DNA of 64,000 bases from Rhododendron vialii (lineage: Eukaryota; Streptophyta; Magnoliopsida; Ericales; Ericaceae): assembly GCF_030253575.1 (NCBI RefSeq), contig NC_080560.1:34895501-34959500 (forward strand), read 5' to 3'. The notes under the pieces are model-generated. The model had not been told where the DNA came from and searched no databases. It was given only the letters and a program-made list of their open reading frames with translations. Positions within the stretch are counted from its first letter, which is position 1. Every line of letters begins with the position of its first letter. Shown here one piece after another: positions 1-64,000 of this stretch. The translations under genes were made by a program, and so were the position numbers.

Positions 1-3000
1 TCAACTATGGTTTATCAGGCTTGGTGCACCTTGTTACATCGTAGGACTCATGTACCGGGTTCCTTGTTGGTATGGGCCGATTTAAGTGATATCCTATTTA
101 TATTAGGAAGGAGGATTATAGCCTGTTTGGTAGAGATTAAAGGGAAGGGATATAGTCTTGCGCCGGATATAGAAATCTGGGTTCTCAATATCCTGCGTTT
201 GTTTGGTTAATTTTGTCCCGGATATGGGTTAGGACTTGGGTAAAACTTTATAAATACAAGGTTTGGTCGACTTGGTCCCCATTCTCTCTCAATGATTTTG
301 CAGTCTTCCCATTTAGACTTGGCAACACAAAGGCAAGACAAGAAAGTAGAAGGCCAACAATTGATTAACATGCTTATGATACATAGCATGTTAATAATCT
401 GACCAATAATTTGATAACATGCTCATGATTCATAGCATGTTTCTTTTTATTTCATGCATAAAGGTATATTTATTGTGCAAATTTGTGAGCATGAGTTTCT
501 CTATTTTGAATAAGCTTTAGTAGCTTTTCAATCTCCACTCAATTATCTGCCATTAAGAAGTTGGACGGGGATGGGACTGATTTGGAGTACTGGTGGAAAG
601 AGAGACACTTTAATGTGTTATGGCGTGTGTGTCCTACATTTTTAGGCGGGCGGAACATATTTAGTAGTCAATTTTACTGCAAAACTATGCAAACGGAACT
701 CTTATATTATGCATGAAATGATGTATGGTACCTTATACACAATTTACCTTAATAATTGGAAGAAATATAACGAAAATAATGAATATATTGCAATCTCCCA
801 GTGTCCTTCGAATTAGAATTTAACAAGTGATTGAGTCCAAGATTTGGACACATCCATGTCTGATACCTTTGCCCCGAGAGATTAAGGTCTTAACTTGGGA
901 AATCGAATGAGGTCACCATAATGACAACTTTAGCGATAACGCGGTTGTAGGATGTAATGACCATGGCATAAAGGTGTCATCAAGGGGGTGTATTGGTTGA
1001 AGTGTTTCATGTGCCGGTAACGGCCCATACCCATATGTAATGGGGTGCAGGCAATTAATTGCCTACATCAACTTGGGCATACCGCTAGGACTTTCTTCAA
1101 AAGCTATTGTAGTTCGAAATGCCATGGTGTGAGATGGAGAAATTAGAAACTTTGAAGAGATTAATGCCTTTTAAAAGGAGGTAGGTTGACAATTTTTCTA
1201 CTTATAACCGTCTGTTTTAACCTTTCATCCTTTTTTTAGGAGACTGGAGAATTTTTTTGAAGGTTGCTCATGACCATCCTCCTATCCATTAGGGTCCTCA
1301 GGACTTGATGAAAGGGGTGATTGATTGGAACTGTATGTACAAAAGCGTCAATCATGTTATTGTTAGGTAGCTTAATGAACTCAGAATTTGGCTTGGATCA
1401 TGTCAGCTTTGGTGGGAGAGCTTCGTACTTTCTGTGATTCCTGTAATTCTAGGAAGAGGGGAAAGGGAGTTGGGAGAGACAACTTCGTAGTTTTTGTGGA
1501 CAATATCTTACAATCAAAATCAGAGATCTTTTAAGCAGTTGAATTACGTTTGTTCACTTTGATATCTTTGCTCCTTTCCCTATTGGTTTTTGTTTTGTAT
1601 TGAGAAGGATTTTCCTTTTTATTTTTCCCTTTGTGTTTTCTTTAGTGTACTAGTTTAGCCCACTTTTAGTATCTTATGTTGGAATTTTACTCATGATCAA
1701 TTATGTTGATTAGTTTATTTATTTATTTATTTTTTGCCTCTGTATACAACTACTCGTTGCAGGTTGTTAGGAATGTGGTCAATACTGTAAGCGGTCAATA
1801 CAAGTAGACGTAGTTAGTCACATTGTTGATAATTGTTGGTCACATGCGCTGACCTGGTTCCCATACTAATCATGGCAGCCATGAGATGGCGCTAGACCAT
1901 TGTAAATGGAGAGAAATAGAACTTAGGAAACCTTAGGTTAGAGGCAGTGTTGTGTGGAGAGAGTAGCTTTTGATGGAACTCTGGAGGAGGAGACCTTTTT
2001 ATGCAGACAGGCCAAAGTTACTGGTTTTTTAGGCAGCAAGGGAGATTCATTTAGTTTTTGGCGCCTTGTAATTGGAGTTCACGATGCCTTTCTAGCTGTA
2101 ACTCATTGATTTGGGCATTTGCCCTTTCAAGCACGTAGGCCTTACCCCAACATATGAGCTTTAGATAGGTAGAAAAAAGGCTCCTCAATCCAATTAGAAC
2201 AATGCTTGCAAGGACACTAACATCCTTCAAGGGACTTCCAAGTGCTCAAATTTACCTGCCCCCCCCCCCAACGGCGTGTTAGCCATCACCTGAAGGGTTG
2301 ATGAATGGTGAGACCTGTCACTTGAATGTAATAAACACTTCCTTAACTGAAATCTCTTCTGTTAACTTGAATGACATGCATCAACCGAACGAAGATATCT
2401 TATGATTCTTGACAATCATACAAGTGGCCAAGTGGTCTGTAAAATTCTGAGGGAGGCAATGGCTATCTAAGCAGATGCGGCTTTGACCACTTGGTCTACT
2501 TTCCACTCTATAATGGTTGTACCGTAGTAGTATTAAATTGGACGCACAAGGAAGGTTACTTGCTCATTTTAGACAAGTTACTACCAAGCTTGGTTGTAGT
2601 AGATGAACTGCCCAAGTTAAAGATAACGAAGTGAAGGTTCAAACAATAGTTTATGTTAATCTTGTTGAATAGAAACAAAAAAACAAAATAAAGCAAACCT
2701 TTCAATGTGATATATAGTTAGAAGGTTGTGACTTCTCTACTAGTGAAATCTACCATAATGAAGAGCAAGAAGTGCCAAGTAATTATGTAAGGGCCTGAAG
2801 AAAGTGCTTTTTTCATGAGTAATGGACAGGCAGGCCAAGATTAGAGACAATGGTGGATGTTTTGGTCTCTATGTTTCATGACTTCCTAGGGGTTAAAGTA
2901 AACACCAAAGGTTGGTACAGGGATTAACTGCAGGGCTAGTTTCACTGAGAAAATTGGATTATTATATCCTCCACTACCATGGAATCCTGCTTGGCTGTTG

Positions 3001-4290
3001 TAACTTGTACTCCTAATATGATATCTGTCGTGGCACGTTTAGCACACCTGCTTTTAAACGATGTAACTTTCAAGATTCTGAAATAAATGGATAAGTTGAG
3101 CGTTTAATGAAACTAACCTCCTATTATTCACCAATTGGTTTAGAGAGAACCACTGTTATAACTGGAACTACTTCTACCTGTAGCGTATCACATTTCCGAC
3201 ATTTTCGTTCTGTTCTAGATATGACACCAATCTGCTTTCTTGTTGGCAGTGGTGCAAAAGTCAAGTTCACTGTTGAGGGCCGTGAAGAAAGCAGCAGCAT
3301 GGTGTTCAATATATGTTCTGTGAGTGGGATTACAATCCCACGCTTCATGGCATGTTGCTTTCAGTCAGGATGATGTTGAGCTTCTACAGAGAAGTCTTCT
3401 TTGTAAGTAGTTATAAGTTGGTCTCATCATGCTATAATGTGGTCAGCAATATTCTCTTCAACTTTTATACATTTTAGAACCCCCTTGTTTTGGAAGTCAT
3501 CATTTGAAAGTTTATTTTGTTAGTCAAATGGTGGTTTGAAAGTTCCAAGCAATAGTTTGAAGTTATAAATGCTGATAAATGCTGGTTTTTATGAAAGCAA
3601 ATATTGCTAGTGAAGTGTTTCCAAATTGCTAAAGGAAACAAGTCAAGTGTCTTTCAGGTATGAAATTGAATGTTCTCAGTTCATTCATCTTTCTGCATAT
3701 TCTCATTCAGGAGCAACACAACCTTTTACTTTACTATTCAGGGGCATCACACGTTTCGAAGATCCCACTGCGGCCTAAATATGACATCCTACATGCACAA
3801 CAGATAGGATCAGGAAGCATTATCACCCTATAAGAATGGAAAAAAAAACTCTTGTGAGATACACTTGAATGCTTTGTTGCTTAAAGTTTGAATAGATTGT
3901 TAATAATCCCCTTGCCCCTATAGGGTACAAGGTAAGCATCATTCACTTTTTGTTGATCACGAAACCGCAAATTAATAAGAGAGGGAGAATCAGAAAAAAA
4001 TTATAAAAAAAAAAAAAAAAAAATCTAAAATGGAGTCTTTCCCTAGCGTTTAAGCTATTACTCCCCACAAAAAATACACTACCTTACATGCTAAACAAAC
4101 ATTTTTTATGAATCTGCTTATGAGCAATTACCTTAAAACAATACCAAATCCCATTGTTTTGTTATAGACTTCTAACGTTACACTGCTTGGTCACATAACT
4201 TTCTATATGTTTTCTGCAAATTCATAGGTGACTGAATCCAAACCGTGATTCAAGTGCCTCGAATTCGTGCCACAACTCTTAACACGTTCC
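1..4290. other. No supported gene; intergenic or unrecognised sequence
   Basis: I see no continuous coding gene here. The reading frames are short and contain no motif I recognise. Visible details are a direct repeat of a short palindromic motif (aacatgct...agcatgtt) near 367-442, a run of C at about 2260-2270, and a poly(A) tract near 4000-4022. A 70-nt exon-like piece at 3250-3319 sits between a cag acceptor and a gtgagt donor and stays open in one frame, but it has no partner exons I could link. The stretch could be the intron-rich end of a gene lying outside the window. Confidence 0.45.
3250..3319 (+). other. Isolated exon-like segment
   Basis: The segment follows ttggcag and is followed by gtgagtggg, which are good plant acceptor and donor signals. 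One frame reads AKVKFTVEGREESSSMVFNI, with balanced, protein-like composition. I do not recognise the family and found no flanking exons that would build a gene. It may be a real internal exon of an unrecognised gene, a gene relic, or chance. Confidence 0.18.
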
Positions 4291-4295
4291 AAGAT

Positions 4296-5129
4296 TCAGG
4301 TTGAATATCTTGGGTACAAGCTTACTACACCTTCTTTCTTTTCCTTCATTTCTTGATCTCTATGATTTTTCTTTCTCCTCGAGCTCCATTGAGATTTTGC
4401 TTCAATAGATTTTTGATGCACTGGGCTTTTAAGTCCACAAGGCTTGGGCTTCAACCGCCAGGGGAAGAAAACCTCCAAGCCACAGCTTTTTGGTGAAGGG
4501 TAAGGTTGTGAAACACATGATCCCCTGCTGGAATTGCTTGATTGAGGAAGCCTATTGTTCAAATTCTTGGCAATAGCTAAAGCAGACGACGATGCAGCCA
4601 ATGCAGCAGCGTCTGGCAGAAATCGCTGTATGATGAAACTCGGAGATAGAGCACCCCTAGTCTCCTCAATTTCCGAATTCACCCTTCCTAATCCATTGCA
4701 ATAGGTTGATTCGCCTAATGAGAACGTGTCAATGGCATCAGAGAAAACATCATGCCCAGAATCATCATGATCACCATCACAGCCTTTGTCATCCTCCTCT
4801 TTGTCATCATCATCATCAACGTGACATTGATCTCTGTTACGTATTTTGGTTGTTACTTTTGGTGGATGCCATCTACTCGGTGGGAGTTTTGGAGGGAGCA
4901 CGTTAATGTCAAGAGTGTCACATTTTTCTAATGCTTTAGGCTTTCCAGGAATCTGCTCCCAAGAAAATGGTACCCAGTTGCTTGTATCGAGCCAACTGCC
5001 TCTTGAGCTTCTGCGAGACAACCGTAAGCCATTTGCGCTACTTGGGCGTCGCGTGGACAAAAATGGGGCATTGTAGTCTAGCTTTCTAGGGCATTTTGTA
5101 GCTGTAGCTTTCTTTTGTTGTTCCTCCAT
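4296..5129 (-). CDS. DUF688-type plant protein, single exon
   Basis: An uninterrupted minus-strand frame predicts 277 residues from the methionine at 5127-5129, which begins MEEQQKKATATKCPRKLDYN. The frame stays open 45 codons further upstream to 5264, but that extension is compositionally unlike the rest. The internal ATG fits the family pattern, in which a basic N-terminus followed by LDYNAPFLS starts the protein. At about residues 50-65 lies VPFSWEQIPGKPK, the hallmark motif of DUF688 proteins. An Asp/Glu/His-rich stretch (DDDDDKEEDDKGCDGDHDD) follows at about residues 105-130. Near the C-terminus, CGLEVFFPWRLKPKPCGL matches the second conserved block of the family. The biochemical role of the family is unknown to me. 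The gene has no obvious partner nearby. Confidence 0.8.
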   Translation of the reverse strand: MEEQQKKATATKCPRKLDYNAPFLSTRRPSSANGLRLSRRSSRGSWLDTSNWVPFSWEQIPGKPKALEKCDTLDINVLPPKLPPSRWHPPKVTTKIRNRDQCHVDDDDDKEEDDKGCDGDHDDSGHDVFSDAIDTFSLGESTYCNGLGRVNSEIEETRGALSPSFIIQRFLPDAAALAASSSALAIAKNLNNRLPQSSNSSRGSCVSQPYPSPKSCGLEVFFPWRLKPKPCGLKSPVHQKSIEAKSQWSSRRKKNHRDQEMKEKKEGVVSLYPRYST

Positions 5130-5269
5130 GTATAAAATGTAGTTTCTATTTTCTGAAACAGGGATGGAGTACTCAAAATAGGTGCGAGAAACTTTGATTT
5201 TCTTAGGTAGGTGGGGATACATAATAAGCAGCAGTTGGAAGCAATAGGTATCTTGTGCACCCATTAAAA

Positions 5270-6057
5270 GTCCATCTTAAAAAGTCACAGGTGAGGCAGA
5301 GAGAAAGCCTTTTCTTGGTAGCAACTGCATCTTGTGAAGGATCATCTGTGAAGGCTTTGCACTTGACACTCCACGTTATATGAGGCAGGGTACATCAATA
5401 TTGTTGACTTAACACATGTATTCTGGATTTTTGAAGTGATTGAGAGAGGGACTTTTCACACAATAAAAGGTTCGCTGGAGATTTCCAACTGGAAAATAGA
5501 TTAGATTTCAAAACAGTCGGTTTGTTTAGGCTGATTGTTTGAGAAGGGTGTACAATTGAATGAATGGTCCTTCAACTTCACACTACGTTTCAAACATGCA
5601 TTTGGGAATAATTTCTTTGCCTTTGCCTCAATGTTTTATGAGAAAGAGAAGAACCACCGAAGTGGATTGTATATTACCACTTCACAAATCACTTCTTGTA
5701 GTTAGGTATAGCATTTAAGGAGGCATAGCATTGAAGTTAGTCATATTCCATGTTAACGGGCGTACTTATAAGCGGGTTAGCAAGCCTTTTAATAGGCCCA
5801 ATCTAGAAACTCAATTCCGCTTGCTGAAAATGTATGATTCTTCAAAAGAATCTTAAATTTTTTTATTAAATTTGTATTAAAGTGTAATGATTCTTCAACA
5901 GAATATTAATTGTAAATTCTCGAATGAGTACACTGCAACTGAAGCTTCAAAGGCTTATTTATTTCATTATTCTTCTATTTTGTAATTTTTTTTCCATGTA
6001 AGATGGTCTCTTGCGTGGGCTACCAGTTTTATGGGTCTCTTTAAGCAGGCGTTATTG
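5270..6057. other. Intergenic, no supported feature
   Basis: This lies between the upstream side of the DUF688-type gene (minus strand) and the Mutator-like element. It should contain that gene's promoter and 5' leader. I could not place a TATA box or transcription start with confidence, and I see no open coding frame or repeat structure. Confidence 0.4.
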
Positions 6058-6066
6058 ATATTTCTT

Positions 6067-6704
6067 GGGCTAAGTACACTTTGACCCTTTGTGGTTATCG
6101 CCATATGCGGATACCCTTCTTATGGTTCAAAACTGATCACATAATCTACCTGTGGTTTTGAAAATGTGCGGATAGACTCCCTGCCGTCATGTTTTCCATC
6201 CATATTAACGGACACAATATTAAAAGACCGATATGCCCTCATCATGCCCCTTTATTCTTCTTCTTTTTAAAATATAATCGCACCATCCCCTATATCAAAA
6301 ATTGAATCCAAACCATTGATATTGTAAATTTTGATGAGTACTACATCTATGCCAAAATTCAAGTCAATCAAAAAATGAAAAGCTCATGGTCGAATGGATT
6401 TTGTTATGAAATTAAAATTTCAAATTTGAATTTACTAAAAATTAGATCACTGGGTTATTGATGCCTAATCGAGATGATTTTTTACAGAGATACTCTATTT
6501 TTTATTTAATACATCATGAACAACTCAGATTACATTTTAGAGGCGTTTGAGATACATCTCCATTAATATTGATGGAAAACATGCCGGCAGGGGATCTATC
6601 CACACATTTTCAAAATCACATGTAGGTTAAGTGGTCAGTTTTAAACCATGAGGGGGGTATTCGCATATGGCGATAACCACAGGGGGTGAAAGTGAACTTT
6701 GCCC
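6067..6704. mobile_element. Non-autonomous Mutator-like element with 9-bp target duplication
   Basis: The two ends are inverted repeats of about 140 bp. The left arm (6067-6209) begins GGGCTAAGTACACTTTGACC, and the right arm (about 6566-6704) reads the same motif in reverse with scattered mismatches. The element is flanked by identical 9-bp sequences, ATATTTCTT at 6058-6066 and again at 6705-6713. Long terminal inverted repeats with a 9-bp duplication are the signature of MULEs. The interior is AT-rich and has no transposase frame, so the element depends on proteins made elsewhere. Confidence 0.88.
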
Positions 6705-6713
6705 ATATTTCTT

Positions 6714-9215
6714 CGTGCTAGTAGGTTTCAGAAACCCTGAATATTGAGTTTGTCCAGTTGAAACTTATATGGCAGATTAACGATATTGAATTTGTGTGTA
6801 CTATTTCGTTCTTATTCATTGTTAACTTCTTGTTTGTGGCTGATTCCTTCAAGAATGAAGGGGTTTTTTTATTTATATATATATCTTTGTTGTTGCATTT
6901 TCGAACTTCACTGGAAAACTGACATGCCAGTGAAAGACATTAAGATTATTCTCCACAATTTTAGTTTCCAATTACAATGCTTTTGCCAATAATACTTGGC
7001 TATTTTTTTTTACTTGTTCGAACTTTCTCAAAGAAATTGACATGCCAAGTGGGAATTATGAAGATTTTGGTTCTGAATGGATACTTTTCTCTTGTTAATG
7101 ACCTCACTGCTCCTTTTACGCCGTGGAAGAAGAACCTTAACTTAATTCCTTTTGGAAATTATTATGTTTTCCTCATACTCCTATTAGGCTACCATGTTGC
7201 ATTATGAGAACGCTATTGCAATATGATAAAAGAGAGAGATATTTCCTGTGCATCCCACATTATGGAACGTAAATCAGCTTTCTTTGTGGTTGTTTTGGGT
7301 TCCACGTAGCGTTAGATTATAGATGTTAATCTTGCAATCGATGAACTTTTGGTCGACAAAAAACTGAGTGTCTAAGCAAGAGTTAGGTGGTGTATAGCTT
7401 ATTGGACTGGAAAATGGATATAGATTTTCTATTTCACATCAAGTTACTCATCATGGACACGAGGAAGTTTCATTTTTTTCTTCTTCTTTTGCTTATATGC
7501 CAGATAAACCTTTTTGGGGAATGCAAATGACTGCATTATGCTCGTGATGCCCTCGCTGGAAAGCCTCTTGGAAATGAATTCAAGCTGAATTATGTGGTGT
7601 CCATATTCGTTCTTGGTAATCTGTGGGCTTCTAAAATTTAACCTCTCTGGAAACAATTTGTCTGAGCAGACATGAAATGTATGTTGCATGCTTTTCCCGT
7701 GTTTACACATGATCCCCTCCCACCTTCCCAGGCCACCTATCCACGCGCGCAATGACCATGTGGGATTAGCTGCTATAAATCGAGAAGGGCCATTGTGTTC
7801 TTTACTGTCTTCCCTGTATTGCTTGCACTGATAAGAAAACAAGTCATAAACCAAACAAAATTGTGATGATTTGATGTTTGGTGGGCCTTGCTGGAAAGTG
7901 TGATTTGCTAAGGTCTATTATTATCATCACGCAATTTTACTGCATAGCTGGCATCCAATTTACAAAGATGAATCTAAAATTTATCCCACTTGTTCATCGT
8001 ATGAACTATGAACTCTGTCATCTTGTTCCATTATTATAAGGAGAAAGCCTGTTGATAAAGCATGCACTATTGCAGCTCTTTCCTGAACTGTGTATTTGAA
8101 TATGATGGCTTAGAGATGCACCCTGTTGGCCTCTCCACACATGGCTTTTCCATTATGAGTTGGGAAAATAATTTAAGCTTGGCAACCAATGAAGGAATGT
8201 CATTACATCAGTGGTAACACTATTAGATGTCAAGTGGGGGTGCCTATGTGTTTCGAAATGTGATTGTGTGGATGGAATAATGACAAAATTACTGAGTCAT
8301 ACGCGAATCGTCGACGCCAGTAAGGCCATATACACCTTGAATTATTGGTCAATGGGATATGATCCCAACACCAACTTCTTTTTGCCTATTATTACTTCAT
8401 GTATTACTTGAATGGAGCATGCTATTCTATGTTGGAAATGGGAACTTGGTTTTCGGTATCGAGTTTTTGATAGACCCACCAAAAGAATTCCCATTAGCTC
8501 CTTGTTACTCGCACTATTTTTCATTCTTCTTTTGCTTGCTTTGCTTAGTGGTGTGTCCCTATCAATGTTTATGAAGCCACTACTGAACGTATATTGGGTG
8601 GCCTTGGCTTTTCCTTACTAGCATAAAAGGCATTTTTACATTACAATGTTCCCACTCTACGATGAGTTCGATATGATTCACTCTTAATTTTTTGATGAAT
8701 TTTTCCAATGGTGGTGACGATTAGGCAATAGTATACTAGTTTTTGGACCCACCTTGCACCACCAACCCATCTTTCCAACTTTGTATGTCAAACTAGCTTG
8801 TTATCAGTGCCTTCTCACTGGCTTCCGTTGAGCATTAGAACGTTAGATGATTCTCACAGACTTGGAAATGCATATCCTTTCATGTGGTGATTCAGTTTAT
8901 AATACGTGAAAGGTGATCGATAGAAGCTGACAGTTTCTTTTGTATGCAGTATCATTAGACAGATGCATATAAGAAAGCAACTATAACTCATGAAAATTAA
9001 CGAGAAAACTTGTCAATGCTCTTTCATACAGTACTTGCTTGAAAATGATTTGAATGGTCTCCATAGTGCTAGGACTATTTGACAAATGGATGATCCTTGC
9101 TCTCAGAGGGTCCATGCATGCTTCAAACGTCATTGAGGAATTAAACGGTCTATATCAAATCTATGAGGAATAGATGGATTTCTCAATAAAACTAAGCACC
9201 CAAAACAGGAAACTC
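6714..9215. other. Intergenic, no confidently supported gene
   Basis: Two frames stand out but neither can be assigned. A minus-strand frame at 7444-7854 (136 residues) has fairly protein-like composition but no motif I recognise. A plus-strand frame at 8412-8621 encodes a short peptide with one hydrophobic segment (ISSLLLALFFILLLLALLSG). Neither has convincing splice partners. The rest is AT-rich without visible repeats. Confidence 0.35.
7444..7854 (-). CDS. Hypothetical reading frame of 136 residues
   Basis: This is an open minus-strand frame without a recognisable domain. It includes TWSLRAWIGGLGRWEGIMC, which superficially resembles the N-terminal cap of leucine-rich repeat proteins, but no LRR follows. 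It ends in a lysine-rich tail translated from a poly-A/T-rich tract, which argues that at least the 3' part is not a real gene. It could be a gene fragment or a chance frame. Confidence 0.12.
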   Translation of the reverse strand: MVYDLFSYQCKQYREDSKEHNGPSRFIAANPTWSLRAWIGGLGRWEGIMCKHGKSMQHTFHVCSDKLFPERLNFRSPQITKNEYGHHIIQLEFISKRLSSEGITSIMQSFAFPKKVYLAYKQKKKKKMKLPRVHDE

Positions 9216-9216
9216 G

Positions 9217-9460
9217 GCCTTGTTCGGTTGTGGGTTGGAAAATTTTTAGGTTTGGTTTTTGGGTAATGAGTGAGGAGAGAAAATAGGATAATAATTGGGG
9301 ACATGGGTAATGAGTGGAGAGAGATAGAGAGAAAAATGAGATTAATGATTGGATATAGGAGTAATGAGTGGAGAGAGAAATGAAAGTAATGATTGGAAAT
9401 ATCGGTAATGAGTGGATTTGGGTTTGGAAATTTTTTTCCAAACCCACAACCGAACATGGC
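9217..9460. mobile_element. MITE with inverted ends and internal short tandem repeats
   Basis: The left end reads CTTGTTCGGTTGTGGGTTGG, and the right end carries the reverse complement (CCAAACCCACAACCGAACA). The interior repeats a roughly 40-bp block containing gtaatgagtggagagaga. The size, terminal symmetry and lack of coding capacity fit a MITE. The superfamily is unclear because I could not find an exact target-site duplication. Confidence 0.6.
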
Positions 9461-9465
9461 GTTAC

Positions 9466-11336
9466 GTCTTGCTCTATGTTAACAGTATTGAGAGTAACAT
9501 TCGAACTATGCCCACAAAGTACAAGCGACCAACATCCAGTGTACTTGGCAAGTCATCCTTGAATACAAGAGAATCTTCTTGTCTTTTCACTCTTTTTGTC
9601 GCGGTAGATAAGAGAACCTGCCAATTGTCTTGAGTTATAACCTATAAGGTGTTTTGTCGTTTGCTACGCAATGCAGGGGAAAGGAATGTGGCTTCAGTGC
9701 TTCCTGAAATCATGGAGAAAATTGCACAGTGAATTAGTGCAAGGAATGATAGTGGAACACTTGGTTGGAAAGGTATCAATATCAACACTATCTGAATCTG
9801 GTTCAAATTCTCAAATTCATGGTCAAAAGAATCCCAAATGTCAGATGTGTTGCACTGCAGCTTCGTTCTGTTTCACGACTACAGATTCCAATTTTGTCGT
9901 GCATGTGGATTTTTTTGGGCGCTTTGTTATATTTTACAAGAAAGTGGCAAGTCCATTAATCCACACCATCAGATTCTTTAGTAAAATAAATTGCCTGTAT
10001 CTCAAACTAATAGATTTTACTGCTAAAGCAAGATACGATGAGAATATATTAGTTCATAAACTCATAGATTCTACTGCATCTAGTCACAGTGCATGTACAC
10101 AGATGCATCACCACAGGGAGGGGAATGGTTCTTTTTCCCTTCCATCCTTTCTAGTTTTTGGAGGTTATAATTAACCAATGTGGGACAAGCTCTGACCAAA
10201 CTGATAGGGGAAGTGAAGGCCTAATTAAGGATTCTATCTTCATTTACTTTTGCAGTTAAAGCGTAGCATATTTTTGTTTTCAACTCTCTCTTACAGTCTT
10301 ACCCCTATATTCAACACAAAAGTATATTTTACTACTTACCCTTGCTGTTACTAATTATGATAGGAGCTCTCCTTTAACCGATACATCACAAGTTTCCCAA
10401 CACCCTTTCGTATTTAGGATGTGGTCATGTGGGGATCGCATGCCGGTCCAACCCCACAAATGGAAACTGATACTTGCTATGGTTCTCTCAGGCCTGCATC
10501 TCCAAGTATTGTATTGTAACAAATTTATGCTTCTCTTTATAAGTTATTGGCTAGTTGTCAGCTTGGTTTCAAAATCTTCTGATTACGCTCATCTCAGTCG
10601 ACTTTAGAGTTAAAGTCTAGCTAAAGTCGTTGAGGTTCATCTTGGTAATTTTGAATCCTATATCGGGAACCTTGACAATTGATTAGGTTTGAACTAGTTA
10701 GTGTGATGTGTAAATTCAAGACAGCGTATAGTGACTTAGTGCCAATAAGTCTAAAAGGAATTTGTGCCTAGTTCATCCATAATAATGTAGGCATCCTGCA
10801 TTGGTCGGACCACTGGGTGATGGCCTTTACCAGGAACCGGGAACCATGACATATCGGCCGTGGCAAAAGCCATTCTAGAAATTCAGTGGCACAAAGGTAT
10901 GTACTATGTAGAGCTTTAACAAGTAGAATTCGGGCCTTGCTAATGTTTGTGAGACAGAAAAGATAACTCATAATCCTACACGATCACTTCTTACCTTCAG
11001 AATATACCACAGAAATTTTACGTACACTATGTTTGTGTGTGTGTGGATATAAATGTACATATATTATCTCCAACTATGTAAAGGAGCATAAGGATATAGT
11101 ATGCAAGAATTGTTCTCAAGAAAGAGAAAATGCAGGAAAGGTGGTTTGCATGTAGTACAATAATAGTAGTTTTTGTAGTGGTAGCAGGTAATTTTGTAGG
11201 TGTATTAGGAGGAATAGGTTCTAATGCCACTGTTCTCTCAAAACAAGTAAAGTTTCAGAAAAGAAGACGGAGCGAAGATGACAACATCCACAAACAAATG
11301 CTTGGTTCCTGCCTCCCTAAGGATAACGATTTGTAG
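9466..11336 (+). pseudogene. Cluster of exon-like pieces of an unrecognised gene, possibly degenerate
   Basis: Several short plus-strand segments look more protein-like than their surroundings. At about 9480-9590 there is an open frame with RTMPTKYKRPTSSVLGKSSL. At about 9677-9776 a frame reads RNVASVLPEIMEKIAQ, then a TGA, then ISARNDSGTLGWK before a gtatc donor. At 10418-10519, after a tatttag acceptor, a frame containing GSHAGPTPQMETDTCYGSLR ends in TAA. At 11218-11336, after an aatag acceptor, a frame containing KQVKFQKRRRSEDDNIHKQM ends in TAG. The in-frame TGA and lack of a clear chain argue for a relic or for several unrelated fragments. I do not recognise the family. Confidence 0.22.
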
Positions 11337-11339
11337 CAT

Positions 11340-12265
11340 TGTTTTCAGTATTCTCAGCTTTGTATCTTGATGGTTGATTGACTATATTTGATCGACTCCT
11401 GTATACACTCAGAGAGAAGACACAAGTAAAATACCCATTCTGCTTTGTGAATGTAGGTGCATCGGCTTGTGGGACTGGTTAGCAAACCAAACGAATATAC
11501 AAGGTATACCTTGTTTTCCACATTTTTCATGCCCTCAAATGTTCATTTAACTTCGACTCGTTTTATGTTTTTGAACCAGTAATAAAGATTTTCCAAGTGT
11601 TTGCTGACGCTTTCCATTTCAATTTCTGGTTCATAATCAAAGTTGAGGAGACTCGAACACGAGTCTCTTTATCGGGAGAACGTGAACCTAAACTACGAAT
11701 ATCACCGTTCCGAATTGTCAACCTCTTGCATCAGCTGTCTTTCGCGTTCTCCTCCTTCGTTATAAGCAACAAATCATACATGGTCAAACTATTATGTTCT
11801 TGCTTGCAATAATGAATGATATTACATGATTGTTTCTCCTAATTAACTTCCATCACATATTCAAAGACTACAATTGTAGCCAAGGATGTTTCCACTAAAT
11901 AAGAAAGGTCCATCGCAATTTTATCGATCAATACCTTATTGCTGCATTATTGCAGAAAATAATGAAAAAAAAGGGGGAAGGAAGCAGTCAAGCAGATAAT
12001 GGTGGGGTCATTTGCTTATCACTTCACTCTCTCATCCAATTGCTTCATTCTTTGCATAATCTACAGGTTATAGCCATTAGTATCCCTGTCATAGCTTTGC
12101 TTCATAACTTGTGACACTAATTGGTGCATAATGCACCTAAAAATACTGTACAGATACTATCGTGTGCACTACACAAAGATCTTGAGCAACCGGTCCGGCA
12201 GAACAACTCAAGAGATAAAGAAGTCTCGTTAGTTACAACCACGTACGCACACTATGTGTGTATGT
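11340..12265. other. Intergenic, nothing recognised
   Basis: AT-rich sequence without a credible reading frame, RNA gene or obvious repeat. It leads into the tandem array that follows. Confidence 0.4.
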
Positions 12266-12269
12266 AATC

Positions 12270-13110
12270 TTGTTTACTGTACACAGATGCATGTCGACAA
12301 CCACCAAACTAAAATCGTTCGTAGAGACGTCGTGTAATGCGCCATCTTATTAGATCTACGCCACCTTGTTTTGATTAGCAGTTCGAAAGTATGCTTATCG
12401 ACTACACGATGATTATTTGCAGGATTGGATGTGTAAATGACTATTAGTAGCAGAAAGAGGTGTACAAAATTGGAAAGTTACGTAATTAGCCTTTGCTAAT
12501 CTCGTTGTACGCGAACATTTAGGTGGAATCATCCATTGAAACGGCATGTTATGTGCCACTTCAGTATATACCATTTGTGACTTTGCGTAACCTTATTAGC
12601 AGTCTGATCAATTAAAGATTGTTATTTGCGGGGGTGGACGTGTAAATAAAATATTAGTAGCAGGGTTTTAAATCGCGGTATCGGGAAACGTAACGGTATT
12701 GGTGATACCGCCGATATCGGACAGTATCAGACAGACGACAGTGTCGGCCAATACGTAGGCAAATAACAGTATCGTACATCCAAATCCCTTTAAGTATCGA
12801 CCGATGCCTGATACGATTCGTAATGGCTTTTATTTAAAACCTTGAATGGGAGTGAAAAGAAGTGTGCAAATGGAAAGTTACCCAATTAGCCTTTGCTAAT
12901 CTCAAGGTATGTGTACTCCTAAGGTACAATCATCGATAGAAACATCCTATAATGCGCCATGTCACTATATCATATGTGGTTTTATGCATTTTGATTAGCA
13001 GTTGGAAAGCAAGAGTGATCATTTTAGAGATGTTTATTTGCAGGATTGGATAGGAAAACGACTAAGAAAATCGAAAAGAGGTGAGCGATTGGAGAGCCGC
13101 CTAGTTTGTG
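12270..13110. repeat. Diverged tandem array, about three units of 240-300 bp
   Basis: Recurring landmarks in the same order are a segment like aatgcgccat, then ttgattagcag, then tatttgcaggattgga, then attagcctttgctaatctc. They occur at about 12335-12510, 12560-12640 plus 12850-12910, and 12950-13060. Copies differ by many substitutions, so the array is old. The middle copy is interrupted at 12663-12845 by a separate MITE-like insertion. Confidence 0.6.
12663..12845. mobile_element. MITE-like insertion inside the tandem array
   Basis: The ends are short inverted repeats (ggttttaaat at the left, atttaaaacc at the right). The interior is rich in the motif cggtatcgg and its inverted form. It splits one unit of the surrounding array between attagtagcag and gagtgaaaag, sequences that lie side by side in the neighbouring unit. 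No clear target duplication was found, so the superfamily is only guessed as hAT-like. Confidence 0.5.
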
Positions 13111-13794
13111 GTTGCTACTAAACAAGATTAGTTTCGTGAACCCCAGGGATCTGCACGGTGGTCAAGGCTTGCGATTTAGGGGTTTGCGCCCTCCTAAAGT
13201 CTTAGGTTTGAAACCTTCCAAGTGTCATCAACTCCTTTGGGGCTGCGTCCCATTGTTCTTTATGGACTGGGCCCTTGGGGTTTTCTTCTTGGTTGGCATC
13301 TTGCCAATCAAGAGTTTGGGTATCGGATGGGCACTTGTTGCCTTTCTCTTTGCTCCCTTTAGTCTTTGTAAACCTTCAAAGATTAGTAAAAAAAAAACTT
13401 GTTCAAAATAAAAGTCCATGCGGAGCTTCAATGGAGCTCCTGCAAGTGGATGGTGGAATTGAGCTTCCAAGATTGGTCGAAGTACACGTAAATTGGTCCG
13501 GATACTTGAGTTATCAAAAGACAGAGATTGGTTTCGTGTTGGTATTGGTTGTTGGTGCCATTTGCTACCAGATTTTATGTAGTAAAGCTGCATTTGGATA
13601 AAGGTGTGGGATGATAACTGGCTTTTGAATTCTTTATGTTGTTTCGTTGGACTAAGGAAGCTTTTAGTTACCTGAATGGAATTTGCTTTAGCTTGTGCCT
13701 CTTTATAAAATCAAAGAACCTGGTTTCCAATGTTTGTAAAACACAAGCTGGAATGAACTACTGGGAAAATCTCAGCTTAAGTTGATGAGTACTC
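13111..13794. other. Intergenic, no supported gene
   Basis: Overlapping frames exist on both strands at 13106-13601, but they are mutually exclusive, of low complexity in places, and show no domain. Nothing else is recognisable. Confidence 0.35.
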
Positions 13795-13798
13795 CTTT

Positions 13799-13960
13799 TG
13801 GTGTCTGTCTTCGGCACCACCATGTGGTGCCCCAACGCTCTTATCCATTGCACATTTTCGTGAGCTTCATACACTTAATATTGGACACCATGGAAAAATG
13901 TGGTGGATAAAGATGTTGGGGCACCACCTAACGGTGCCCCGAGACCAAACCAAACCGAGC
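13799..13960. mobile_element. Small MITE-like inverted repeat
   Basis: The left part carries ggcaccaccatgtggtgccc and the right part carries ggggcaccacctaacggtgc; the two halves fold back on each other. A related end motif (gcggtgccccgagac) recurs at about 14858, on the far side of the LINE relic, so the LINE piece may have inserted near or into such an element. Confidence 0.45.
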
Positions 13961-13989
13961 CTTAGGGTTTAATCACTTGGGGTAGACTA

Positions 13990-14735
13990 CATGAATTTTT
14001 TTCCTTCATTGAGCTCTATCAAGGGTCACTTGTTCATACAAACCCATTATACTCATATCTTTGCACACAACAACATCTAATGTCAATTTAGGTCTATAAT
14101 TTCCCGTAGCATTGCTACCCAAAGCTATCATATATGCTCTCTTCACTACTGCATCTCCTGATCTACGGTAGACATGCTCAAACCACCTTAGCCTATTTTC
14201 CATCAACTTCTCATCTATGGATGCTACATCTACCATCTCACGAATCGTTTCATTTCTAATCATATCTCGTCTAGTCTTACCACATTTACCTCAACATTAT
14301 CATTTTTGTTACACTCATCTTGCTCACCTGTTATTTTTTAATAGACAACATTCTGTCCCGTAAAACATCGTTGGTCTTATGGCAGTTGCATAGAATTTTT
14401 TCTTCAATTTTGTGAGTACCCTTTTGTCACACAGTACACCAATAGCGCTCCTTCACTTGAGCCACCCCACTTGGATTCTATGGATCACATCATCAGCAAT
14501 CTCTCTATCTCTACTAATAATTGAGCCTAAATACCTAAAATGGTCACTTTTTGGTTTCTCCTAGTCTTGGATCATCATTTTTTCTTCATGTGCACTGTTG
14601 GTACTACTAAACTTGCATACTATATACTCAGTTTTACTTCTACTTATCCGAAAACGCTTTGACTCTAATGCTTTCCTCCAAATTTCTAGTTTCGTATTAA
14701 CACTTCTAGCGGTTTCATCAATTCATGTCATAAAG
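13990..14735 (-). pseudogene. LINE reverse-transcriptase C-terminal remnant
   Basis: Read on the minus strand from about 14735 downward, the sequence gives [20 protein letters not shown] and [16 protein letters not shown], then a broken stretch with stops. An open frame at 14006-14263 follows, with RLRWFEHVYRRSGDAVVKRA. These match in order the C-terminal part of plant LINE polymerases (thumb region and the region after it), as I know the family. The upstream catalytic region with the YADD box is absent and several stops interrupt the middle, so this is a 5'-truncated, inactive copy. Confidence 0.8.
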
Positions 14736-14739
14736 ATTT

Positions 14740-15655
14740 GACGGACTTTTTACATGCTGGTTGTCAGCTACCTAACGCACAACTCTTCTCCTTTATCCAA
14801 GCTTGGGACCGGCTGGGAAAGAAAGATAAGACTCTAAGTACGAACCAGGCGGAGTTAGCGGTGCCCCGAGACTACCAAATAATATTTCCTTTTTGGGTGC
14901 TCAAACCTTTTTCTTTTTCTGAACAAGGCCGATGTTGACCTTTTCTTGTGTTCCCTTTTAGTCTTAATTGCATATTACTTCCCTTAACTATCTCACGTTT
15001 TTCAAATTATTCCCTAAACTATTAAATAAAATCCCACGCTCAACTACCTTAAAATATCTAAATATTTTGACTTGGCCCTTTATTAGTCTGTAGTAGCGTA
15101 ATGGTCATTAAAGAGCTCGAAATAATACTTGAACGCTATTTTTCTCAAAATGTGATGAGTATGCCCAAAATGATATACAAATAAATTTGCATATTAGTAT
15201 CATGAACTTAATCTTTGTTTGGACCGTTTTTAACATGAAGAGCTATTTGGCATGTTGATGGTTTGATAGAAAGGTGTTAATGAGGAGAACTAGAGAGAAA
15301 TCAACATATAATGGATGGGGTGAACGGAAGAATGTAGTTTAGACAAAGATCCATTCTTCGACTTTCTCAGAAGAGCAAGTTTATATGTATGCCATTCTGA
15401 ACATTCTCGTTTCATTTCGAGAAAAATAGTATTTGAGCATTATTGCAGACTCTTTAACGGCCATTAAAGGTGGTTGAGTGTAAGGTTTTGTAGTTCATGG
15501 GATAATATGAAAAATTAAAGTGATATAGTTTAGGGGGACAACATGTAATAAAGCCTAAGATTATACCACTGTGGCTTTTCCAAGGTTGACTTTTGTACAA
15601 CAAGAACAACAATAGAAACACTTTATAGATTTACTTTTTAGTTTTTCCCGAATTA
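14740..15655. other. Intergenic, nothing recognised
   Basis: AT-rich sequence downstream of the LINE relic. There are no credible reading frames and no repeats beyond short homopolymers. Confidence 0.35.
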
Positions 15656-15661
15656 AGCCTC

Positions 15662-15950
15662 GAGTAAAGAGTCACGCCAAAATAAAGACAGAAATAAAGA
15701 TCCCCCTTTTTTTTTTCTTTTCCTAATAAAAGGTTTGTTTAATTTCTTCATTGATAATGTCCTGAATCCTGATGAGTGGATGTGATGTAAAGAGTCACGC
15801 AAAAATAAAGAAAAAGAAATAAAGATCCCTTTTCTTTTCTTTTCTTTTTTCTTCCTAATAAAAGGTTTGTTTAATTTCTTCATGGATAATGTCCTGAATC
15901 CTGATGAACGGATGTGATGTAAAGAGTCACGCAAAAATAAAGACAAAGAA
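15662..15950. repeat. Tandem repeat, about 2.3 units of 124-132 bp
   Basis: The unit starts gtaaagagtcacgc and contains ttcctaataaaaggtttgtt and gataatgtcctgaatcctga. Two full copies begin at about 15663 and 15787, and a partial third begins at about 15919. The copies are very similar apart from the pyrimidine-rich tract, which points to a fairly recent duplication. A long minus-strand frame across the array is a by-product of the repeat. Confidence 0.8.
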
Positions 15951-16817
15951 AATATTTACTTTGCGGTGACAACACGTATTAACTTTTGCATCAGAAATAA
16001 ATCGAAGGGGTTCGGTCAAGTGAACATGAGAAAGCAAATAAGTTCGTGATCTCTACGACTTCGCATGTTTGAATCTTACGGAAGTCAAAACAAATTTAAT
16101 CCAAACCTTAAGGCCATTGGAAGGTTAGCATGGCCCTTAACTTCAAAGCCTTGAAATTAGGCGAGGGACGCACAAGTTGGTCTGGATGTCCGCTTATAAA
16201 GAAAAGAAAAAAAAAAATTTTGCATTAAAGGTACAAGAAGTGAACATAATCACCAACCCACTTCCTGCAGGAAAAAAAATTGAAAGGGCCAATCCTGTGC
16301 AATTGCTTATGGATTTCTGTTCTGCCTTTCTCACAGAATTCCAGAGAGAGAGAGAGAGACAGAAGGGATCACTATCCAACTGAGTATAATGGATTCCACA
16401 ACAATACACCATTAAGTCATTTAATATTTCCTTAAAAATCCCCATTTAAATTAAGAATAAATAAACGTACCCCAAAATGTCACGCTAAGGAGAAAGCTAA
16501 TACAACACGACCCTAATCAGGTGAAAAATTAAAATCAGATTGTACTAGTGGAAGATGTATATATTACCATTGTTAGTATTAATTTGGTTTAATTTGGAAA
16601 GTGACAATTTTCAATGGAAGGTGACCTAGAAAGGTCATCATATTTTTTCAGAAAATACCCAATATATTAAAATAGTATTAATCTCTCAATTCTTTGGTGG
16701 AAAGTGACCTCTCAGACCCATTAAGCAATTAGATTCCATTAATGTGGTCTCTCTTTTAGTTTATTCATTTTTTTGTGGAATGTCTTATCTATTGGCCCCT
16801 GAAATTTGTTGCAAAAT
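15951..16817. other. Intergenic with possible SINE-like trace
   Basis: A short tract at about 16012-16080 has tRNA-promoter-like pieces (cggtcaagtgaacatg, then gtttgaatcttacg), as seen in plant SINEs. No poly(A) end or target duplication was found. A GA-rich microsatellite lies at about 16344-16360. No gene is visible. Confidence 0.25.
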
Positions 16818-17045
16818 AGGGGTCCTTTTACAAATGGTAATAGGAAACGCTGTAGTGCACCAGGTGCATTACACCGTGTATTGCGGCTGATTCAGCTGTC
16901 TATCTCGGCACGAACGGTTCGGATTTAATTCAAACTCCTATAAATCCGAACCATCCATTGTTCCGATTAAAATCCGAGCTGTTTATGCTAAGATAAACGA
17001 CAGGATCGGCCGCACTACACGTGTAGTGCGGGTACAAATGACCCT
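16818..17045. mobile_element. MITE with long imperfect inverted arms
   Basis: The left arm (ctgtagtgcaccaggtgcat, then gtattgcggctgattcagct) and the right arm (gatcggccgcactacacgtg, then gtagtgcggg) pair over most of the element, with the centre near 16935. It has no coding capacity. The size of about 230 bp fits a MITE. Confidence 0.55.
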
Positions 17046-17439
17046 AAATAGTACTTGGTTTGTTTATTTGATCATGGCCCTAAATTGTCCTCGTGGATTT
17101 TATCCTTAAGGACACATGATGGGATAAATTGTTCACACTTAACTCATCTGAAAATTCTACTTTCTTGTGCAAAAATAAATTTTTAAATGGTTATTCAGAG
17201 CTAGATTCATTCAACTCTTAAAAAAAAAAAAAAAAAACCTGATCACATATCAAGGTGACATAAAACAAAATGCACTTCAAGAGGTGACTTTTACTCATGA
17301 ATCAATCCCGACGATTTTTACTCATTAAACAAAATGTGAGAAGAACTGTTGCTCATGATCCACTCTGATTCTTCAAGACAGCTCCTCTTAAAAAAAAAGT
17401 TTCCCTCTATGCATATGAAGTCTTTCAACCAGTCACGTT

Positions 17440-17525
17440 AGATGCTTTTTTTAATCAATAAGATTCGAACTCTTGTCAAATGCATGAGAGTACATGATGC
17501 CTACGACTTAGCTGCCACTCCACTT
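17440..17525 (-). mobile_element. SINE-like tRNA-derived fragment
   Basis: On the minus strand the order is agtggcagctaagtcgtagg (A-box-like), then gagttcgaatcttattg (B-box-like), about 40 bp apart. That is the arrangement of an RNA polymerase III promoter in tRNA-derived SINEs. It does not fold into a complete tRNA. The ends of the element are not resolved. Confidence 0.35.
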
Positions 17526-17529
17526 GCAG

Positions 17530-19600
17530 TATCTTGTCCAATCTTTGTGAAAGGCAGCCTTCTAACTCACTATAGCAATCCAATTTTGGAGAACCCTCCA
17601 AATTGTCCTTAACCAAAGGGTACCTTACACCATCCATCCAGGTCCATCTTTCTCCAAACCAGGCCTTTACAGACCCATTACAAAAAGCCAAAACCTAAAA
17701 CAAGGTGTCCTCTAACAATAAGGGAACGTTCCACTATCCGATTAAGTTAATGTAGTTAGTGGCAAATTACAAAAAGAGTGCATTGTTCCAACGTCATCCA
17801 CACTCTAAACGAAAAGTGTTGGCTGGCCTTTCTCTCCACGACCCCCCATCCGTTCATCCTCACCCACTAGCCACCACCAGTGTTTCTTTTCCACTGTGAA
17901 GAAAAACCAACCAAACAGTTTTTTTTTTTTTTTTAATTTATATATAACCGGATGTGTAGGCTAACTTGTGCTTACTTCAACTAATTATGGGCCCTTGAAG
18001 TTAACGATCGCAAACCCGCCTTTAGACTTCGGTGGCTCCAAGGTTTGAAATGTTTGGATTCCGTAGGATTCAAACATGCAACCTCATAAAAGACAAACAC
18101 TTATTGGTTTTCTCATACCAACTTGTCCAAACCACTTTGGCTTTACCTTTCCAAATTCCGAAGGTGATGAATTCTCCATGGGTAATTTATTTATTCATGA
18201 AAGAAAATATCTGATTATAATTGTGTGATTCTAGTGTAGCTGCTGACAATTCTTCATGGGTAGTTTCCTCTCTTTTTTCCTCCATCACCCCACATCCGCC
18301 TCCTCTCCATACTACCAGCACCAGTCATATATCTCCGCCGCTCCTTCTCCGATAATTCCACAGCATTGTCGGTAGTTTGTCGCTGGTTTTCACCGTTGTG
18401 AAAGTTATTTGAGTGTAGGAGGGTGTTCTTGTGTTGATGCTGCAATTTTGGTGGAGGCCAATATTTTAATGAGGTGGCATAATGATCACAGGCAACTTCA
18501 GTAATTCCAAGTTGGAAAGAGTGTGAATATAAATTGTGGTAAGGAATGTGTACACGTGTCCTGACGCACCCAAGGCGGGCCCACTGGTGATTTTTTGCCA
18601 CGTCACCCTTTATGATTTGGGGTGGAAATGAAGCCTTTGGTAATATTTTTCTAGTCTTATTAGTATTACTTTTACTAAATTCACTCCGCGTGCGCGGTTG
18701 CCAATAAAGGAGAATTACGTATTTTAGGAAAACACTTAAAACAAGGAGGAAAATGAAATGACTAATCGGATAAAATGGTGAATGGGTTGGACAAATGAAG
18801 TGTTTGTATCGGACTTGTGTGATGTGTTTGAACTTTGAGGCTTTTCTTTTCTTTTCCTCTCTCCACAGCCAGGAGTGTTTGGGTCAATTTATACGCACCT
18901 CGATTAATCCCCTCACCAATCCCATCAAAAGTAGGTCATCTACGCGAGGACTATGAGATTTCTATGGAAGCAAATCCACCAACCAACCGAAGTAACCTTT
19001 CGAGAGCTTGTTCGGGCCTCACCTAAACCTCGACCTCACAAATTATAATTTTGGGTAACGGGTCATCATCACTTGATCCAAACACTAAAAATGAATATAT
19101 CATCCAAATATCTATTAAAATAGTTGAAAACTAATATCGACTGCCCTTTTAGAACGATGTACACCGTCCAAAATATATTCAGAACGTAATGGCGTACGAC
19201 GTCCGAAATATATCCCTATCTATAAAAAAGAAGTTTAAACTTCGGATAAAAAATTAAAGCAAGACGACTCTAAAAATGCTGAAATGGTTTGGTATAGGAA
19301 AAACTTGTAGATAAAAAAAAAATTATTAATTGCCCCTGAAACACTACGCGGCGGGTCTCTCTAAATTATTATGCAGAGGGTCGTGACTGGCCGCGGAAGA
19401 TTTGGAAGCCGAGGCTGTAAGGTGACGCAATTCGGGTAGTGTGTGGAAGATGACTAGAATAGCAGAAACAATTTAGGGATTAAAATTTCTCCAGCTTAAA
19501 CAGAGATTACTATGCATGATTTATTTCTATTTAAATTGAGTGCTTCCCTACCTAATTTTGTGTTGGATTATACAGTAGCACATTCTAACCTGGGGATATT
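17530..19600. other. Intergenic, no supported gene
   Basis: Scattered short frames on both strands at 18032-18601 lack recognisable motifs. A poly(T) tract lies near 17921-17935. A fragment at about 18045-18085 with gtaggattcaaacatgcaac may be another SINE or LTR scrap. Nothing else can be supported. Confidence 0.35.
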
Positions 19601-19624
19601 CCCTCATTAGAAGCTAGTTTACAT

Positions 19625-20021
19625 TAGGCCCGTCAATGGATTGGATTCAATTCGAATCCGATCTGAAAAATTCGATCCGAATCCGATAACGTTGATCTGA
19701 TAATCCGAATCCGGTAATCCAATTACTGATCGGATCGGATTAAATACGTTATCGAGCGATCCAAACTTTATTTTTAAGTTTTTAAAATTTTTTTTTAAGA
19801 AAATTGTAAATTTTTTATTTTGAAAAAAAAAATGTTTAAGAAGTTGTATTTTTATTTTTTTATTTTTTTAAAAAAATATATACTTTTTTTGCTAAAATTT
19901 TTTAAGTAAAAAAGTTTTCGGATCGGATTCGGATTATCACTATCGGATTTGGATCAGATTCAAGTCTTATCGAATTCGAATTTGCCGGATCCGAACCAAA
20001 TTTGGCCCATTGACAGGCCTA
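19625..20021. mobile_element. hAT-type MITE with near-perfect 8-bp duplication
   Basis: The left end reads TAGGCCCGTCAATGG, and the right end is its reverse complement with one change (CCATTGACAGGCCTA). The flanks are GTTTACAT (19617-19624) and GTTTACGT (20022-20029), an 8-bp duplication with one mismatch, as expected for hAT. The interior has repeated ggatcgga-type motifs near both ends and an A/T-rich centre, with no coding capacity. Confidence 0.75.
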
Positions 20022-20324
20022 GTTTACGTGTTCGATCCCTTTTGTAATTCAGTGGGATCTGCCACACTTGCATTACAAGTTTATACTCTACATATCATCA
20101 TTTCATATATTTCTTTTCCAGACAATTGAATGTTAGGATTAGCCTAAGTTCCGGTAAGTGCTTTTTGGGATTTTTTTTATGTTTTGTTCTTATTTTTTTC
20201 ATTTTTATTAGGAAAAAAATTGGGTTTCGATTGTGATTTTTTTATTTTTTAGATTTCTCTCATCATAACGAAGCAATAATTGATAAAAAAATTGACAAAT
20301 GCACAAAAAAAAGAAGGAACAAGG

Positions 20325-20520
20325 ACAAAAAATTAAGCCATTTGGCTTATTTAGGCCAAACAACCCCTGAATGTTAGGAGTACGTAGTTAGCCTAAGTTC
20401 TGGTAAGAGCTTTTTAGGATTTTTGGGCTTATTTAGGCCAAACAACCCCTGAATTTTAGGAGTAAGTAGTTAGCCTAAGTTCTGGTAAGGGCTTTTTAAG
20501 ATTTTTGGGCTTTTTCATGT
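20325..20520. repeat. Short direct duplication of about 75 bp
   Basis: The segment cttatttaggccaaacaacc, followed by ttagcctaagttctggtaag, occurs twice in a row with few differences. A less similar third piece lies near 20139-20170. The motif ggcttatttaggcc resembles the ends of the TIR family seen at 25405-25770, so this may be a damaged copy. Confidence 0.5.
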
Positions 20521-20726
20521 TGTCTTTATACAAATTTTTTTCCGCGTTTGGTAAATTTGTGCCTAATTTTTGTACATTATTGGTTCATCTCATCAAGACA
20601 AATTAGAAAAGTAAAAAATTGTGGCTTTTACTCAAATATTTTAAAAATATCCATAATACCCAAAAAGTCCTAAAAATTGGCTTTACAGGTTCCCCTTTGT
20701 AACTCAGTGGGATCTACCGGCACTAT

Positions 20727-21390
20727 TTTTTTTTTTGACAAAAGTGAGAAGTTGTATTGATGAAAACCTAATGGCAATTACAATACGGAATTCATTACAA
20801 ATATTTTGGATAAAACCAAACTAATACTCTGAGATACAAAATGAGAAAAGTACAAGGCTGTTGATGTCTTCCCCCAACCCAAGTATCGCCTGACGCACAT
20901 TCTACTAAAATTACCTATTTCTAGCGGTCTCAAAAAAAGATAAAATACTAGCAAAAAAAAAAGGACAACAAATATCCAGACGATCAGACGAACTCCAACC
21001 AAGTATATATGAATGCGCCAATGAACTCCGAAAGCTACAAATTTGACAAGCTACCGTGAGTTGCTCCAGCAAAGACATCATATGGGGATAGTAGAGCACT
21101 GTTGACACAGATACTGTTGTGAAGCAACATCAATATGAAAGAACCCGATCTATTGATGTAATATTCACCCAAAGATAAAACTAAAAACTCTCACAAAAAA
21201 GAGAGACAAAACTCTCACAGATTAAACTACAAGTCGTTGATCTGAAGAGACACGAGAAAAAGATAGGGAGACAGAAAACTAGCATTATGGCCTTCCCCTC
21301 CCAACGCCATATTAGGGTTGTGAAAACCTAGGGGGAGGGGAATGGTGAAGAAAGGTAAATGTGGCGGCTAGGGTTTTGAGAGAGAGAGAG
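20727..21390 (-). mobile_element. Possible short non-LTR (LINE-type) element, internally deleted
   Basis: On the minus strand the sequence starts with a C/T-rich leader (gagagagag on the plus strand at 21378-21391, followed by ccctagccgcc). It ends in a poly(A) tract, which is the T-run at 20727-20738 on the plus strand. There is no long frame, only fragments. Leader-like start, unrelated body and A-tail suggest a non-autonomous LINE derivative, but I found no target duplication. Confidence 0.35.
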
Positions 21391-21399
21391 AGAAATTTC

Positions 21400-22440
21400 T
21401 TGGGGTCAGGCCGTAAAAAAGAAATTTCTTGCGAATCCCCTAATTCCGGCATGAATGACCTATATTTGACCGGACCAAAAAGGAAATTAGTCGAAGTACG
21501 CGTAAGTTCACCGAATACCCTGACCGTCGAAACAAAAAAGAAAAGAAAGAATGCCTAGCTGTAATAACTTTAAATTACGTACAACATACACACATGTTAT
21601 TTGTTACTATTACTAGAAAATTTGGAAAGAATTAAATTTAGTTAACTTTTCGCCTCTAGAGGAAAACCAAGTTCCACAATTAGATCGCAAACAATTAATT
21701 AATAACTCAATATCTTGCACGTAAAAGATTAACGTTAATTACCAGGAAGAAAAAATGAAAAAAAGTGTTTAAATTTTAAGACACGTGTATCAAATTCGTT
21801 GAAAAATTACGTGCCCCTCTAAGTTTAATTCACACCACATGGATATTTTTCGATTTCACGAAACTGCATTTTGAATATATTTCTTAGCTACACGAAATAT
21901 GGCGTAGAGGACATCTATATATATTTATCATTGTGATTATTTTCCGGTACAAACGCCTCCTTTTTTTTTCTTAAAAAATACGACACGCGCTTTTTGTGGC
22001 GTACCCAGAATTCAGTATAGCTGGCGCACTCTATTGAACATGTAGCTAGTGAAAATTTGCTTCATAATATATACACCGGAACTAGATAATACTCGACTTA
22101 TACATTTAGTACAAGACACAAAATTTTATATATGATGCATAATTTTCTCTACAATGTCTAAAAATAATCAGAAAAAATAAAAGATTTTCATGGGTAAAGT
22201 TTGTAAAAGATGTTTTTACAATAGTTGGTGAAGAATTTATCAGAATAAGATGAGTTTCTTTTTGGGTCAAGCGGTAGGAGAATATAAGTATAAGAATTAC
22301 ATTATATTCCAAAAAAAAAGAGTACAAGAATTACATGAAGCTAAAAACAATTCCAAAATTATTATAAACTCACTCCAACTATTAGCCTCAACAGTGGGAG
22401 AACAAATCTACAATCAATATAAGCCAACCAACTGCTAGCC
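21400..22440. other. Intergenic, no supported gene
   Basis: AT-rich and without credible reading frames. The short frames present (for example 22250-22438) lie in low-complexity sequence. Confidence 0.35.
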
Positions 22441-22550
22441 CAAATAGGGATAATAGTTACAAGTACAAAACGAAGAACACCATCACACAAATAGAGATAT
22501 TCAAATTTCTAACCTCTTAATGAGATGCAAGAGCTCTGACCAACTAAGTT
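22440..22550 (-). mobile_element. SINE-like remnant
   Basis: On the minus strand, cttagttggtcagagctctt and gcatctcattaagaggttag are followed by a diverged B box and then gatggtgttcttc. The same order and spacing occur in the better-preserved SINE at 60784-60990 (gttagttggccaagactctt, then gttcgagtctc, then gtgggtgttcttc). I take both to be members of one SINE family. The 3' end of this copy is not resolved. Confidence 0.45.
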
Positions 22551-22606
22551 AGCAACTAAATTTTGCAGTCGAGGTTCAAGTATGGAAAAACAAACCCCGG
22601 GACCAT

Positions 22607-22770
22607 GACGGGGGTGCTGTTCCCATCTGGGCAATCCATTTTTCGACAATGGATGGCTCAGATTTCATCTCGACAATGAACAGATGGACGAGTGAGATGA
22701 AATCTAAGCCGTCCAATATTGATGAAATAGACAATCCGAATGAGGACAACAAAAGGACAACAGGATTCCC
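22607..22770. mobile_element. Small MITE-like inverted repeat upstream of PHO1
   Basis: The left arm (ggatggctcagatttcatct) matches the reverse complement of the right arm (agatgaaatctaagccgtcc). Outer parts (gctgttcccatctgggcaat and attgtc...ggacaacagg) pair less well. It is about 165 bp without coding capacity, some 780 bp upstream of the PHO1 start. Confidence 0.45.
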
Positions 22771-23193
22771 GAGTTGCTATGCCCCATTGCCATTCCTACG
22801 CATTTTCCTCTTTATATAATTAATGTTCTATAATATGAAATCGATCACAAGCATCAAACTAAGCGACGGAAAAGGCAATTAAAAAGAGTTTTAACTTATT
22901 TCCGCCGGAGATGCAAACCGTGAGGTTTCTGCTATCGCCATTGAATCGATCATCGTGCATTTCTTGTAATAATTTGAACCGATCATCTTGTTGGGTCCGC
23001 AAAATAGTATATAACCACGCAAAAAACTAGTTTGATTGGTCATTAATAAGTATATCAACAAATTAAATTTTGGTTTATAAAATGGACGATCGTGGAAAAT
23101 TGAACTTTGAACTTATTTATAGAATTAGACTGTCCATTCTTTAAACAAAAATTTAATTTTTAATATGCTATAATCAAGCTGAATTTTTCACAT

Positions 23194-23201
23194 GAATATA
23201 C
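23194..23201. promoter_or_regulatory. Candidate P1BS phosphate-starvation element
   Basis: GAATATAC fits the P1BS consensus GNATATNC, the site bound by PHR1-type MYB factors in phosphate-starvation promoters. It lies about 300 bp upstream of the candidate TATA box of the PHO1 gene. An 8-bp match in AT-rich DNA can arise by chance, so this is suggestive only. Confidence 0.35.
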
Positions 23202-23433
23202 TACTCTACAAGCCTTGCAAAATGAACAGTTCAAATTATAAAAATAAATACATGATGGGGCGCCCAATGACGATGGCAAAAATCCCACAGTTCCACCGCA
23301 GGTGTACAGGATTTTAACTCATAAAAACCTCGGCGAGATAATCATTTCTTATTTGTTTCTTGAAAAATGCACTAAAAAATGACTAAAAACATTTCTCATA
23401 TTTTCAATAACTACAAGTTTGGTACTTATACAC

Positions 23434-23436
<3 letters not shown>

Positions 23437-23477
<41 letters not shown>
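23437..23477. repeat. (CT)n microsatellite at the PHO1 promoter
   Basis: About 20 CT units lie immediately upstream of the TATA-like box, and a second shorter CT run sits just before the start codon (23533-23547). Pyrimidine-rich core promoter and leader tracts are common in plants. The length is likely to vary between individuals. Confidence 0.9.
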
Positions 23478-23478
<1 letters not shown>

Positions 23479-23493
23479 TTGTCTCTATATCTC

Positions 23494-23503
23494 TATATAT
23501 AAA
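23494..23503 (+). promoter_or_regulatory. TATA box of the PHO1 gene
   Basis: TATATATAAA lies about 50 bp before the start codon at 23550. This would place transcription start near 23525-23535 and leave a very short, CT-rich leader. Confidence 0.55.
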
Positions 23504-23549
23504 CCACCTTGCTTACTCTCATACCTCCTAAACTCTCTCTCTCTCTCCA

Positions 23550-26500
23550 ATGGTGAAGTTCTCGAAAGAGCTTGAAGCTCAGCTCATTCCTGAATGGAAA
23601 GAGGCTTTCGTTAACTACTGGCAGCTGAAGAAACACGTGAAGAAGATCAAGCTCGCCCAAAAGCCCAAGCAAGTCCAAAACGCCAACGTCGATTTCGGCC
23701 TATCCATTTTCGACCCCGTTCGTGCTGTCATCAGTAGAATCTCCGATCACTTCCGTAATGCCGGACAGAATTCAGAGGTTATCAAGGTATATATATATAT
23801 ACATGTACATCTCTAACGGCAAATAAAAAAGAAAATAACACATCTCTAAACCAAGCCAATAAAATAAATAAATAAATAAATATGGCTTAAAGGTGGCACT
23901 GAAGCCTCATATTATTATTTGAAGACCCTGTACGAAAATCTGGACGGTAAGCTGACCTGAACACTGTGAAATACTAATATTAAAAACCAAAAGCTCAGTC
24001 ATCACTTATTAGCAAGGCTTGTTTGGTTTCGGTACAATTCGGAAGGTGGTGAAAGCGAAATTTAAACGTTTTCCCTTTTTTGGTTTTTTTTTGAAACGGC
24101 AATAAATTTATTAAGAAACTTGATAATGGTACGTCAAGTAAAGATAAGCGGCATCATATTCAGGCTAAAACAAGTGTCTTGAATATACAGTAATCTGATG
24201 GATCGATGTAACAATACTCTCGATCGTTATTCGCTTTTCGGGGTTACTTTACGTGCCAAAATATTGGAATTCCGTATGGTTCTTCTATTTTAGGAATTCC
24301 GGCAATTTATTGTGACAGATTTGCTCTTTACGCAATATATTTTGCTGTTTCATTCAAGTTTTCGGTTATCGCCAGTAAAGTTAAAGGTGCAGATTTTGTG
24401 TCAATAATTGTCACGAAAGCATCGTGAATGGCTAACAGAAAGGATTTAATTCAACAACCCACAAAAGATATCACTGAAAACGACACCCAACGGGTACCGC
24501 AAAGTTTTCTATCGACTAAGGCCCCGTTCTGTTAAAATTTTTATTTTTTAAGTATTTATTTTTCGTTTTACGAGACAAAACATTCTTTTCTAATATATCA
24601 CATTTAATTAAAAAAATGAGTACTTATTTGAACGGTTTTCTTTTGAACTTTTTTCAGGTGAAGAGCAAGATTACGGAAGGAAAAGATGATGGGGGTGAAC
24701 AAGTGTATGAAACTGAGCTTGTGCAACTGTTTTCTGAGGAGGATGAGGTACTAGGCTAACTAGCTTTTTTTTTTTGATCCGCGGCTAACTAGCTTTACTA
24801 CAGTAATTTTAGTATGTTAGTTGTGTACGTTACAACCATGTCTTTTTGTAAAAAAATAAAGGGCCTCCGGACCGGTCTACGTGGGCCTCGACCAACCGCC
24901 GAGAACCAATCTTGTAGTCCATGATAGCAGGGAGCCGAATTCAAGTACTTGCAAAGCCCGGTATAAAGTGGCTACATACGAGTTAATATGTCATTGACTC
25001 ACTTACAATTTATTCATTTAGGGTAAAAAAAAAATTTCTATACAATAAGAAGAAGAAAAATATTGAGAGAGTCTCGAAAAGTACAAATTACCTTTACCTC
25101 ATGAACTAGCTAAGATTGGCCCCATTTTCGTAATTTACTTTTCAGGTTAAGCAATTTTTTGAGAGCTTGGACGAGGAGCTAAATAAGGTGAACCAGTTTT
25201 ACAAGACGAGAGAGGCAGAGTTTCTGGAGAGAGGAGATCAACTGATCAACAAGCAGCTGCAGACTCTGAATGAACGCAAGCAAATCCTCAGCGACCGGCG
25301 CCGGAAAAGTCTGTCGTCGAAGTCGTCTGCCGGATTTACCACCCCTTCTTACACGTCTTCCCCTTGGAACTCGGATTATTCCGGTGCGTTAATCTGTGTT
25401 CTTAGGCCGTTCGGCTAAATAAGCCAAGTGCTTATTTTTTTGTCTTTATTTAAATTTTTTTCGTATTCGTTAGTTTTTCGTCAATTTTTGGGGATTATTG
25501 TTTCGTCATGACGAAAGGAATCTAAAAAGTAAAAAATTACGATCGAAACTTAATTTTTTTGAATAAAGACAAAAAATAAGCCAATAAGCCAATTTTTTTT
25601 GTCTTTATTCAAAAAAAAATTGGATTTTGATCGTAATTTTTTACTTTTTAGATTCCTTTTATCATGAAGAAGTAATAATTCTCCAAAAATTGACAAAAAA
25701 CTAACAAATGCGAAAAAAATTTAAATAATGACAAAAAAATAAGCCAAGTGGCTTATTTAGCCGAACGGTAATTGTCTATTTTAATCGTTGATTTCTCTTT
25801 ATGTATGTCAGATTCGGATCAAATTTTTACATCCAATCATTCGTCTCGATAAGAAAAATAAGACAAAGTATGTAAATACGGACCAAAGTTGAAAATTTAA
25901 GTCAAAGCCCTCCTAATTACATTTCGACACCTGTCATTGAGACAAAATTCTTGAAATTGAGGGTAATTTGGTAAATCATTGACATTTTATTTGGTGGCGT
26001 TTTGAATCTTCTTGAACCGTAATTTCACGTGGAGTGGAATGCAATTGGTGCCTCCCTTATACTCTCATGCACATGGGCGGGGTTCCATTCCCGTAAGCAC
26101 TCATTCTCCTCCTCAAAACCCTTAGGATAGAGTAGATTATGATTAACGAACGACAAAATAATAATAATAATAATGATTTCATATTGTTAAATTTCTTATT
26201 TTTTGACCATTTACTCTAATGCATAGGAGAGACCGAGAGAGGGAATATTTCTATTTCCTCAATCAACACATGTACCTCCTACTTAAGGAAAGGACCAAAA
26301 TTAGCGTAACGACGAAAAGGGCATCAGTGCTTTGTCCTAAATCCCAATTGCTCTCTTCTTATTGAGAAGCTTCATGTTTTGGTCACTTTAGAAACAATCA
26401 CCGTCAAACTGCTGGATCTATTCCTTCGGGCCAGTCCATAAGACCTTTGTTTTAGCTTTAAATAAGCCTTCGTTGGTGGATGGTTAGATCTGTTTCTCAG

Positions 26501-29500
26501 AATCAATCGAGTTGCGCATATGCTAGAACCTCTACTGAGTGGTTTTAATTAGTTTGCACTAATGTTAACTCTCTTGTCACGCTTTCGATATCGGTTGAAG
26601 TTGATTCCATGATAAGTTTCGCAAAACAATTTATCATTTCTCCTCCGCATATTTCCCCATCAGTACTTAAAGTTCGTTTCATCGGCGTCAATAAATTTTT
26701 GAGCTTTTTATTTACGCAGAAAGCCCGACGGAATATTGCGAAAGCCCCATCGAAACCCCACGGAAAGAGGATGCAAGTGCCACGGTAGAAAAAAACGGTG
26801 TAAATTTCGTCGTTTCACCTAAAGAATCGAAAACGAAGAAGGGGAACCCAACACGGGCGATATCGATGCTCTGGGAAGATGTACTGAAGAATCCCAAGAA
26901 AGAATTGGGCCCAGGAACTGATTTCATAAACAGGAAAAAGAACCAATGTGCAGAAAAGATGATCAGGGGAGCTTTTGTGGAGCTCTACAGAGGCCTTGGG
27001 CTGTTAAAAACATACAGGTTCATTTTTCAATTGATTAATTGATTTCTCAATCTGTAGTGCGAACGTTCACGATTTTAATCTGTGTCGTAAATATTTCAAT
27101 CAAATACCGGATAATATTTGGTCACCTTGGATATATGGGCTAATCCGATGCTGATATCCGATTAGACACACGGCCAGTATTCAAAACTGGAATCCAATAG
27201 TATGAGGGAAAATAATCAGAAAGACAAGTCACTTTCTATTTTAGACGAACGCAACATGGAATTGTGGCATTAACAAGGGGTAATTATTCAGTACTCACGC
27301 GGATGTATACTCCCTCACATAACATGTGGGTCTCGCATGAGCCCTACATGTTATGTGAAAGAAAGGAGTATACACCCGCGGAAATATTGAATAATTTTCC
27401 CATTAATAATTAGATCATTTTTTGTAAATTAGTTACTTTCCCATGCATGTGTTCATGTGTTAACCTTATTAATTTGGCTCTTTTCTTGGCAGCTCTTTAA
27501 ATATGATGGCGTTTACCAAGATACTCAAGAAATTTGACAAGGTAAGTTACTCACCTATCCGTTTCATACCCACTACAATTATGAAGTTCATCTTTGGAAA
27601 TATTCAACGTCATATATATTAATTCTCATCAGTTTTAGGAGAAACTTTTTGGTATCACCGGTATACCAAATACCTTCACAAAAAATGTGACATGTGGCAA
27701 ACTGTAATTTTTTAGGATTTCAACCGTACTTATTCCTCCCCAATTCACTATTAGTTTTTTCCGCCTCTGTACACAAAAAACTACCTCCGCCCAAATTACT
27801 CCTGCGCCAATCCCTGCTAACATCTTTGCTTTCTTCTCATTCAATTTTTTTTTGAACTTTAATTTAAAGGTAAAACATAAATCTTGAGGACATAAACCAT
27901 TCTTAAAAAAGAAAAGGTCCGTGGTTAAACTTAACAGTAGTAAAATTTCCGTTGAAAGCATAGAGATTAGATGATACTATGAGTAATAATTATGGTATAT
28001 ATACTATGAGTTTTTTCAACTAAATGATCTATCCCTTGTAAGAGAGATGCGTAATAATTATGGGGTACTATGAGTTTTTCATGTCATAGGTCTTATATAA
28101 TTGTATGAAATCTTGTTTGCAAAGTAATTAGAACACCAGCCTAAATGATGTTTATTTAATTTTAGAATTTTTTAGCATGGAAACTCAAATAATTAGAAAA
28201 TTAGATATTCAGTTGGTTTTGATTTTGGGAAAAAAATATTCTACAATGAGTTCTATAGTAACATGCATGACTTGTATTTCCGTAATTCTTTGATTTTTTT
28301 CAACACAAATTAACCAAGTATGATTTTGGAAAAATCAAATCATATAGTACTAGTTAGGGAATTGAAAAGAATCACAGTTAATCGTGTTGTGTCATATTAG
28401 AATCGTGTTGATTTGGGTTAACGTGTCAATCCGGAAAATTAAATAGTTACTGTGTCTTTATCGAGTTACATAAGTCAAATTCGTGTTTGTCCCATTTAAT
28501 TTTTGTGTTGCCAAGTCGTGTCATATTCGTGTCGTGTTTGTATCGTATTAACAGATTGTATCCGAAATCTCCACCCTGCTGGGATAGGCAAGGGAGTAAT
28601 TTGGGTGGGGGTTAGTTTTTTGTGGACAGAGGCGGGAAAAAAACAAATTGTTTTAGCACCAATAGTGAATTGGAGTGGAATAATTATAGGAAGTTTTTAA
28701 AACATACAATTTGCCACATGTCACATTTTTTTGTAAAAAGGGGATACCATGTCGTTGGTATACCGGTGATACCAAAAAGTTTCTCCACAAATATAACGAG
28801 AATACTCTGAGTCTGTTTGATTAGCAAGATCTCTACTAGAAAGTTACTGAAAGAGAGAAATACTACTAAAATTTGATGTGGTTGAATATCAAACCCTCTT
28901 TCCCAACAACTTACTATGAGAAAATTAGGGTTATTTTCAAAAACACCCCTTCAACTATCACGTTTTGTCAACATGACCTCTTTATGTTTAAAACTCATCA
29001 ATATCACCCCTTCAACTATCAAAACTCATCAACTATACCCCTTCCGTCCAATTCTGTTAGAAAATGTTAACTTTTTAGACGGAAAATGGTTAAGTTTGAC
29101 AGAACATGAAATTCTAAGCCTAAAATGCCCTTTCCCCTCCTCCCTCCCTCAGAACTGCCCTCCCCTCCCCCTCACATCCCACCTCCTCCCAACCAACTTC
29201 TCTGTCATCCTCGCCGCCGCCGCCTCAACCATCCCCATCCCCTCCGTCGCCGCCGCCGTCAACATTGTCGCCCTCAACAAAATGCAACCATCTTCTCCTC
29301 CCCAACTCCCACTATCTCAACCATCCCCATCCCTTCCGCCGCCACCACTGTCAACATCGGCGCCCTTAACAAAATGCAGCCATCTTCTCCGCCCCACCTC
29401 CATCTTCTCCGCCCCAACTCCCACAACCTCAACCATCCCCATCCCTTCCGCCGCCACCGCAGCCGTCAACATCGCCGCCCTCAACAACACCTCCCTACTT

Positions 29501-29546
29501 GCCGCCCGCACATTTCAGTTCTTCAATCGATTACAACGACGAAACA

Positions 29547-29591
<45 letters not shown>

Positions 29592-29684
29592 CACTGATCT
29601 AGATCGACGACGACAGATTCTGGAATCGAAATCCAAATCGACGACGGCGGAAACGAACTCAACGACGCTGGTGACGGTGGGTAT

Positions 29685-29740
<56 letters not shown>

Positions 29741-32431
29741 GTGGCCGGTGACGGTACCGCCGGAGTGCCGTCGGAGATGGAGGATTGGTTTCTACTGTGT
29801 CAATATATAAATATATTTATATAGACTTTCCCTATATATATATATTGCTAAAATTCAAGAAGTAAAAAAATTATATTTTCTAGAATTATACTTTATTTAA
29901 AAAATTATATATTTTCCTTTTTTTTCCTTGTTAATTGGGTTTGAATAGAAAAGGGTAATTTAGTCTTTTTGTGTGTTTCCATCCAAATTTTTAACGGAAG
30001 GGGTGTAGTTAATGAGTTTTGATAGTTGAAGCGACGAGGTTGATGAGTTTTAAACTTAAGGGGGTTATGTTGACAAAACGTAATAGTTGAAAGGGTATTT
30101 TTGAAAATAACATTTTCGCGAATTCATCCTAATTACATTTTCAAAGAAAGTTAATCGTCTTTTCATTTCCCTTTCTCCTTTTCATCACTTTTGGCCCTTT
30201 TTTTTTTTTTCTTTTTGCAACCTTTCTCTTCATAATCAACGGACACTAGCTAGGGACATCGATCAGCAATTCAGCTCATAAAAAATGAAATAATCGGCGT
30301 AAATCTTGTTGTAACTGAAAAAACTTATTAATAATATCGCAAGAAAGCGAAGCGATAACTAAATTAAAACTTTGCATGTAAATTAAAAATGTGCCACAAT
30401 CTCATGACACTCAGTTCCGTACACGGACAAACTTATACAAAATGACCATACTCTTATCTAACTTCACATGGGGGGTGTGAGTCTCTAACAACTAATCATA
30501 TTATTATTTTCTTCAAAAGGATAAAATAAGAAAGAGCAATTAATCTTAAAGCAAAACAATCACTATGTAGATTCTAATTAATGACCATGATTTATTATTA
30601 TAACTGGATTAGTAAAGCCCTTTCCAATCCAAAAACAAGGGTACGCATCAACTTCTTCCGCATAGAAAGTGAATCGAACCTAGAACCTACCTAATTACAG
30701 CTACACGTCCCGGTTAACATGGCATATGCATAAGCAAGCTAATAGCGTAAAATTAATCATATCCTTATTTTTGTGTTTCGTGAGACAGGTATCGAACGAG
30801 CAGGCATCAGCAATCTACCTCCAAGTAGTGAAAAGATCTTATTTTCTTAGTTCTGATAAGGTAAATTCTTATTTCATATAATCCCGTGATTAAAATCATT
30901 TCTTAATATTTAAAGTATAACTTCTTTCGTATAGATGCCATTATTTTTTGCAAAATTTTCCCTACTCGATCTCTTTTCATGTTTCGATCAAATTTTCCCA
31001 AAAAAGAAAGAGCAAATTAATATATTAGGTGTATAAATCACATGTTTTGTGCTAAAGAATAAGGGAGCCCTACAAGTTAAGAACTTTTTTGGAGATATCA
31101 AACATTTATTGGTTTACTTGATTTAAGATGTTCTTTTCTTTCACGTGTTGATTTATACAATTAAGTTACATTCCCTCCGTCCATTTTTAAGTGTCCTGTT
31201 TCGTAACTTCAATTTATTAAAATGATATTATTATTACACCTTTCACATCAATTTTTTTCTCCACTTTCCCTACTTACCCATTATCATTACACTTTTACTC
31301 ACTAACTTTTCAAAATGAAATATACTTTTAGGGACAAAATAAACAATGCACCAACTTTTACCCCACTAACTTTACAAAATGAACATTTATTAAGGAACAA
31401 TCTAAAATGAAATACTGGACTTTAAATACGGAACGGAGGGAGAACTGTTTTATCAAACTCATTTTGTATCCTATCTTATGATAATTATGCACGTAAAGCA
31501 AACAATTATGACAACTAAATCACATGTTGCTAATTAAGAATTAGGGAGTGCTTACAAATCAAGAGATTTCTTAAGTTACCAAACATTTATTAGTGGAATC
31601 ACTTAACTCCATTGAAACTTTTTTTTACCAAACATTTATGATAATTTTTTTTTTTTACACATTTGACACTGCAGATACTAGTAAATTATCCTAACGACCC
31701 ACATTTAGCCTTTTGAATTCGTCTCGACAAGAGAACCACGAAAAGTTTAAAATGTATTATGAACCATAACCAAAAAGTACGAACACACAAACATAATCTT
31801 AGAAAACTGATTGTTTGAATAGTTTAGTCTTGAATTTACAATTTTCTTTAGCTTCAATCATAATTGTTTATTTTATTATAAATTCCTGCCTTTAAGGTAC
31901 ATAAAAAACAAAAAAATAATAATGCAAAGCATATAAAAATTCAGAATAAAATTTAAAAAATCCAAAAAATTTCAGCCAAATAAATATTACTATTTATGTA
32001 AATTTGAGGAGAAAATTCATGTGATAGACAAGGATGGTTCCCGACTCTAGAAAATACTACTACTACTACATTGAAAAAAATTTATTATTATCAAATATAT
32101 AGTCTCGCCTTGGTGATAGACATATAGAGGTGGTTAGAGATATAGAGTGTCATCTTGTTTACGTTTTATATTTCCTTTGCACTTTATTGGGATGTAAACA
32201 ATAAATTTGAAAATGCATTAATGGCATATATTCAGTGCGAATTTTGTGAAAAGGGAATTAATTAATTACAGTAAAAAATTGTTGTTGAGGTAATTAAGGT
32301 GGTTAGACTCATGGACGAAGTGGAGTCCTTATTCACAAAGCACTTCGCCAACAATGACAGGAAAAAGGCTATGAAGTTCCTAACACCCCATCAGCACAAA
32401 GATTCTCACATGCTTACCTTCTTTGTTGGTA

Positions 32432-32478
<47 letters not shown>

Positions 32479-35400
32479 ATTGGGTCCGTCTGAGGTCACA
32501 CTAAAAGGTCTTCAAATTGCTTTTGAATTCATGATTATAGTCTATAGACATTGTGGCGCACCTCATTATGAACATATAGTCCCACCAGCAATCTAAAATA
32601 GTAGCTAAACAAATCATTTACGTAGTGCGCGTACCCACATTTTTCGTCAAATTTAGAATCGTTGGGCCTATGTAGTTCAGTACGGTTCTGCAAATAATAC
32701 ATAGGTGTTCCCAGAGGTAACGGGGTTATGTTCAACACGGTTTTGTTTTGTTGATGGAACCTCACAAAATCTCATACATGTGATGTAGGTTAAATACCCT
32801 AGAACATATAGTCCCACCAGCAATCTAAAATAGTAGCTAAACAAATTTATGGAGTGTGCGTACCTACACTTTTGTTGAGAATTACTAGGGTTGTTGGGCC
32901 TAGTTCGATATGATACATGTGTCCAAGACCGACATTGATGACCCGATAAAATGTGCAAGAGGTTTGCCAAGTGTGGCGGGAAGCAAATAGGGTGGCAGAC
33001 TTATTAGCTAATTAACTTGCATGCTTTCAATTTAAGTTAGTTTTAATTGGAGTACTTTAGTTTTTGCTCCTTAATTTGTTTATGTTGGTTCAATTTCAGG
33101 ATGTTGATGTAGGTTAAATACCCTAGAATTTCTTTTGCTTAGTTTTTATATTATCTCCGGTTTGCCCAAACAAACATGTTTGTTATAGCTGAACTTATTG
33201 TAAAAGATGCTCATTCAATATCGATAGCGATGAAAGCATAAAATGAAGTTCTTCAGAAATTAGCATTTTTTACTCTTCTCGAATATATTTAGCTGATAAG
33301 TTAAAAGCAAAACTTGATTAAAAATTGAGAAAAAAAAGATACACACAAAAGGAAAATTCACAAAAAAAAATAAAAATGAAAGGAATATCGACATACTGTA
33401 TAAATTTCTTCCGGAAGCACACTTAGGCTAAGTTTGGACTATCTTGTTTATTTTTCTGAATTTTGTTAGTTTTGCGTCAATTATTTAATTATCCATTCAT
33501 CTTGCCGAGAAGAATTATAAAGAGTAAAAAACCAAAATCTTCAAAATAAAATTCACTACAAACGAAATTAATCCCAAAAATACCCTGTTTCTTACTGAAT
33601 GTTGTTGTCGTGGTCGTGGTTGTGGTTGCAGGATTATCTACAGGTTGTTTTGTAACACTATTTAGTGTTTACGGAATATTAGCACATCTGTGTGGGATGT
33701 TCTCTCCTACAACATCTTACATGGAAACTGTCTACCCTGTTTTCAGGTCCCTTTTTCCTGCCTTTTTTTTTTCGCATGTATATATCTCTACTGCTTTATC
33801 TTCTTCTCCATTGCTATTGTTGTTTCCTGTCATATTGTACTCTGCTTCAATGTCACAAATTTTGTTAGGCCATAAATACCCCTAAATTACATCCATAGTC
33901 TAGGGCTGTAAACAAGCCGAGCCGAGCCTAGGCCTTGTCGAGCTCGAGCTCAGCTCGTTTACTGAACAAGCTAAAAATTCGAGCTCGAGTTCAGCTCGAG
34001 CCTTAACGAGCCGAGCTTAGTCATTTACTAAATGAGCTTCTTTAATCGAACCGAGCCTCCCTTAACAAGCCGAAAACTCGTTAAGGGAGGCTCGTCTACT
34101 CCCGAAAGCTCGAGCTCAGCTTATTTACTAAATGAGCCGAGCCGAGCTCGCGAGCTGCTCGATTTGTTTACAGCCCTAATCCAATACCTGAAATGACCAA
34201 TCCATTATAATGTGATCACAGCCTACATTTAGGGACCCGGGGACTCCTGCAATATAGGGCCGTAGTGGGCAATCCGAGCCGTCCAAAAGTGTTTTTTACG
34301 GTCCCTGACTTTGTACGTTTAGTACACTTTCATGAACTGTCTAATATAAGTAACGGCACATATGTCGTATACACCGCTAAGAAGTGATTGTACTTCTAGA
34401 AAGGAGTCATATTCATGTTGTATGCACGTCTGATATTGGATTTTGAATCTATTAAGGGAAGAGTAGATGAAATGGAAACGAAAAAGATAGGAAAAGAAAT
34501 CGAATTGAAAGAGGCTAAAAATTGGTTTTCTTTGTTTAGCATGATAGAAATATGGTTTGAATGCTCTGATTGTAAAATACAAAATCAGCATTCGTAAGAA
34601 ATTTTCTTTTCATTGAACAAAAAGCAAGATTTTAATTCTCAAACGTTGCCAAATTCAGTATCTCCATTTCGAACAGACTTGACCTTCACTTAGGCTTTTC
34701 TAATGAGCTATCTGTCGCAACCCCGATTATTACCGGTCATTGCCTACCCGTCGAGTAATTTAATTGGACCCGCGAGAAGGGTCGAGCAAACTTTGGATGT
34801 CTAACGCTATCCCCCAATTTGTACGCTTTACATTTCATAATTTTGACACTGGAACAATATATGCATTATTCGAAAACTAATAAAATGGTGTGTATTTGTG
34901 CAGCATGTTTGCTCTGCTAAGCTTGCACTTGTTCATGTACGGGTGCAATCTGTTCCTGTGGAAGAGCTCCAGGATCAACTACAACTTCATATTCGAGTTC
35001 CAGCCCTCCACTGCCCTCAAATACAGAGACGCTTTCCTCATTTGCACCTCCCTCATGACCGCGGTGGTCGCGGCCATGGTGATACACCTCGTGCTGCTCT
35101 CCAATGGCTTCTCGCCTCAACAAGTCGATGCCATTCCGGGAATCCTCCTTCTGGTTAGTAACTCAAGGCATGCTCGATAACGTTTTTTCGTTTTCAGTTA
35201 ACGTGACTAGCTAGCTAGTGGCCCCGTCTGATGCCTACCCAAGCCTAAAGTAACCCCAACATATGCCCGCCCATCCCACACATTGTACGTTTTTCATGTC
35301 CAAATCGGCCTTATAGGGAACCGGTGGCCGTGCCCAAAGACCCACCAAATTTTCCTTGATAAAAGGCCCAAAACCCGATTCGATTGTCTGAATAACAAAC

Positions 35401-37219
35401 AATGTAAGTATCCGGTGAGTCGGGCCAGGTAGCCCGAGCTCAATGAAAACTGGGTCGGGTCGGGCTTTTACACACAAGTGGTCTTCCTTTGGTAGAGCTT
35501 ACTATGCACAATCCAAGAGCTTTACCTCTAAATTTTCTAACTTTATGCGTGATTTTTCATGTCATTTCTAGATGTTTATCACCCTGCTCATCTGTCCACT
35601 GAATGTCTTCTATCGCCCGACTCGGTTTTGTTTCCTCCGGGTAATACGAAACATAGTCTTCTCTCCATTTTACAAGGTACGTCTGGTTCTCGATCCTCAG
35701 AAGTCTTCAGTTTTCTTTAACAAATTTTAGTATAGCAACTTATGCGAATTTTTCGATCAAACGTACAGGTTTTGATGGTTGATTTTTTCATGGCTGACCA
35801 ACTTACTAGTCAGGTAACATTTAAGCCTACAAAACAATGCTACTTGCTGTACTACTTGAAACTGAAGAATGAAGAATGATGTTCATTGAATCTTGCTGTG
35901 TACTTTGTTGGTGTGTACAGATTCCACTGCTAAGGCATATGGAGTCCACAGCATGTTACTTCATTGCCGGAAGTTTCAAAACACACCGGTACGAGACTTG
36001 TAAAACCGGAAAGTTTTACAGAGAAGCGGCTTATTTCATTTCTTTTGCGCCGTATTTTTGGCGCGCTATGCAGGTAAATCGGAGATCCAGTTACTAATTC
36101 GGCCTAATTTGTTCATTTTTTTTGCGCCGTATTTTTGGTTATTAACTGATTTTCTGTTAAACTTATATAATTGTTGGTATTTTTTGTGTAATCCGCAGTG
36201 CGCAAGAAGATGGTACGACGAAAGTGACACGGACCACCTGGCAAACATGGGAAAGTACGTTTCGGCCATGGTTGCAGCCGGGGCGAGGTTAACCTACGAG
36301 AGGTTAACCCACGCCCAGCACCCCGAGAGCAAACTCTGGATGGCTATTGTGTTGGTCACTTCCTTGGTGGCCACAACGTATCAGTTGTACTGGGATTTTG
36401 TCAAGGATTGGGGACTCCTCAACCCGAAATCCAAAAACCCATGGCTCAGAGACGACCTCATTGTCAAGAACAAGAGCATCTACTATCTGTCAATCGTGAG
36501 TTTTCCCCGTCTCTCTCTTGCCCTTTCGTGATCGTCTCCATTTTCAAAATCGAAAACCAATACAGACACAGACGGGTCTAGAATTTTGGTTCCGGGATAG
36601 GGTGTGAAGTACACCAAATTGAATGTAATACTGTCACACTATATTGTGAACACATTTCAGTAAAAGATGTTCAATGTGAGATGTAACATTGTTGTTTGGA
36701 AAATGGAAAACAAAACCATCGTCTCGGTTCTACGCTCAAAATGTCTAACACAGCATAGTTTTGTTGTAGGCATTCAATTTTGTCCTGAGAGTTGCTTGGG
36801 TGGAGACCGTGGTGCGATTCTCTATCGGGCAGTCTGAACCACGATTGCTAGAGTTTTTCCTGGCTTCACTGGAGGTCATTCGACGTGGGCACTGGAACTT
36901 CTACAGGTACAATTTCTCTGGGCCTTATTGGGAATGATTTTAATTTCCATTGATTCAGTTATCGTATCGACAATCCTTTTGGTTGAAAAAACCTTTTTTC
37001 AGCAACGAAAATTTTGAAAACACTCTGACATTTCCTTTTTCATGCTAGAACACTTGCCAGGAATTCGAAAACACGTTGCTTACTAATTCTAAAGCTCCCT
37101 CTACTTTTGTCATGGAATTGCAAAAAAATAGGTTGGAGAATGAGCATCTGAACAACGTTGGCAAGTTTAGGGCCGTGAAGGCGGTTCCTTTACCATTCCG
37201 CGACACAGATTCAGACTGA
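23550..37219 (+). CDS. PHO1: PHO1-type phosphate exporter (SPX-EXS), 15 exons
   Basis: Exons: 23550-23786, 24658-24747, 25146-25383, 26720-27017, 27493-27541, 30789-30860, 32299-32428, 33632-33746, 34904-35153, 35572-35676, 35769-35813, 35921-36073, 36199-36495, 36770-36906, 37132-37219. All introns are GT-AG and all phases join, giving 2,304 nt and 767 residues, the usual PHO1 length. The N-terminus ([20 protein letters not shown]) is the first SPX block; [11 protein letters not shown] and KILKKFDK (about 297-304) are later SPX blocks, the last with lysines that bind inositol pyrophosphates in the family. Membrane segments lie at about 373-500. The EXS region (about 540-740) includes [24 protein letters not shown] and [11 protein letters not shown]. 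The family exports phosphate to the xylem from Golgi or endosomal membranes. No frameshift or stop was seen. The start resembles Arabidopsis PHO1 (recalled) more than its H-type paralogues. Confidence 0.93.
25405..25770. mobile_element. TIR element (MITE) in PHO1 intron 3
   Basis: The ends are inverted copies (ccgttcggctaaataagcca at the left, tggcttatttagccgaacgg at the right). Almost the whole 366 bp folds back on itself, with internal arms carrying aaaaagtaaaaaattacgat and its complement. It has no coding capacity. A second member lies at 59089-59430. The superfamily is not certain because no clear target duplication was found. Confidence 0.75.
27638..28786. mobile_element. Foldback or long-TIR element in PHO1 intron 5
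   Basis: The left arm (27638 to about 27830) starts ggagaaactttttggtatca; the right arm (about 28570-28786) is its reverse complement with substitutions and small indels. About 740 bp of AT-rich, non-coding sequence lies between. The arms also match further in (acctccgcccaaattactcc against gggagtaatttgggtggggg). I could not identify a target duplication, so the superfamily is left open; the long arms resemble Mutator-like or foldback elements. Confidence 0.7.
28930..30111. mobile_element. Long-TIR element with GC-rich core in PHO1 intron 5
   Basis: The left arm (28930 to about 29062, starting gttattttcaaaaacacccc) and the right arm (about 29983-30111, ending gggtatttttgaaaataac) are inverted repeats of about 130 bp. 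The core is strikingly GC-rich for the region. It contains about three tandem copies of a roughly 95-bp block (aaccatccccatccc, then gccgccgccgtcaaca), a (CT)n run at about 29552-29584 and a (GA)n run at about 29690-29730. The core frames are rich in Pro, Ser or Arg and look like repeat by-products. The GC-rich core may be captured gene sequence. Confidence 0.7.
31169..31443. mobile_element. Stowaway-like MITE in PHO1 intron 6
   Basis: The ends are ttccctccgtccatttttaa and acggaacggagggag, the ctccctccgtccc family of Tc1/mariner-related MITEs. The interior matches the copies at 42703-42975 and 60213-60483 (for example cttttactcactaacttttc). This copy has damaged ends and no clear TA duplication, so it is older than the 60-kb copy. 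Confidence 0.75.
32432..32474. repeat. (CT)n microsatellite next to the exon 7 donor
   Basis: About 20 CT units begin within ten bases of the splice donor of PHO1 exon 7 (gttggtaat). Its closeness to the donor means length changes could affect splicing, though nothing in the sequence shows that they do. Confidence 0.85.
32567..33128. repeat. Direct duplication in PHO1 intron 7
   Basis: The blocks acatatagtcccaccagcaa, ttgggcctagtt and gatgtaggttaaataccctag occur twice in the same order, at about 32569-32802 and 32804-33126. The second copy has diverged and grown by insertion. The origin of the unit is unknown. Confidence 0.6.
33901..34178. mobile_element. hAT-like MITE in PHO1 intron 8
   Basis: The ends are perfect 15-bp inverted repeats (TAGGGCTGTAAACAA and its reverse complement). 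The interior is dense in the motif gagccgagct and inverted versions of it. The terminus type fits known plant hAT MITEs. The flanking 8 bp do not match convincingly, so the target duplication has decayed or the ends are off by a few bases. Confidence 0.65.
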
Positions 37220-37224
37220 TGAAA

Positions 37225-37714
37225 GTCGTTCAATACTTACGCGTAAGCATATCCCTCTAACGAGCTGAAATGATGATCAATGCAGAATTCTCGACGTTGC
37301 TCAACATCAAAGGGAGCAATCTGCATTTTGCATTAGAAACCACTTGAGAAGTTCTTAACCATTGATCGAAGATACTGTCGAAAAAGTGAGCCGTGAAGTT
37401 CGCATTGTCGCGATTGAAGCATTCTTGGATGGATATTTATTGTTGATCTGTATATTTGGGAATTCCTAACTCGAATCTGATGATATAAATGTGTCTTTAT
37501 TAGTAACCTACAGTTTCTTTTGCTAATTAATGAGTGGTGGCAAGTTTAACTTCCCATATTACTTCCTTTTTATTTGCACCATAACTGAGAATATCTCAAA
37601 TGTCTATAGCAAATAAAAAAAAACCAAAGGGTGTTTCTGGAAATTTGAAACACAAAAGAAAAGAAGTGTTAGCAAAAATGTTATCAAACCAACACCTAAG
37701 ATTTTGGACCGGTA
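37225..37714. other. PHO1 3' flank
   Basis: This contains the presumed 3' untranslated region and polyadenylation site of the PHO1 gene. I could not fix the cleavage site. No other feature is visible. Confidence 0.4.
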
Positions 37715-37722
37715 CTACAAAG

Positions 37723-38034
37723 TAGGGGTGTGCACGGGTTGGACGGGTCGGGTTCGGCCCCAAACCGGAACCGAAGGAGGGGAATAACCGTCCGCCTGCC
37801 CGATTTTTTTGGTCGGGTCAGGTTTTTATCGGGTCGGGTCCGACCAAAACCGAAGTAATCTATGTTAATTTGTTGTCTTTTGGTCGGGTCGGGTCGGGTC
37901 GGGTTGGAAAAAACAACACCCCGAGCCCCGAACCGAAAACTGAATTTTTTCAAAAAATGAACCTGTACCCGACCGAACCACATGTTCGGCCCCACCCGAA
38001 ACCCTTCGGGGCTCAGGTTTTTTGCACACCCCTA
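37723..38034. mobile_element. hAT-type MITE with perfect 8-bp duplication
   Basis: The ends are TAGGGGTGTGCA and its exact reverse complement TGCACACCCCTA. The flanks are identical 8-bp sequences, CTACAAAG at 37715-37722 and 38035-38042, the hAT signature. The interior carries repeated gggtc units (gggtcgggtcgggtcggg) and their inverted forms. It has no coding capacity. It lies about 500 bp past the PHO1 stop codon. Confidence 0.88.
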
Positions 38035-38042
38035 CTACAAAG

Positions 38043-39055
38043 GATTTTAGTGTGGTTACGTAGTACTAGATTTTAGGAGGTCTTTAGACTAGGAAAATTA
38101 CAACTTTGAGGTATGCATTTTTCTCAAAGCTTGGATTTTTAGTGGAAAGATAAATGAGAATAATGATTGAGAGAAAATTTATTAAAGACCGTGCGCTGAG
38201 AGAGAATCCAAAATCCCAAAACTCAAAACGAACAAACTCGCTCAAAAGTAGTTTTGGTATGGAAATTAAATTTGAAGCAAATAGTGTGGAGCCAAATCTA
38301 CATTGGATTTGAAACTCCATTTGACATCAGGGTTGGATCAAAAAAAGATGTCAAAAGTTACCGTTTTCACCCTCGTAAGATTTGAAGTCATGGGTTAGAG
38401 ACGAGGCGAGTGTAGAAATAGGAGGAAATTCAAGCTTTTAGCAGTACAACACATGCTATCTTCATTCTGGAAACGTGGCACTTTGAAATTCCTCCCAAGC
38501 TGATACTGTAGTAGTATTTGAGTGTGCACAGGATCCACCTCCTTTAATTCCTTTATTCAGTATATTTTGCAAATAACAATTCATTACATCAATCTTGAAA
38601 TCATAATTGCTGTATAAAAATCATAATATTTTGCAGATAAATTCATAACATCAATCTTGAATTTATACCATTTATATATATTATGAGATTTTGCCTAGAT
38701 ATTAGGAAAATGTTATGATTTTCTAAGCAAATATTTTAAAAAAAAATTAATCAAATGTTATGAATATTTACTTATGAATCTATGAATTTTTAGACAAAAA
38801 AAATGAATGGCTGTAGATAGTTTAACGTAAAAAAAAGAAGATCCAAGCCGTTTATTTTTTCTTCTAGAACTCAACTTTTAACATATTTATCGATGTCTGA
38901 ACAATCTGATTTTTTGCGTAGAAACATTATTTTACATGCTCTATAATATATACGATTTGAATTACTCAAAAAAATGCGCAAAAGGAACCCACGGGGTGCT
39001 GACGGACAGAATTTAATTTCTTTTTATTTTCTCCTCCTCTCTCTTCCTTCGCCCA
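38043..39055. other. Intergenic with possible relic of a duplicated-unit 3' end
   Basis: AT-rich. At about 38576-38760 the phrases cataacatcaatcttgaa and ttatgattttctaagcaa resemble the downstream flanks of F-box units 1-3 (for example 48093-48200 and 53957-54010). This may be the leftover 3' end of a lost upstream unit, or a dispersed repeat. No gene is seen. Confidence 0.3.
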
Positions 39056-39323
39056 AACGGACCCTTGTTCAAAAATTGAAATTTGAACTTCAAATTCTAA
39101 ATAGTAATCCGCCTTAATTACAGTCGAGATCAGCACCATAATTGGGGACGTTTAAACTTAATCGATCGGATTACGTATAGGAGAAGCTGATACGACGTGA
39201 GTATATTAAATATACATTTAAGTCGGAATAATATTCATTTCGTCGGTGGTGTTGAAAAAGCAAAACCCTAAAATTCCTCCTCGCACCGTCGCACGGCGGC
39301 AGCCAGCCCACCGCAGCCTTATC

Positions 39324-42171
39324 ATGGGAAGGTATGGGTATGAGAACTAGATGGATTTTTCTTGAAATGTATCGTATAGATATTGCTGATGTAGTTGGAC
39401 TAATGGTTGAACCCTTGCCAAATATGGGTGAAAAGTTGAGCTTTTGTATTTGTTCTTTTATTGGCAAATGTTAATATTGTTAGAATTGTTAGATTAGATC
39501 TTGGGGTTCAGACATAGCTCCCATCCACTCTCAAGCAATCCAGTTGAGTTCAATTTTGGGCCGTTGTGGGCACTTGGTTAAACGAGTCAAACAGTTGTTT
39601 GTTCAAACTTGGTTTGATAAGATTTGAAAAGATAACGAGGTTTTTAAAAAGTATTTTGGAGCTTGGCTTGTTTATGAGATGAACGGATCCCAAACAGGAT
39701 TTAATAAACCAATCTCTAGTAGTTTGAATTTTTTAAGCTCTGTTTGGAACATATGGAAAAGAAAAGAAAGGAAAGGAAAAGAAAAATGGAGGAAAATAGA
39801 AGGGAAAAATTACTATTCACTGAACTTAAAATTTTTATTTTCTTCTCTCTTTCTCTCCCAATCAAACAATGGAAAGGAATTTTTTTTTAATTTTCCTTTC
39901 TTTTCGATAAGTTTCAAACAGAGCCTTATGATCATAGGTCAAACGCACAGAGCAGTAGTTTGTTGGAGCTTGGTTGGAAAGCTTTTTTTAAATTTTTTTT
40001 TTTATCAGTAGCCGGTCGGAAAGCATAACAAGTTTCAAAGAATGTTAAAAGTTTGGTTTGTTTATGTAACCAATCAATCTCAAATGAGCTTTTCACGAGC
40101 AGCCAACAAGAGTTCAAACTCGAGCAGTTTGATTCGTTTATAAGCCCTAATTAGAAGCTTGCTTACTATAGCACAGTTAGCACTTGCTGAGAAAGTTAGC
40201 TCTAGCTTGATCAGACACCGATGGGTCGACACCGTGGCACAAATAATTCTAGAGCTTACACCATTCATTGTTCTTGGAAAATGTTACCTTTTCACCTAGC
40301 TTAACATTCACGCTAATTTTCTTTTGGAAAGCATAAATTTCCTTGTGAGTGCTACGATAGGAACGGCTCCGATCATCGTAGTGTTCCTGAATGTGCCCAC
40401 AACGGCCCAAAATTGGACGGAATGGAGGCTAGACGGAAGTTGAGTTATTTTGGGTTCTAGCTCAACAAGATGTTCTTAGCACTTGGTGAATGTCTTTTTC
40501 TCGTTAATTACATGCTCTTGATTTGATCAATGAAACTAACTCTTTCGTAGTGTTGTCACTAATATGTAAATTTGGATGTACGTGTTTATTGTGCAAATTA
40601 CAAGCTCTGGTTGCAGAATGAATGTTTAATGATTAAATTTTTTGTTTCAATTTCTTCCTGATCCTTGTAGATGAGCTAGAGATACTCTATTATTCCATCT
40701 ATCTTAGTCTAGCTTTTACTTTTTGATGTCCAAACTCCAAAAAAAGACTGTCCATTTCAAAAAAGTCAAGGTGAAAATGGATAGTATTACTCTTCTAACC
40801 TTTCTTTTTTAATTAGTAATTATCAACTCAAAAGTGCAATCATGGTGAAAGGTATTATGAGAGATTTTTTTTCTTAATGTAATTATTGTGTTTCCTTAAT
40901 ACGTTAGATTTCCCAAAGCACACTAAGATTAACGGTGGGAGTAGTGTGTTCTCAAAGTCTTTGATACGTTTTCCTTTCTTTATTGTTAAGCCCCAATGAT
41001 TGGGGACTACATGGGTTCTGTTGTTGTGTATTGTTAAGCCCATGTTGTTTCCCCACGTAAGATGGGAGGTCTTCGATGTCCTTCACCTAGTGTCTTGTGT
41101 ATTCCTCTCTTTAATGCTGCACTGCTGCATTTCCACATGAGGTGGGCCTCATCTCATTGATGTGTTTTATTATGAAAATTCTTCGGGCTTCTGTGTATGT
41201 AAAGTTGATTTGTATATTCTTTTGGTTAACTAGAACAAACTTGGGCTCAAAGTCCAAAAGACATAAGCTTTCTAAGAAGCAGAATGTCATGCAAGGTGAA
41301 GATAGAATCAGCAACTTACCAGGCAACCTTATTAGCCGAATCCTATCTTCTCTTCCAACAAAAAGTGCAGTTGCGACAAGCGTCTTATCAAAGAGGTGGA
41401 AGCAAATCTGGACATTAGTCGCCAGTCTGGAATTTGATTGCCGGAAGGTATGCTTCCTTAATTCTCCATACTTCCACTTTCAGTTTGTCCAGTCAAAATA
41501 CTTGTGTTATTCTCAATATTTGACCAAGTGGAATGTTACGGTATGAAGCATGTTCAAGAGATGGATTCTGAGCTGCCAGTGTTTCCTAATTTGACTTCCT
41601 TGGTACTTGGTGCGGGCTATGTTGGATGGGAATGGTTATCACAATTCTTGGAGAAATCACCGTGTCTAGAGAGTCTTGTCTTCAAAGAGGTGTGCGGACT
41701 AGAGAAATTTCTTTTGTAAAACTTTCAGTCTATGGAACTTGCATTAACTCGTGCCCCACCTGATTTATAATCCAACAGGGGTATCAAAGTGAACACTATA
41801 GAGATGAATATTATGAAGAAGGAGACAGCGAGGGAGACGACAAGCCCTTGCTTTGCCATCCACCTGAGGATGTTCCTTCTTGTTTACGCTCGAACCTCAT
41901 GGTAATCAAGTTTGTGAACTTTCAAGGGGATGATGGGGAACTGAAAATGATGGAGTATTTTCTGAGGAATGCTAAAGTTTTGGAGAAGTTGTTGATACAA
42001 ACTGACGGAACTGTTGACGAATGTTTTGACATGGGAGCAGCGGGGTTGGCGGTTGCAGAACAACAGTTGGAGGTTACGACAAAACTTTTAATGTTACCAA
42101 GAAACTCAAAGACTTGTCAGATTGAGTTTGTTATTCGGCGTTATGACTTTTGTACCCGATCGTTCTACTGA
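39324..42171 (+). CDS. F-box/FBD protein, copy 1, lacking the LRR region
   Basis: Exons 39324-39331, 41234-41447, 41549-41689 and 41779-42171 predict 251 residues. Exon 1 is only ATGGGAAG and joins in phase 2, giving MGRTNLGSKSKRHKLSKKQN. The F-box follows at about residues 25-65 (EDRISNLPGNLISRILSSLP, then SVLSKRWKQIW). After SLEFDCRK the protein passes straight to DSELPVFPNLTSL and then the FBD region (PPEDVPSCL, VKFVNFQGDDGE, CQIEFVI). The LRR part found in copies 3 and 4 is missing. F-box proteins recruit targets to SCF ubiquitin ligases; FBD is of unknown function. The exon 3 acceptor (aag) is non-ideal but conserved in frame across all four copies. The frame is open throughout, so it may make a protein. 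Confidence 0.6.
39737..39924. mobile_element. MITE in intron 1 of F-box copy 1
   Basis: The ends are gctctgtttggaac and its inverse gtttcaaacagagc, with purine-rich and pyrimidine-rich arms in between that pair. Related elements lie at 47246-47451 and 48281-48481, with damaged ones near 44095-44345. The family is thus concentrated around the F-box cluster. Confidence 0.7.
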
Positions 42172-42702
42172 GTAGGCCCCGTTGTGTTTGGTTATGTACT
42201 AGTTTTTGATACCTACCCTTTCAAACTTGTTTTTTGGTGTTGGTAGCCATATACATTGCTGGTATCTTTTATGAGGGATGGACAGGAAGAAATAGGAATC
42301 CTGGTTTGATACTTGTTTTTTCAACCAACTTTTGCTTTATCTATACTTGGCTTTTCACTTATTCATATTATATACTTGGCTAATAACAGCTTCCGCACAA
42401 CATACATTTTACAAAAGTGTGTTACTATTTTGCGGATATAGCTGCCGACGCTTGCAAGGGAGCGGTGTAGCAATTATGCGATGAATAAATTCAATCATTT
42501 GCATTGGAATCATGAAGTTCGAAGTTTTCAAGTTGGGCGGTCGATGTTCAAACACCCGGGAACACCAATTGTGAGCATCATAGCAGTCAGTCGTCTTTGT
42601 ATTTGACTTGTCTCAATAAACATGTTCAGGCAAAAAATGGAAAAATTACAAAATACCACGTTCACATGTTCAAGCCGCGTGTAGGTCCATTAGCATCGAT
42701 CC

Positions 42703-42975
42703 GTACTACTTCTTCCGTCCCTTTTTAAATGTCCTGCTTCGTAACTCCAACTTGTTAAAAAGACATCATTATTATACATTTCACATCAACTTTTTCCTCT
42801 ATTTTTCCTACTTACCCATCATCAGTACACTTTTACTCACTAACTTTTTAAAATGGAATCTACTTTTAGGAATAAAATAGACAATACACCAACTTTTATC
42901 CACTAACTTTACAAAATGGACACTTATTAAGGGACAGCCCAAAATGAAATACTGGACTCTAAAAAAGGGACGGAT
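42703..42975. mobile_element. Stowaway-like MITE in the 3' flank of unit 1
   Basis: The ends are tacttcttccgtccc and gggacgga, with the same body as the copies at 31169 and 60213. Unit 2 lacks it at the matching place. It directly abuts the TRIM relic that follows, sharing the ggatata junction, so one inserted into or beside the other. Confidence 0.75.
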
Positions 42976-43255
42976 ATAAAGTTTCTACATGGTATCAGAG
43001 CGGGGCCCGTTCCACCCCATATTTTAAAAATTAACAATCCACACCCCACGATGACAGACCAACACAAAGGTTGCACGATGATAGGACCCAAAAAGTGGCC
43101 ACACGTGACAGACCTCAAATGCGGCTGCACGTGAGGGGGGGTTAAGGAAATAGAATCCCACATTGCTTGGGAGTGGAATGGGTGATCACTTAATAACATC
43201 TGGGACCTCTCCACTCATTGCCAATTGGTTTTGAGATGGATATAGAGTTTCTACA
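42971..43255 (+). mobile_element. TRIM-type LTR retrotransposon relic
   Basis: The sequence tggtatcagagc at 42990-43001 is the usual primer-binding site complementary to initiator methionine tRNA. It is preceded by the last bases of an LTR (tataaagtttctaca). After about 140 bp there is a G-rich polypurine tract (gaggggggg) and then a full LTR at about 43140-43255, ending with the same atatagagtttctaca. The LTR of about 115 bp contains cccacattgcttgggagtgg and ccaattggttttgagatgg. The internal region is far too short to code. The left LTR is truncated by the neighbouring MITE. Confidence 0.65.
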
Positions 43256-43457
43256 GGAGTAGTACATTTATGAGCCCTACACGATTGCAAAGTCATTGAA
43301 TACATACACAACAAAAACTAGTCCCCTAGCATACCTTATAAGCGAGGACCAATTTTTTCCTTCTGTATATCCTATAACATGATCGAGCAGAAAAAAGCTA
43401 ACATCCAAAACGATTGTGATTGTATTTAGATTATAGATATAGATACTACTGACATTA

Positions 43458-43902
43458 GAGCATCCCCCATTGTAATAAGCAAATGAATGTGGATAAGCAA
43501 ATTTAACAATAATGTTCAAAAAATACCCAACATTGTAATAAGTAAAGTTATAAGTTTTTTAGGAAATAACCAAATTTCACTCATTTCATAACCAAACTTA
43601 ACAATTTTTACCAATAACCAAAACTCAAAAATCAAACTCAATAACCAAATTCAATAACTCAAAAACACCCCATATTGGACTCGTCTCATCGAGAAAAATA
43701 ATTTGATGTGGTCGGGTGCGTGATTAGAACTCATTTACGATTGGATAAATGTGCATTGTGGGGGTTTTTTTTTGTTAGGAATGTAAAAATAACCAGTGTG
43801 GAGGTAGATGTTATTAAATTTGATTATGGACTAAATGGATAATCAAATGCTGACGTGATACATTTTGGTTATTGGTTTTGATTATTACCATTGCGGATGC
43901 TC
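43458..43902. mobile_element. PIF/Harbinger-like MITE with TTA duplication
   Basis: The ends are gagcatcccccattgtaata and the inverse tattaccattgcggatgctc (approximate inverse match). TTA lies on each side (43455-43457 and 43903-43905). Unit 2 has the empty site at about 47998-48010. The interior repeats ccaaa...tcaataacc motifs and has no coding capacity. Confidence 0.75.
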
Positions 43903-44094
43903 TTACTTGCAAAATATCAAAATATAGAGAAAAGAGAAAAATGTTATGAATTTCTAAGCAAAGTTTTTCAATTTTATATGCAAATGTTACGGATTGCTAT
44001 AATGAAGTTATAAATTTCTACAAACAAAAAGTAATGAATTCAAGGCAGTTTAAAAAAGAAAACTAGAAGAAAATTTCACAAAAATTTCACTCTG

Positions 44095-44345
44095 CACAAT
44101 ACTTGAGTTCCCGATTTTCTTCCCTTTTTCTTCTCAAACCAAACAATACATAGAAGAGTGATTTTCTTTATTTTCCCTTCCTTTTATTTTCCATAATTTC
44201 CAAACCAAGCCTTTATTAGGCTCTGTTTTGGAACTTTTAAAAAAGAGAGAATTTTAGGAAGGAAAGTGTTGAGGAAAAGGTATATTTTCTCCCCTCTAAT
44301 CCAAACAAAGGATTTTTATCCAAACCGACCCTTGTTTCAAAATTT
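44095..44345. mobile_element. Damaged copies of the gctctgtttggaac MITE family
   Basis: Two partial, head-to-tail pieces lie here. One ends with tttccaaaccaagccttta near 44215, and another starts ggctctgttttggaac near 44218. They sit between units 1 and 2, so this family may mark the duplication boundary. Confidence 0.5.
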
Positions 44346-44520
44346 GAATTTTAAACTTAATCGATCGGATTACATATAGGAGAAGCTGATACGACGTGAG
44401 TATAAATAAATACACACAGTAAAGTTCGAATAACATTCATTTCGTCAGTGGTGTTGAAAAAGCAAAACCCTAAAAGTCCTCCTCGCACGCCGGTAGCCGC
44501 CGCCACACCGCAGCCTTATC

Positions 44521-47033
44521 ATGGGAAGGTATGAGTATCATTTTCAAGGAACTAAATGGATATTGCTTCAAAGGTATCGTATATATACTGCTGATGTAGT
44601 TGGACTAATGGTTGAGCCCTTGCAAAATATGGGTGAAAATTGGAGCTCCCATCCACTCTCGATCAGTCCAGTTTAGTTCAGTTTTGGGCTGTTGTGGGCC
44701 CACTTGGTTAAACGTGCCCAACGGTTGATTGTTCGAACTTGGTTTGATAAGACTCGAAAAGATTATGAATTTTTTAAAAATTATTTTGGAGTTTGGCTTA
44801 TTTATAAGATGAACAGATCCCAAATGAGATTTAATCAACCAATCTCGAGTACCTTGAATTTTTTAAAGATGCACAAATCAGGATATTCGAGCTTGGTTGG
44901 AATTTTATATTTTTTATCTGCAACTGGTTGGAAAGCTTAACAAGTTTTAAAAAATATTAAAGTTTGGTTTGTTTAAAAAATTCAAACCGGAGCGGCTTGA
45001 TTCATTTATAAGCCCTGATTAGAAGCTTACTGACTTAGCACTTGCTTAGAAAGTTAGCTCTAGCTTGATCAGGCACCGATAGTTAAACACCGCGCGTGGC
45101 ATAAAGAATTCTAGAGCTTACACCATTCATTGTTCTTGGAAAATGTTACTTTTTCACCTAGCTAAACATTCCCACTAATTAGTTTTGGAAAGCATAAATT
45201 TCCTTGTGAGGGCTACGATTGGAACGGCTCCGATCATAATTATGGTTCCAGGATGAGCCCACAACGGCCCAAAAATAGACGGATTGGGTTCTAGCTTAAC
45301 AAGATGTTCTTAGTACTTAGTGAATATCTTTTTCTCCTGAATTATGTGCTATTGATTTGATCAGTGAAATGAACTCTTTCCTAGTGTTGTCACTAATATG
45401 TAAATTTTGATAAGTACCTGTTTATTGCGCATCTTACAAGCTCTGGCTGCAGAATGAATGTTTAATTATTAAATCTTTGGTTTCATTATCTTCCTTGTAG
45501 ATGAACTAGAGCATTTTAGATACTCTAATATTCCATCAATCTTTAGTCTAGCTTTTACTTTTTGATGTCCAAACTCCAAAAAAAGACATTTCAAAAAAGT
45601 CAAGGTGAAAATGGAATCTTCTAACCCTTTTTTTTAATCAGTAATTATCAACTCAACATGAATCAACTCAATAGTGCAATCATGGTGAAAGGTATTATGG
45701 GAGATTTTTTTCACAAAGTGTAATCATGGTGTTTCCTTACACTAAGATTAAAGGTGGGAGTAGTGTGTTCTCAAAATCTCTGATACGTTTTCCTTTCTCT
45801 TTTCTTAAGCCCATGTTGTTTTCCACATATAAGATGGGAGGTCTTCGATGTCCTTAGCCTTGTGCCTTGCGTATTCCTCTCTTTAATGCTGTACTGCTGC
45901 ATTTCCACTTGCTGCATTTCCACGCGCGGCGGGCCTCACCTCATTGATGTGTTTATTACGAAAATTCTCCGGACTTTTGTGTCTGTAAAGTTGATTTGTA
46001 TATTCTTTTGGTTAACTAGAACAAACTTGGGCTCAAAGTCCAGAAGGCATAAGCTTTCTAAGAAGCAGAATGTCATGCAAGGTGAAGATAGAATCAGCAA
46101 CTTACCAAGCAACGTTATCGGCCGAATCCTCTCTTTTGTTCCCACAAAAAATGCAGTTGCGACAAGCGTCTTATCAACCAGGTGGAAGCTATACTGGACA
46201 CTAGTCACCAGTCTGGAATTTGATTGCCCGGAGGTATGCTTCCTTGGTATTCCCTACTTCCACTTTAACAGTTTGTCCGATCAAAATACTAGTGTTATTC
46301 TCGATATTTGACCAAGTGGAATGTTCCGGTATGATTCGTATGAAGGATGTTCAAGAGATTGATTCTGAGCTGCCAATCTTTCCTAATTTGACTTCCTTGG
46401 TACTTGGTGCGGGCTATGTTGGATGGGAATGGTTGTCACAATTCTTGGAGAAATCACCTTGCCTAGAAAGTCTTGTTTTCAAAGAGGTGTGTGGACTTGA
46501 AGGATTTCCATTTGTAAAACTTCTAATCTTATGAAACTTGCATTAACTCGTGCCCTACCTAATTTATAATCTAACAGGGGTATCAAATTCAACACGATGG
46601 AGATGAATATGATGAAGAAGGCGACAACGAGGGAGAAGATGACAGCGAGGGAGAAGATGACAGCAAGGGAAGCGAGGGAGAAGACGCCAACGAGGGAGAG
46701 GACAAGCCCTTGCTTTGCCATCCACCTCAGAATGTTCCTCCTTGTTTACGCTTGAACCTCAAGGTAATTAAGTTTGAAAAATTTCAAGGGGATGGTGGGC
46801 TACTGAAAATGGTGGAGTATTTTCTGAAGAACGCTGAAGTTTTGGAGAAGTTGATAATACAAACTGATGGTACTGTTGACGAATGTTTTGATATGGGAGG
46901 AGCGGGGTTGGCAGTTGCAGAACAGCAGTTGGTGATCACGACGAAACTTTTAATGTTGCCAAGAGGCTCGAAGACTTGTCAGATTGAGTTTGTTATTCTG
47001 CGTTATGACTTTGATACCAGATCGTTCTATTGA
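44521..47033 (+). CDS. F-box/FBD protein, copy 2, lacking the LRR region
   Basis: Exons 44521-44528, 46020-46233, 46346-46486 and 46578-47033 predict 272 residues, starting MGRTNLGSKSRRHKLSKKQN. The F-box carries EDRISNLPSNVIGRILSFVP and SVLSTRWKLYW. As in copy 1, SLEFDCPE is followed directly by DSELPIFPNLTSL and the FBD part (CHPPQNVPPCL, IKFEKFQGDGG, CQIEFVILRYD). Exon 4 has an extra acidic stretch of Glu-Asp-Ser-Gly repeats between GYQIQHDGDEYDEE and DKPLLCHPP, produced by repeats of gagggagaagatgacagc. All frames are open. Whether the copy is expressed cannot be told from sequence. Confidence 0.6.
46614..46705 (+). repeat. In-frame coding minisatellite in F-box copy 2
   Basis: Variants of gagggagaagatgacagc are repeated about four times. 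They encode a Gly-Glu-Asp-Ser-rich stretch absent at this length from copies 1, 3 and 4. The repeat length is a multiple of three, so the frame is kept. Confidence 0.8.
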
Positions 47034-47245
47034 GTAGGCCCGTTGTGTTTGGTTATGTACCTACCCGTTTGAACTTGTTTTTTGGTGTTGGTAGTCAAAT
47101 AGTACTACATTGCTGGTACTGTATATGTTTGGCTTTTTGACGTGTTTCTTTTATGAGGTATGGACATGAAGAAATAGGAATCCTGGTGTGATACTTGTTT
47201 TTTCAACCAAGTTTAATGCAATCTATACTTTTGCATTTCACTTAT

Positions 47246-47451
47246 GCTCTGTTTGGAACTGTGGAAAGTGAGCGAAGGGGAAGAGAAAATATTATGAAGG
47301 AAAATGGGAGGAAAAGAAGGGGGAAATTTACTATTCCTAGAACTCTATTTTGCCATTTTCTCTTCTCTTTTCTCTCAAACCGAACAAGGGAAGGGGAAAA
47401 TTTTGAACTTCCCTTTTTTTCCCCTTCTTTTTCACATGTTCCAAACAAAGC
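47246..47451. mobile_element. MITE downstream of F-box copy 2
   Basis: The ends are gctctgtttggaac and gttccaaacaaagc; the purine-rich left half pairs with the pyrimidine-rich right half. It is in the same family as 39737-39924. Confidence 0.7.
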
Positions 47452-48280
47452 ATAGTCTCTTGGGCAAGAAGAGCTTTGGCACAACATACCTTTTAAACAA
47501 ATGTTGCCTACTTTGCACATATAGCTAACAAGGCTAGCGAGCGGTTTTATGCGATGAATAAATTCGTCAGTCATTTGAATTTGAAAGTCCAAGCATCATG
47601 AAGTTCAAAGTTTTTCAAGTTGGTGTGTTCGATGTTGAAACACGTGTGAACACCAAGTATGAGCATCATAGCAGTCGTATTTTGTACAGTTGACTTGTCT
47701 CAACGAGCATGTTCATGTCAAAAATGAAAAAAAAATGACAAAATAACGTGTTTGCATGATCAAGCCACTTGCAGGTCCATTAACATCAATCCATCCTTAC
47801 TGGAGTAGTACATTTATGAGTAGCACACGATTGCAAAATGCAAAGTCGTTGAATACATACACAACAAATACTGGTCCCAGACGTACCTTATAAGCGAGAA
47901 CTAGCTTTTTCCTTTTGTATATCCCAACATCAGAGAACAGAAAAAAGCCACTTGCATACAAAACTATTTGTGATTGCATTTAGATTAGAACTAATATTAG
48001 ATGCAACATATCAAAATATATAGAAAAGAGATTATAATGGAGGGAAAAAAAAACAGCAATACCTAAATTTTACTTACTAGTACTATTGCATAACATCGAT
48101 CTTGAATTCATAACATTTTCGCATTATGAGTTTACAGCAAGTAAAATGTTAGTGGTAGGAGCATGAATTTTTAAGAAATTTTTTTATTCAAATGTTCCGG
48201 ATTGCTATAATGAAGTTATAAATATACTAGTATAAATTTCTATAAACAAAAAGTAATGAATTCAAGGCAGTTTAAAATTA

Positions 48281-48481
48281 CTCTGTTTGGAACTTATGGA
48301 AAAGAAAAAAAAGAAAAGGAAAATTAAAAAAATTTCCCTTCCATTGTTTGGTTGGGAGAGAAGAAGAGAAGAAAATAAAAATTTTAAGTTCAGTGAATAG
48401 TAACTTCTCCCTTTCATTTTCCTCCCTTTTTCTTTTCCTTTCCTTTCCTTTCTTTTCTTTTCCATATGTTCCAAACAGAGC
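48281..48481. mobile_element. MITE between units 2 and 3
   Basis: The ends are ctctgtttggaac and gttccaaacagag, with paired purine and pyrimidine arms. It sits exactly between the end of unit 2 and the start of unit 3. Confidence 0.7.
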
Positions 48482-50046
48482 TAAAAATGGTTTTGTTCTA
48501 GTACTCCGTATTTCCTCTAAATTTATTTTTCCCTCCTTTTCCTTTTCCCCCCAGGTCCAAACAAAGCCTTAGTTCTAAAAAAAAGGAACTGCTTTTTGAT
48601 AACAGTGGTGATTAGCGCGATAATTAAGGATATTTGAACTTAATCAGATTAAGGAGAACCATAAAGTAAAACTCGAGAAACCCTTGCATTTCTTTCTTGC
48701 TTTCAAGTGTTGGAAAAGGGAAAACCCTACTCCCTCCTCGTCTCCTCGCATTATCTCTGACCGAACCGCCGCCGGCTGATGGACCGCCACCCACCGCCGT
48801 ACCGCGGCCTTCTCGCGGGAAGGTACGAGTATCATGTTTTCAGGAACTATACTGCGCCCTTTACTTCGGATACTGCTCCAAATGTATGTATAATGTTGAT
48901 TTAGTTTCATCAACTGTTAAGCCCTGGATGGAGTGAGCTACTACCACTCTCAGCACTAGTTTCATCACGGGATGGTAGTTTTGGGGCCTTGTGGGCCCAC
49001 TTGAACCCACAACGAGGATTAAAACTAGGGCTCGTCAGCGAGCCGAACGGTTGATTGTTTCAAACTTGATTTGAAAACTTGACGAGCTTTATGAATATGT
49101 TTGAGACGAACGGAGCTTTAATGAGTTGATCACCAACCAATCTTGATTAGCTTTTTAGTGGTCATAAGTCCAGAGCGCCAAAAAGTTGTTCAAAATTTGT
49201 TTGAAACATAAACAAACCGATCTCAAACGAGATTTTTAAGACGAACACAAGCTCGAATTCGAGTGGTTGGATTCGTTTATCCGCCCTAAATAGAACCTTG
49301 TTTACGATAGCCCTTGCTGAGAAAGTTAGCTCTAGCTTGATCAGACACCGATGGACCGCCACCCATCTATGGCACAAGTAATTTTAGGGTTTAAACTCTG
49401 CATTTTTCTTCTACAATGTTACTTTTTCACATCGCTAGGGGTATCCAATCAAAGTAAATTTCTCAATTAGGGACTATGATATGAATGGTTTGGTCATTGC
49501 TATGGTTCCCGGATGAGCCCAAAAAGGCTCAAAACTGGACGAAATTGGACAGATGGAGACTTGATGGGAGCTGAGTTGTCTTGGGTTCTAGCTCAATGAA
49601 TTATAATCCATTGATTTGATCAATGAAATGAACTCTTTCATAGCGATCTGTCACTCCTGAACAACTTAAGGTTAGAGATTGACCTAGAAAATTTATTTTT
49701 TGGCTGGTAAAAAGCTTTAGACCCAGGAATATATTATTGACGCGTTTGAGTACCTCTGTTGGAATGCTAGCATAAAATCATGTATTTGTAAGCAGCCGCC
49801 TGCAATGTTCTATTCATTCCATGCCTCTACCATGTTGTCGTTAATATGTACGTTTGTATTTAACTGTTTATTGCCCAACTTCCAAGCTCTGGCTGCTGTT
49901 GAATGCTTACCTATCAAATTGTTCTCAGATCCTTGTAGATGAGATAGAGCATATAGATACTCCCTCCATCCGTCAATCTTAGTCTAATTCTTTATATTTT
50001 GCTGCCCAAAAAGGAACGCCAATTTTGAAAATGTCATGGTGAAAGT

Positions 50047-50366
50047 GGATAATATTACTCTTCTACCCTTTTTTTTTTATTAGTAACTAACAACTCAACG
50101 TCAAGGGCTAGTGTATACTCAAAATCTCTGTTACGTTTTCCTTTCTCTACAGTTGATAATATTTCTCTTCTACCCTTTTTTTTTTATTAGTAACTAACAA
50201 CTCAACGTCAAGGGCTAGTGTATACTCAAAATCTCTGTTACGTTTTCCTTTCTCTACAGTGGATAATATTTCTCTTCTACCCTTTTTTTTTATTAGTAAC
50301 TAACAACTCAACTTCAAGGGGTAGTGTATACTCAAAATCTCTGTTACGTTTTCCTTTCTCTACAGT
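50047..50366 (+). repeat. Three tandem 107-bp repeats in intron 1 of copy 3
   Basis: Units 50047-50153, 50154-50260 and 50261-50366 are almost identical. Each runs from ggataatatt through caactcaacgtcaagg to ctttctctacagt. Each unit ends in ctttctctacag, a perfect-looking splice acceptor, so the array offers three competing acceptors about 210-430 bp before the real one at 50576. Copy 4 has a single unit at the corresponding place. Confidence 0.9.
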
Positions 50367-51082
50367 TAAGCCTGTGTTGTTTGCCCCGTATGTGAGAGGG
50401 GTTAGTATTTTGTGTTGTGAAACCTTCGCTTGGTGTCTTGTATATTACCTCTCTTTAGTGCTGCGCTGCTTTATTTTCCCACGAGGCAGGTGCCACCTGA
50501 TTGATTTATTTATTTTGCAAAATTTCCCCGATTTTTTGTTGATAAACTTGATTGGTATATTCTTTTGGTTAACCAGGGAACCCATGGGTTCAAAAGCGAA
50601 AAGACATAAGCTTTCTAAGGAGCGGAATGCCATGCAATGTGAAGATAGAATCAGCAACTTACCAAGCAACCTTATTGGCCGAATCCTCTCTCATCTTCCA
50701 ACAAAAATGGCAGTTGCGACTAGCGTCTTATCAACCAGATGGAAGCAATTCTGGACACTAGTCACCAGTCTGGATTTCGATGATAAGTTAATGCTTCAGC
50801 ATCGAACAAGTAACAGAGCTGCACTTCAAATGAGTTTTGCAAGTTTCATATACGGAGTGCTAGATAGAGTCTCGTGTTTGGATAAGTTCCGTCTCAAATG
50901 CTGCCAAAGTTATGATGTTTCACATGTGAATGCATGGGTTGCTGCTCTCATAAAATACCGTATCGAAGAACTTGATCTCTCGATTCCAGTGAAGCACTCT
51001 GCTAATCATGTGCTGCCTCGGGGCCTTTTTTCTTGTAGAACACTGGTGGTATTGAAATTGGGTACTAAGTTTATGCTTAATG

Positions 51083-52194
51083 CACTACAAGAAAAATGAA
51101 AATTAGTGACGAAAACGTGGCGATGAAATTTAATTTTGTCAATAAATGAGTATATTTGGCGACGAAAAAATAAATTCGTCACTATTTTGATAACTTTCGT
51201 GACGAAATAATTTCGTCACCAATTATGCCTGTTTAGCGACGAAAAAAATATTTTCGTCACTAAAGGTACCCATTTGGCGATAAAATACATTTTTCGTCGC
51301 CGAAAGCTTAAAACAGGTGACAAAATTATTTTTTGTCGCCAAAGATAATCATTTGGTGACAAAAAATATATTTCGTCGCCAAATGTGAGCAATTTAGTAA
51401 CGAAATATTTTTTTCGTCACCAAATGCTTAACTTTGGTGATGAAAAAAATTTTCGTCACCATTTTAATGCTTTCAGCGACAAAAAATATATTTCGTTGTC
51501 AAATGGGTACCTTTCGTGACGAAATTTATGAATTGCGCTTTGTCACTAAAATTTATTTCGGATATAACTCTTTACTAAAATTTCCGATTGAGATAATTCA
51601 AATTGGGTTTGAACAATAACTCAATTGCCTACAACTTTCATGTTTATCAAAGTTGCTAATTTTAATGTTTAAAGGTCCAAAATTACATTCGAAATATATT
51701 TTCATGTTAAACATATGTGTTATATATTAGATATTTCAAATATTTACTGAAAAGTGTGTGTAGTGCAGTTGGTTGGAGCTTGCGCGAAAAACTCAAGGGA
51801 CTCGGGTTCGAAACCCAGCAGGAGCAAGAAAGATGGATTTCTTTTCCCATATGAAAACAGCTTTCGCAACGAAAAATTTCGTCACCGATTTCTTATATTA
51901 GTGACAAAAAATTTCGTCACCAATGTGACCCATCGATGACGAATTTTTTCGTCGTCAAAAAGCACAATAAGTGAGGAAAAAAATTTCGTCACTAATTATT
52001 CACTTTTTGGTGACGAAATATTTCGTCATCAAAAGGCACTATAGGTGACGAAAAATAGATTTCGTCACCAGGTAGGAATCCTCGACAACCTTTAGTTGAC
52101 AATTTTTTTTTTCGTCACCTATATTATTTGTGACGAAAAACATGCAATTTGTGACGATTTTCATTCGTCACCCAATTGAATTTTTCTTGTAGTG
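51083..52194. mobile_element. Non-autonomous CACTA element with 3-bp duplication
   Basis: The left end is CACTACAAGAAAAAT, and the right end is its reverse complement, ATTTTTCTTGTAGTG with one base offset. ATG is duplicated on both sides (51080-51082 and 52195-52197). The subterminal regions carry many short inverted and direct repeats of gtgacgaaa and tttcgtcac, typical CACTA transposase-binding arrays. The element is 1,112 bp and has no transposase. It lies inside exon 2 of F-box copy 3. A tRNA-like module sits at about 51757-51828. Confidence 0.93.
51757..51828 (+). other. tRNA-like (A-box/B-box) module inside the CACTA element
   Basis: The stretch tagtgcagttggttggagc resembles a tRNA D-arm with A box, and cgggttcgaaaccc resembles a T-arm with B box. 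They are spaced as in a tRNA gene. The acceptor-stem ends do not pair, so this is not a functional tRNA gene. It is most likely a tRNA- or SINE-derived piece captured by the element. Confidence 0.5.
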
Positions 52195-53368
52195 ATGTAC
52201 CAGCTTTAGTTTGCCTACCGAGTCTCAAAATTCTCCATCTTGATAGTGTCCAATTTTCAAATGATGTCTCAATCAAGAGGCTCCTCCTTGGTTGTCCTGT
52301 GCTTGATGAACTGAGTATGAATGAATGCGTTGGAAAAGATGTACGTGTTATTCTCATTTCTGCACCAGTGCTCACAAAGTTGAGATATCATAACGAAAAG
52401 GAAAAATATTCTTTGCATAATGACTTTCTGGAAACTGCTGATGTTTCTGAGCACAAGATTGTGATTGATACCCCAGCTCTTCTACACCTGGAGCTGATTG
52501 ATGATGAAGCAGTGGTTTATTTAGGAAAGAACCTAAGTCATATCATTAAAGTTGATATTAGTATTGCAGTGTTATACGATGAAACTCATTCTAAATGTAT
52601 AACTGATCTTCTCATGGGAATATCTGAAGTCCAATCTCTACACTTGTATAATGATTGCCGAGAGGTATGCTTTTCTTAATTCCCCATACATCCTCTTTTA
52701 CAGTTGGTCCTGTTGGACTTCTCATGTTATTTTTGGCTATTTGACCAAGTGGAATTTTATTATACGAAGGCTGTTCACCGGATTGATTCTGAGCTGCCAA
52801 TTTTTCGTAATTTGACTTCCTTGGTACTTGGTGCGGGCTATGTTGGATGGGAATTGTTGTCACAATTGCTGGTGAAATCGCCGTGTCTGGAAAGTCTTGT
52901 TTTCGAAGAGGTATGTCGGCTGGAGAAATTTCCTTTGGAATTCAATCGTGTGGAACAATCATTAACTCACGACCTTCCTGATTTATTTACTGACAGGGGT
53001 ATCATATTGAACATGGTGAAGATGAATATGATGAGGAAGACGACAGTGGGGGAGATGATAAGCCCTTGCTCTGGCATGATTGGCATCCACCTCAGAATGT
53101 TCCTTCTTGTTTACCCTCGAACCTCAAGCTGGTTAAGTTTTTGAAATTTCGAGGGGGTGATGGGGATCTGCAAATGGTGGCGTATTTTCTGAAGAATGCT
53201 GAAGTTTTGGAGAAATTGATAATAGACTGCGAAAGTTATGGCGAAGAATTTGATGTTCCAGAAGACCAGTTGAAGATTACCGCAAAACTTTTAATGCTAC
53301 CAAGGGCTTCAAGGACTTGTCAGATTGAATTTGTTACTCCTATTTTGCGTCATGATGAGTCCGATTAA

Positions 53369-54234
53369 TTAGGCCCATTGTCATCGGAAGTACTACGTAG
53401 TTTTTAATTCCTAGCAGTTTGAACTTGTGTTACATTGTTGGTAGTCATATACATCGCTCGGATATGTCTGTTATTTGGTGTAAAAAATGCTGGAATCACC
53501 CACATTTGCACACACAAGTGCACAGACACACTCAGAAGGTGTGTGGAAGCTACTTGGTAAGGACTCATCGTGTGACGAAGGGGCTCATGGACTATAAAAT
53601 CTAGTGTATTAGTCATGAACATGTTGGATGGTTGGTGTACAAAATTTCTTGAACCACACTTGAGCAAACAAGTGCACAAACACACTCATCAGGTGTGCCG
53701 GGAAACTGTGTGCGGTTCTAGCACTATTGTTTCATGTACATCCTGTAGTCAGCCAGATTGTGAAAAAGGTTATGTATGCATGGCATATATTGCGAGCGTG
53801 TTTGCGCACTTGTATCTTCTTAGTATCTTCTCAGATACCATGCATTAAGAAGATTATTAAGAAAAAGTTGAACAAAGTGGGATAGACGGATATAAAGCTG
53901 GGCAAAAAGACACCATGTTGGAGAAAGGAAGAAACAACCATACTTAAGTATTTCACATAACATCGATCTTGAATTCATAACATTTTTGCATTATGAGTTT
54001 TTGCCTTGGTGTTATGAAATACAGTAAGTAAAAATTTTCGAATTTCTGTACCTCAGGGAAAGTGACAAAAATGAATTAAGAAGAAAAATTGGAGGAAAAT
54101 GCAATAAAAATTTAAGTAGGCAGAATACTTTTATTTTGTTTCCAACATTGTGCACAATACTTGAATTGATTTTTTTGCCCCCCGGTTTTACCTCTTAACC
54201 CAACAATGGAAGTGAAACTTTTTACTTTATTTCT
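53369..54234. other. 3' flank of F-box copy 3
   Basis: It includes short diverged direct repeats (cacacaagtgcacagacaca near 53512 and caaacaagtgcacaaacaca near 53666), followed by sequence matching the 3' flank of unit 2 (cataacatcgatcttgaatt). There is no separate gene. Confidence 0.45.
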
Positions 54235-54418
54235 CCGTCCTTTTGCTTTTCCCCCCAGTTCCCAAACAAGGGCTTAGTTCAAAAAACAGGAACTGCTTTT
54301 TGATAGCCGTGGTGATTAGCGCGATAATCAGATTTCCAAACAAGGACTTTTGAACTTATTAATCAGATTTCTTTCTTTCAAGTGTTGGAATCGTCTCTGA
54401 ACAAACCGCCGCCGCCCG

Positions 54419-57400
54419 ATGGACCGCCACCCACCGCCGTACCGCGGCCTTTTCGTGGGAAGGTATGAGTATCATGTTTTTCAGGAACTATACTGCGCCC
54501 TTTACTTCGGATACTGCTCCAAATGTATGTGTAATGCTGATCTAGTTTCATCGACGGTTCAGACCTAGGTGGACGGAGCTCCCATCCACTCTCAATCCGT
54601 CCAGATTAATCTAGTTTTGGGTCCTTGTGGCCCACTTGAAACCCACAACAACGATTTAAACTAGGGCTCGCAACAGTTGATTCACTTGATTGTTTCAAAC
54701 TTTGTTTGAAAACTTAACGAACTTTTTAAATATGTTTGAGCTTGACTTGGTTATGAGACGAACTGATTTTTTTTTTTTTTGGGTAAATAGACGAACTGAT
54801 TTTAAAGGAGCTTTAATAAAGTTGATCATGAACCGATCTGATTAGCTTTTTAATGGTCATAAGTCCAGCGCACCAAAAAGTTGTTCAAAATTGGTTTGAA
54901 ACATAAACAAACCGATCTCAAACGAGATTTTTAGGACGAACACAAGCTCGAACTTGAGTGGTTGGATTCGTTTATCCGCCCTAACTAGAACCTTGTTTAC
55001 GATAGCACTTGTTGAGAAAGTTAGCTCCAGCTTGATCAGACACCGATGGACCGCCACCCATCTATGGTACATGTAATTTTAGGGTTTAAACTCTGCATTT
55101 TTCTTCTACAAATGTTACTTTTTCACATCGCTACCGATATCCAATCGAGGTAAAAAAAAATTGGTAAGGATAAATTTCTCAATTAGGGGCTATGATATGA
55201 ACGGTATGGTCATTGTTATGGCTCCCGGATGAGCCCAAAAAGGCTCAAAACTGGACGAAATTGGACAGATGGAGACTGGACAGGAGCTGAGTTGTCTTGG
55301 GTTCTAGCTCACCATGAAGTTCTTAGTCGATGTCTTTTTTTTCCTGACCTGAATTATAATCCATTGATGTGATCAATGAAATGAACTCTTTCATAGCGAT
55401 CTGTCACTCCTGAACAACTTAAGGTTAGAGATTGACCTAGAAAATTTATTTTTTGGCTGGTAAAAAGCTTTAGACCCAGGAATATATTATTGACGCGTTT
55501 GAGTACCTCTGTTGGAATGCTAGCATAAAATCATGTATTTGTAAGCAGCCGCCTCCAATGTTCTATTCATACCATGACTCTACCATGCTGTCGTTAATAT
55601 GCACATTTGTATTTAACTGTTTATTGCCCAACTTCCAAGCTCTGGCTGCTGTTGAATGCTTACCTATCAAATTGTTCTCAGATCCTTGTAGATGAGCTAG
55701 AGCATATAGATACTCCCTCCGTCCGTCAATCTTAGTCTAGTTCTTTACATTTACATTTTGCTGCCCAAAAAGGAATGCCCATTTTGAAAAATTCATGGTG
55801 AAAGTGGATAAAATTACTCTTCTTCCCTTTTATTTTATTAGTAACTAACAACTCAACATCAATCAACTTAAAAGTGCAATGATGATCGAATTTATTAGGG
55901 TTTTTTTTAAACATAATCATGGTGTCTCCTTACAAGTTAGATTTCTCAAAGCAGACTAACATTGACACAAGGGGTAGTGTGTACTAAAAATCTCTGTTAT
56001 GTTTTCCTTTTGGGAGGTCTTGGGGGGAGGGAGAGAGAGAGAGGTTAGTGTTTTGAGTTGTGAAACCTTCGCTTGGTGTCTTGTATATTACCTCTCTTTA
56101 GTGCTGTGCTGCTTTATTTTCCCATGAGGCGAGCACCACCTGATTGATTTGTTTATTTTGCAAATTTTCCCCGATTTTTTGTTGAGAGAGAGAGAGAGAG
56201 TGGTTAGTGTTTTGTGTTGTGAAACCTTCGCTTGGTGTCTTGTATATTACCTCTCTTTAGTGTTGTGCTGCTTTATTTTCCCCGATTTTTTGTTGATAAA
56301 CTTGATTTGTATATTCTTTTTGCTAACCAGAGAACCCTTGGTGCAATGTGAAGATAGAATCAGCAACTTACCAAGCAACCTTATTGGCCAAATCCTCTCT
56401 TCTCTTCCCACAAAAACGGCTATTGCGACAAGCGTCTTATCAAAAAGATGGAAGCAATTCTGGACACTAGTCACCAGTCTAGATTTCGATGATAAGTTGA
56501 TGCTTCATTGTCGAAAGAGTATCAGAGCTGCACTCCAAATGAGTTTTGCAAGTTTCGTAGACAGAGTGCTCGAGAGAGTCTCATGTGTGGATAAGTTCCG
56601 TCTCAAATGCTGCCAAAGTTATGATGTTTCACATGCAAATGCATGGGTTGCTGCTCTCATAAAATATCGTATCAAAGAACTTAATCTCTCCATTCCAGTG
56701 AAGCACTCTACTGATCATGTGCTGCCTCGGCACCTTTTTTCTTGTAGAACACTGGTGGTATTGAAATTGGGTACCAAATTTATGCTCAATGTACCAGCTT
56801 CGGTTTGCCTACCCAGTCTGAAAATTCTCCATCTTGATAGTGTCAAATTTTCAGATGATGACTCAGTCAAGAGGCTCCTCGTTGGCTGCCCCATGCTTGA
56901 TGAACTGGGCATGAATGAATGTGTTGGAAAAGATGTATGTGTTATTCACATTTGTGCACCTGTGCTCACAAAGTTGAGATATCGCAGAGAGAAGAAAAAC
57001 TATTTATGGGGTACTGCTGAAGTTTCTGAGTACAAGATTGTGATTGATACCCCAGCTCTTCTATACCTGGAGCTGATTGATTATGTAGCAGATGTTTATC
57101 TAGTAATGAACCTAAGGAATATCGTTAAAGCTTATATTAGAATTGCAGAGCAATACGATGAAACCAATTCTAAAGCTATAACTGATCTTCTCATGGGAAT
57201 ATCCGAAGTCCAATGTCTACACTTGTACAATGATTGCACTGAGGTATGCTTAATTCTCCGTACTCTCTTTTACAGTTCATCCTGTTAAACTTTTCATGTT
57301 ACTCTCGGATATTTGACCAAGTGGAATTTTGTTATGTGAAGGCTGTTCAAAAGATTGATTCTGAGCTGCCAATTTTTCATAATTTGACGTCCTTGGTACT

Positions 57401-57962
57401 TAGTGCGGGCTATGTTGGATGGGAATGGTTGTCACAATTGCTGGCGAAATCGCCGTGTCTAGAAAGTCTTGTTTTTGAAGAGGTGTGTCGGCTAGAGAAA
57501 TTTCCTTTGGAAAACTTTCAATCGTATGGAACAATCATTAACTTGTGACCTTCCTGATTCATTTACTACCAGGGGTATCATATCGAATTCGATCGAGATG
57601 AATACGATGAAGAAGACGACAACAAGGGAGACGACAAGCGCTTGCACTGGAATCCACCTCAGAATGTTCCTTCTTGTTTGCTATTGAACCTCAAGGTAAT
57701 TATGTTTGTGAACTTTCAAGGGGACGACGGAGATCTGAATATGGTGGAGTATTTTCTGAGGAACGCTGAAGTTCTGGAGAAGTTGATAATACAAACTAAC
57801 GGTACTGTTGGCAAATGCTTTGACATGACAGCAGCGGCGTTTGCAGAACATCAGTTGGAGGTTACCATGAAACTTTTAATGTTACCAAGAGGCTCAAAGA
57901 CTTGTCAGATTGAATTTGTTATTCTGCGTCACAACCTAGGTGGTAGCGTATCGCCCTGTTAA
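54419..57962 (+). CDS. F-box/LRR/FBD protein, copy 4 (intact)
   Basis: Exons 54419-54462, 56331-57243, 57342-57482 and 57573-57962 predict 495 residues, a normal length for F-box/LRR/FBD proteins. Exon 1 gives MDRHPPPYRGLFVG and joins in phase 2 to REPLVQCEDRISNLPSNLIG. This exon start matters because the second-exon ATG of copy 3 is TTG here and 15 following codons are deleted. The F-box is at about residues 22-62, LRR-type repeats at about 100-330 (FRLKCCQS, LNLSIPV, LKILHLDSVKF) and FBD at about 410-480 (NVPSCLLLNLK, MFVNFQGDDGD, CQIEFVIL). All frames are open. F-box proteins of this class act as substrate adaptors of SCF ubiquitin ligases; the target is unknown. This is the most likely functional copy of the cluster. 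Confidence 0.78.
56025..56290 (+). repeat. Duplication of about 160 bp in intron 1 of copy 4
   Basis: The block ggttagtgttttg, then gaaaccttcgcttggtgtct, then ctgctttattttccc occurs at about 56043-56122 and again at 56202-56281. Each copy is preceded by a short GA run (56029-56041 and 56184-56199). The GA runs probably mediated the duplication. Copy 3 has only one copy. Confidence 0.8.
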
Positions 57963-59085
57963 ATAGGCCCGTTGTGTTTGGTTATGTGCTAGTTTTTGAT
58001 ACCTACCCGTTTGGACTTATGTTTCAGGGTTGGGAGTAATATACAGTTGACTGTTAGAACTATAGCACTAAATTATTCTAATTATGAATTATAATTGCAC
58101 TGAAATCAGAGAGCACAAATATAAGTAGAGATTAGAACATGCATGCAAGACAAATGGCAGAGTAATCTAAAAACAGAGGACACAAAGGATTGACTAGATA
58201 GTATTATGAAAGGTGTTAACGAAAGGCTGGCCTGTGAGAGAGCTGGGAGGCGTGATGTTGCACGGTCTCAAAGCCACTAGTCCTCTTCTACGTAAAGGTG
58301 TTAACGGATTGCAGTGACTCCAAGATTCAATCCAATATGCTCAAAGTTTTTCCTCTTTTAACGTTCATCTCTGCCAGAAGATTTGAACCAAGTGACGAAC
58401 CTGAGTTAAATAGCGGTTGGGTTGAAAAAGCCATGTGTAAAATATGTGTAACTGATGCATTATATTCTGTAGCAAAAGAATGTTTATTCGGTAATCAATT
58501 CTTTATTATTTTTCTCCATAACTGTTAAAAGGATTTTTAGCCCAATAAATGTATATATGACAGAATTTTGAAACTTTACAAAAAAATAATATGGTTTCAG
58601 CATTTACTTGTCTCAAAAATGACAAAATCACCACATACCGTGTTCACATGTTCAAGCCCCTTGTTGGTCTATTAGCATCAATCCTTACCAATGACACACG
58701 AGGGGGAAAAAAAAAATAACTTTTGAAAAGTTGCCATTCGACATTGCATCTGGGTAGGGAAAAAGGTTAAACAAAGCTGGGCAAAAAGTTCTGTACCCTC
58801 TGAGTTAATTGTACCACCATATAGATAATATGGAGGTGATTTTGGGATTTTATTTTTAGTTTTGTTCTCTCGTATGATTAACGCATAAAATGGAATGTCG
58901 GTGGTAAAAATTGAAGTGCTAAAATCAATTTCCTATGAAATAACGTAAAAGCATATACTGTACTTCACTAATAACAACCAAGATTACATAACCGATAGTG
59001 TGGTTATCAAAAAAGAAAATATTGCTTTGTTCTGCTTATATAAAATTCAAAATTTGATTATGCCATCGTGAGCCTTATTTTCCGT
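57963..59085. other. 3' flank of F-box copy 4 and intergenic
   Basis: The first part matches the 3' flanks of the other units (taggcccgttgtgtttggtt). About 58040-58530 has no counterpart in the other flanks and holds a short frame with no recognisable domain. No further gene is seen. Confidence 0.4.
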
Positions 59086-59088
59086 TCG

Positions 59089-59430
59089 GCTAAATAAGCC
59101 AACTGACTTATTTTTTTTGTATTTATTCAATTTTTTTCGTATTTGTTAGTTTTTTGGAGATTATTGCATCATCATGACAAGATAAATTTAAAAAGTAAAA
59201 AAATTACGAACCAAACCTAATTTTTTTGATTAAAGACAAAAATAAATCAATAAATCATTTTTTCGTCTTTATCCAAAAAAAATGGATTTTAATTATAATT
59301 TTTTACTTTTTAGATTCCTCTCGTCGCGGTGATACAATAATTCCAAAAAATTGACAAAGAACTAATAAATACAAAAAAAAAAATTGAATAAGAAAAAAAA
59401 ACTTATTTAAGCCGAAAGTAACTTTGGAAT
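59089..59430. mobile_element. TIR element, second copy of the 25405 family
   Basis: The left end is cgttcggctaaataagccaa, and the right end is aacttatttaagccgaaag. The internal arms match those of 25405-25770. The ends have diverged, so this copy is older. Confidence 0.65.
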
Positions 59431-60212
59431 CCAAGTTCGGAAAACAACGAGAAATTATTCTATGCCCTTGGGGCAACACGTCAGTTTTTACAGGTGGTGC
59501 CTCGCACCAATCATTGAATGCCTTGTGGAAAGACTGTCAGTAACTCTTCCACGTCAAACATCATTCTCATAATCCAACATATATTTAACGGACCGTTTGA
59601 AACAATAATGGTTACTGACAGCGCAGAGTTTTTTCAGTCTTCCTCTCTTGACTTCTCACTCTCTAAAATGGGCGCATATATTTGAATTTCCTTTTTTTTT
59701 TTTAATTTTGGGTTTAGATCTGAATATTTAAACACTCAACAAGTTTTCTGTATCAAAAAGTTAAAGTGATATTTTTTTGTTCTTTTTCAAATTTTTTTTG
59801 CATTGGTTTGGTTTGTGTCTAACTTTTGTGACTTATTGATTCGTCTCAATGAGAGGAATCGAAAAAGTAAAAAATTTTAATCAAAACTCATAATTTTTTG
59901 AATAAAGACAAAAATAAGTCAATAACACACTTTTTTTTTACTTATTTTTGTTTTTTTGAAAAAAATTATGAGTTTCGATCAAAATTCTTTACTTTTTTGA
60001 TTCTCTAGTCAAGATGAATCAATAAGTTACAAAAGTTTGACGCAAAACTAACAAATGTGAAAAAAATTGAATAAGAACAAAAAAAATAACTCAAAATGAC
60101 TTTTGAAGCCAAACCGGCCTGTTAAAGGACCAAAGAATGACAAGAATAAATACTACCCATTCATGGATAAAAAAAAATACTACCCAATCTACCTAAATTT
60201 TGGTATTTATTA

Positions 60213-60483
60213 CTCCCTCCGTCCCTTTTTTAGAGTCCAGTATTTCATTTTGGGCTGTCCCTTAATAAGTGTCCATTTTGTAAAGTTAGTGAGTAAAAGT
60301 TGATGTATTGTCTATTTTGCCCCTAAAAGTAGATTCCTTTTTGAAAAGTAAGTGAGTAAAAGTGTAATGATGATGGGTAAGTTGGGAAAGTGGAGAAAAA
60401 AGTTGATGTGAAAGGTATAATGATGATGTCTTTTTAATAAGTTGGAGTTACGAAGCAGGACACTTAAAAAGGGACGGAGGGAG
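60213..60483. mobile_element. Stowaway-like MITE with TA duplication
   Basis: The perfect ends are ctccctccgtccc and gggacggagggag. TA lies on both sides (60211-60212 and 60484-60485). It is 271 bp and inverted relative to the copies at 31169 and 42703. It is the best-preserved copy of the family in the window. Confidence 0.9.
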
Positions 60484-60783
60484 TATTTTTATTTTTTATT
60501 TTATTATTCATCGTATTTTTTTAATTAATCAACTGTCTCAATGAGATAATTTACAAAAAAAAAAATTTATGACCCAAAACAAAAAAAAAAATTCACTAAA
60601 GACAAAAAATACTAAATAATTGTTATTGTTAGTTTTACGTCAAACATTTATGTAGTATTAGTTCGTTTCGACGAGATGAATTGAAAAAGTAAGAAATGTA
60701 TATTTTTTACATAAATATTTTGGAAAATATCCAAGGAAAAATTTTGAGCTTTTACTAGGATATTTTTCAAAATACTTGTGTAA

Positions 60784-60990
60784 AAGTTAGTTGGCCAAGA
60801 CTCTTACATCTCATCAGAAGATCAGGAGTTCGAGTCTCTCTACCTGCATGTGGGTGTTCTTCTCTTAGAGGGCTTTTCATTTCTTTCTTTGTCTCTACCC
60901 TGTAATGGGGATTGTTCCGAATTTGTACTCTGTATTTCGTATATGATATAAAATGATCTCTTCTATTGATTGATAAAAATAAAAAAAAAT
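60784..60990 (+). mobile_element. tRNA-derived SINE
   Basis: It has an A box in agttggccaagactc and a B box in ggagttcgagtctc about 35 bp later. A non-tRNA body follows (gtgggtgttcttctcttaga), with an A-rich 3' tail (ataaaaataaaaaaaaat) near 60970-60990. Promoter order, size and tail fit a SINE. A possible short target duplication (aaaatact) was noted but is not firm. Confidence 0.7.
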
Positions 60991-61942
60991 ACTCATTGCA
61001 GAAATAGCGCCCAAAACTGGAGGGAAAAAATGTGAGCCAAAATTAAAGGAGGAGAGAGAATAGCAAGGTTCAAAATTGATAAGACAGGGTTAGGTACCGT
61101 ACGTGTTAACGCCATGCCTGGCCGTTTGTTTTGGTTGGCTGGCCATCGAGAGTTGTTGACGTGGCAAAAAAATGACAAGAAGTGAATAAGGTAGGTTTTG
61201 ATTGGTGTGAGACACTACTTGTCAAAAATGACGTGTTGCCACTTATCATTCTTTAGTCCTTTAACAGGTCGGTTTGGCTTTAAAAGTCATTTTGAGTTTT
61301 TTTTTTTTTGTTCTTATTCAATTTTTTTCACATTTGTTAATTTTGCGTCAAATTTTTGTAACTTATTGATTCATCTTGATGAGAGAATAAAAAAAGTAAA
61401 GAATTTTGATCGAAACTCATAATTTTTTCCAAAAAAATAAAAATAAGTAAAAGAAAAGCGTGTTATTGACTTATTTTTGTCTTTATTCAAAAAATTATGA
61501 GTTTTGATTAAATTTTTTTACTTTTTCGATTCCTCTCATTGAGACGAATCAATAAGTCACAAAAGTTAGACACAAAACAAACCAATGCAAAAAAAATTTG
61601 AATAAGAACAAAAAAATATCACTTTAACTTTTTGATACAGAAAACTTGTTGAGTGTAAATATTCAGATCTAAACCCAAAATTAAAAAAAAGAAGAAAGGA
61701 AATTCAAATATATGCGCCCATTTTAGAGAATGAGAAGTCAAAAGAGGAAGATTGAAAAAACTGTGCGCTGTCAGTAACCATTATTGCTTCAAACGGTCCG
61801 CTAAATATATGTTGGATTATGAGAACGATGTTTTACGGGGAAGAGTTATTGACAGTCTTTTCACAAGGCATTCAATGATTGGTGCGAGGCACCACCTGTA
61901 AAAACTGACATGTTGCCCTAAGTGCATAGGATAATGGCAAAT

Positions 61943-62147
61943 GCTAACGACCGCAATATGGCACCGGTTTGTGTAGCTCACGCGCTAGCTTTGCAACTTT
62001 TTTGCTGTGAAAGTCAAACTCAACGTCAGAGTGTGCAACATCACTTTTAACGTGTGCACTGAAATGACATTTGTACCCTTCTTGTTGTTCCCAATTCTCA
62101 CCTCATGTACTCGCTCCCACCTCATTACTTTTACAAGTACTACTTTA

Positions 62148-62178
<31 letters not shown>

Positions 62179-62595
62179 CCTCTCCTCTTCGTTTCTCTCT
62201 CTTCATCACTTTTCTGTATCTCATTTTTTATTTTTGTTCTAAAAATGTTTATAATTATTACTCCACTGTTATACATATTCATTTTTTACACAAATTATAT
62301 ACTCAACTCTACTCGTATAAATGTACTAAATGAGATCTATATTAAATATAAAATTATTTAAAACTAAAATTTTAATTTTTCAATGTGAATTTTATATTAT
62401 TGTGACAAAATCATTTCCCATAGTATATCCTTCTGAAACAACCCAAAACAGCCCTTTTAGAAAAAAAATCAAATATAATTTTTTTTACCTTAACTTCTAA
62501 CCCCTTAAGGAAAAAAAAGCAAAAAGAAAAGAAAAAGAAAATAAAGAAGTAGGTAACACTCACAGTTGTCAGTTACATAGGAAGAACCGTAAAAA
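61943..62595. other. Intergenic, (CT)n tract
   Basis: A (CT)n microsatellite lies at about 62148-62180. The rest is AT-rich. Short frames on both strands come from the repeat. No gene is visible. Confidence 0.4.
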
Positions 62596-62599
62596 CGAG

Positions 62600-62990
62600 T
62601 TCTGCTAGTCGTACCGACCCATTCCATACCGAAACTGTACCGACGGTCTTGCCGGAAAGTCTCCGACCACTAGTCGGCCGATCAGAGCCGTAAAAAAATT
62701 CTAAAAAAAAAAAACCAAGGGGGTCAGGCAAGAATTAATAGCATCCGATGTGTGTAGAGTGCTTGGATCGAGTACCCTATTTTTCGTGTATATATACACG
62801 AAAAATAGAGTACTCAATCTAACCACCCTACACACATCGGATGTCGTTAATTCCCGTTTGAGGCCCCCTCGGCTTTTTTTTTTTTTTTGAATTTTTTGAC
62901 TGCTCGGATTGGCCGTCCGATGGCCATAGATGGCCCAACATAGCCGTCGATACGGTTTCAGTATGAAATGGGTCGGTACGGCTAGAATTT
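62600..62990. repeat. Near-perfect hairpin of about 390 bp
   Basis: The arms pair around a centre at about 62795 (cgtgtatatatacacg). Outer parts are ctagtcgtaccgacccattc at the left and gaaatgggtcggtacggcta at the right. The innermost 60 bp of each arm (gcatccgatgtgtgtagagt against accctacacacatcggatgt) are almost perfect. It is probably a MITE and could form a stable long hairpin RNA if transcribed. Confidence 0.8.
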
Positions 62991-63230
62991 CTGCATAAAA
63001 ACTATTTGCCGAGCAAAATTTAGTTTAAAAAGAGTCTAGGGGTAGTATTGTCTTTTCATATGTGTTTGCTATACACTTATTTCGGACTGACACTTGCATT
63101 GGTACACACAAAGAAAGAACGTGCCAGCAAAGCCAATGGACCCACATAAGAACTAAAATACTACTCTGATTCCGAGGTTAAGGGGTGCAATATAGCACCC
63201 ATTAGACGGACCGTAGAATAATTTCTCGAA

Positions 63231-63343
63231 AGCAACTGCTTTTGAGAACAGTGGAGATTAGCACGATAATTGAGGACTTCACAATCATTCATTTAAGAGT
63301 TCATTTAAGAGTTGGAAAAAGAAGAACCCTACTCCCGAAAATT
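63231..63343 (+). pseudogene. Leader-only fragment of a fifth F-box unit
   Basis: The sequence aactgcttttgagaacagtg, then gattagcacgataattgagg, then gttggaaaaagaagaaccct matches the leader of unit 3 (48587-48731) in order. It stops just before the position of the first coding exon. No ATGGACCGCC exon or F-box follows within the window, so this is a truncated unit. A continuation beyond 64000 cannot be excluded. Confidence 0.6.
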
Positions 63344-63399
63344 GCTAATCCCCCCCCACCCCACACGCCCCCGGCCCCACCTCTTTTTTCCCAAAGAGA

Positions 63400-63530
63400 A
63401 ATGCTAGGAGCAAAGAAAGTACTTTCAAAATATATATGAACGGTTCAGATGCACTGTACAGTGAATCTAAGCCGTTTATGTGCTCTTTAAAGGTATTTTC
63501 TTTGTCAATTTTCTTTGTCCCTAGCACTCC
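63400..63530. mobile_element. Small MITE with inverted ends
   Basis: The ends are aaatgctaggagcaaagaaa and tttctttgtccctagcactc. The interior carries gaacggttcagatgcactgt and its complement-like acagtgaatctaagccgttt. It is about 130 bp, non-coding, and immediately follows the leader fragment of the fifth unit. Confidence 0.6.
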
Positions 63531-64000
63531 TTTTTCCCAAATTACCCCGCCTCTCTCTCTCTCTCTTTTCTTTCTTTCTTTCCTTTCAGTTTCCTTTTTT
63601 TTTTTTCCCTTTTCCTTTCAGTTTGGTTTTTTTTTTCATTTTATTTCCTTTTCTTTTTTTCCGGTTTGATTTTTTTTTCTCTTTAATAATTGGTTCAAGT
63701 CTAATTCTAGGCTTTGTAAAATAATTAAAAGAAAAAAAAATGTTTCAATTGATCATGTTTATACGACTGTTTTATTTTTCTTTTTTTGTCTTTTATAGAT
63801 TAAAAAATATAGTTACGAAAATAAGTGTTTCAATTTTCAATTCGTTTGAACCAGTGCAAAGATGTTATTTTTCTAATCATTTCATCCTAAATGGTTGTAA
63901 TAAATTTTTGGCTTCAAGGCCTTTTAATGGACACCCTAAGAGAGTCTTGAAACTAAATAATGAGTCTTAGGGTGTTTGTTGAAAGACCTTAAACCAAAAA
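63531..64000. other. Pyrimidine-rich and AT-rich end of window
   Basis: A long T/C-rich tract runs at about 63545-63700, then AT-rich sequence to the end. Frames here come from low-complexity sequence and are not supported. Confidence 0.4.

Follow-up and report, generated by a model that had tools for sequence, protein, structure and literature searches.

Does an F-box protein that has lost most of its LRR-type units keep a role? A tandem array in Rhododendron vialii offers a natural before-and-after pair on which to ask this, since an unshortened relative adjoins the shortened genes. The window, that is, the whole stretch of 64,000 nt that was analyzed (NC_080560.1, 34,895,501–34,959,500, forward strand; positions below are counted within it), holds copies 1 to 4 (Table 1). 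A second array, the members of which are marked here with a prime, lies 67–69 kb downstream in the same genome. Copies 1 and 2 are the short ones. As had been claimed in an earlier note on this DNA, their frames are open in all four exons, and the gene models predict proteins of 251 and 272 aa, respectively, with GT-AG introns. The usual marks of a pseudogene (a broken frame, or loss of a start codon, stop codon or splice site) are absent from copies 1, 2 and 2′. Copy 3 carries a CACTA-like element and copy 4 has a basic stretch that is shorter by 45 nt, so neither provides a clean full-length reference.

Table 1. Gene copies and deletion features in the window
Feature	Positions	Strand	Basis
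Copy 1 exon 1 (ATGGGAAG)	39324..39331	+	gene model, GT donor
Copy 1 exon 2: basic N-terminus, F-box, deletion junction	41234..41447	+	gene model, Pfam scan
Copy 1 deletion junction GAT/TGC, break after 41438	41436..41441	+	junction alignment
Copy 1 exon 3: LRR-type units kept	41549..41689	+	gene model, substitution counts; units read by eye
Copy 1 exon 4: acidic linker, FBD, C-terminus	41779..42171	+	FBD 53.8 bits
Copy 2 exon 1	44521..44528	+	gene model
Copy 2 exon 2: basic N-terminus, F-box, junction	46020..46233	+	gene model, Pfam scan
Copy 2 deletion junction GAT/TGC, break after 46224	46222..46227	+	junction alignment
Copy 2 exon 3	46346..46486	+	gene model
Copy 2 exon 4, with 63-nt in-frame acidic expansion	46578..47033	+	gene model, indel comparison
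Copy 3	48779..53368; exons 48779-48822, 50577-52664, 52770-52910, 52997-53368	+	exon 2 split by CACTA-like element
CACTA-like element in copy 3 (1112-bp insert)	51083-52194		
Copy 4, F-box/LRR/FBD, 495 aa	54419..57962; exons 54419-54462, 56331-57243, 57342-57482, 57573-57962	+	gene model, Pfam scan
Copy 4 stretch absent from copies 1 and 2, 744 nt	56491..57234	+	junction alignment

Copies 1 and 2 do share an in-frame deletion, as the earlier note held, and the breakpoints are no different between the two: the junction bases, GAATTTGAT followed directly by TGC, are identical at 41438/41439 in copy 1 and 46224/46225 in copy 2. The two GATs of copy 4, which end at 56490 and 57234, lie 744 nt (248 codons) apart. 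For copy 3, subtracting the 1112-bp insert and one copy of the target site leaves a GAT-to-GAT spacing of 759 nt. The loss of 744 nt originally reported is thus correct relative to copy 4, but not as a general figure. Similarly, GAT does bound the deletion, but a microhomology of GAT, or TGAT at most, is very short, and the proposed repair pathway is not provable from it.

What is left of the protein? A Pfam scan of copies 1, 2 and 4 of the first array finds the F-box in all three (34.4, 28.3 and 34.9 bits, respectively; cut-off 20.5), along with the C-terminal FBD (53.8, 49.4 and 48.3 bits; cut-off 22). The LRR profile PF24758 scores 71.7 bits in copy 4, where it spans residues 103–451, through the FBD, whereas copies 1 and 2 reach 18.8 and 16.8 bits, below the cut-off of 27, and the scan places no LRR profile above cut-off in either. 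With motifs chosen by eye, the deletion brings SLDFD, the strand that follows the F-box, up against a point just past the matching strand of unit ten (LHLYND); nine of about 14 LRR-type units are then gone, and the last units and the FBD remain. On our reading, exon 3 and the FBD exon probably still hold these last units. The description of the products as short F-box/FBD proteins without the LRR part is therefore apt for the F-box, the FBD and the open frames, but has to be qualified for the terminal units. (A structure model of copy 4 exon 2, based on a five-row alignment, had a mean pLDDT of 33 and was discarded; a PDB sequence search with copy 4 returned a single, meaningless match, with an E value of 1.6.)

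The short copies are probably young, weakly constrained F-box/terminal-LRR/FBD genes of a birth-and-death array, derived from a single deletion followed by duplications, a reading to which we assign a probability of roughly 0.6. One event that removed 744–759 nt between two GATs, without shifting the frame, would have shortened an F-box/LRR/FBD gene of the tandem array. This gene would next have doubled in tandem to give copies 1 and 2, and the entire array would then have been duplicated as a 62–69 kb block. Copies 1, 2 and 2′ still have intact frames, probably with weak purifying selection on them; copy 1′ is damaged. The proteins are presumably made, may still dock on SKP1 via the F-box and would expose a short surface at the FBD end, making them small or altered receptors rather than dedicated competitors. 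Most likely, the short copies behave like lineage-specific young F-box genes generally, which are coding, weakly constrained and readily lost.

How strong is the selection on the shortened frames? The dN/dS ratio between copies 1 and 2, which had been proposed as a check, gives an omega of 0.45 (0.26–0.76) over 251 aligned codons; on the 224 codons common to all four copies, omega is 0.53 and its upper bound reaches 0.96. On the post-deletion branches, the codon model gives an omega of 0.58 (p 0.043 versus 1, uncorrected), and a nine-copy fit gives 0.60 (p 0.036, uncorrected). These branches do not differ in omega from the others (p 0.72; nine-copy fit p 0.44), and significance is not reached by copy 1 or copy 2 singly (p 0.19 and 0.17) or, in the nine-copy fit, by the recent tips (p 0.30) or the middle branches (p 0.07). 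Copies 2 and 2′ differ at 10/811 in exons and 50/1674 in introns (p 0.008), and their recent codon changes comprise 7 nonsynonymous and 3 synonymous; exons and introns are not different in the pairs 1/1′ (p 0.58) and 4/4′ (p 0.83). Nonsynonymous divergence between copies 1 and 2 is fastest in the FBD and the F-box. Constraint on the coding frames after the deletion is weak.

With constraint of this order, it is possible, if on the whole unlikely, that the short copies are drifting leftovers without a selected function, the frames of which are open through recency. In lineage-specific F-box genes, relaxed selection overlaps the pseudogene range, according to PMC3030570. In copy 1′, both the start and the stop codon are lost, which would class it as a pseudogene, and exon 2 contains an insertion, although the codons behind the insertion are still open. 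Moreover, changes between copies 1 and 2 are not enriched at the third codon position (25, 20 and 29 at the three positions; p 0.44), and their substitution density is equal in exons (74/748) and introns (174/1621; p 0.56). Indels, on the other hand, are scarce in the exons, with one (63 nt, in frame) in 748 nt compared to 35 in 1621 nt of intron (Fisher p 3e-5), and this scarcity persists when only one copy is assumed to be neutral (P 0.003). In a simulation with 37 neutral substitutions, 17% of runs left a copy free of stops, which corresponds to about 3% for both copies together. Together with the omega values below 1 in the two codon-model fits, this argues against mere drift.

Could the short proteins hold SKP1 without substrate, damping the full-length copies or other SCF complexes? 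A natural competitor of the microProtein-like kind retains the domain for interaction but not the effector domain, and inhibits a full-length relative. By this measure, copies 1 and 2 have the F-box and an LRR profile below cut-off, but the F-box is not specially constrained. The F-box scores above the Pfam cut-off, the deletion of the majority of the LRR-type units and the intact frames all agree with the competitor role that the earlier note had envisaged. However, omega for the F-box is 0.73 (95% 0.23–2.93, 55 codons), with 10.5 nonsynonymous changes observed versus 7.0 expected (p 0.10). The F-box match of copy 2 has four derived changes, three of them also present in copy 2′. The most conserved part is exon 3 (3.5 nonsynonymous changes observed versus 8.9 expected, p 0.018), and a pure competitor would need neither this exon nor the FBD, both of which are retained. 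Because exon 3, not the F-box, is conserved, a selected SKP1 competitor gains no support and is an improbable explanation. Slightly more doubtful still is that one in-frame deletion would have made a compact F-box/FBD protein that was selected and duplicated as a brake on its full-length neighbors in the same array. F-box decoys in Arabidopsis share the idea that a truncated F-box protein may act dominantly, but in those decoys it is reportedly the F-box that is missing and the substrate-binding part that stays, opposite to what is seen in copies 1 and 2.

As weakly constrained receptors, the short copies would be in familiar company. Seed plants are described as commonly having FBX proteins with FBD or LRR-FBD modules (PMC3030570), and copies 1 and 2 resemble them (PF00646 + PF08387) in the N-terminal F-box, the C-terminal FBD, the tandem copies and the weak constraint. 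They differ in that a single internal deletion, which kept the frame, accounts for the absence of a recognized LRR, and in having unshortened relatives next to them. Domain loss inside plant F-box clusters is already known: in the F-box/FBD cluster of wheat chromosome 3B, domains were lost and gained, probably through unequal crossing-over and local duplication, and the authors leave the SKP1 binding of the truncated proteins open (PMC8002965). Some members of that cluster are without the F-box or the FBD, whereas copies 1 and 2 keep both and have lost the middle. A literature search found no paper on LRR-less F-box/FBD genes or F-box competition and, for truncated F-box proteins and SKP1 sequestration, gave only two poxvirus reviews; among the matches listed, no title on these subjects went beyond the papers cited. 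The shared deletion is a tidy yet fairly ordinary change within a fast-evolving gene family, and one shared junction that can be traced through two rounds of duplication makes it a useful test case, not a surprise.

How many deletions were there? One ancestral deletion followed by tandem duplication, as first suggested, is well supported. In the four-copy alignment, 315 of the 343 informative sites pair copy 1 with copy 2 (the other two groupings have 15 and 13), and this is the commonest grouping in 11/11 stretches that hold informative sites, introns and flanks included. Copies 1′ and 2′ bear the identical junction, and the frame of copy 2′ is intact. Of the 21 matches that exon 2 of copy 1 has in the genome, only copies 1, 2, 1′ and 2′ span the junction; 13 stop exactly there (query position 205) and 4 earlier. 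The restriction of the junction to these four copies suggests that the deletion came first, then the tandem duplication and then the duplication of the 62–69 kb block. An assembly error in the window was considered and rejected, as there is no N run across 144 kb (the window and its downstream neighbors) and the second array repeats the junction. The second array might also be a false haplotype duplication of the block, but the block join (75139/75140 in continued numbering) is clean and without N, and the two units differ by a fifth gene in one and a transposon in the other, making a true tandem duplication likelier. That the region was deleted twice, once in each of copies 1 and 2, at a site prone to such loss, as the flanking GAT repeat and a second LRR deletion in this family (L023 on C6) might suggest, is highly improbable, since coincidence is excluded by the exact junction with its adjoining bases, the pairing of copies 1 and 2 throughout introns and flanks and the presence of this junction in copies 1′ and 2′ too, while L023 has other breakpoints and its F-box and LRR/FBD part lie in different frames.

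The window is plant nuclear DNA, judged from its gene content. Four tandem F-box genes, all on the forward strand, occupy positions 39324 to 57962, and searching their proteins against the window revealed no additional F-box copy. Each gene was modeled with four exons, and all introns are GT-AG. In the two short genes (copies 1 and 2), the F-box and the FBD pass the Pfam cut-offs and LRR matches are sub-threshold; in copy 4, one of the two unshortened genes, F-box, LRR and FBD are all present by Pfam.

Features of the F-box genes and their surroundings (positions downstream of the window continue its numbering past its end)
Feature	Position	Strand	Description
Copy 1		+	four-exon model, 251 aa
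Copy 2		+	four-exon model, 272 aa
Copy 3		+	four-exon model, exon 2 broken up by 1112-bp CACTA-like insert
Copy 4		+	four-exon model, 495 aa
CACTA-like element, copy 3 exon 2	51083-52194		1112 bp, CACTACAAGAAA ends, ATG target-site copies, internal foldback
Block units (C4; L009-L016)	13233-75139 and 75140-143748		head-to-tail copies of a 62-69 kb block
Insert, copy 1' exon 2	109750-110419		670 bp, TG...CA ends
Inverted pair, one arm in copy 1 intron 1, the other upstream of copy 3	39756-39904 and 48309-48457		149 nt, 90%
Acidic codons, copy 2 exon 4	46623-46697		expanded in tandem, in frame, 18- and 27-nt periods; likewise in copy 2'
Tandem repeat, intron 1 of copy 3	50044-50366		107-nt unit, three times
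Loss in copy 4 exon 2	56331-56362		45 nt missing, encoding the basic stretch around RHKLSK present in copies 1-3

The short copies have the same junction in exon 2, GAATTTGAT followed by TGC (at 41438 in copy 1 and 46224 in copy 2), and the reading frame is preserved across it in both. The distance between the two bounding GATs is 744 nt in copy 4 (56490 to 57234) and 759 nt in copy 3 after discounting its insert. The proposal of the earlier note that copies 1 and 2 carry one and the same deletion is thus borne out. A tandem duplication following the deletion, also proposed there, would account for the distribution of the junction: in the window's own assembly (532.6 Mb in 13 contigs, with the window at C4:34895501-34959500), copy 1 exon 2 has 21 matches, of which four cross the junction (copies 1 and 2, and 1' and 2' of a second, downstream array), 13 stop exactly at it and four stop before it. 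Furthermore, copy 1 pairs with copy 2 at 315 of the 343 informative sites in a four-copy alignment. Microhomology as the cause fared less well. A short GAT repeat does bound the deletion, but the match is three bases, four at most, and since chance alone yields at least three in about 1 junction in 20 (our own arithmetic), the repair pathway is not established.

The two block units, one containing each array, are 87-99% identical, mostly 92-98% (aligned pieces of at least 400 nt), and the join between them is clean and N-free. The second unit has copies 1'-4' plus a fifth, full-length F-box/FBD gene (5') that is absent from the first. Copy 2' is intact, at 272 aa. Copy 1' has TTG in place of the start codon, has lost its stop, and carries an exon 2 insert that by its looks is a candidate solo LTR, behind which the codons remain open. 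Copy 3' is free of the transposon, and the site of the CACTA-like element is empty. The order of events would have been the deletion, tandem duplication, block duplication, and then the lesions in copy 1' and transposon entry into copy 3.

What did the deletion remove? LRR-type strand motifs, placed by eye, begin in copy 4 at residues 64, 103, 131, 158, 180, 206, 229, 260, 281, 310, 336, 361, 408, 436 and 480. The part absent through the deletion (residues 69 to 316) fuses the strand after the F-box to a point just behind the tenth strand, with nine units lost and the last ones kept. An LRR profile of AtMIF1 covers copy 4 from residue 103 to residue 451, a span that takes in the FBD. Given the retained units and a profile reaching through the FBD, the short proteins may best be read as shortened at the F-box end rather than LRR-free; the earlier description of them as lacking the LRR part is right about the nine units, but not about the last ones, which by eye are retained.

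Are the short copies still constrained? Between copies 1 and 2, the exons overall are no slower than the introns, since the two differ at 74 of the 748 exonic and 174 of the 1621 intronic sites (p 0.56). Indels are distributed differently, with one in exons (63 nt, in frame) and 35 in introns (p 3e-5); were only one of the two copies neutral, the probability of at most one exon indel would be 0.003. By Nei-Gojobori, omega is 0.45 (0.26-0.76) over 251 codons and 0.53 (0.32-0.96) over the 224 codons common to all four copies. In our own codon model, the tips that follow the deletion have an omega of 0.58 (uncorrected p 0.043 for a difference from 1; p 0.72 against other branches), and with nine copies the value is 0.60 (p 0.036, uncorrected). 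In that model, neither copy 1 alone (p 0.19) nor copy 2 alone (p 0.17) fell under 0.05, nor did recent tips (p 0.30) or middle branches (p 0.07). Counted directly, the differences between copies 1 and 2 show no significant codon-position bias (25, 20 and 29 at positions 1-3, p 0.44). The dN/dS check suggested earlier therefore lies below 1 (0.45-0.60), but single branches and codon positions are non-significant. For copies 2 and 2', exons have diverged less (10 of 811) than introns (50 of 1674; p 0.008), although seven of the ten changed codons are nonsynonymous; no exon-intron difference was found for copies 1/1' (p 0.58) or 4/4' (p 0.83). At the sequence level, the short copies appear to be coding genes under weak constraint, resembling their full-length neighbors.

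Between copies 1 and 2, nonsynonymous changes, which rest on small counts in each domain, number 10.5 in the Pfam F-box, where 7.0 are expected (p 0.10, upper side), and 3.5 in exon 3, where 8.9 are expected (p 0.018, lower side); omega across the FBD match, likewise from small counts, is 1.08. These figures do not favor a function carried by the F-box on its own.

With 150 of 190 candidates scored, the genome has at least 100 FBD matches, and the two arrays account for nine. Among the best 40 by rank of the 91 FBD loci outside the arrays, a profile built from the array copies, widened once, placed an F-box at most 3.8 kb upstream in 34 and found none in six. The F-box-to-FBD gap is 1030-3497 nt in 33 of the 34, the sole exception being locus L023 (C6:40771276-40775363), at 576 nt. 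Compared with its neighbor L041, L023 has lost some 630 nt from the later LRR region, an independent deletion; its F-box is in a different frame from the LRR/FBD part, possibly with an intron between them. LRR deletions thus also arise outside the arrays, but among the loci compared (the arrays and these best 40 of 91) the window's case is the only one that is in frame and kept.

FBX proteins that carry FBD or LRR-FBD modules are described as common in seed plants, and lineage-specific F-box genes as depending more on tandem duplication and being less constrained (PMC3030570), a picture that the short copies fit. FBD function is described as unknown (PMC9777894).

Several smaller features accompany the arrays. 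The 149-nt inverted pair looks like a small transposon. Copy 5' carries a separate, shorter loss in the basic stretch around RHKLSK, which we take to be possibly a nuclear signal, going by its type. Finally, copies 3 and 4 are closer in intron 1 (48823-50576 and 54463-56330; K 0.088) than in exon 4 (0.216) or intron 2 (0.179), with intron 3 intermediate (0.116), a pattern suggestive of gene conversion or of a mosaic history.
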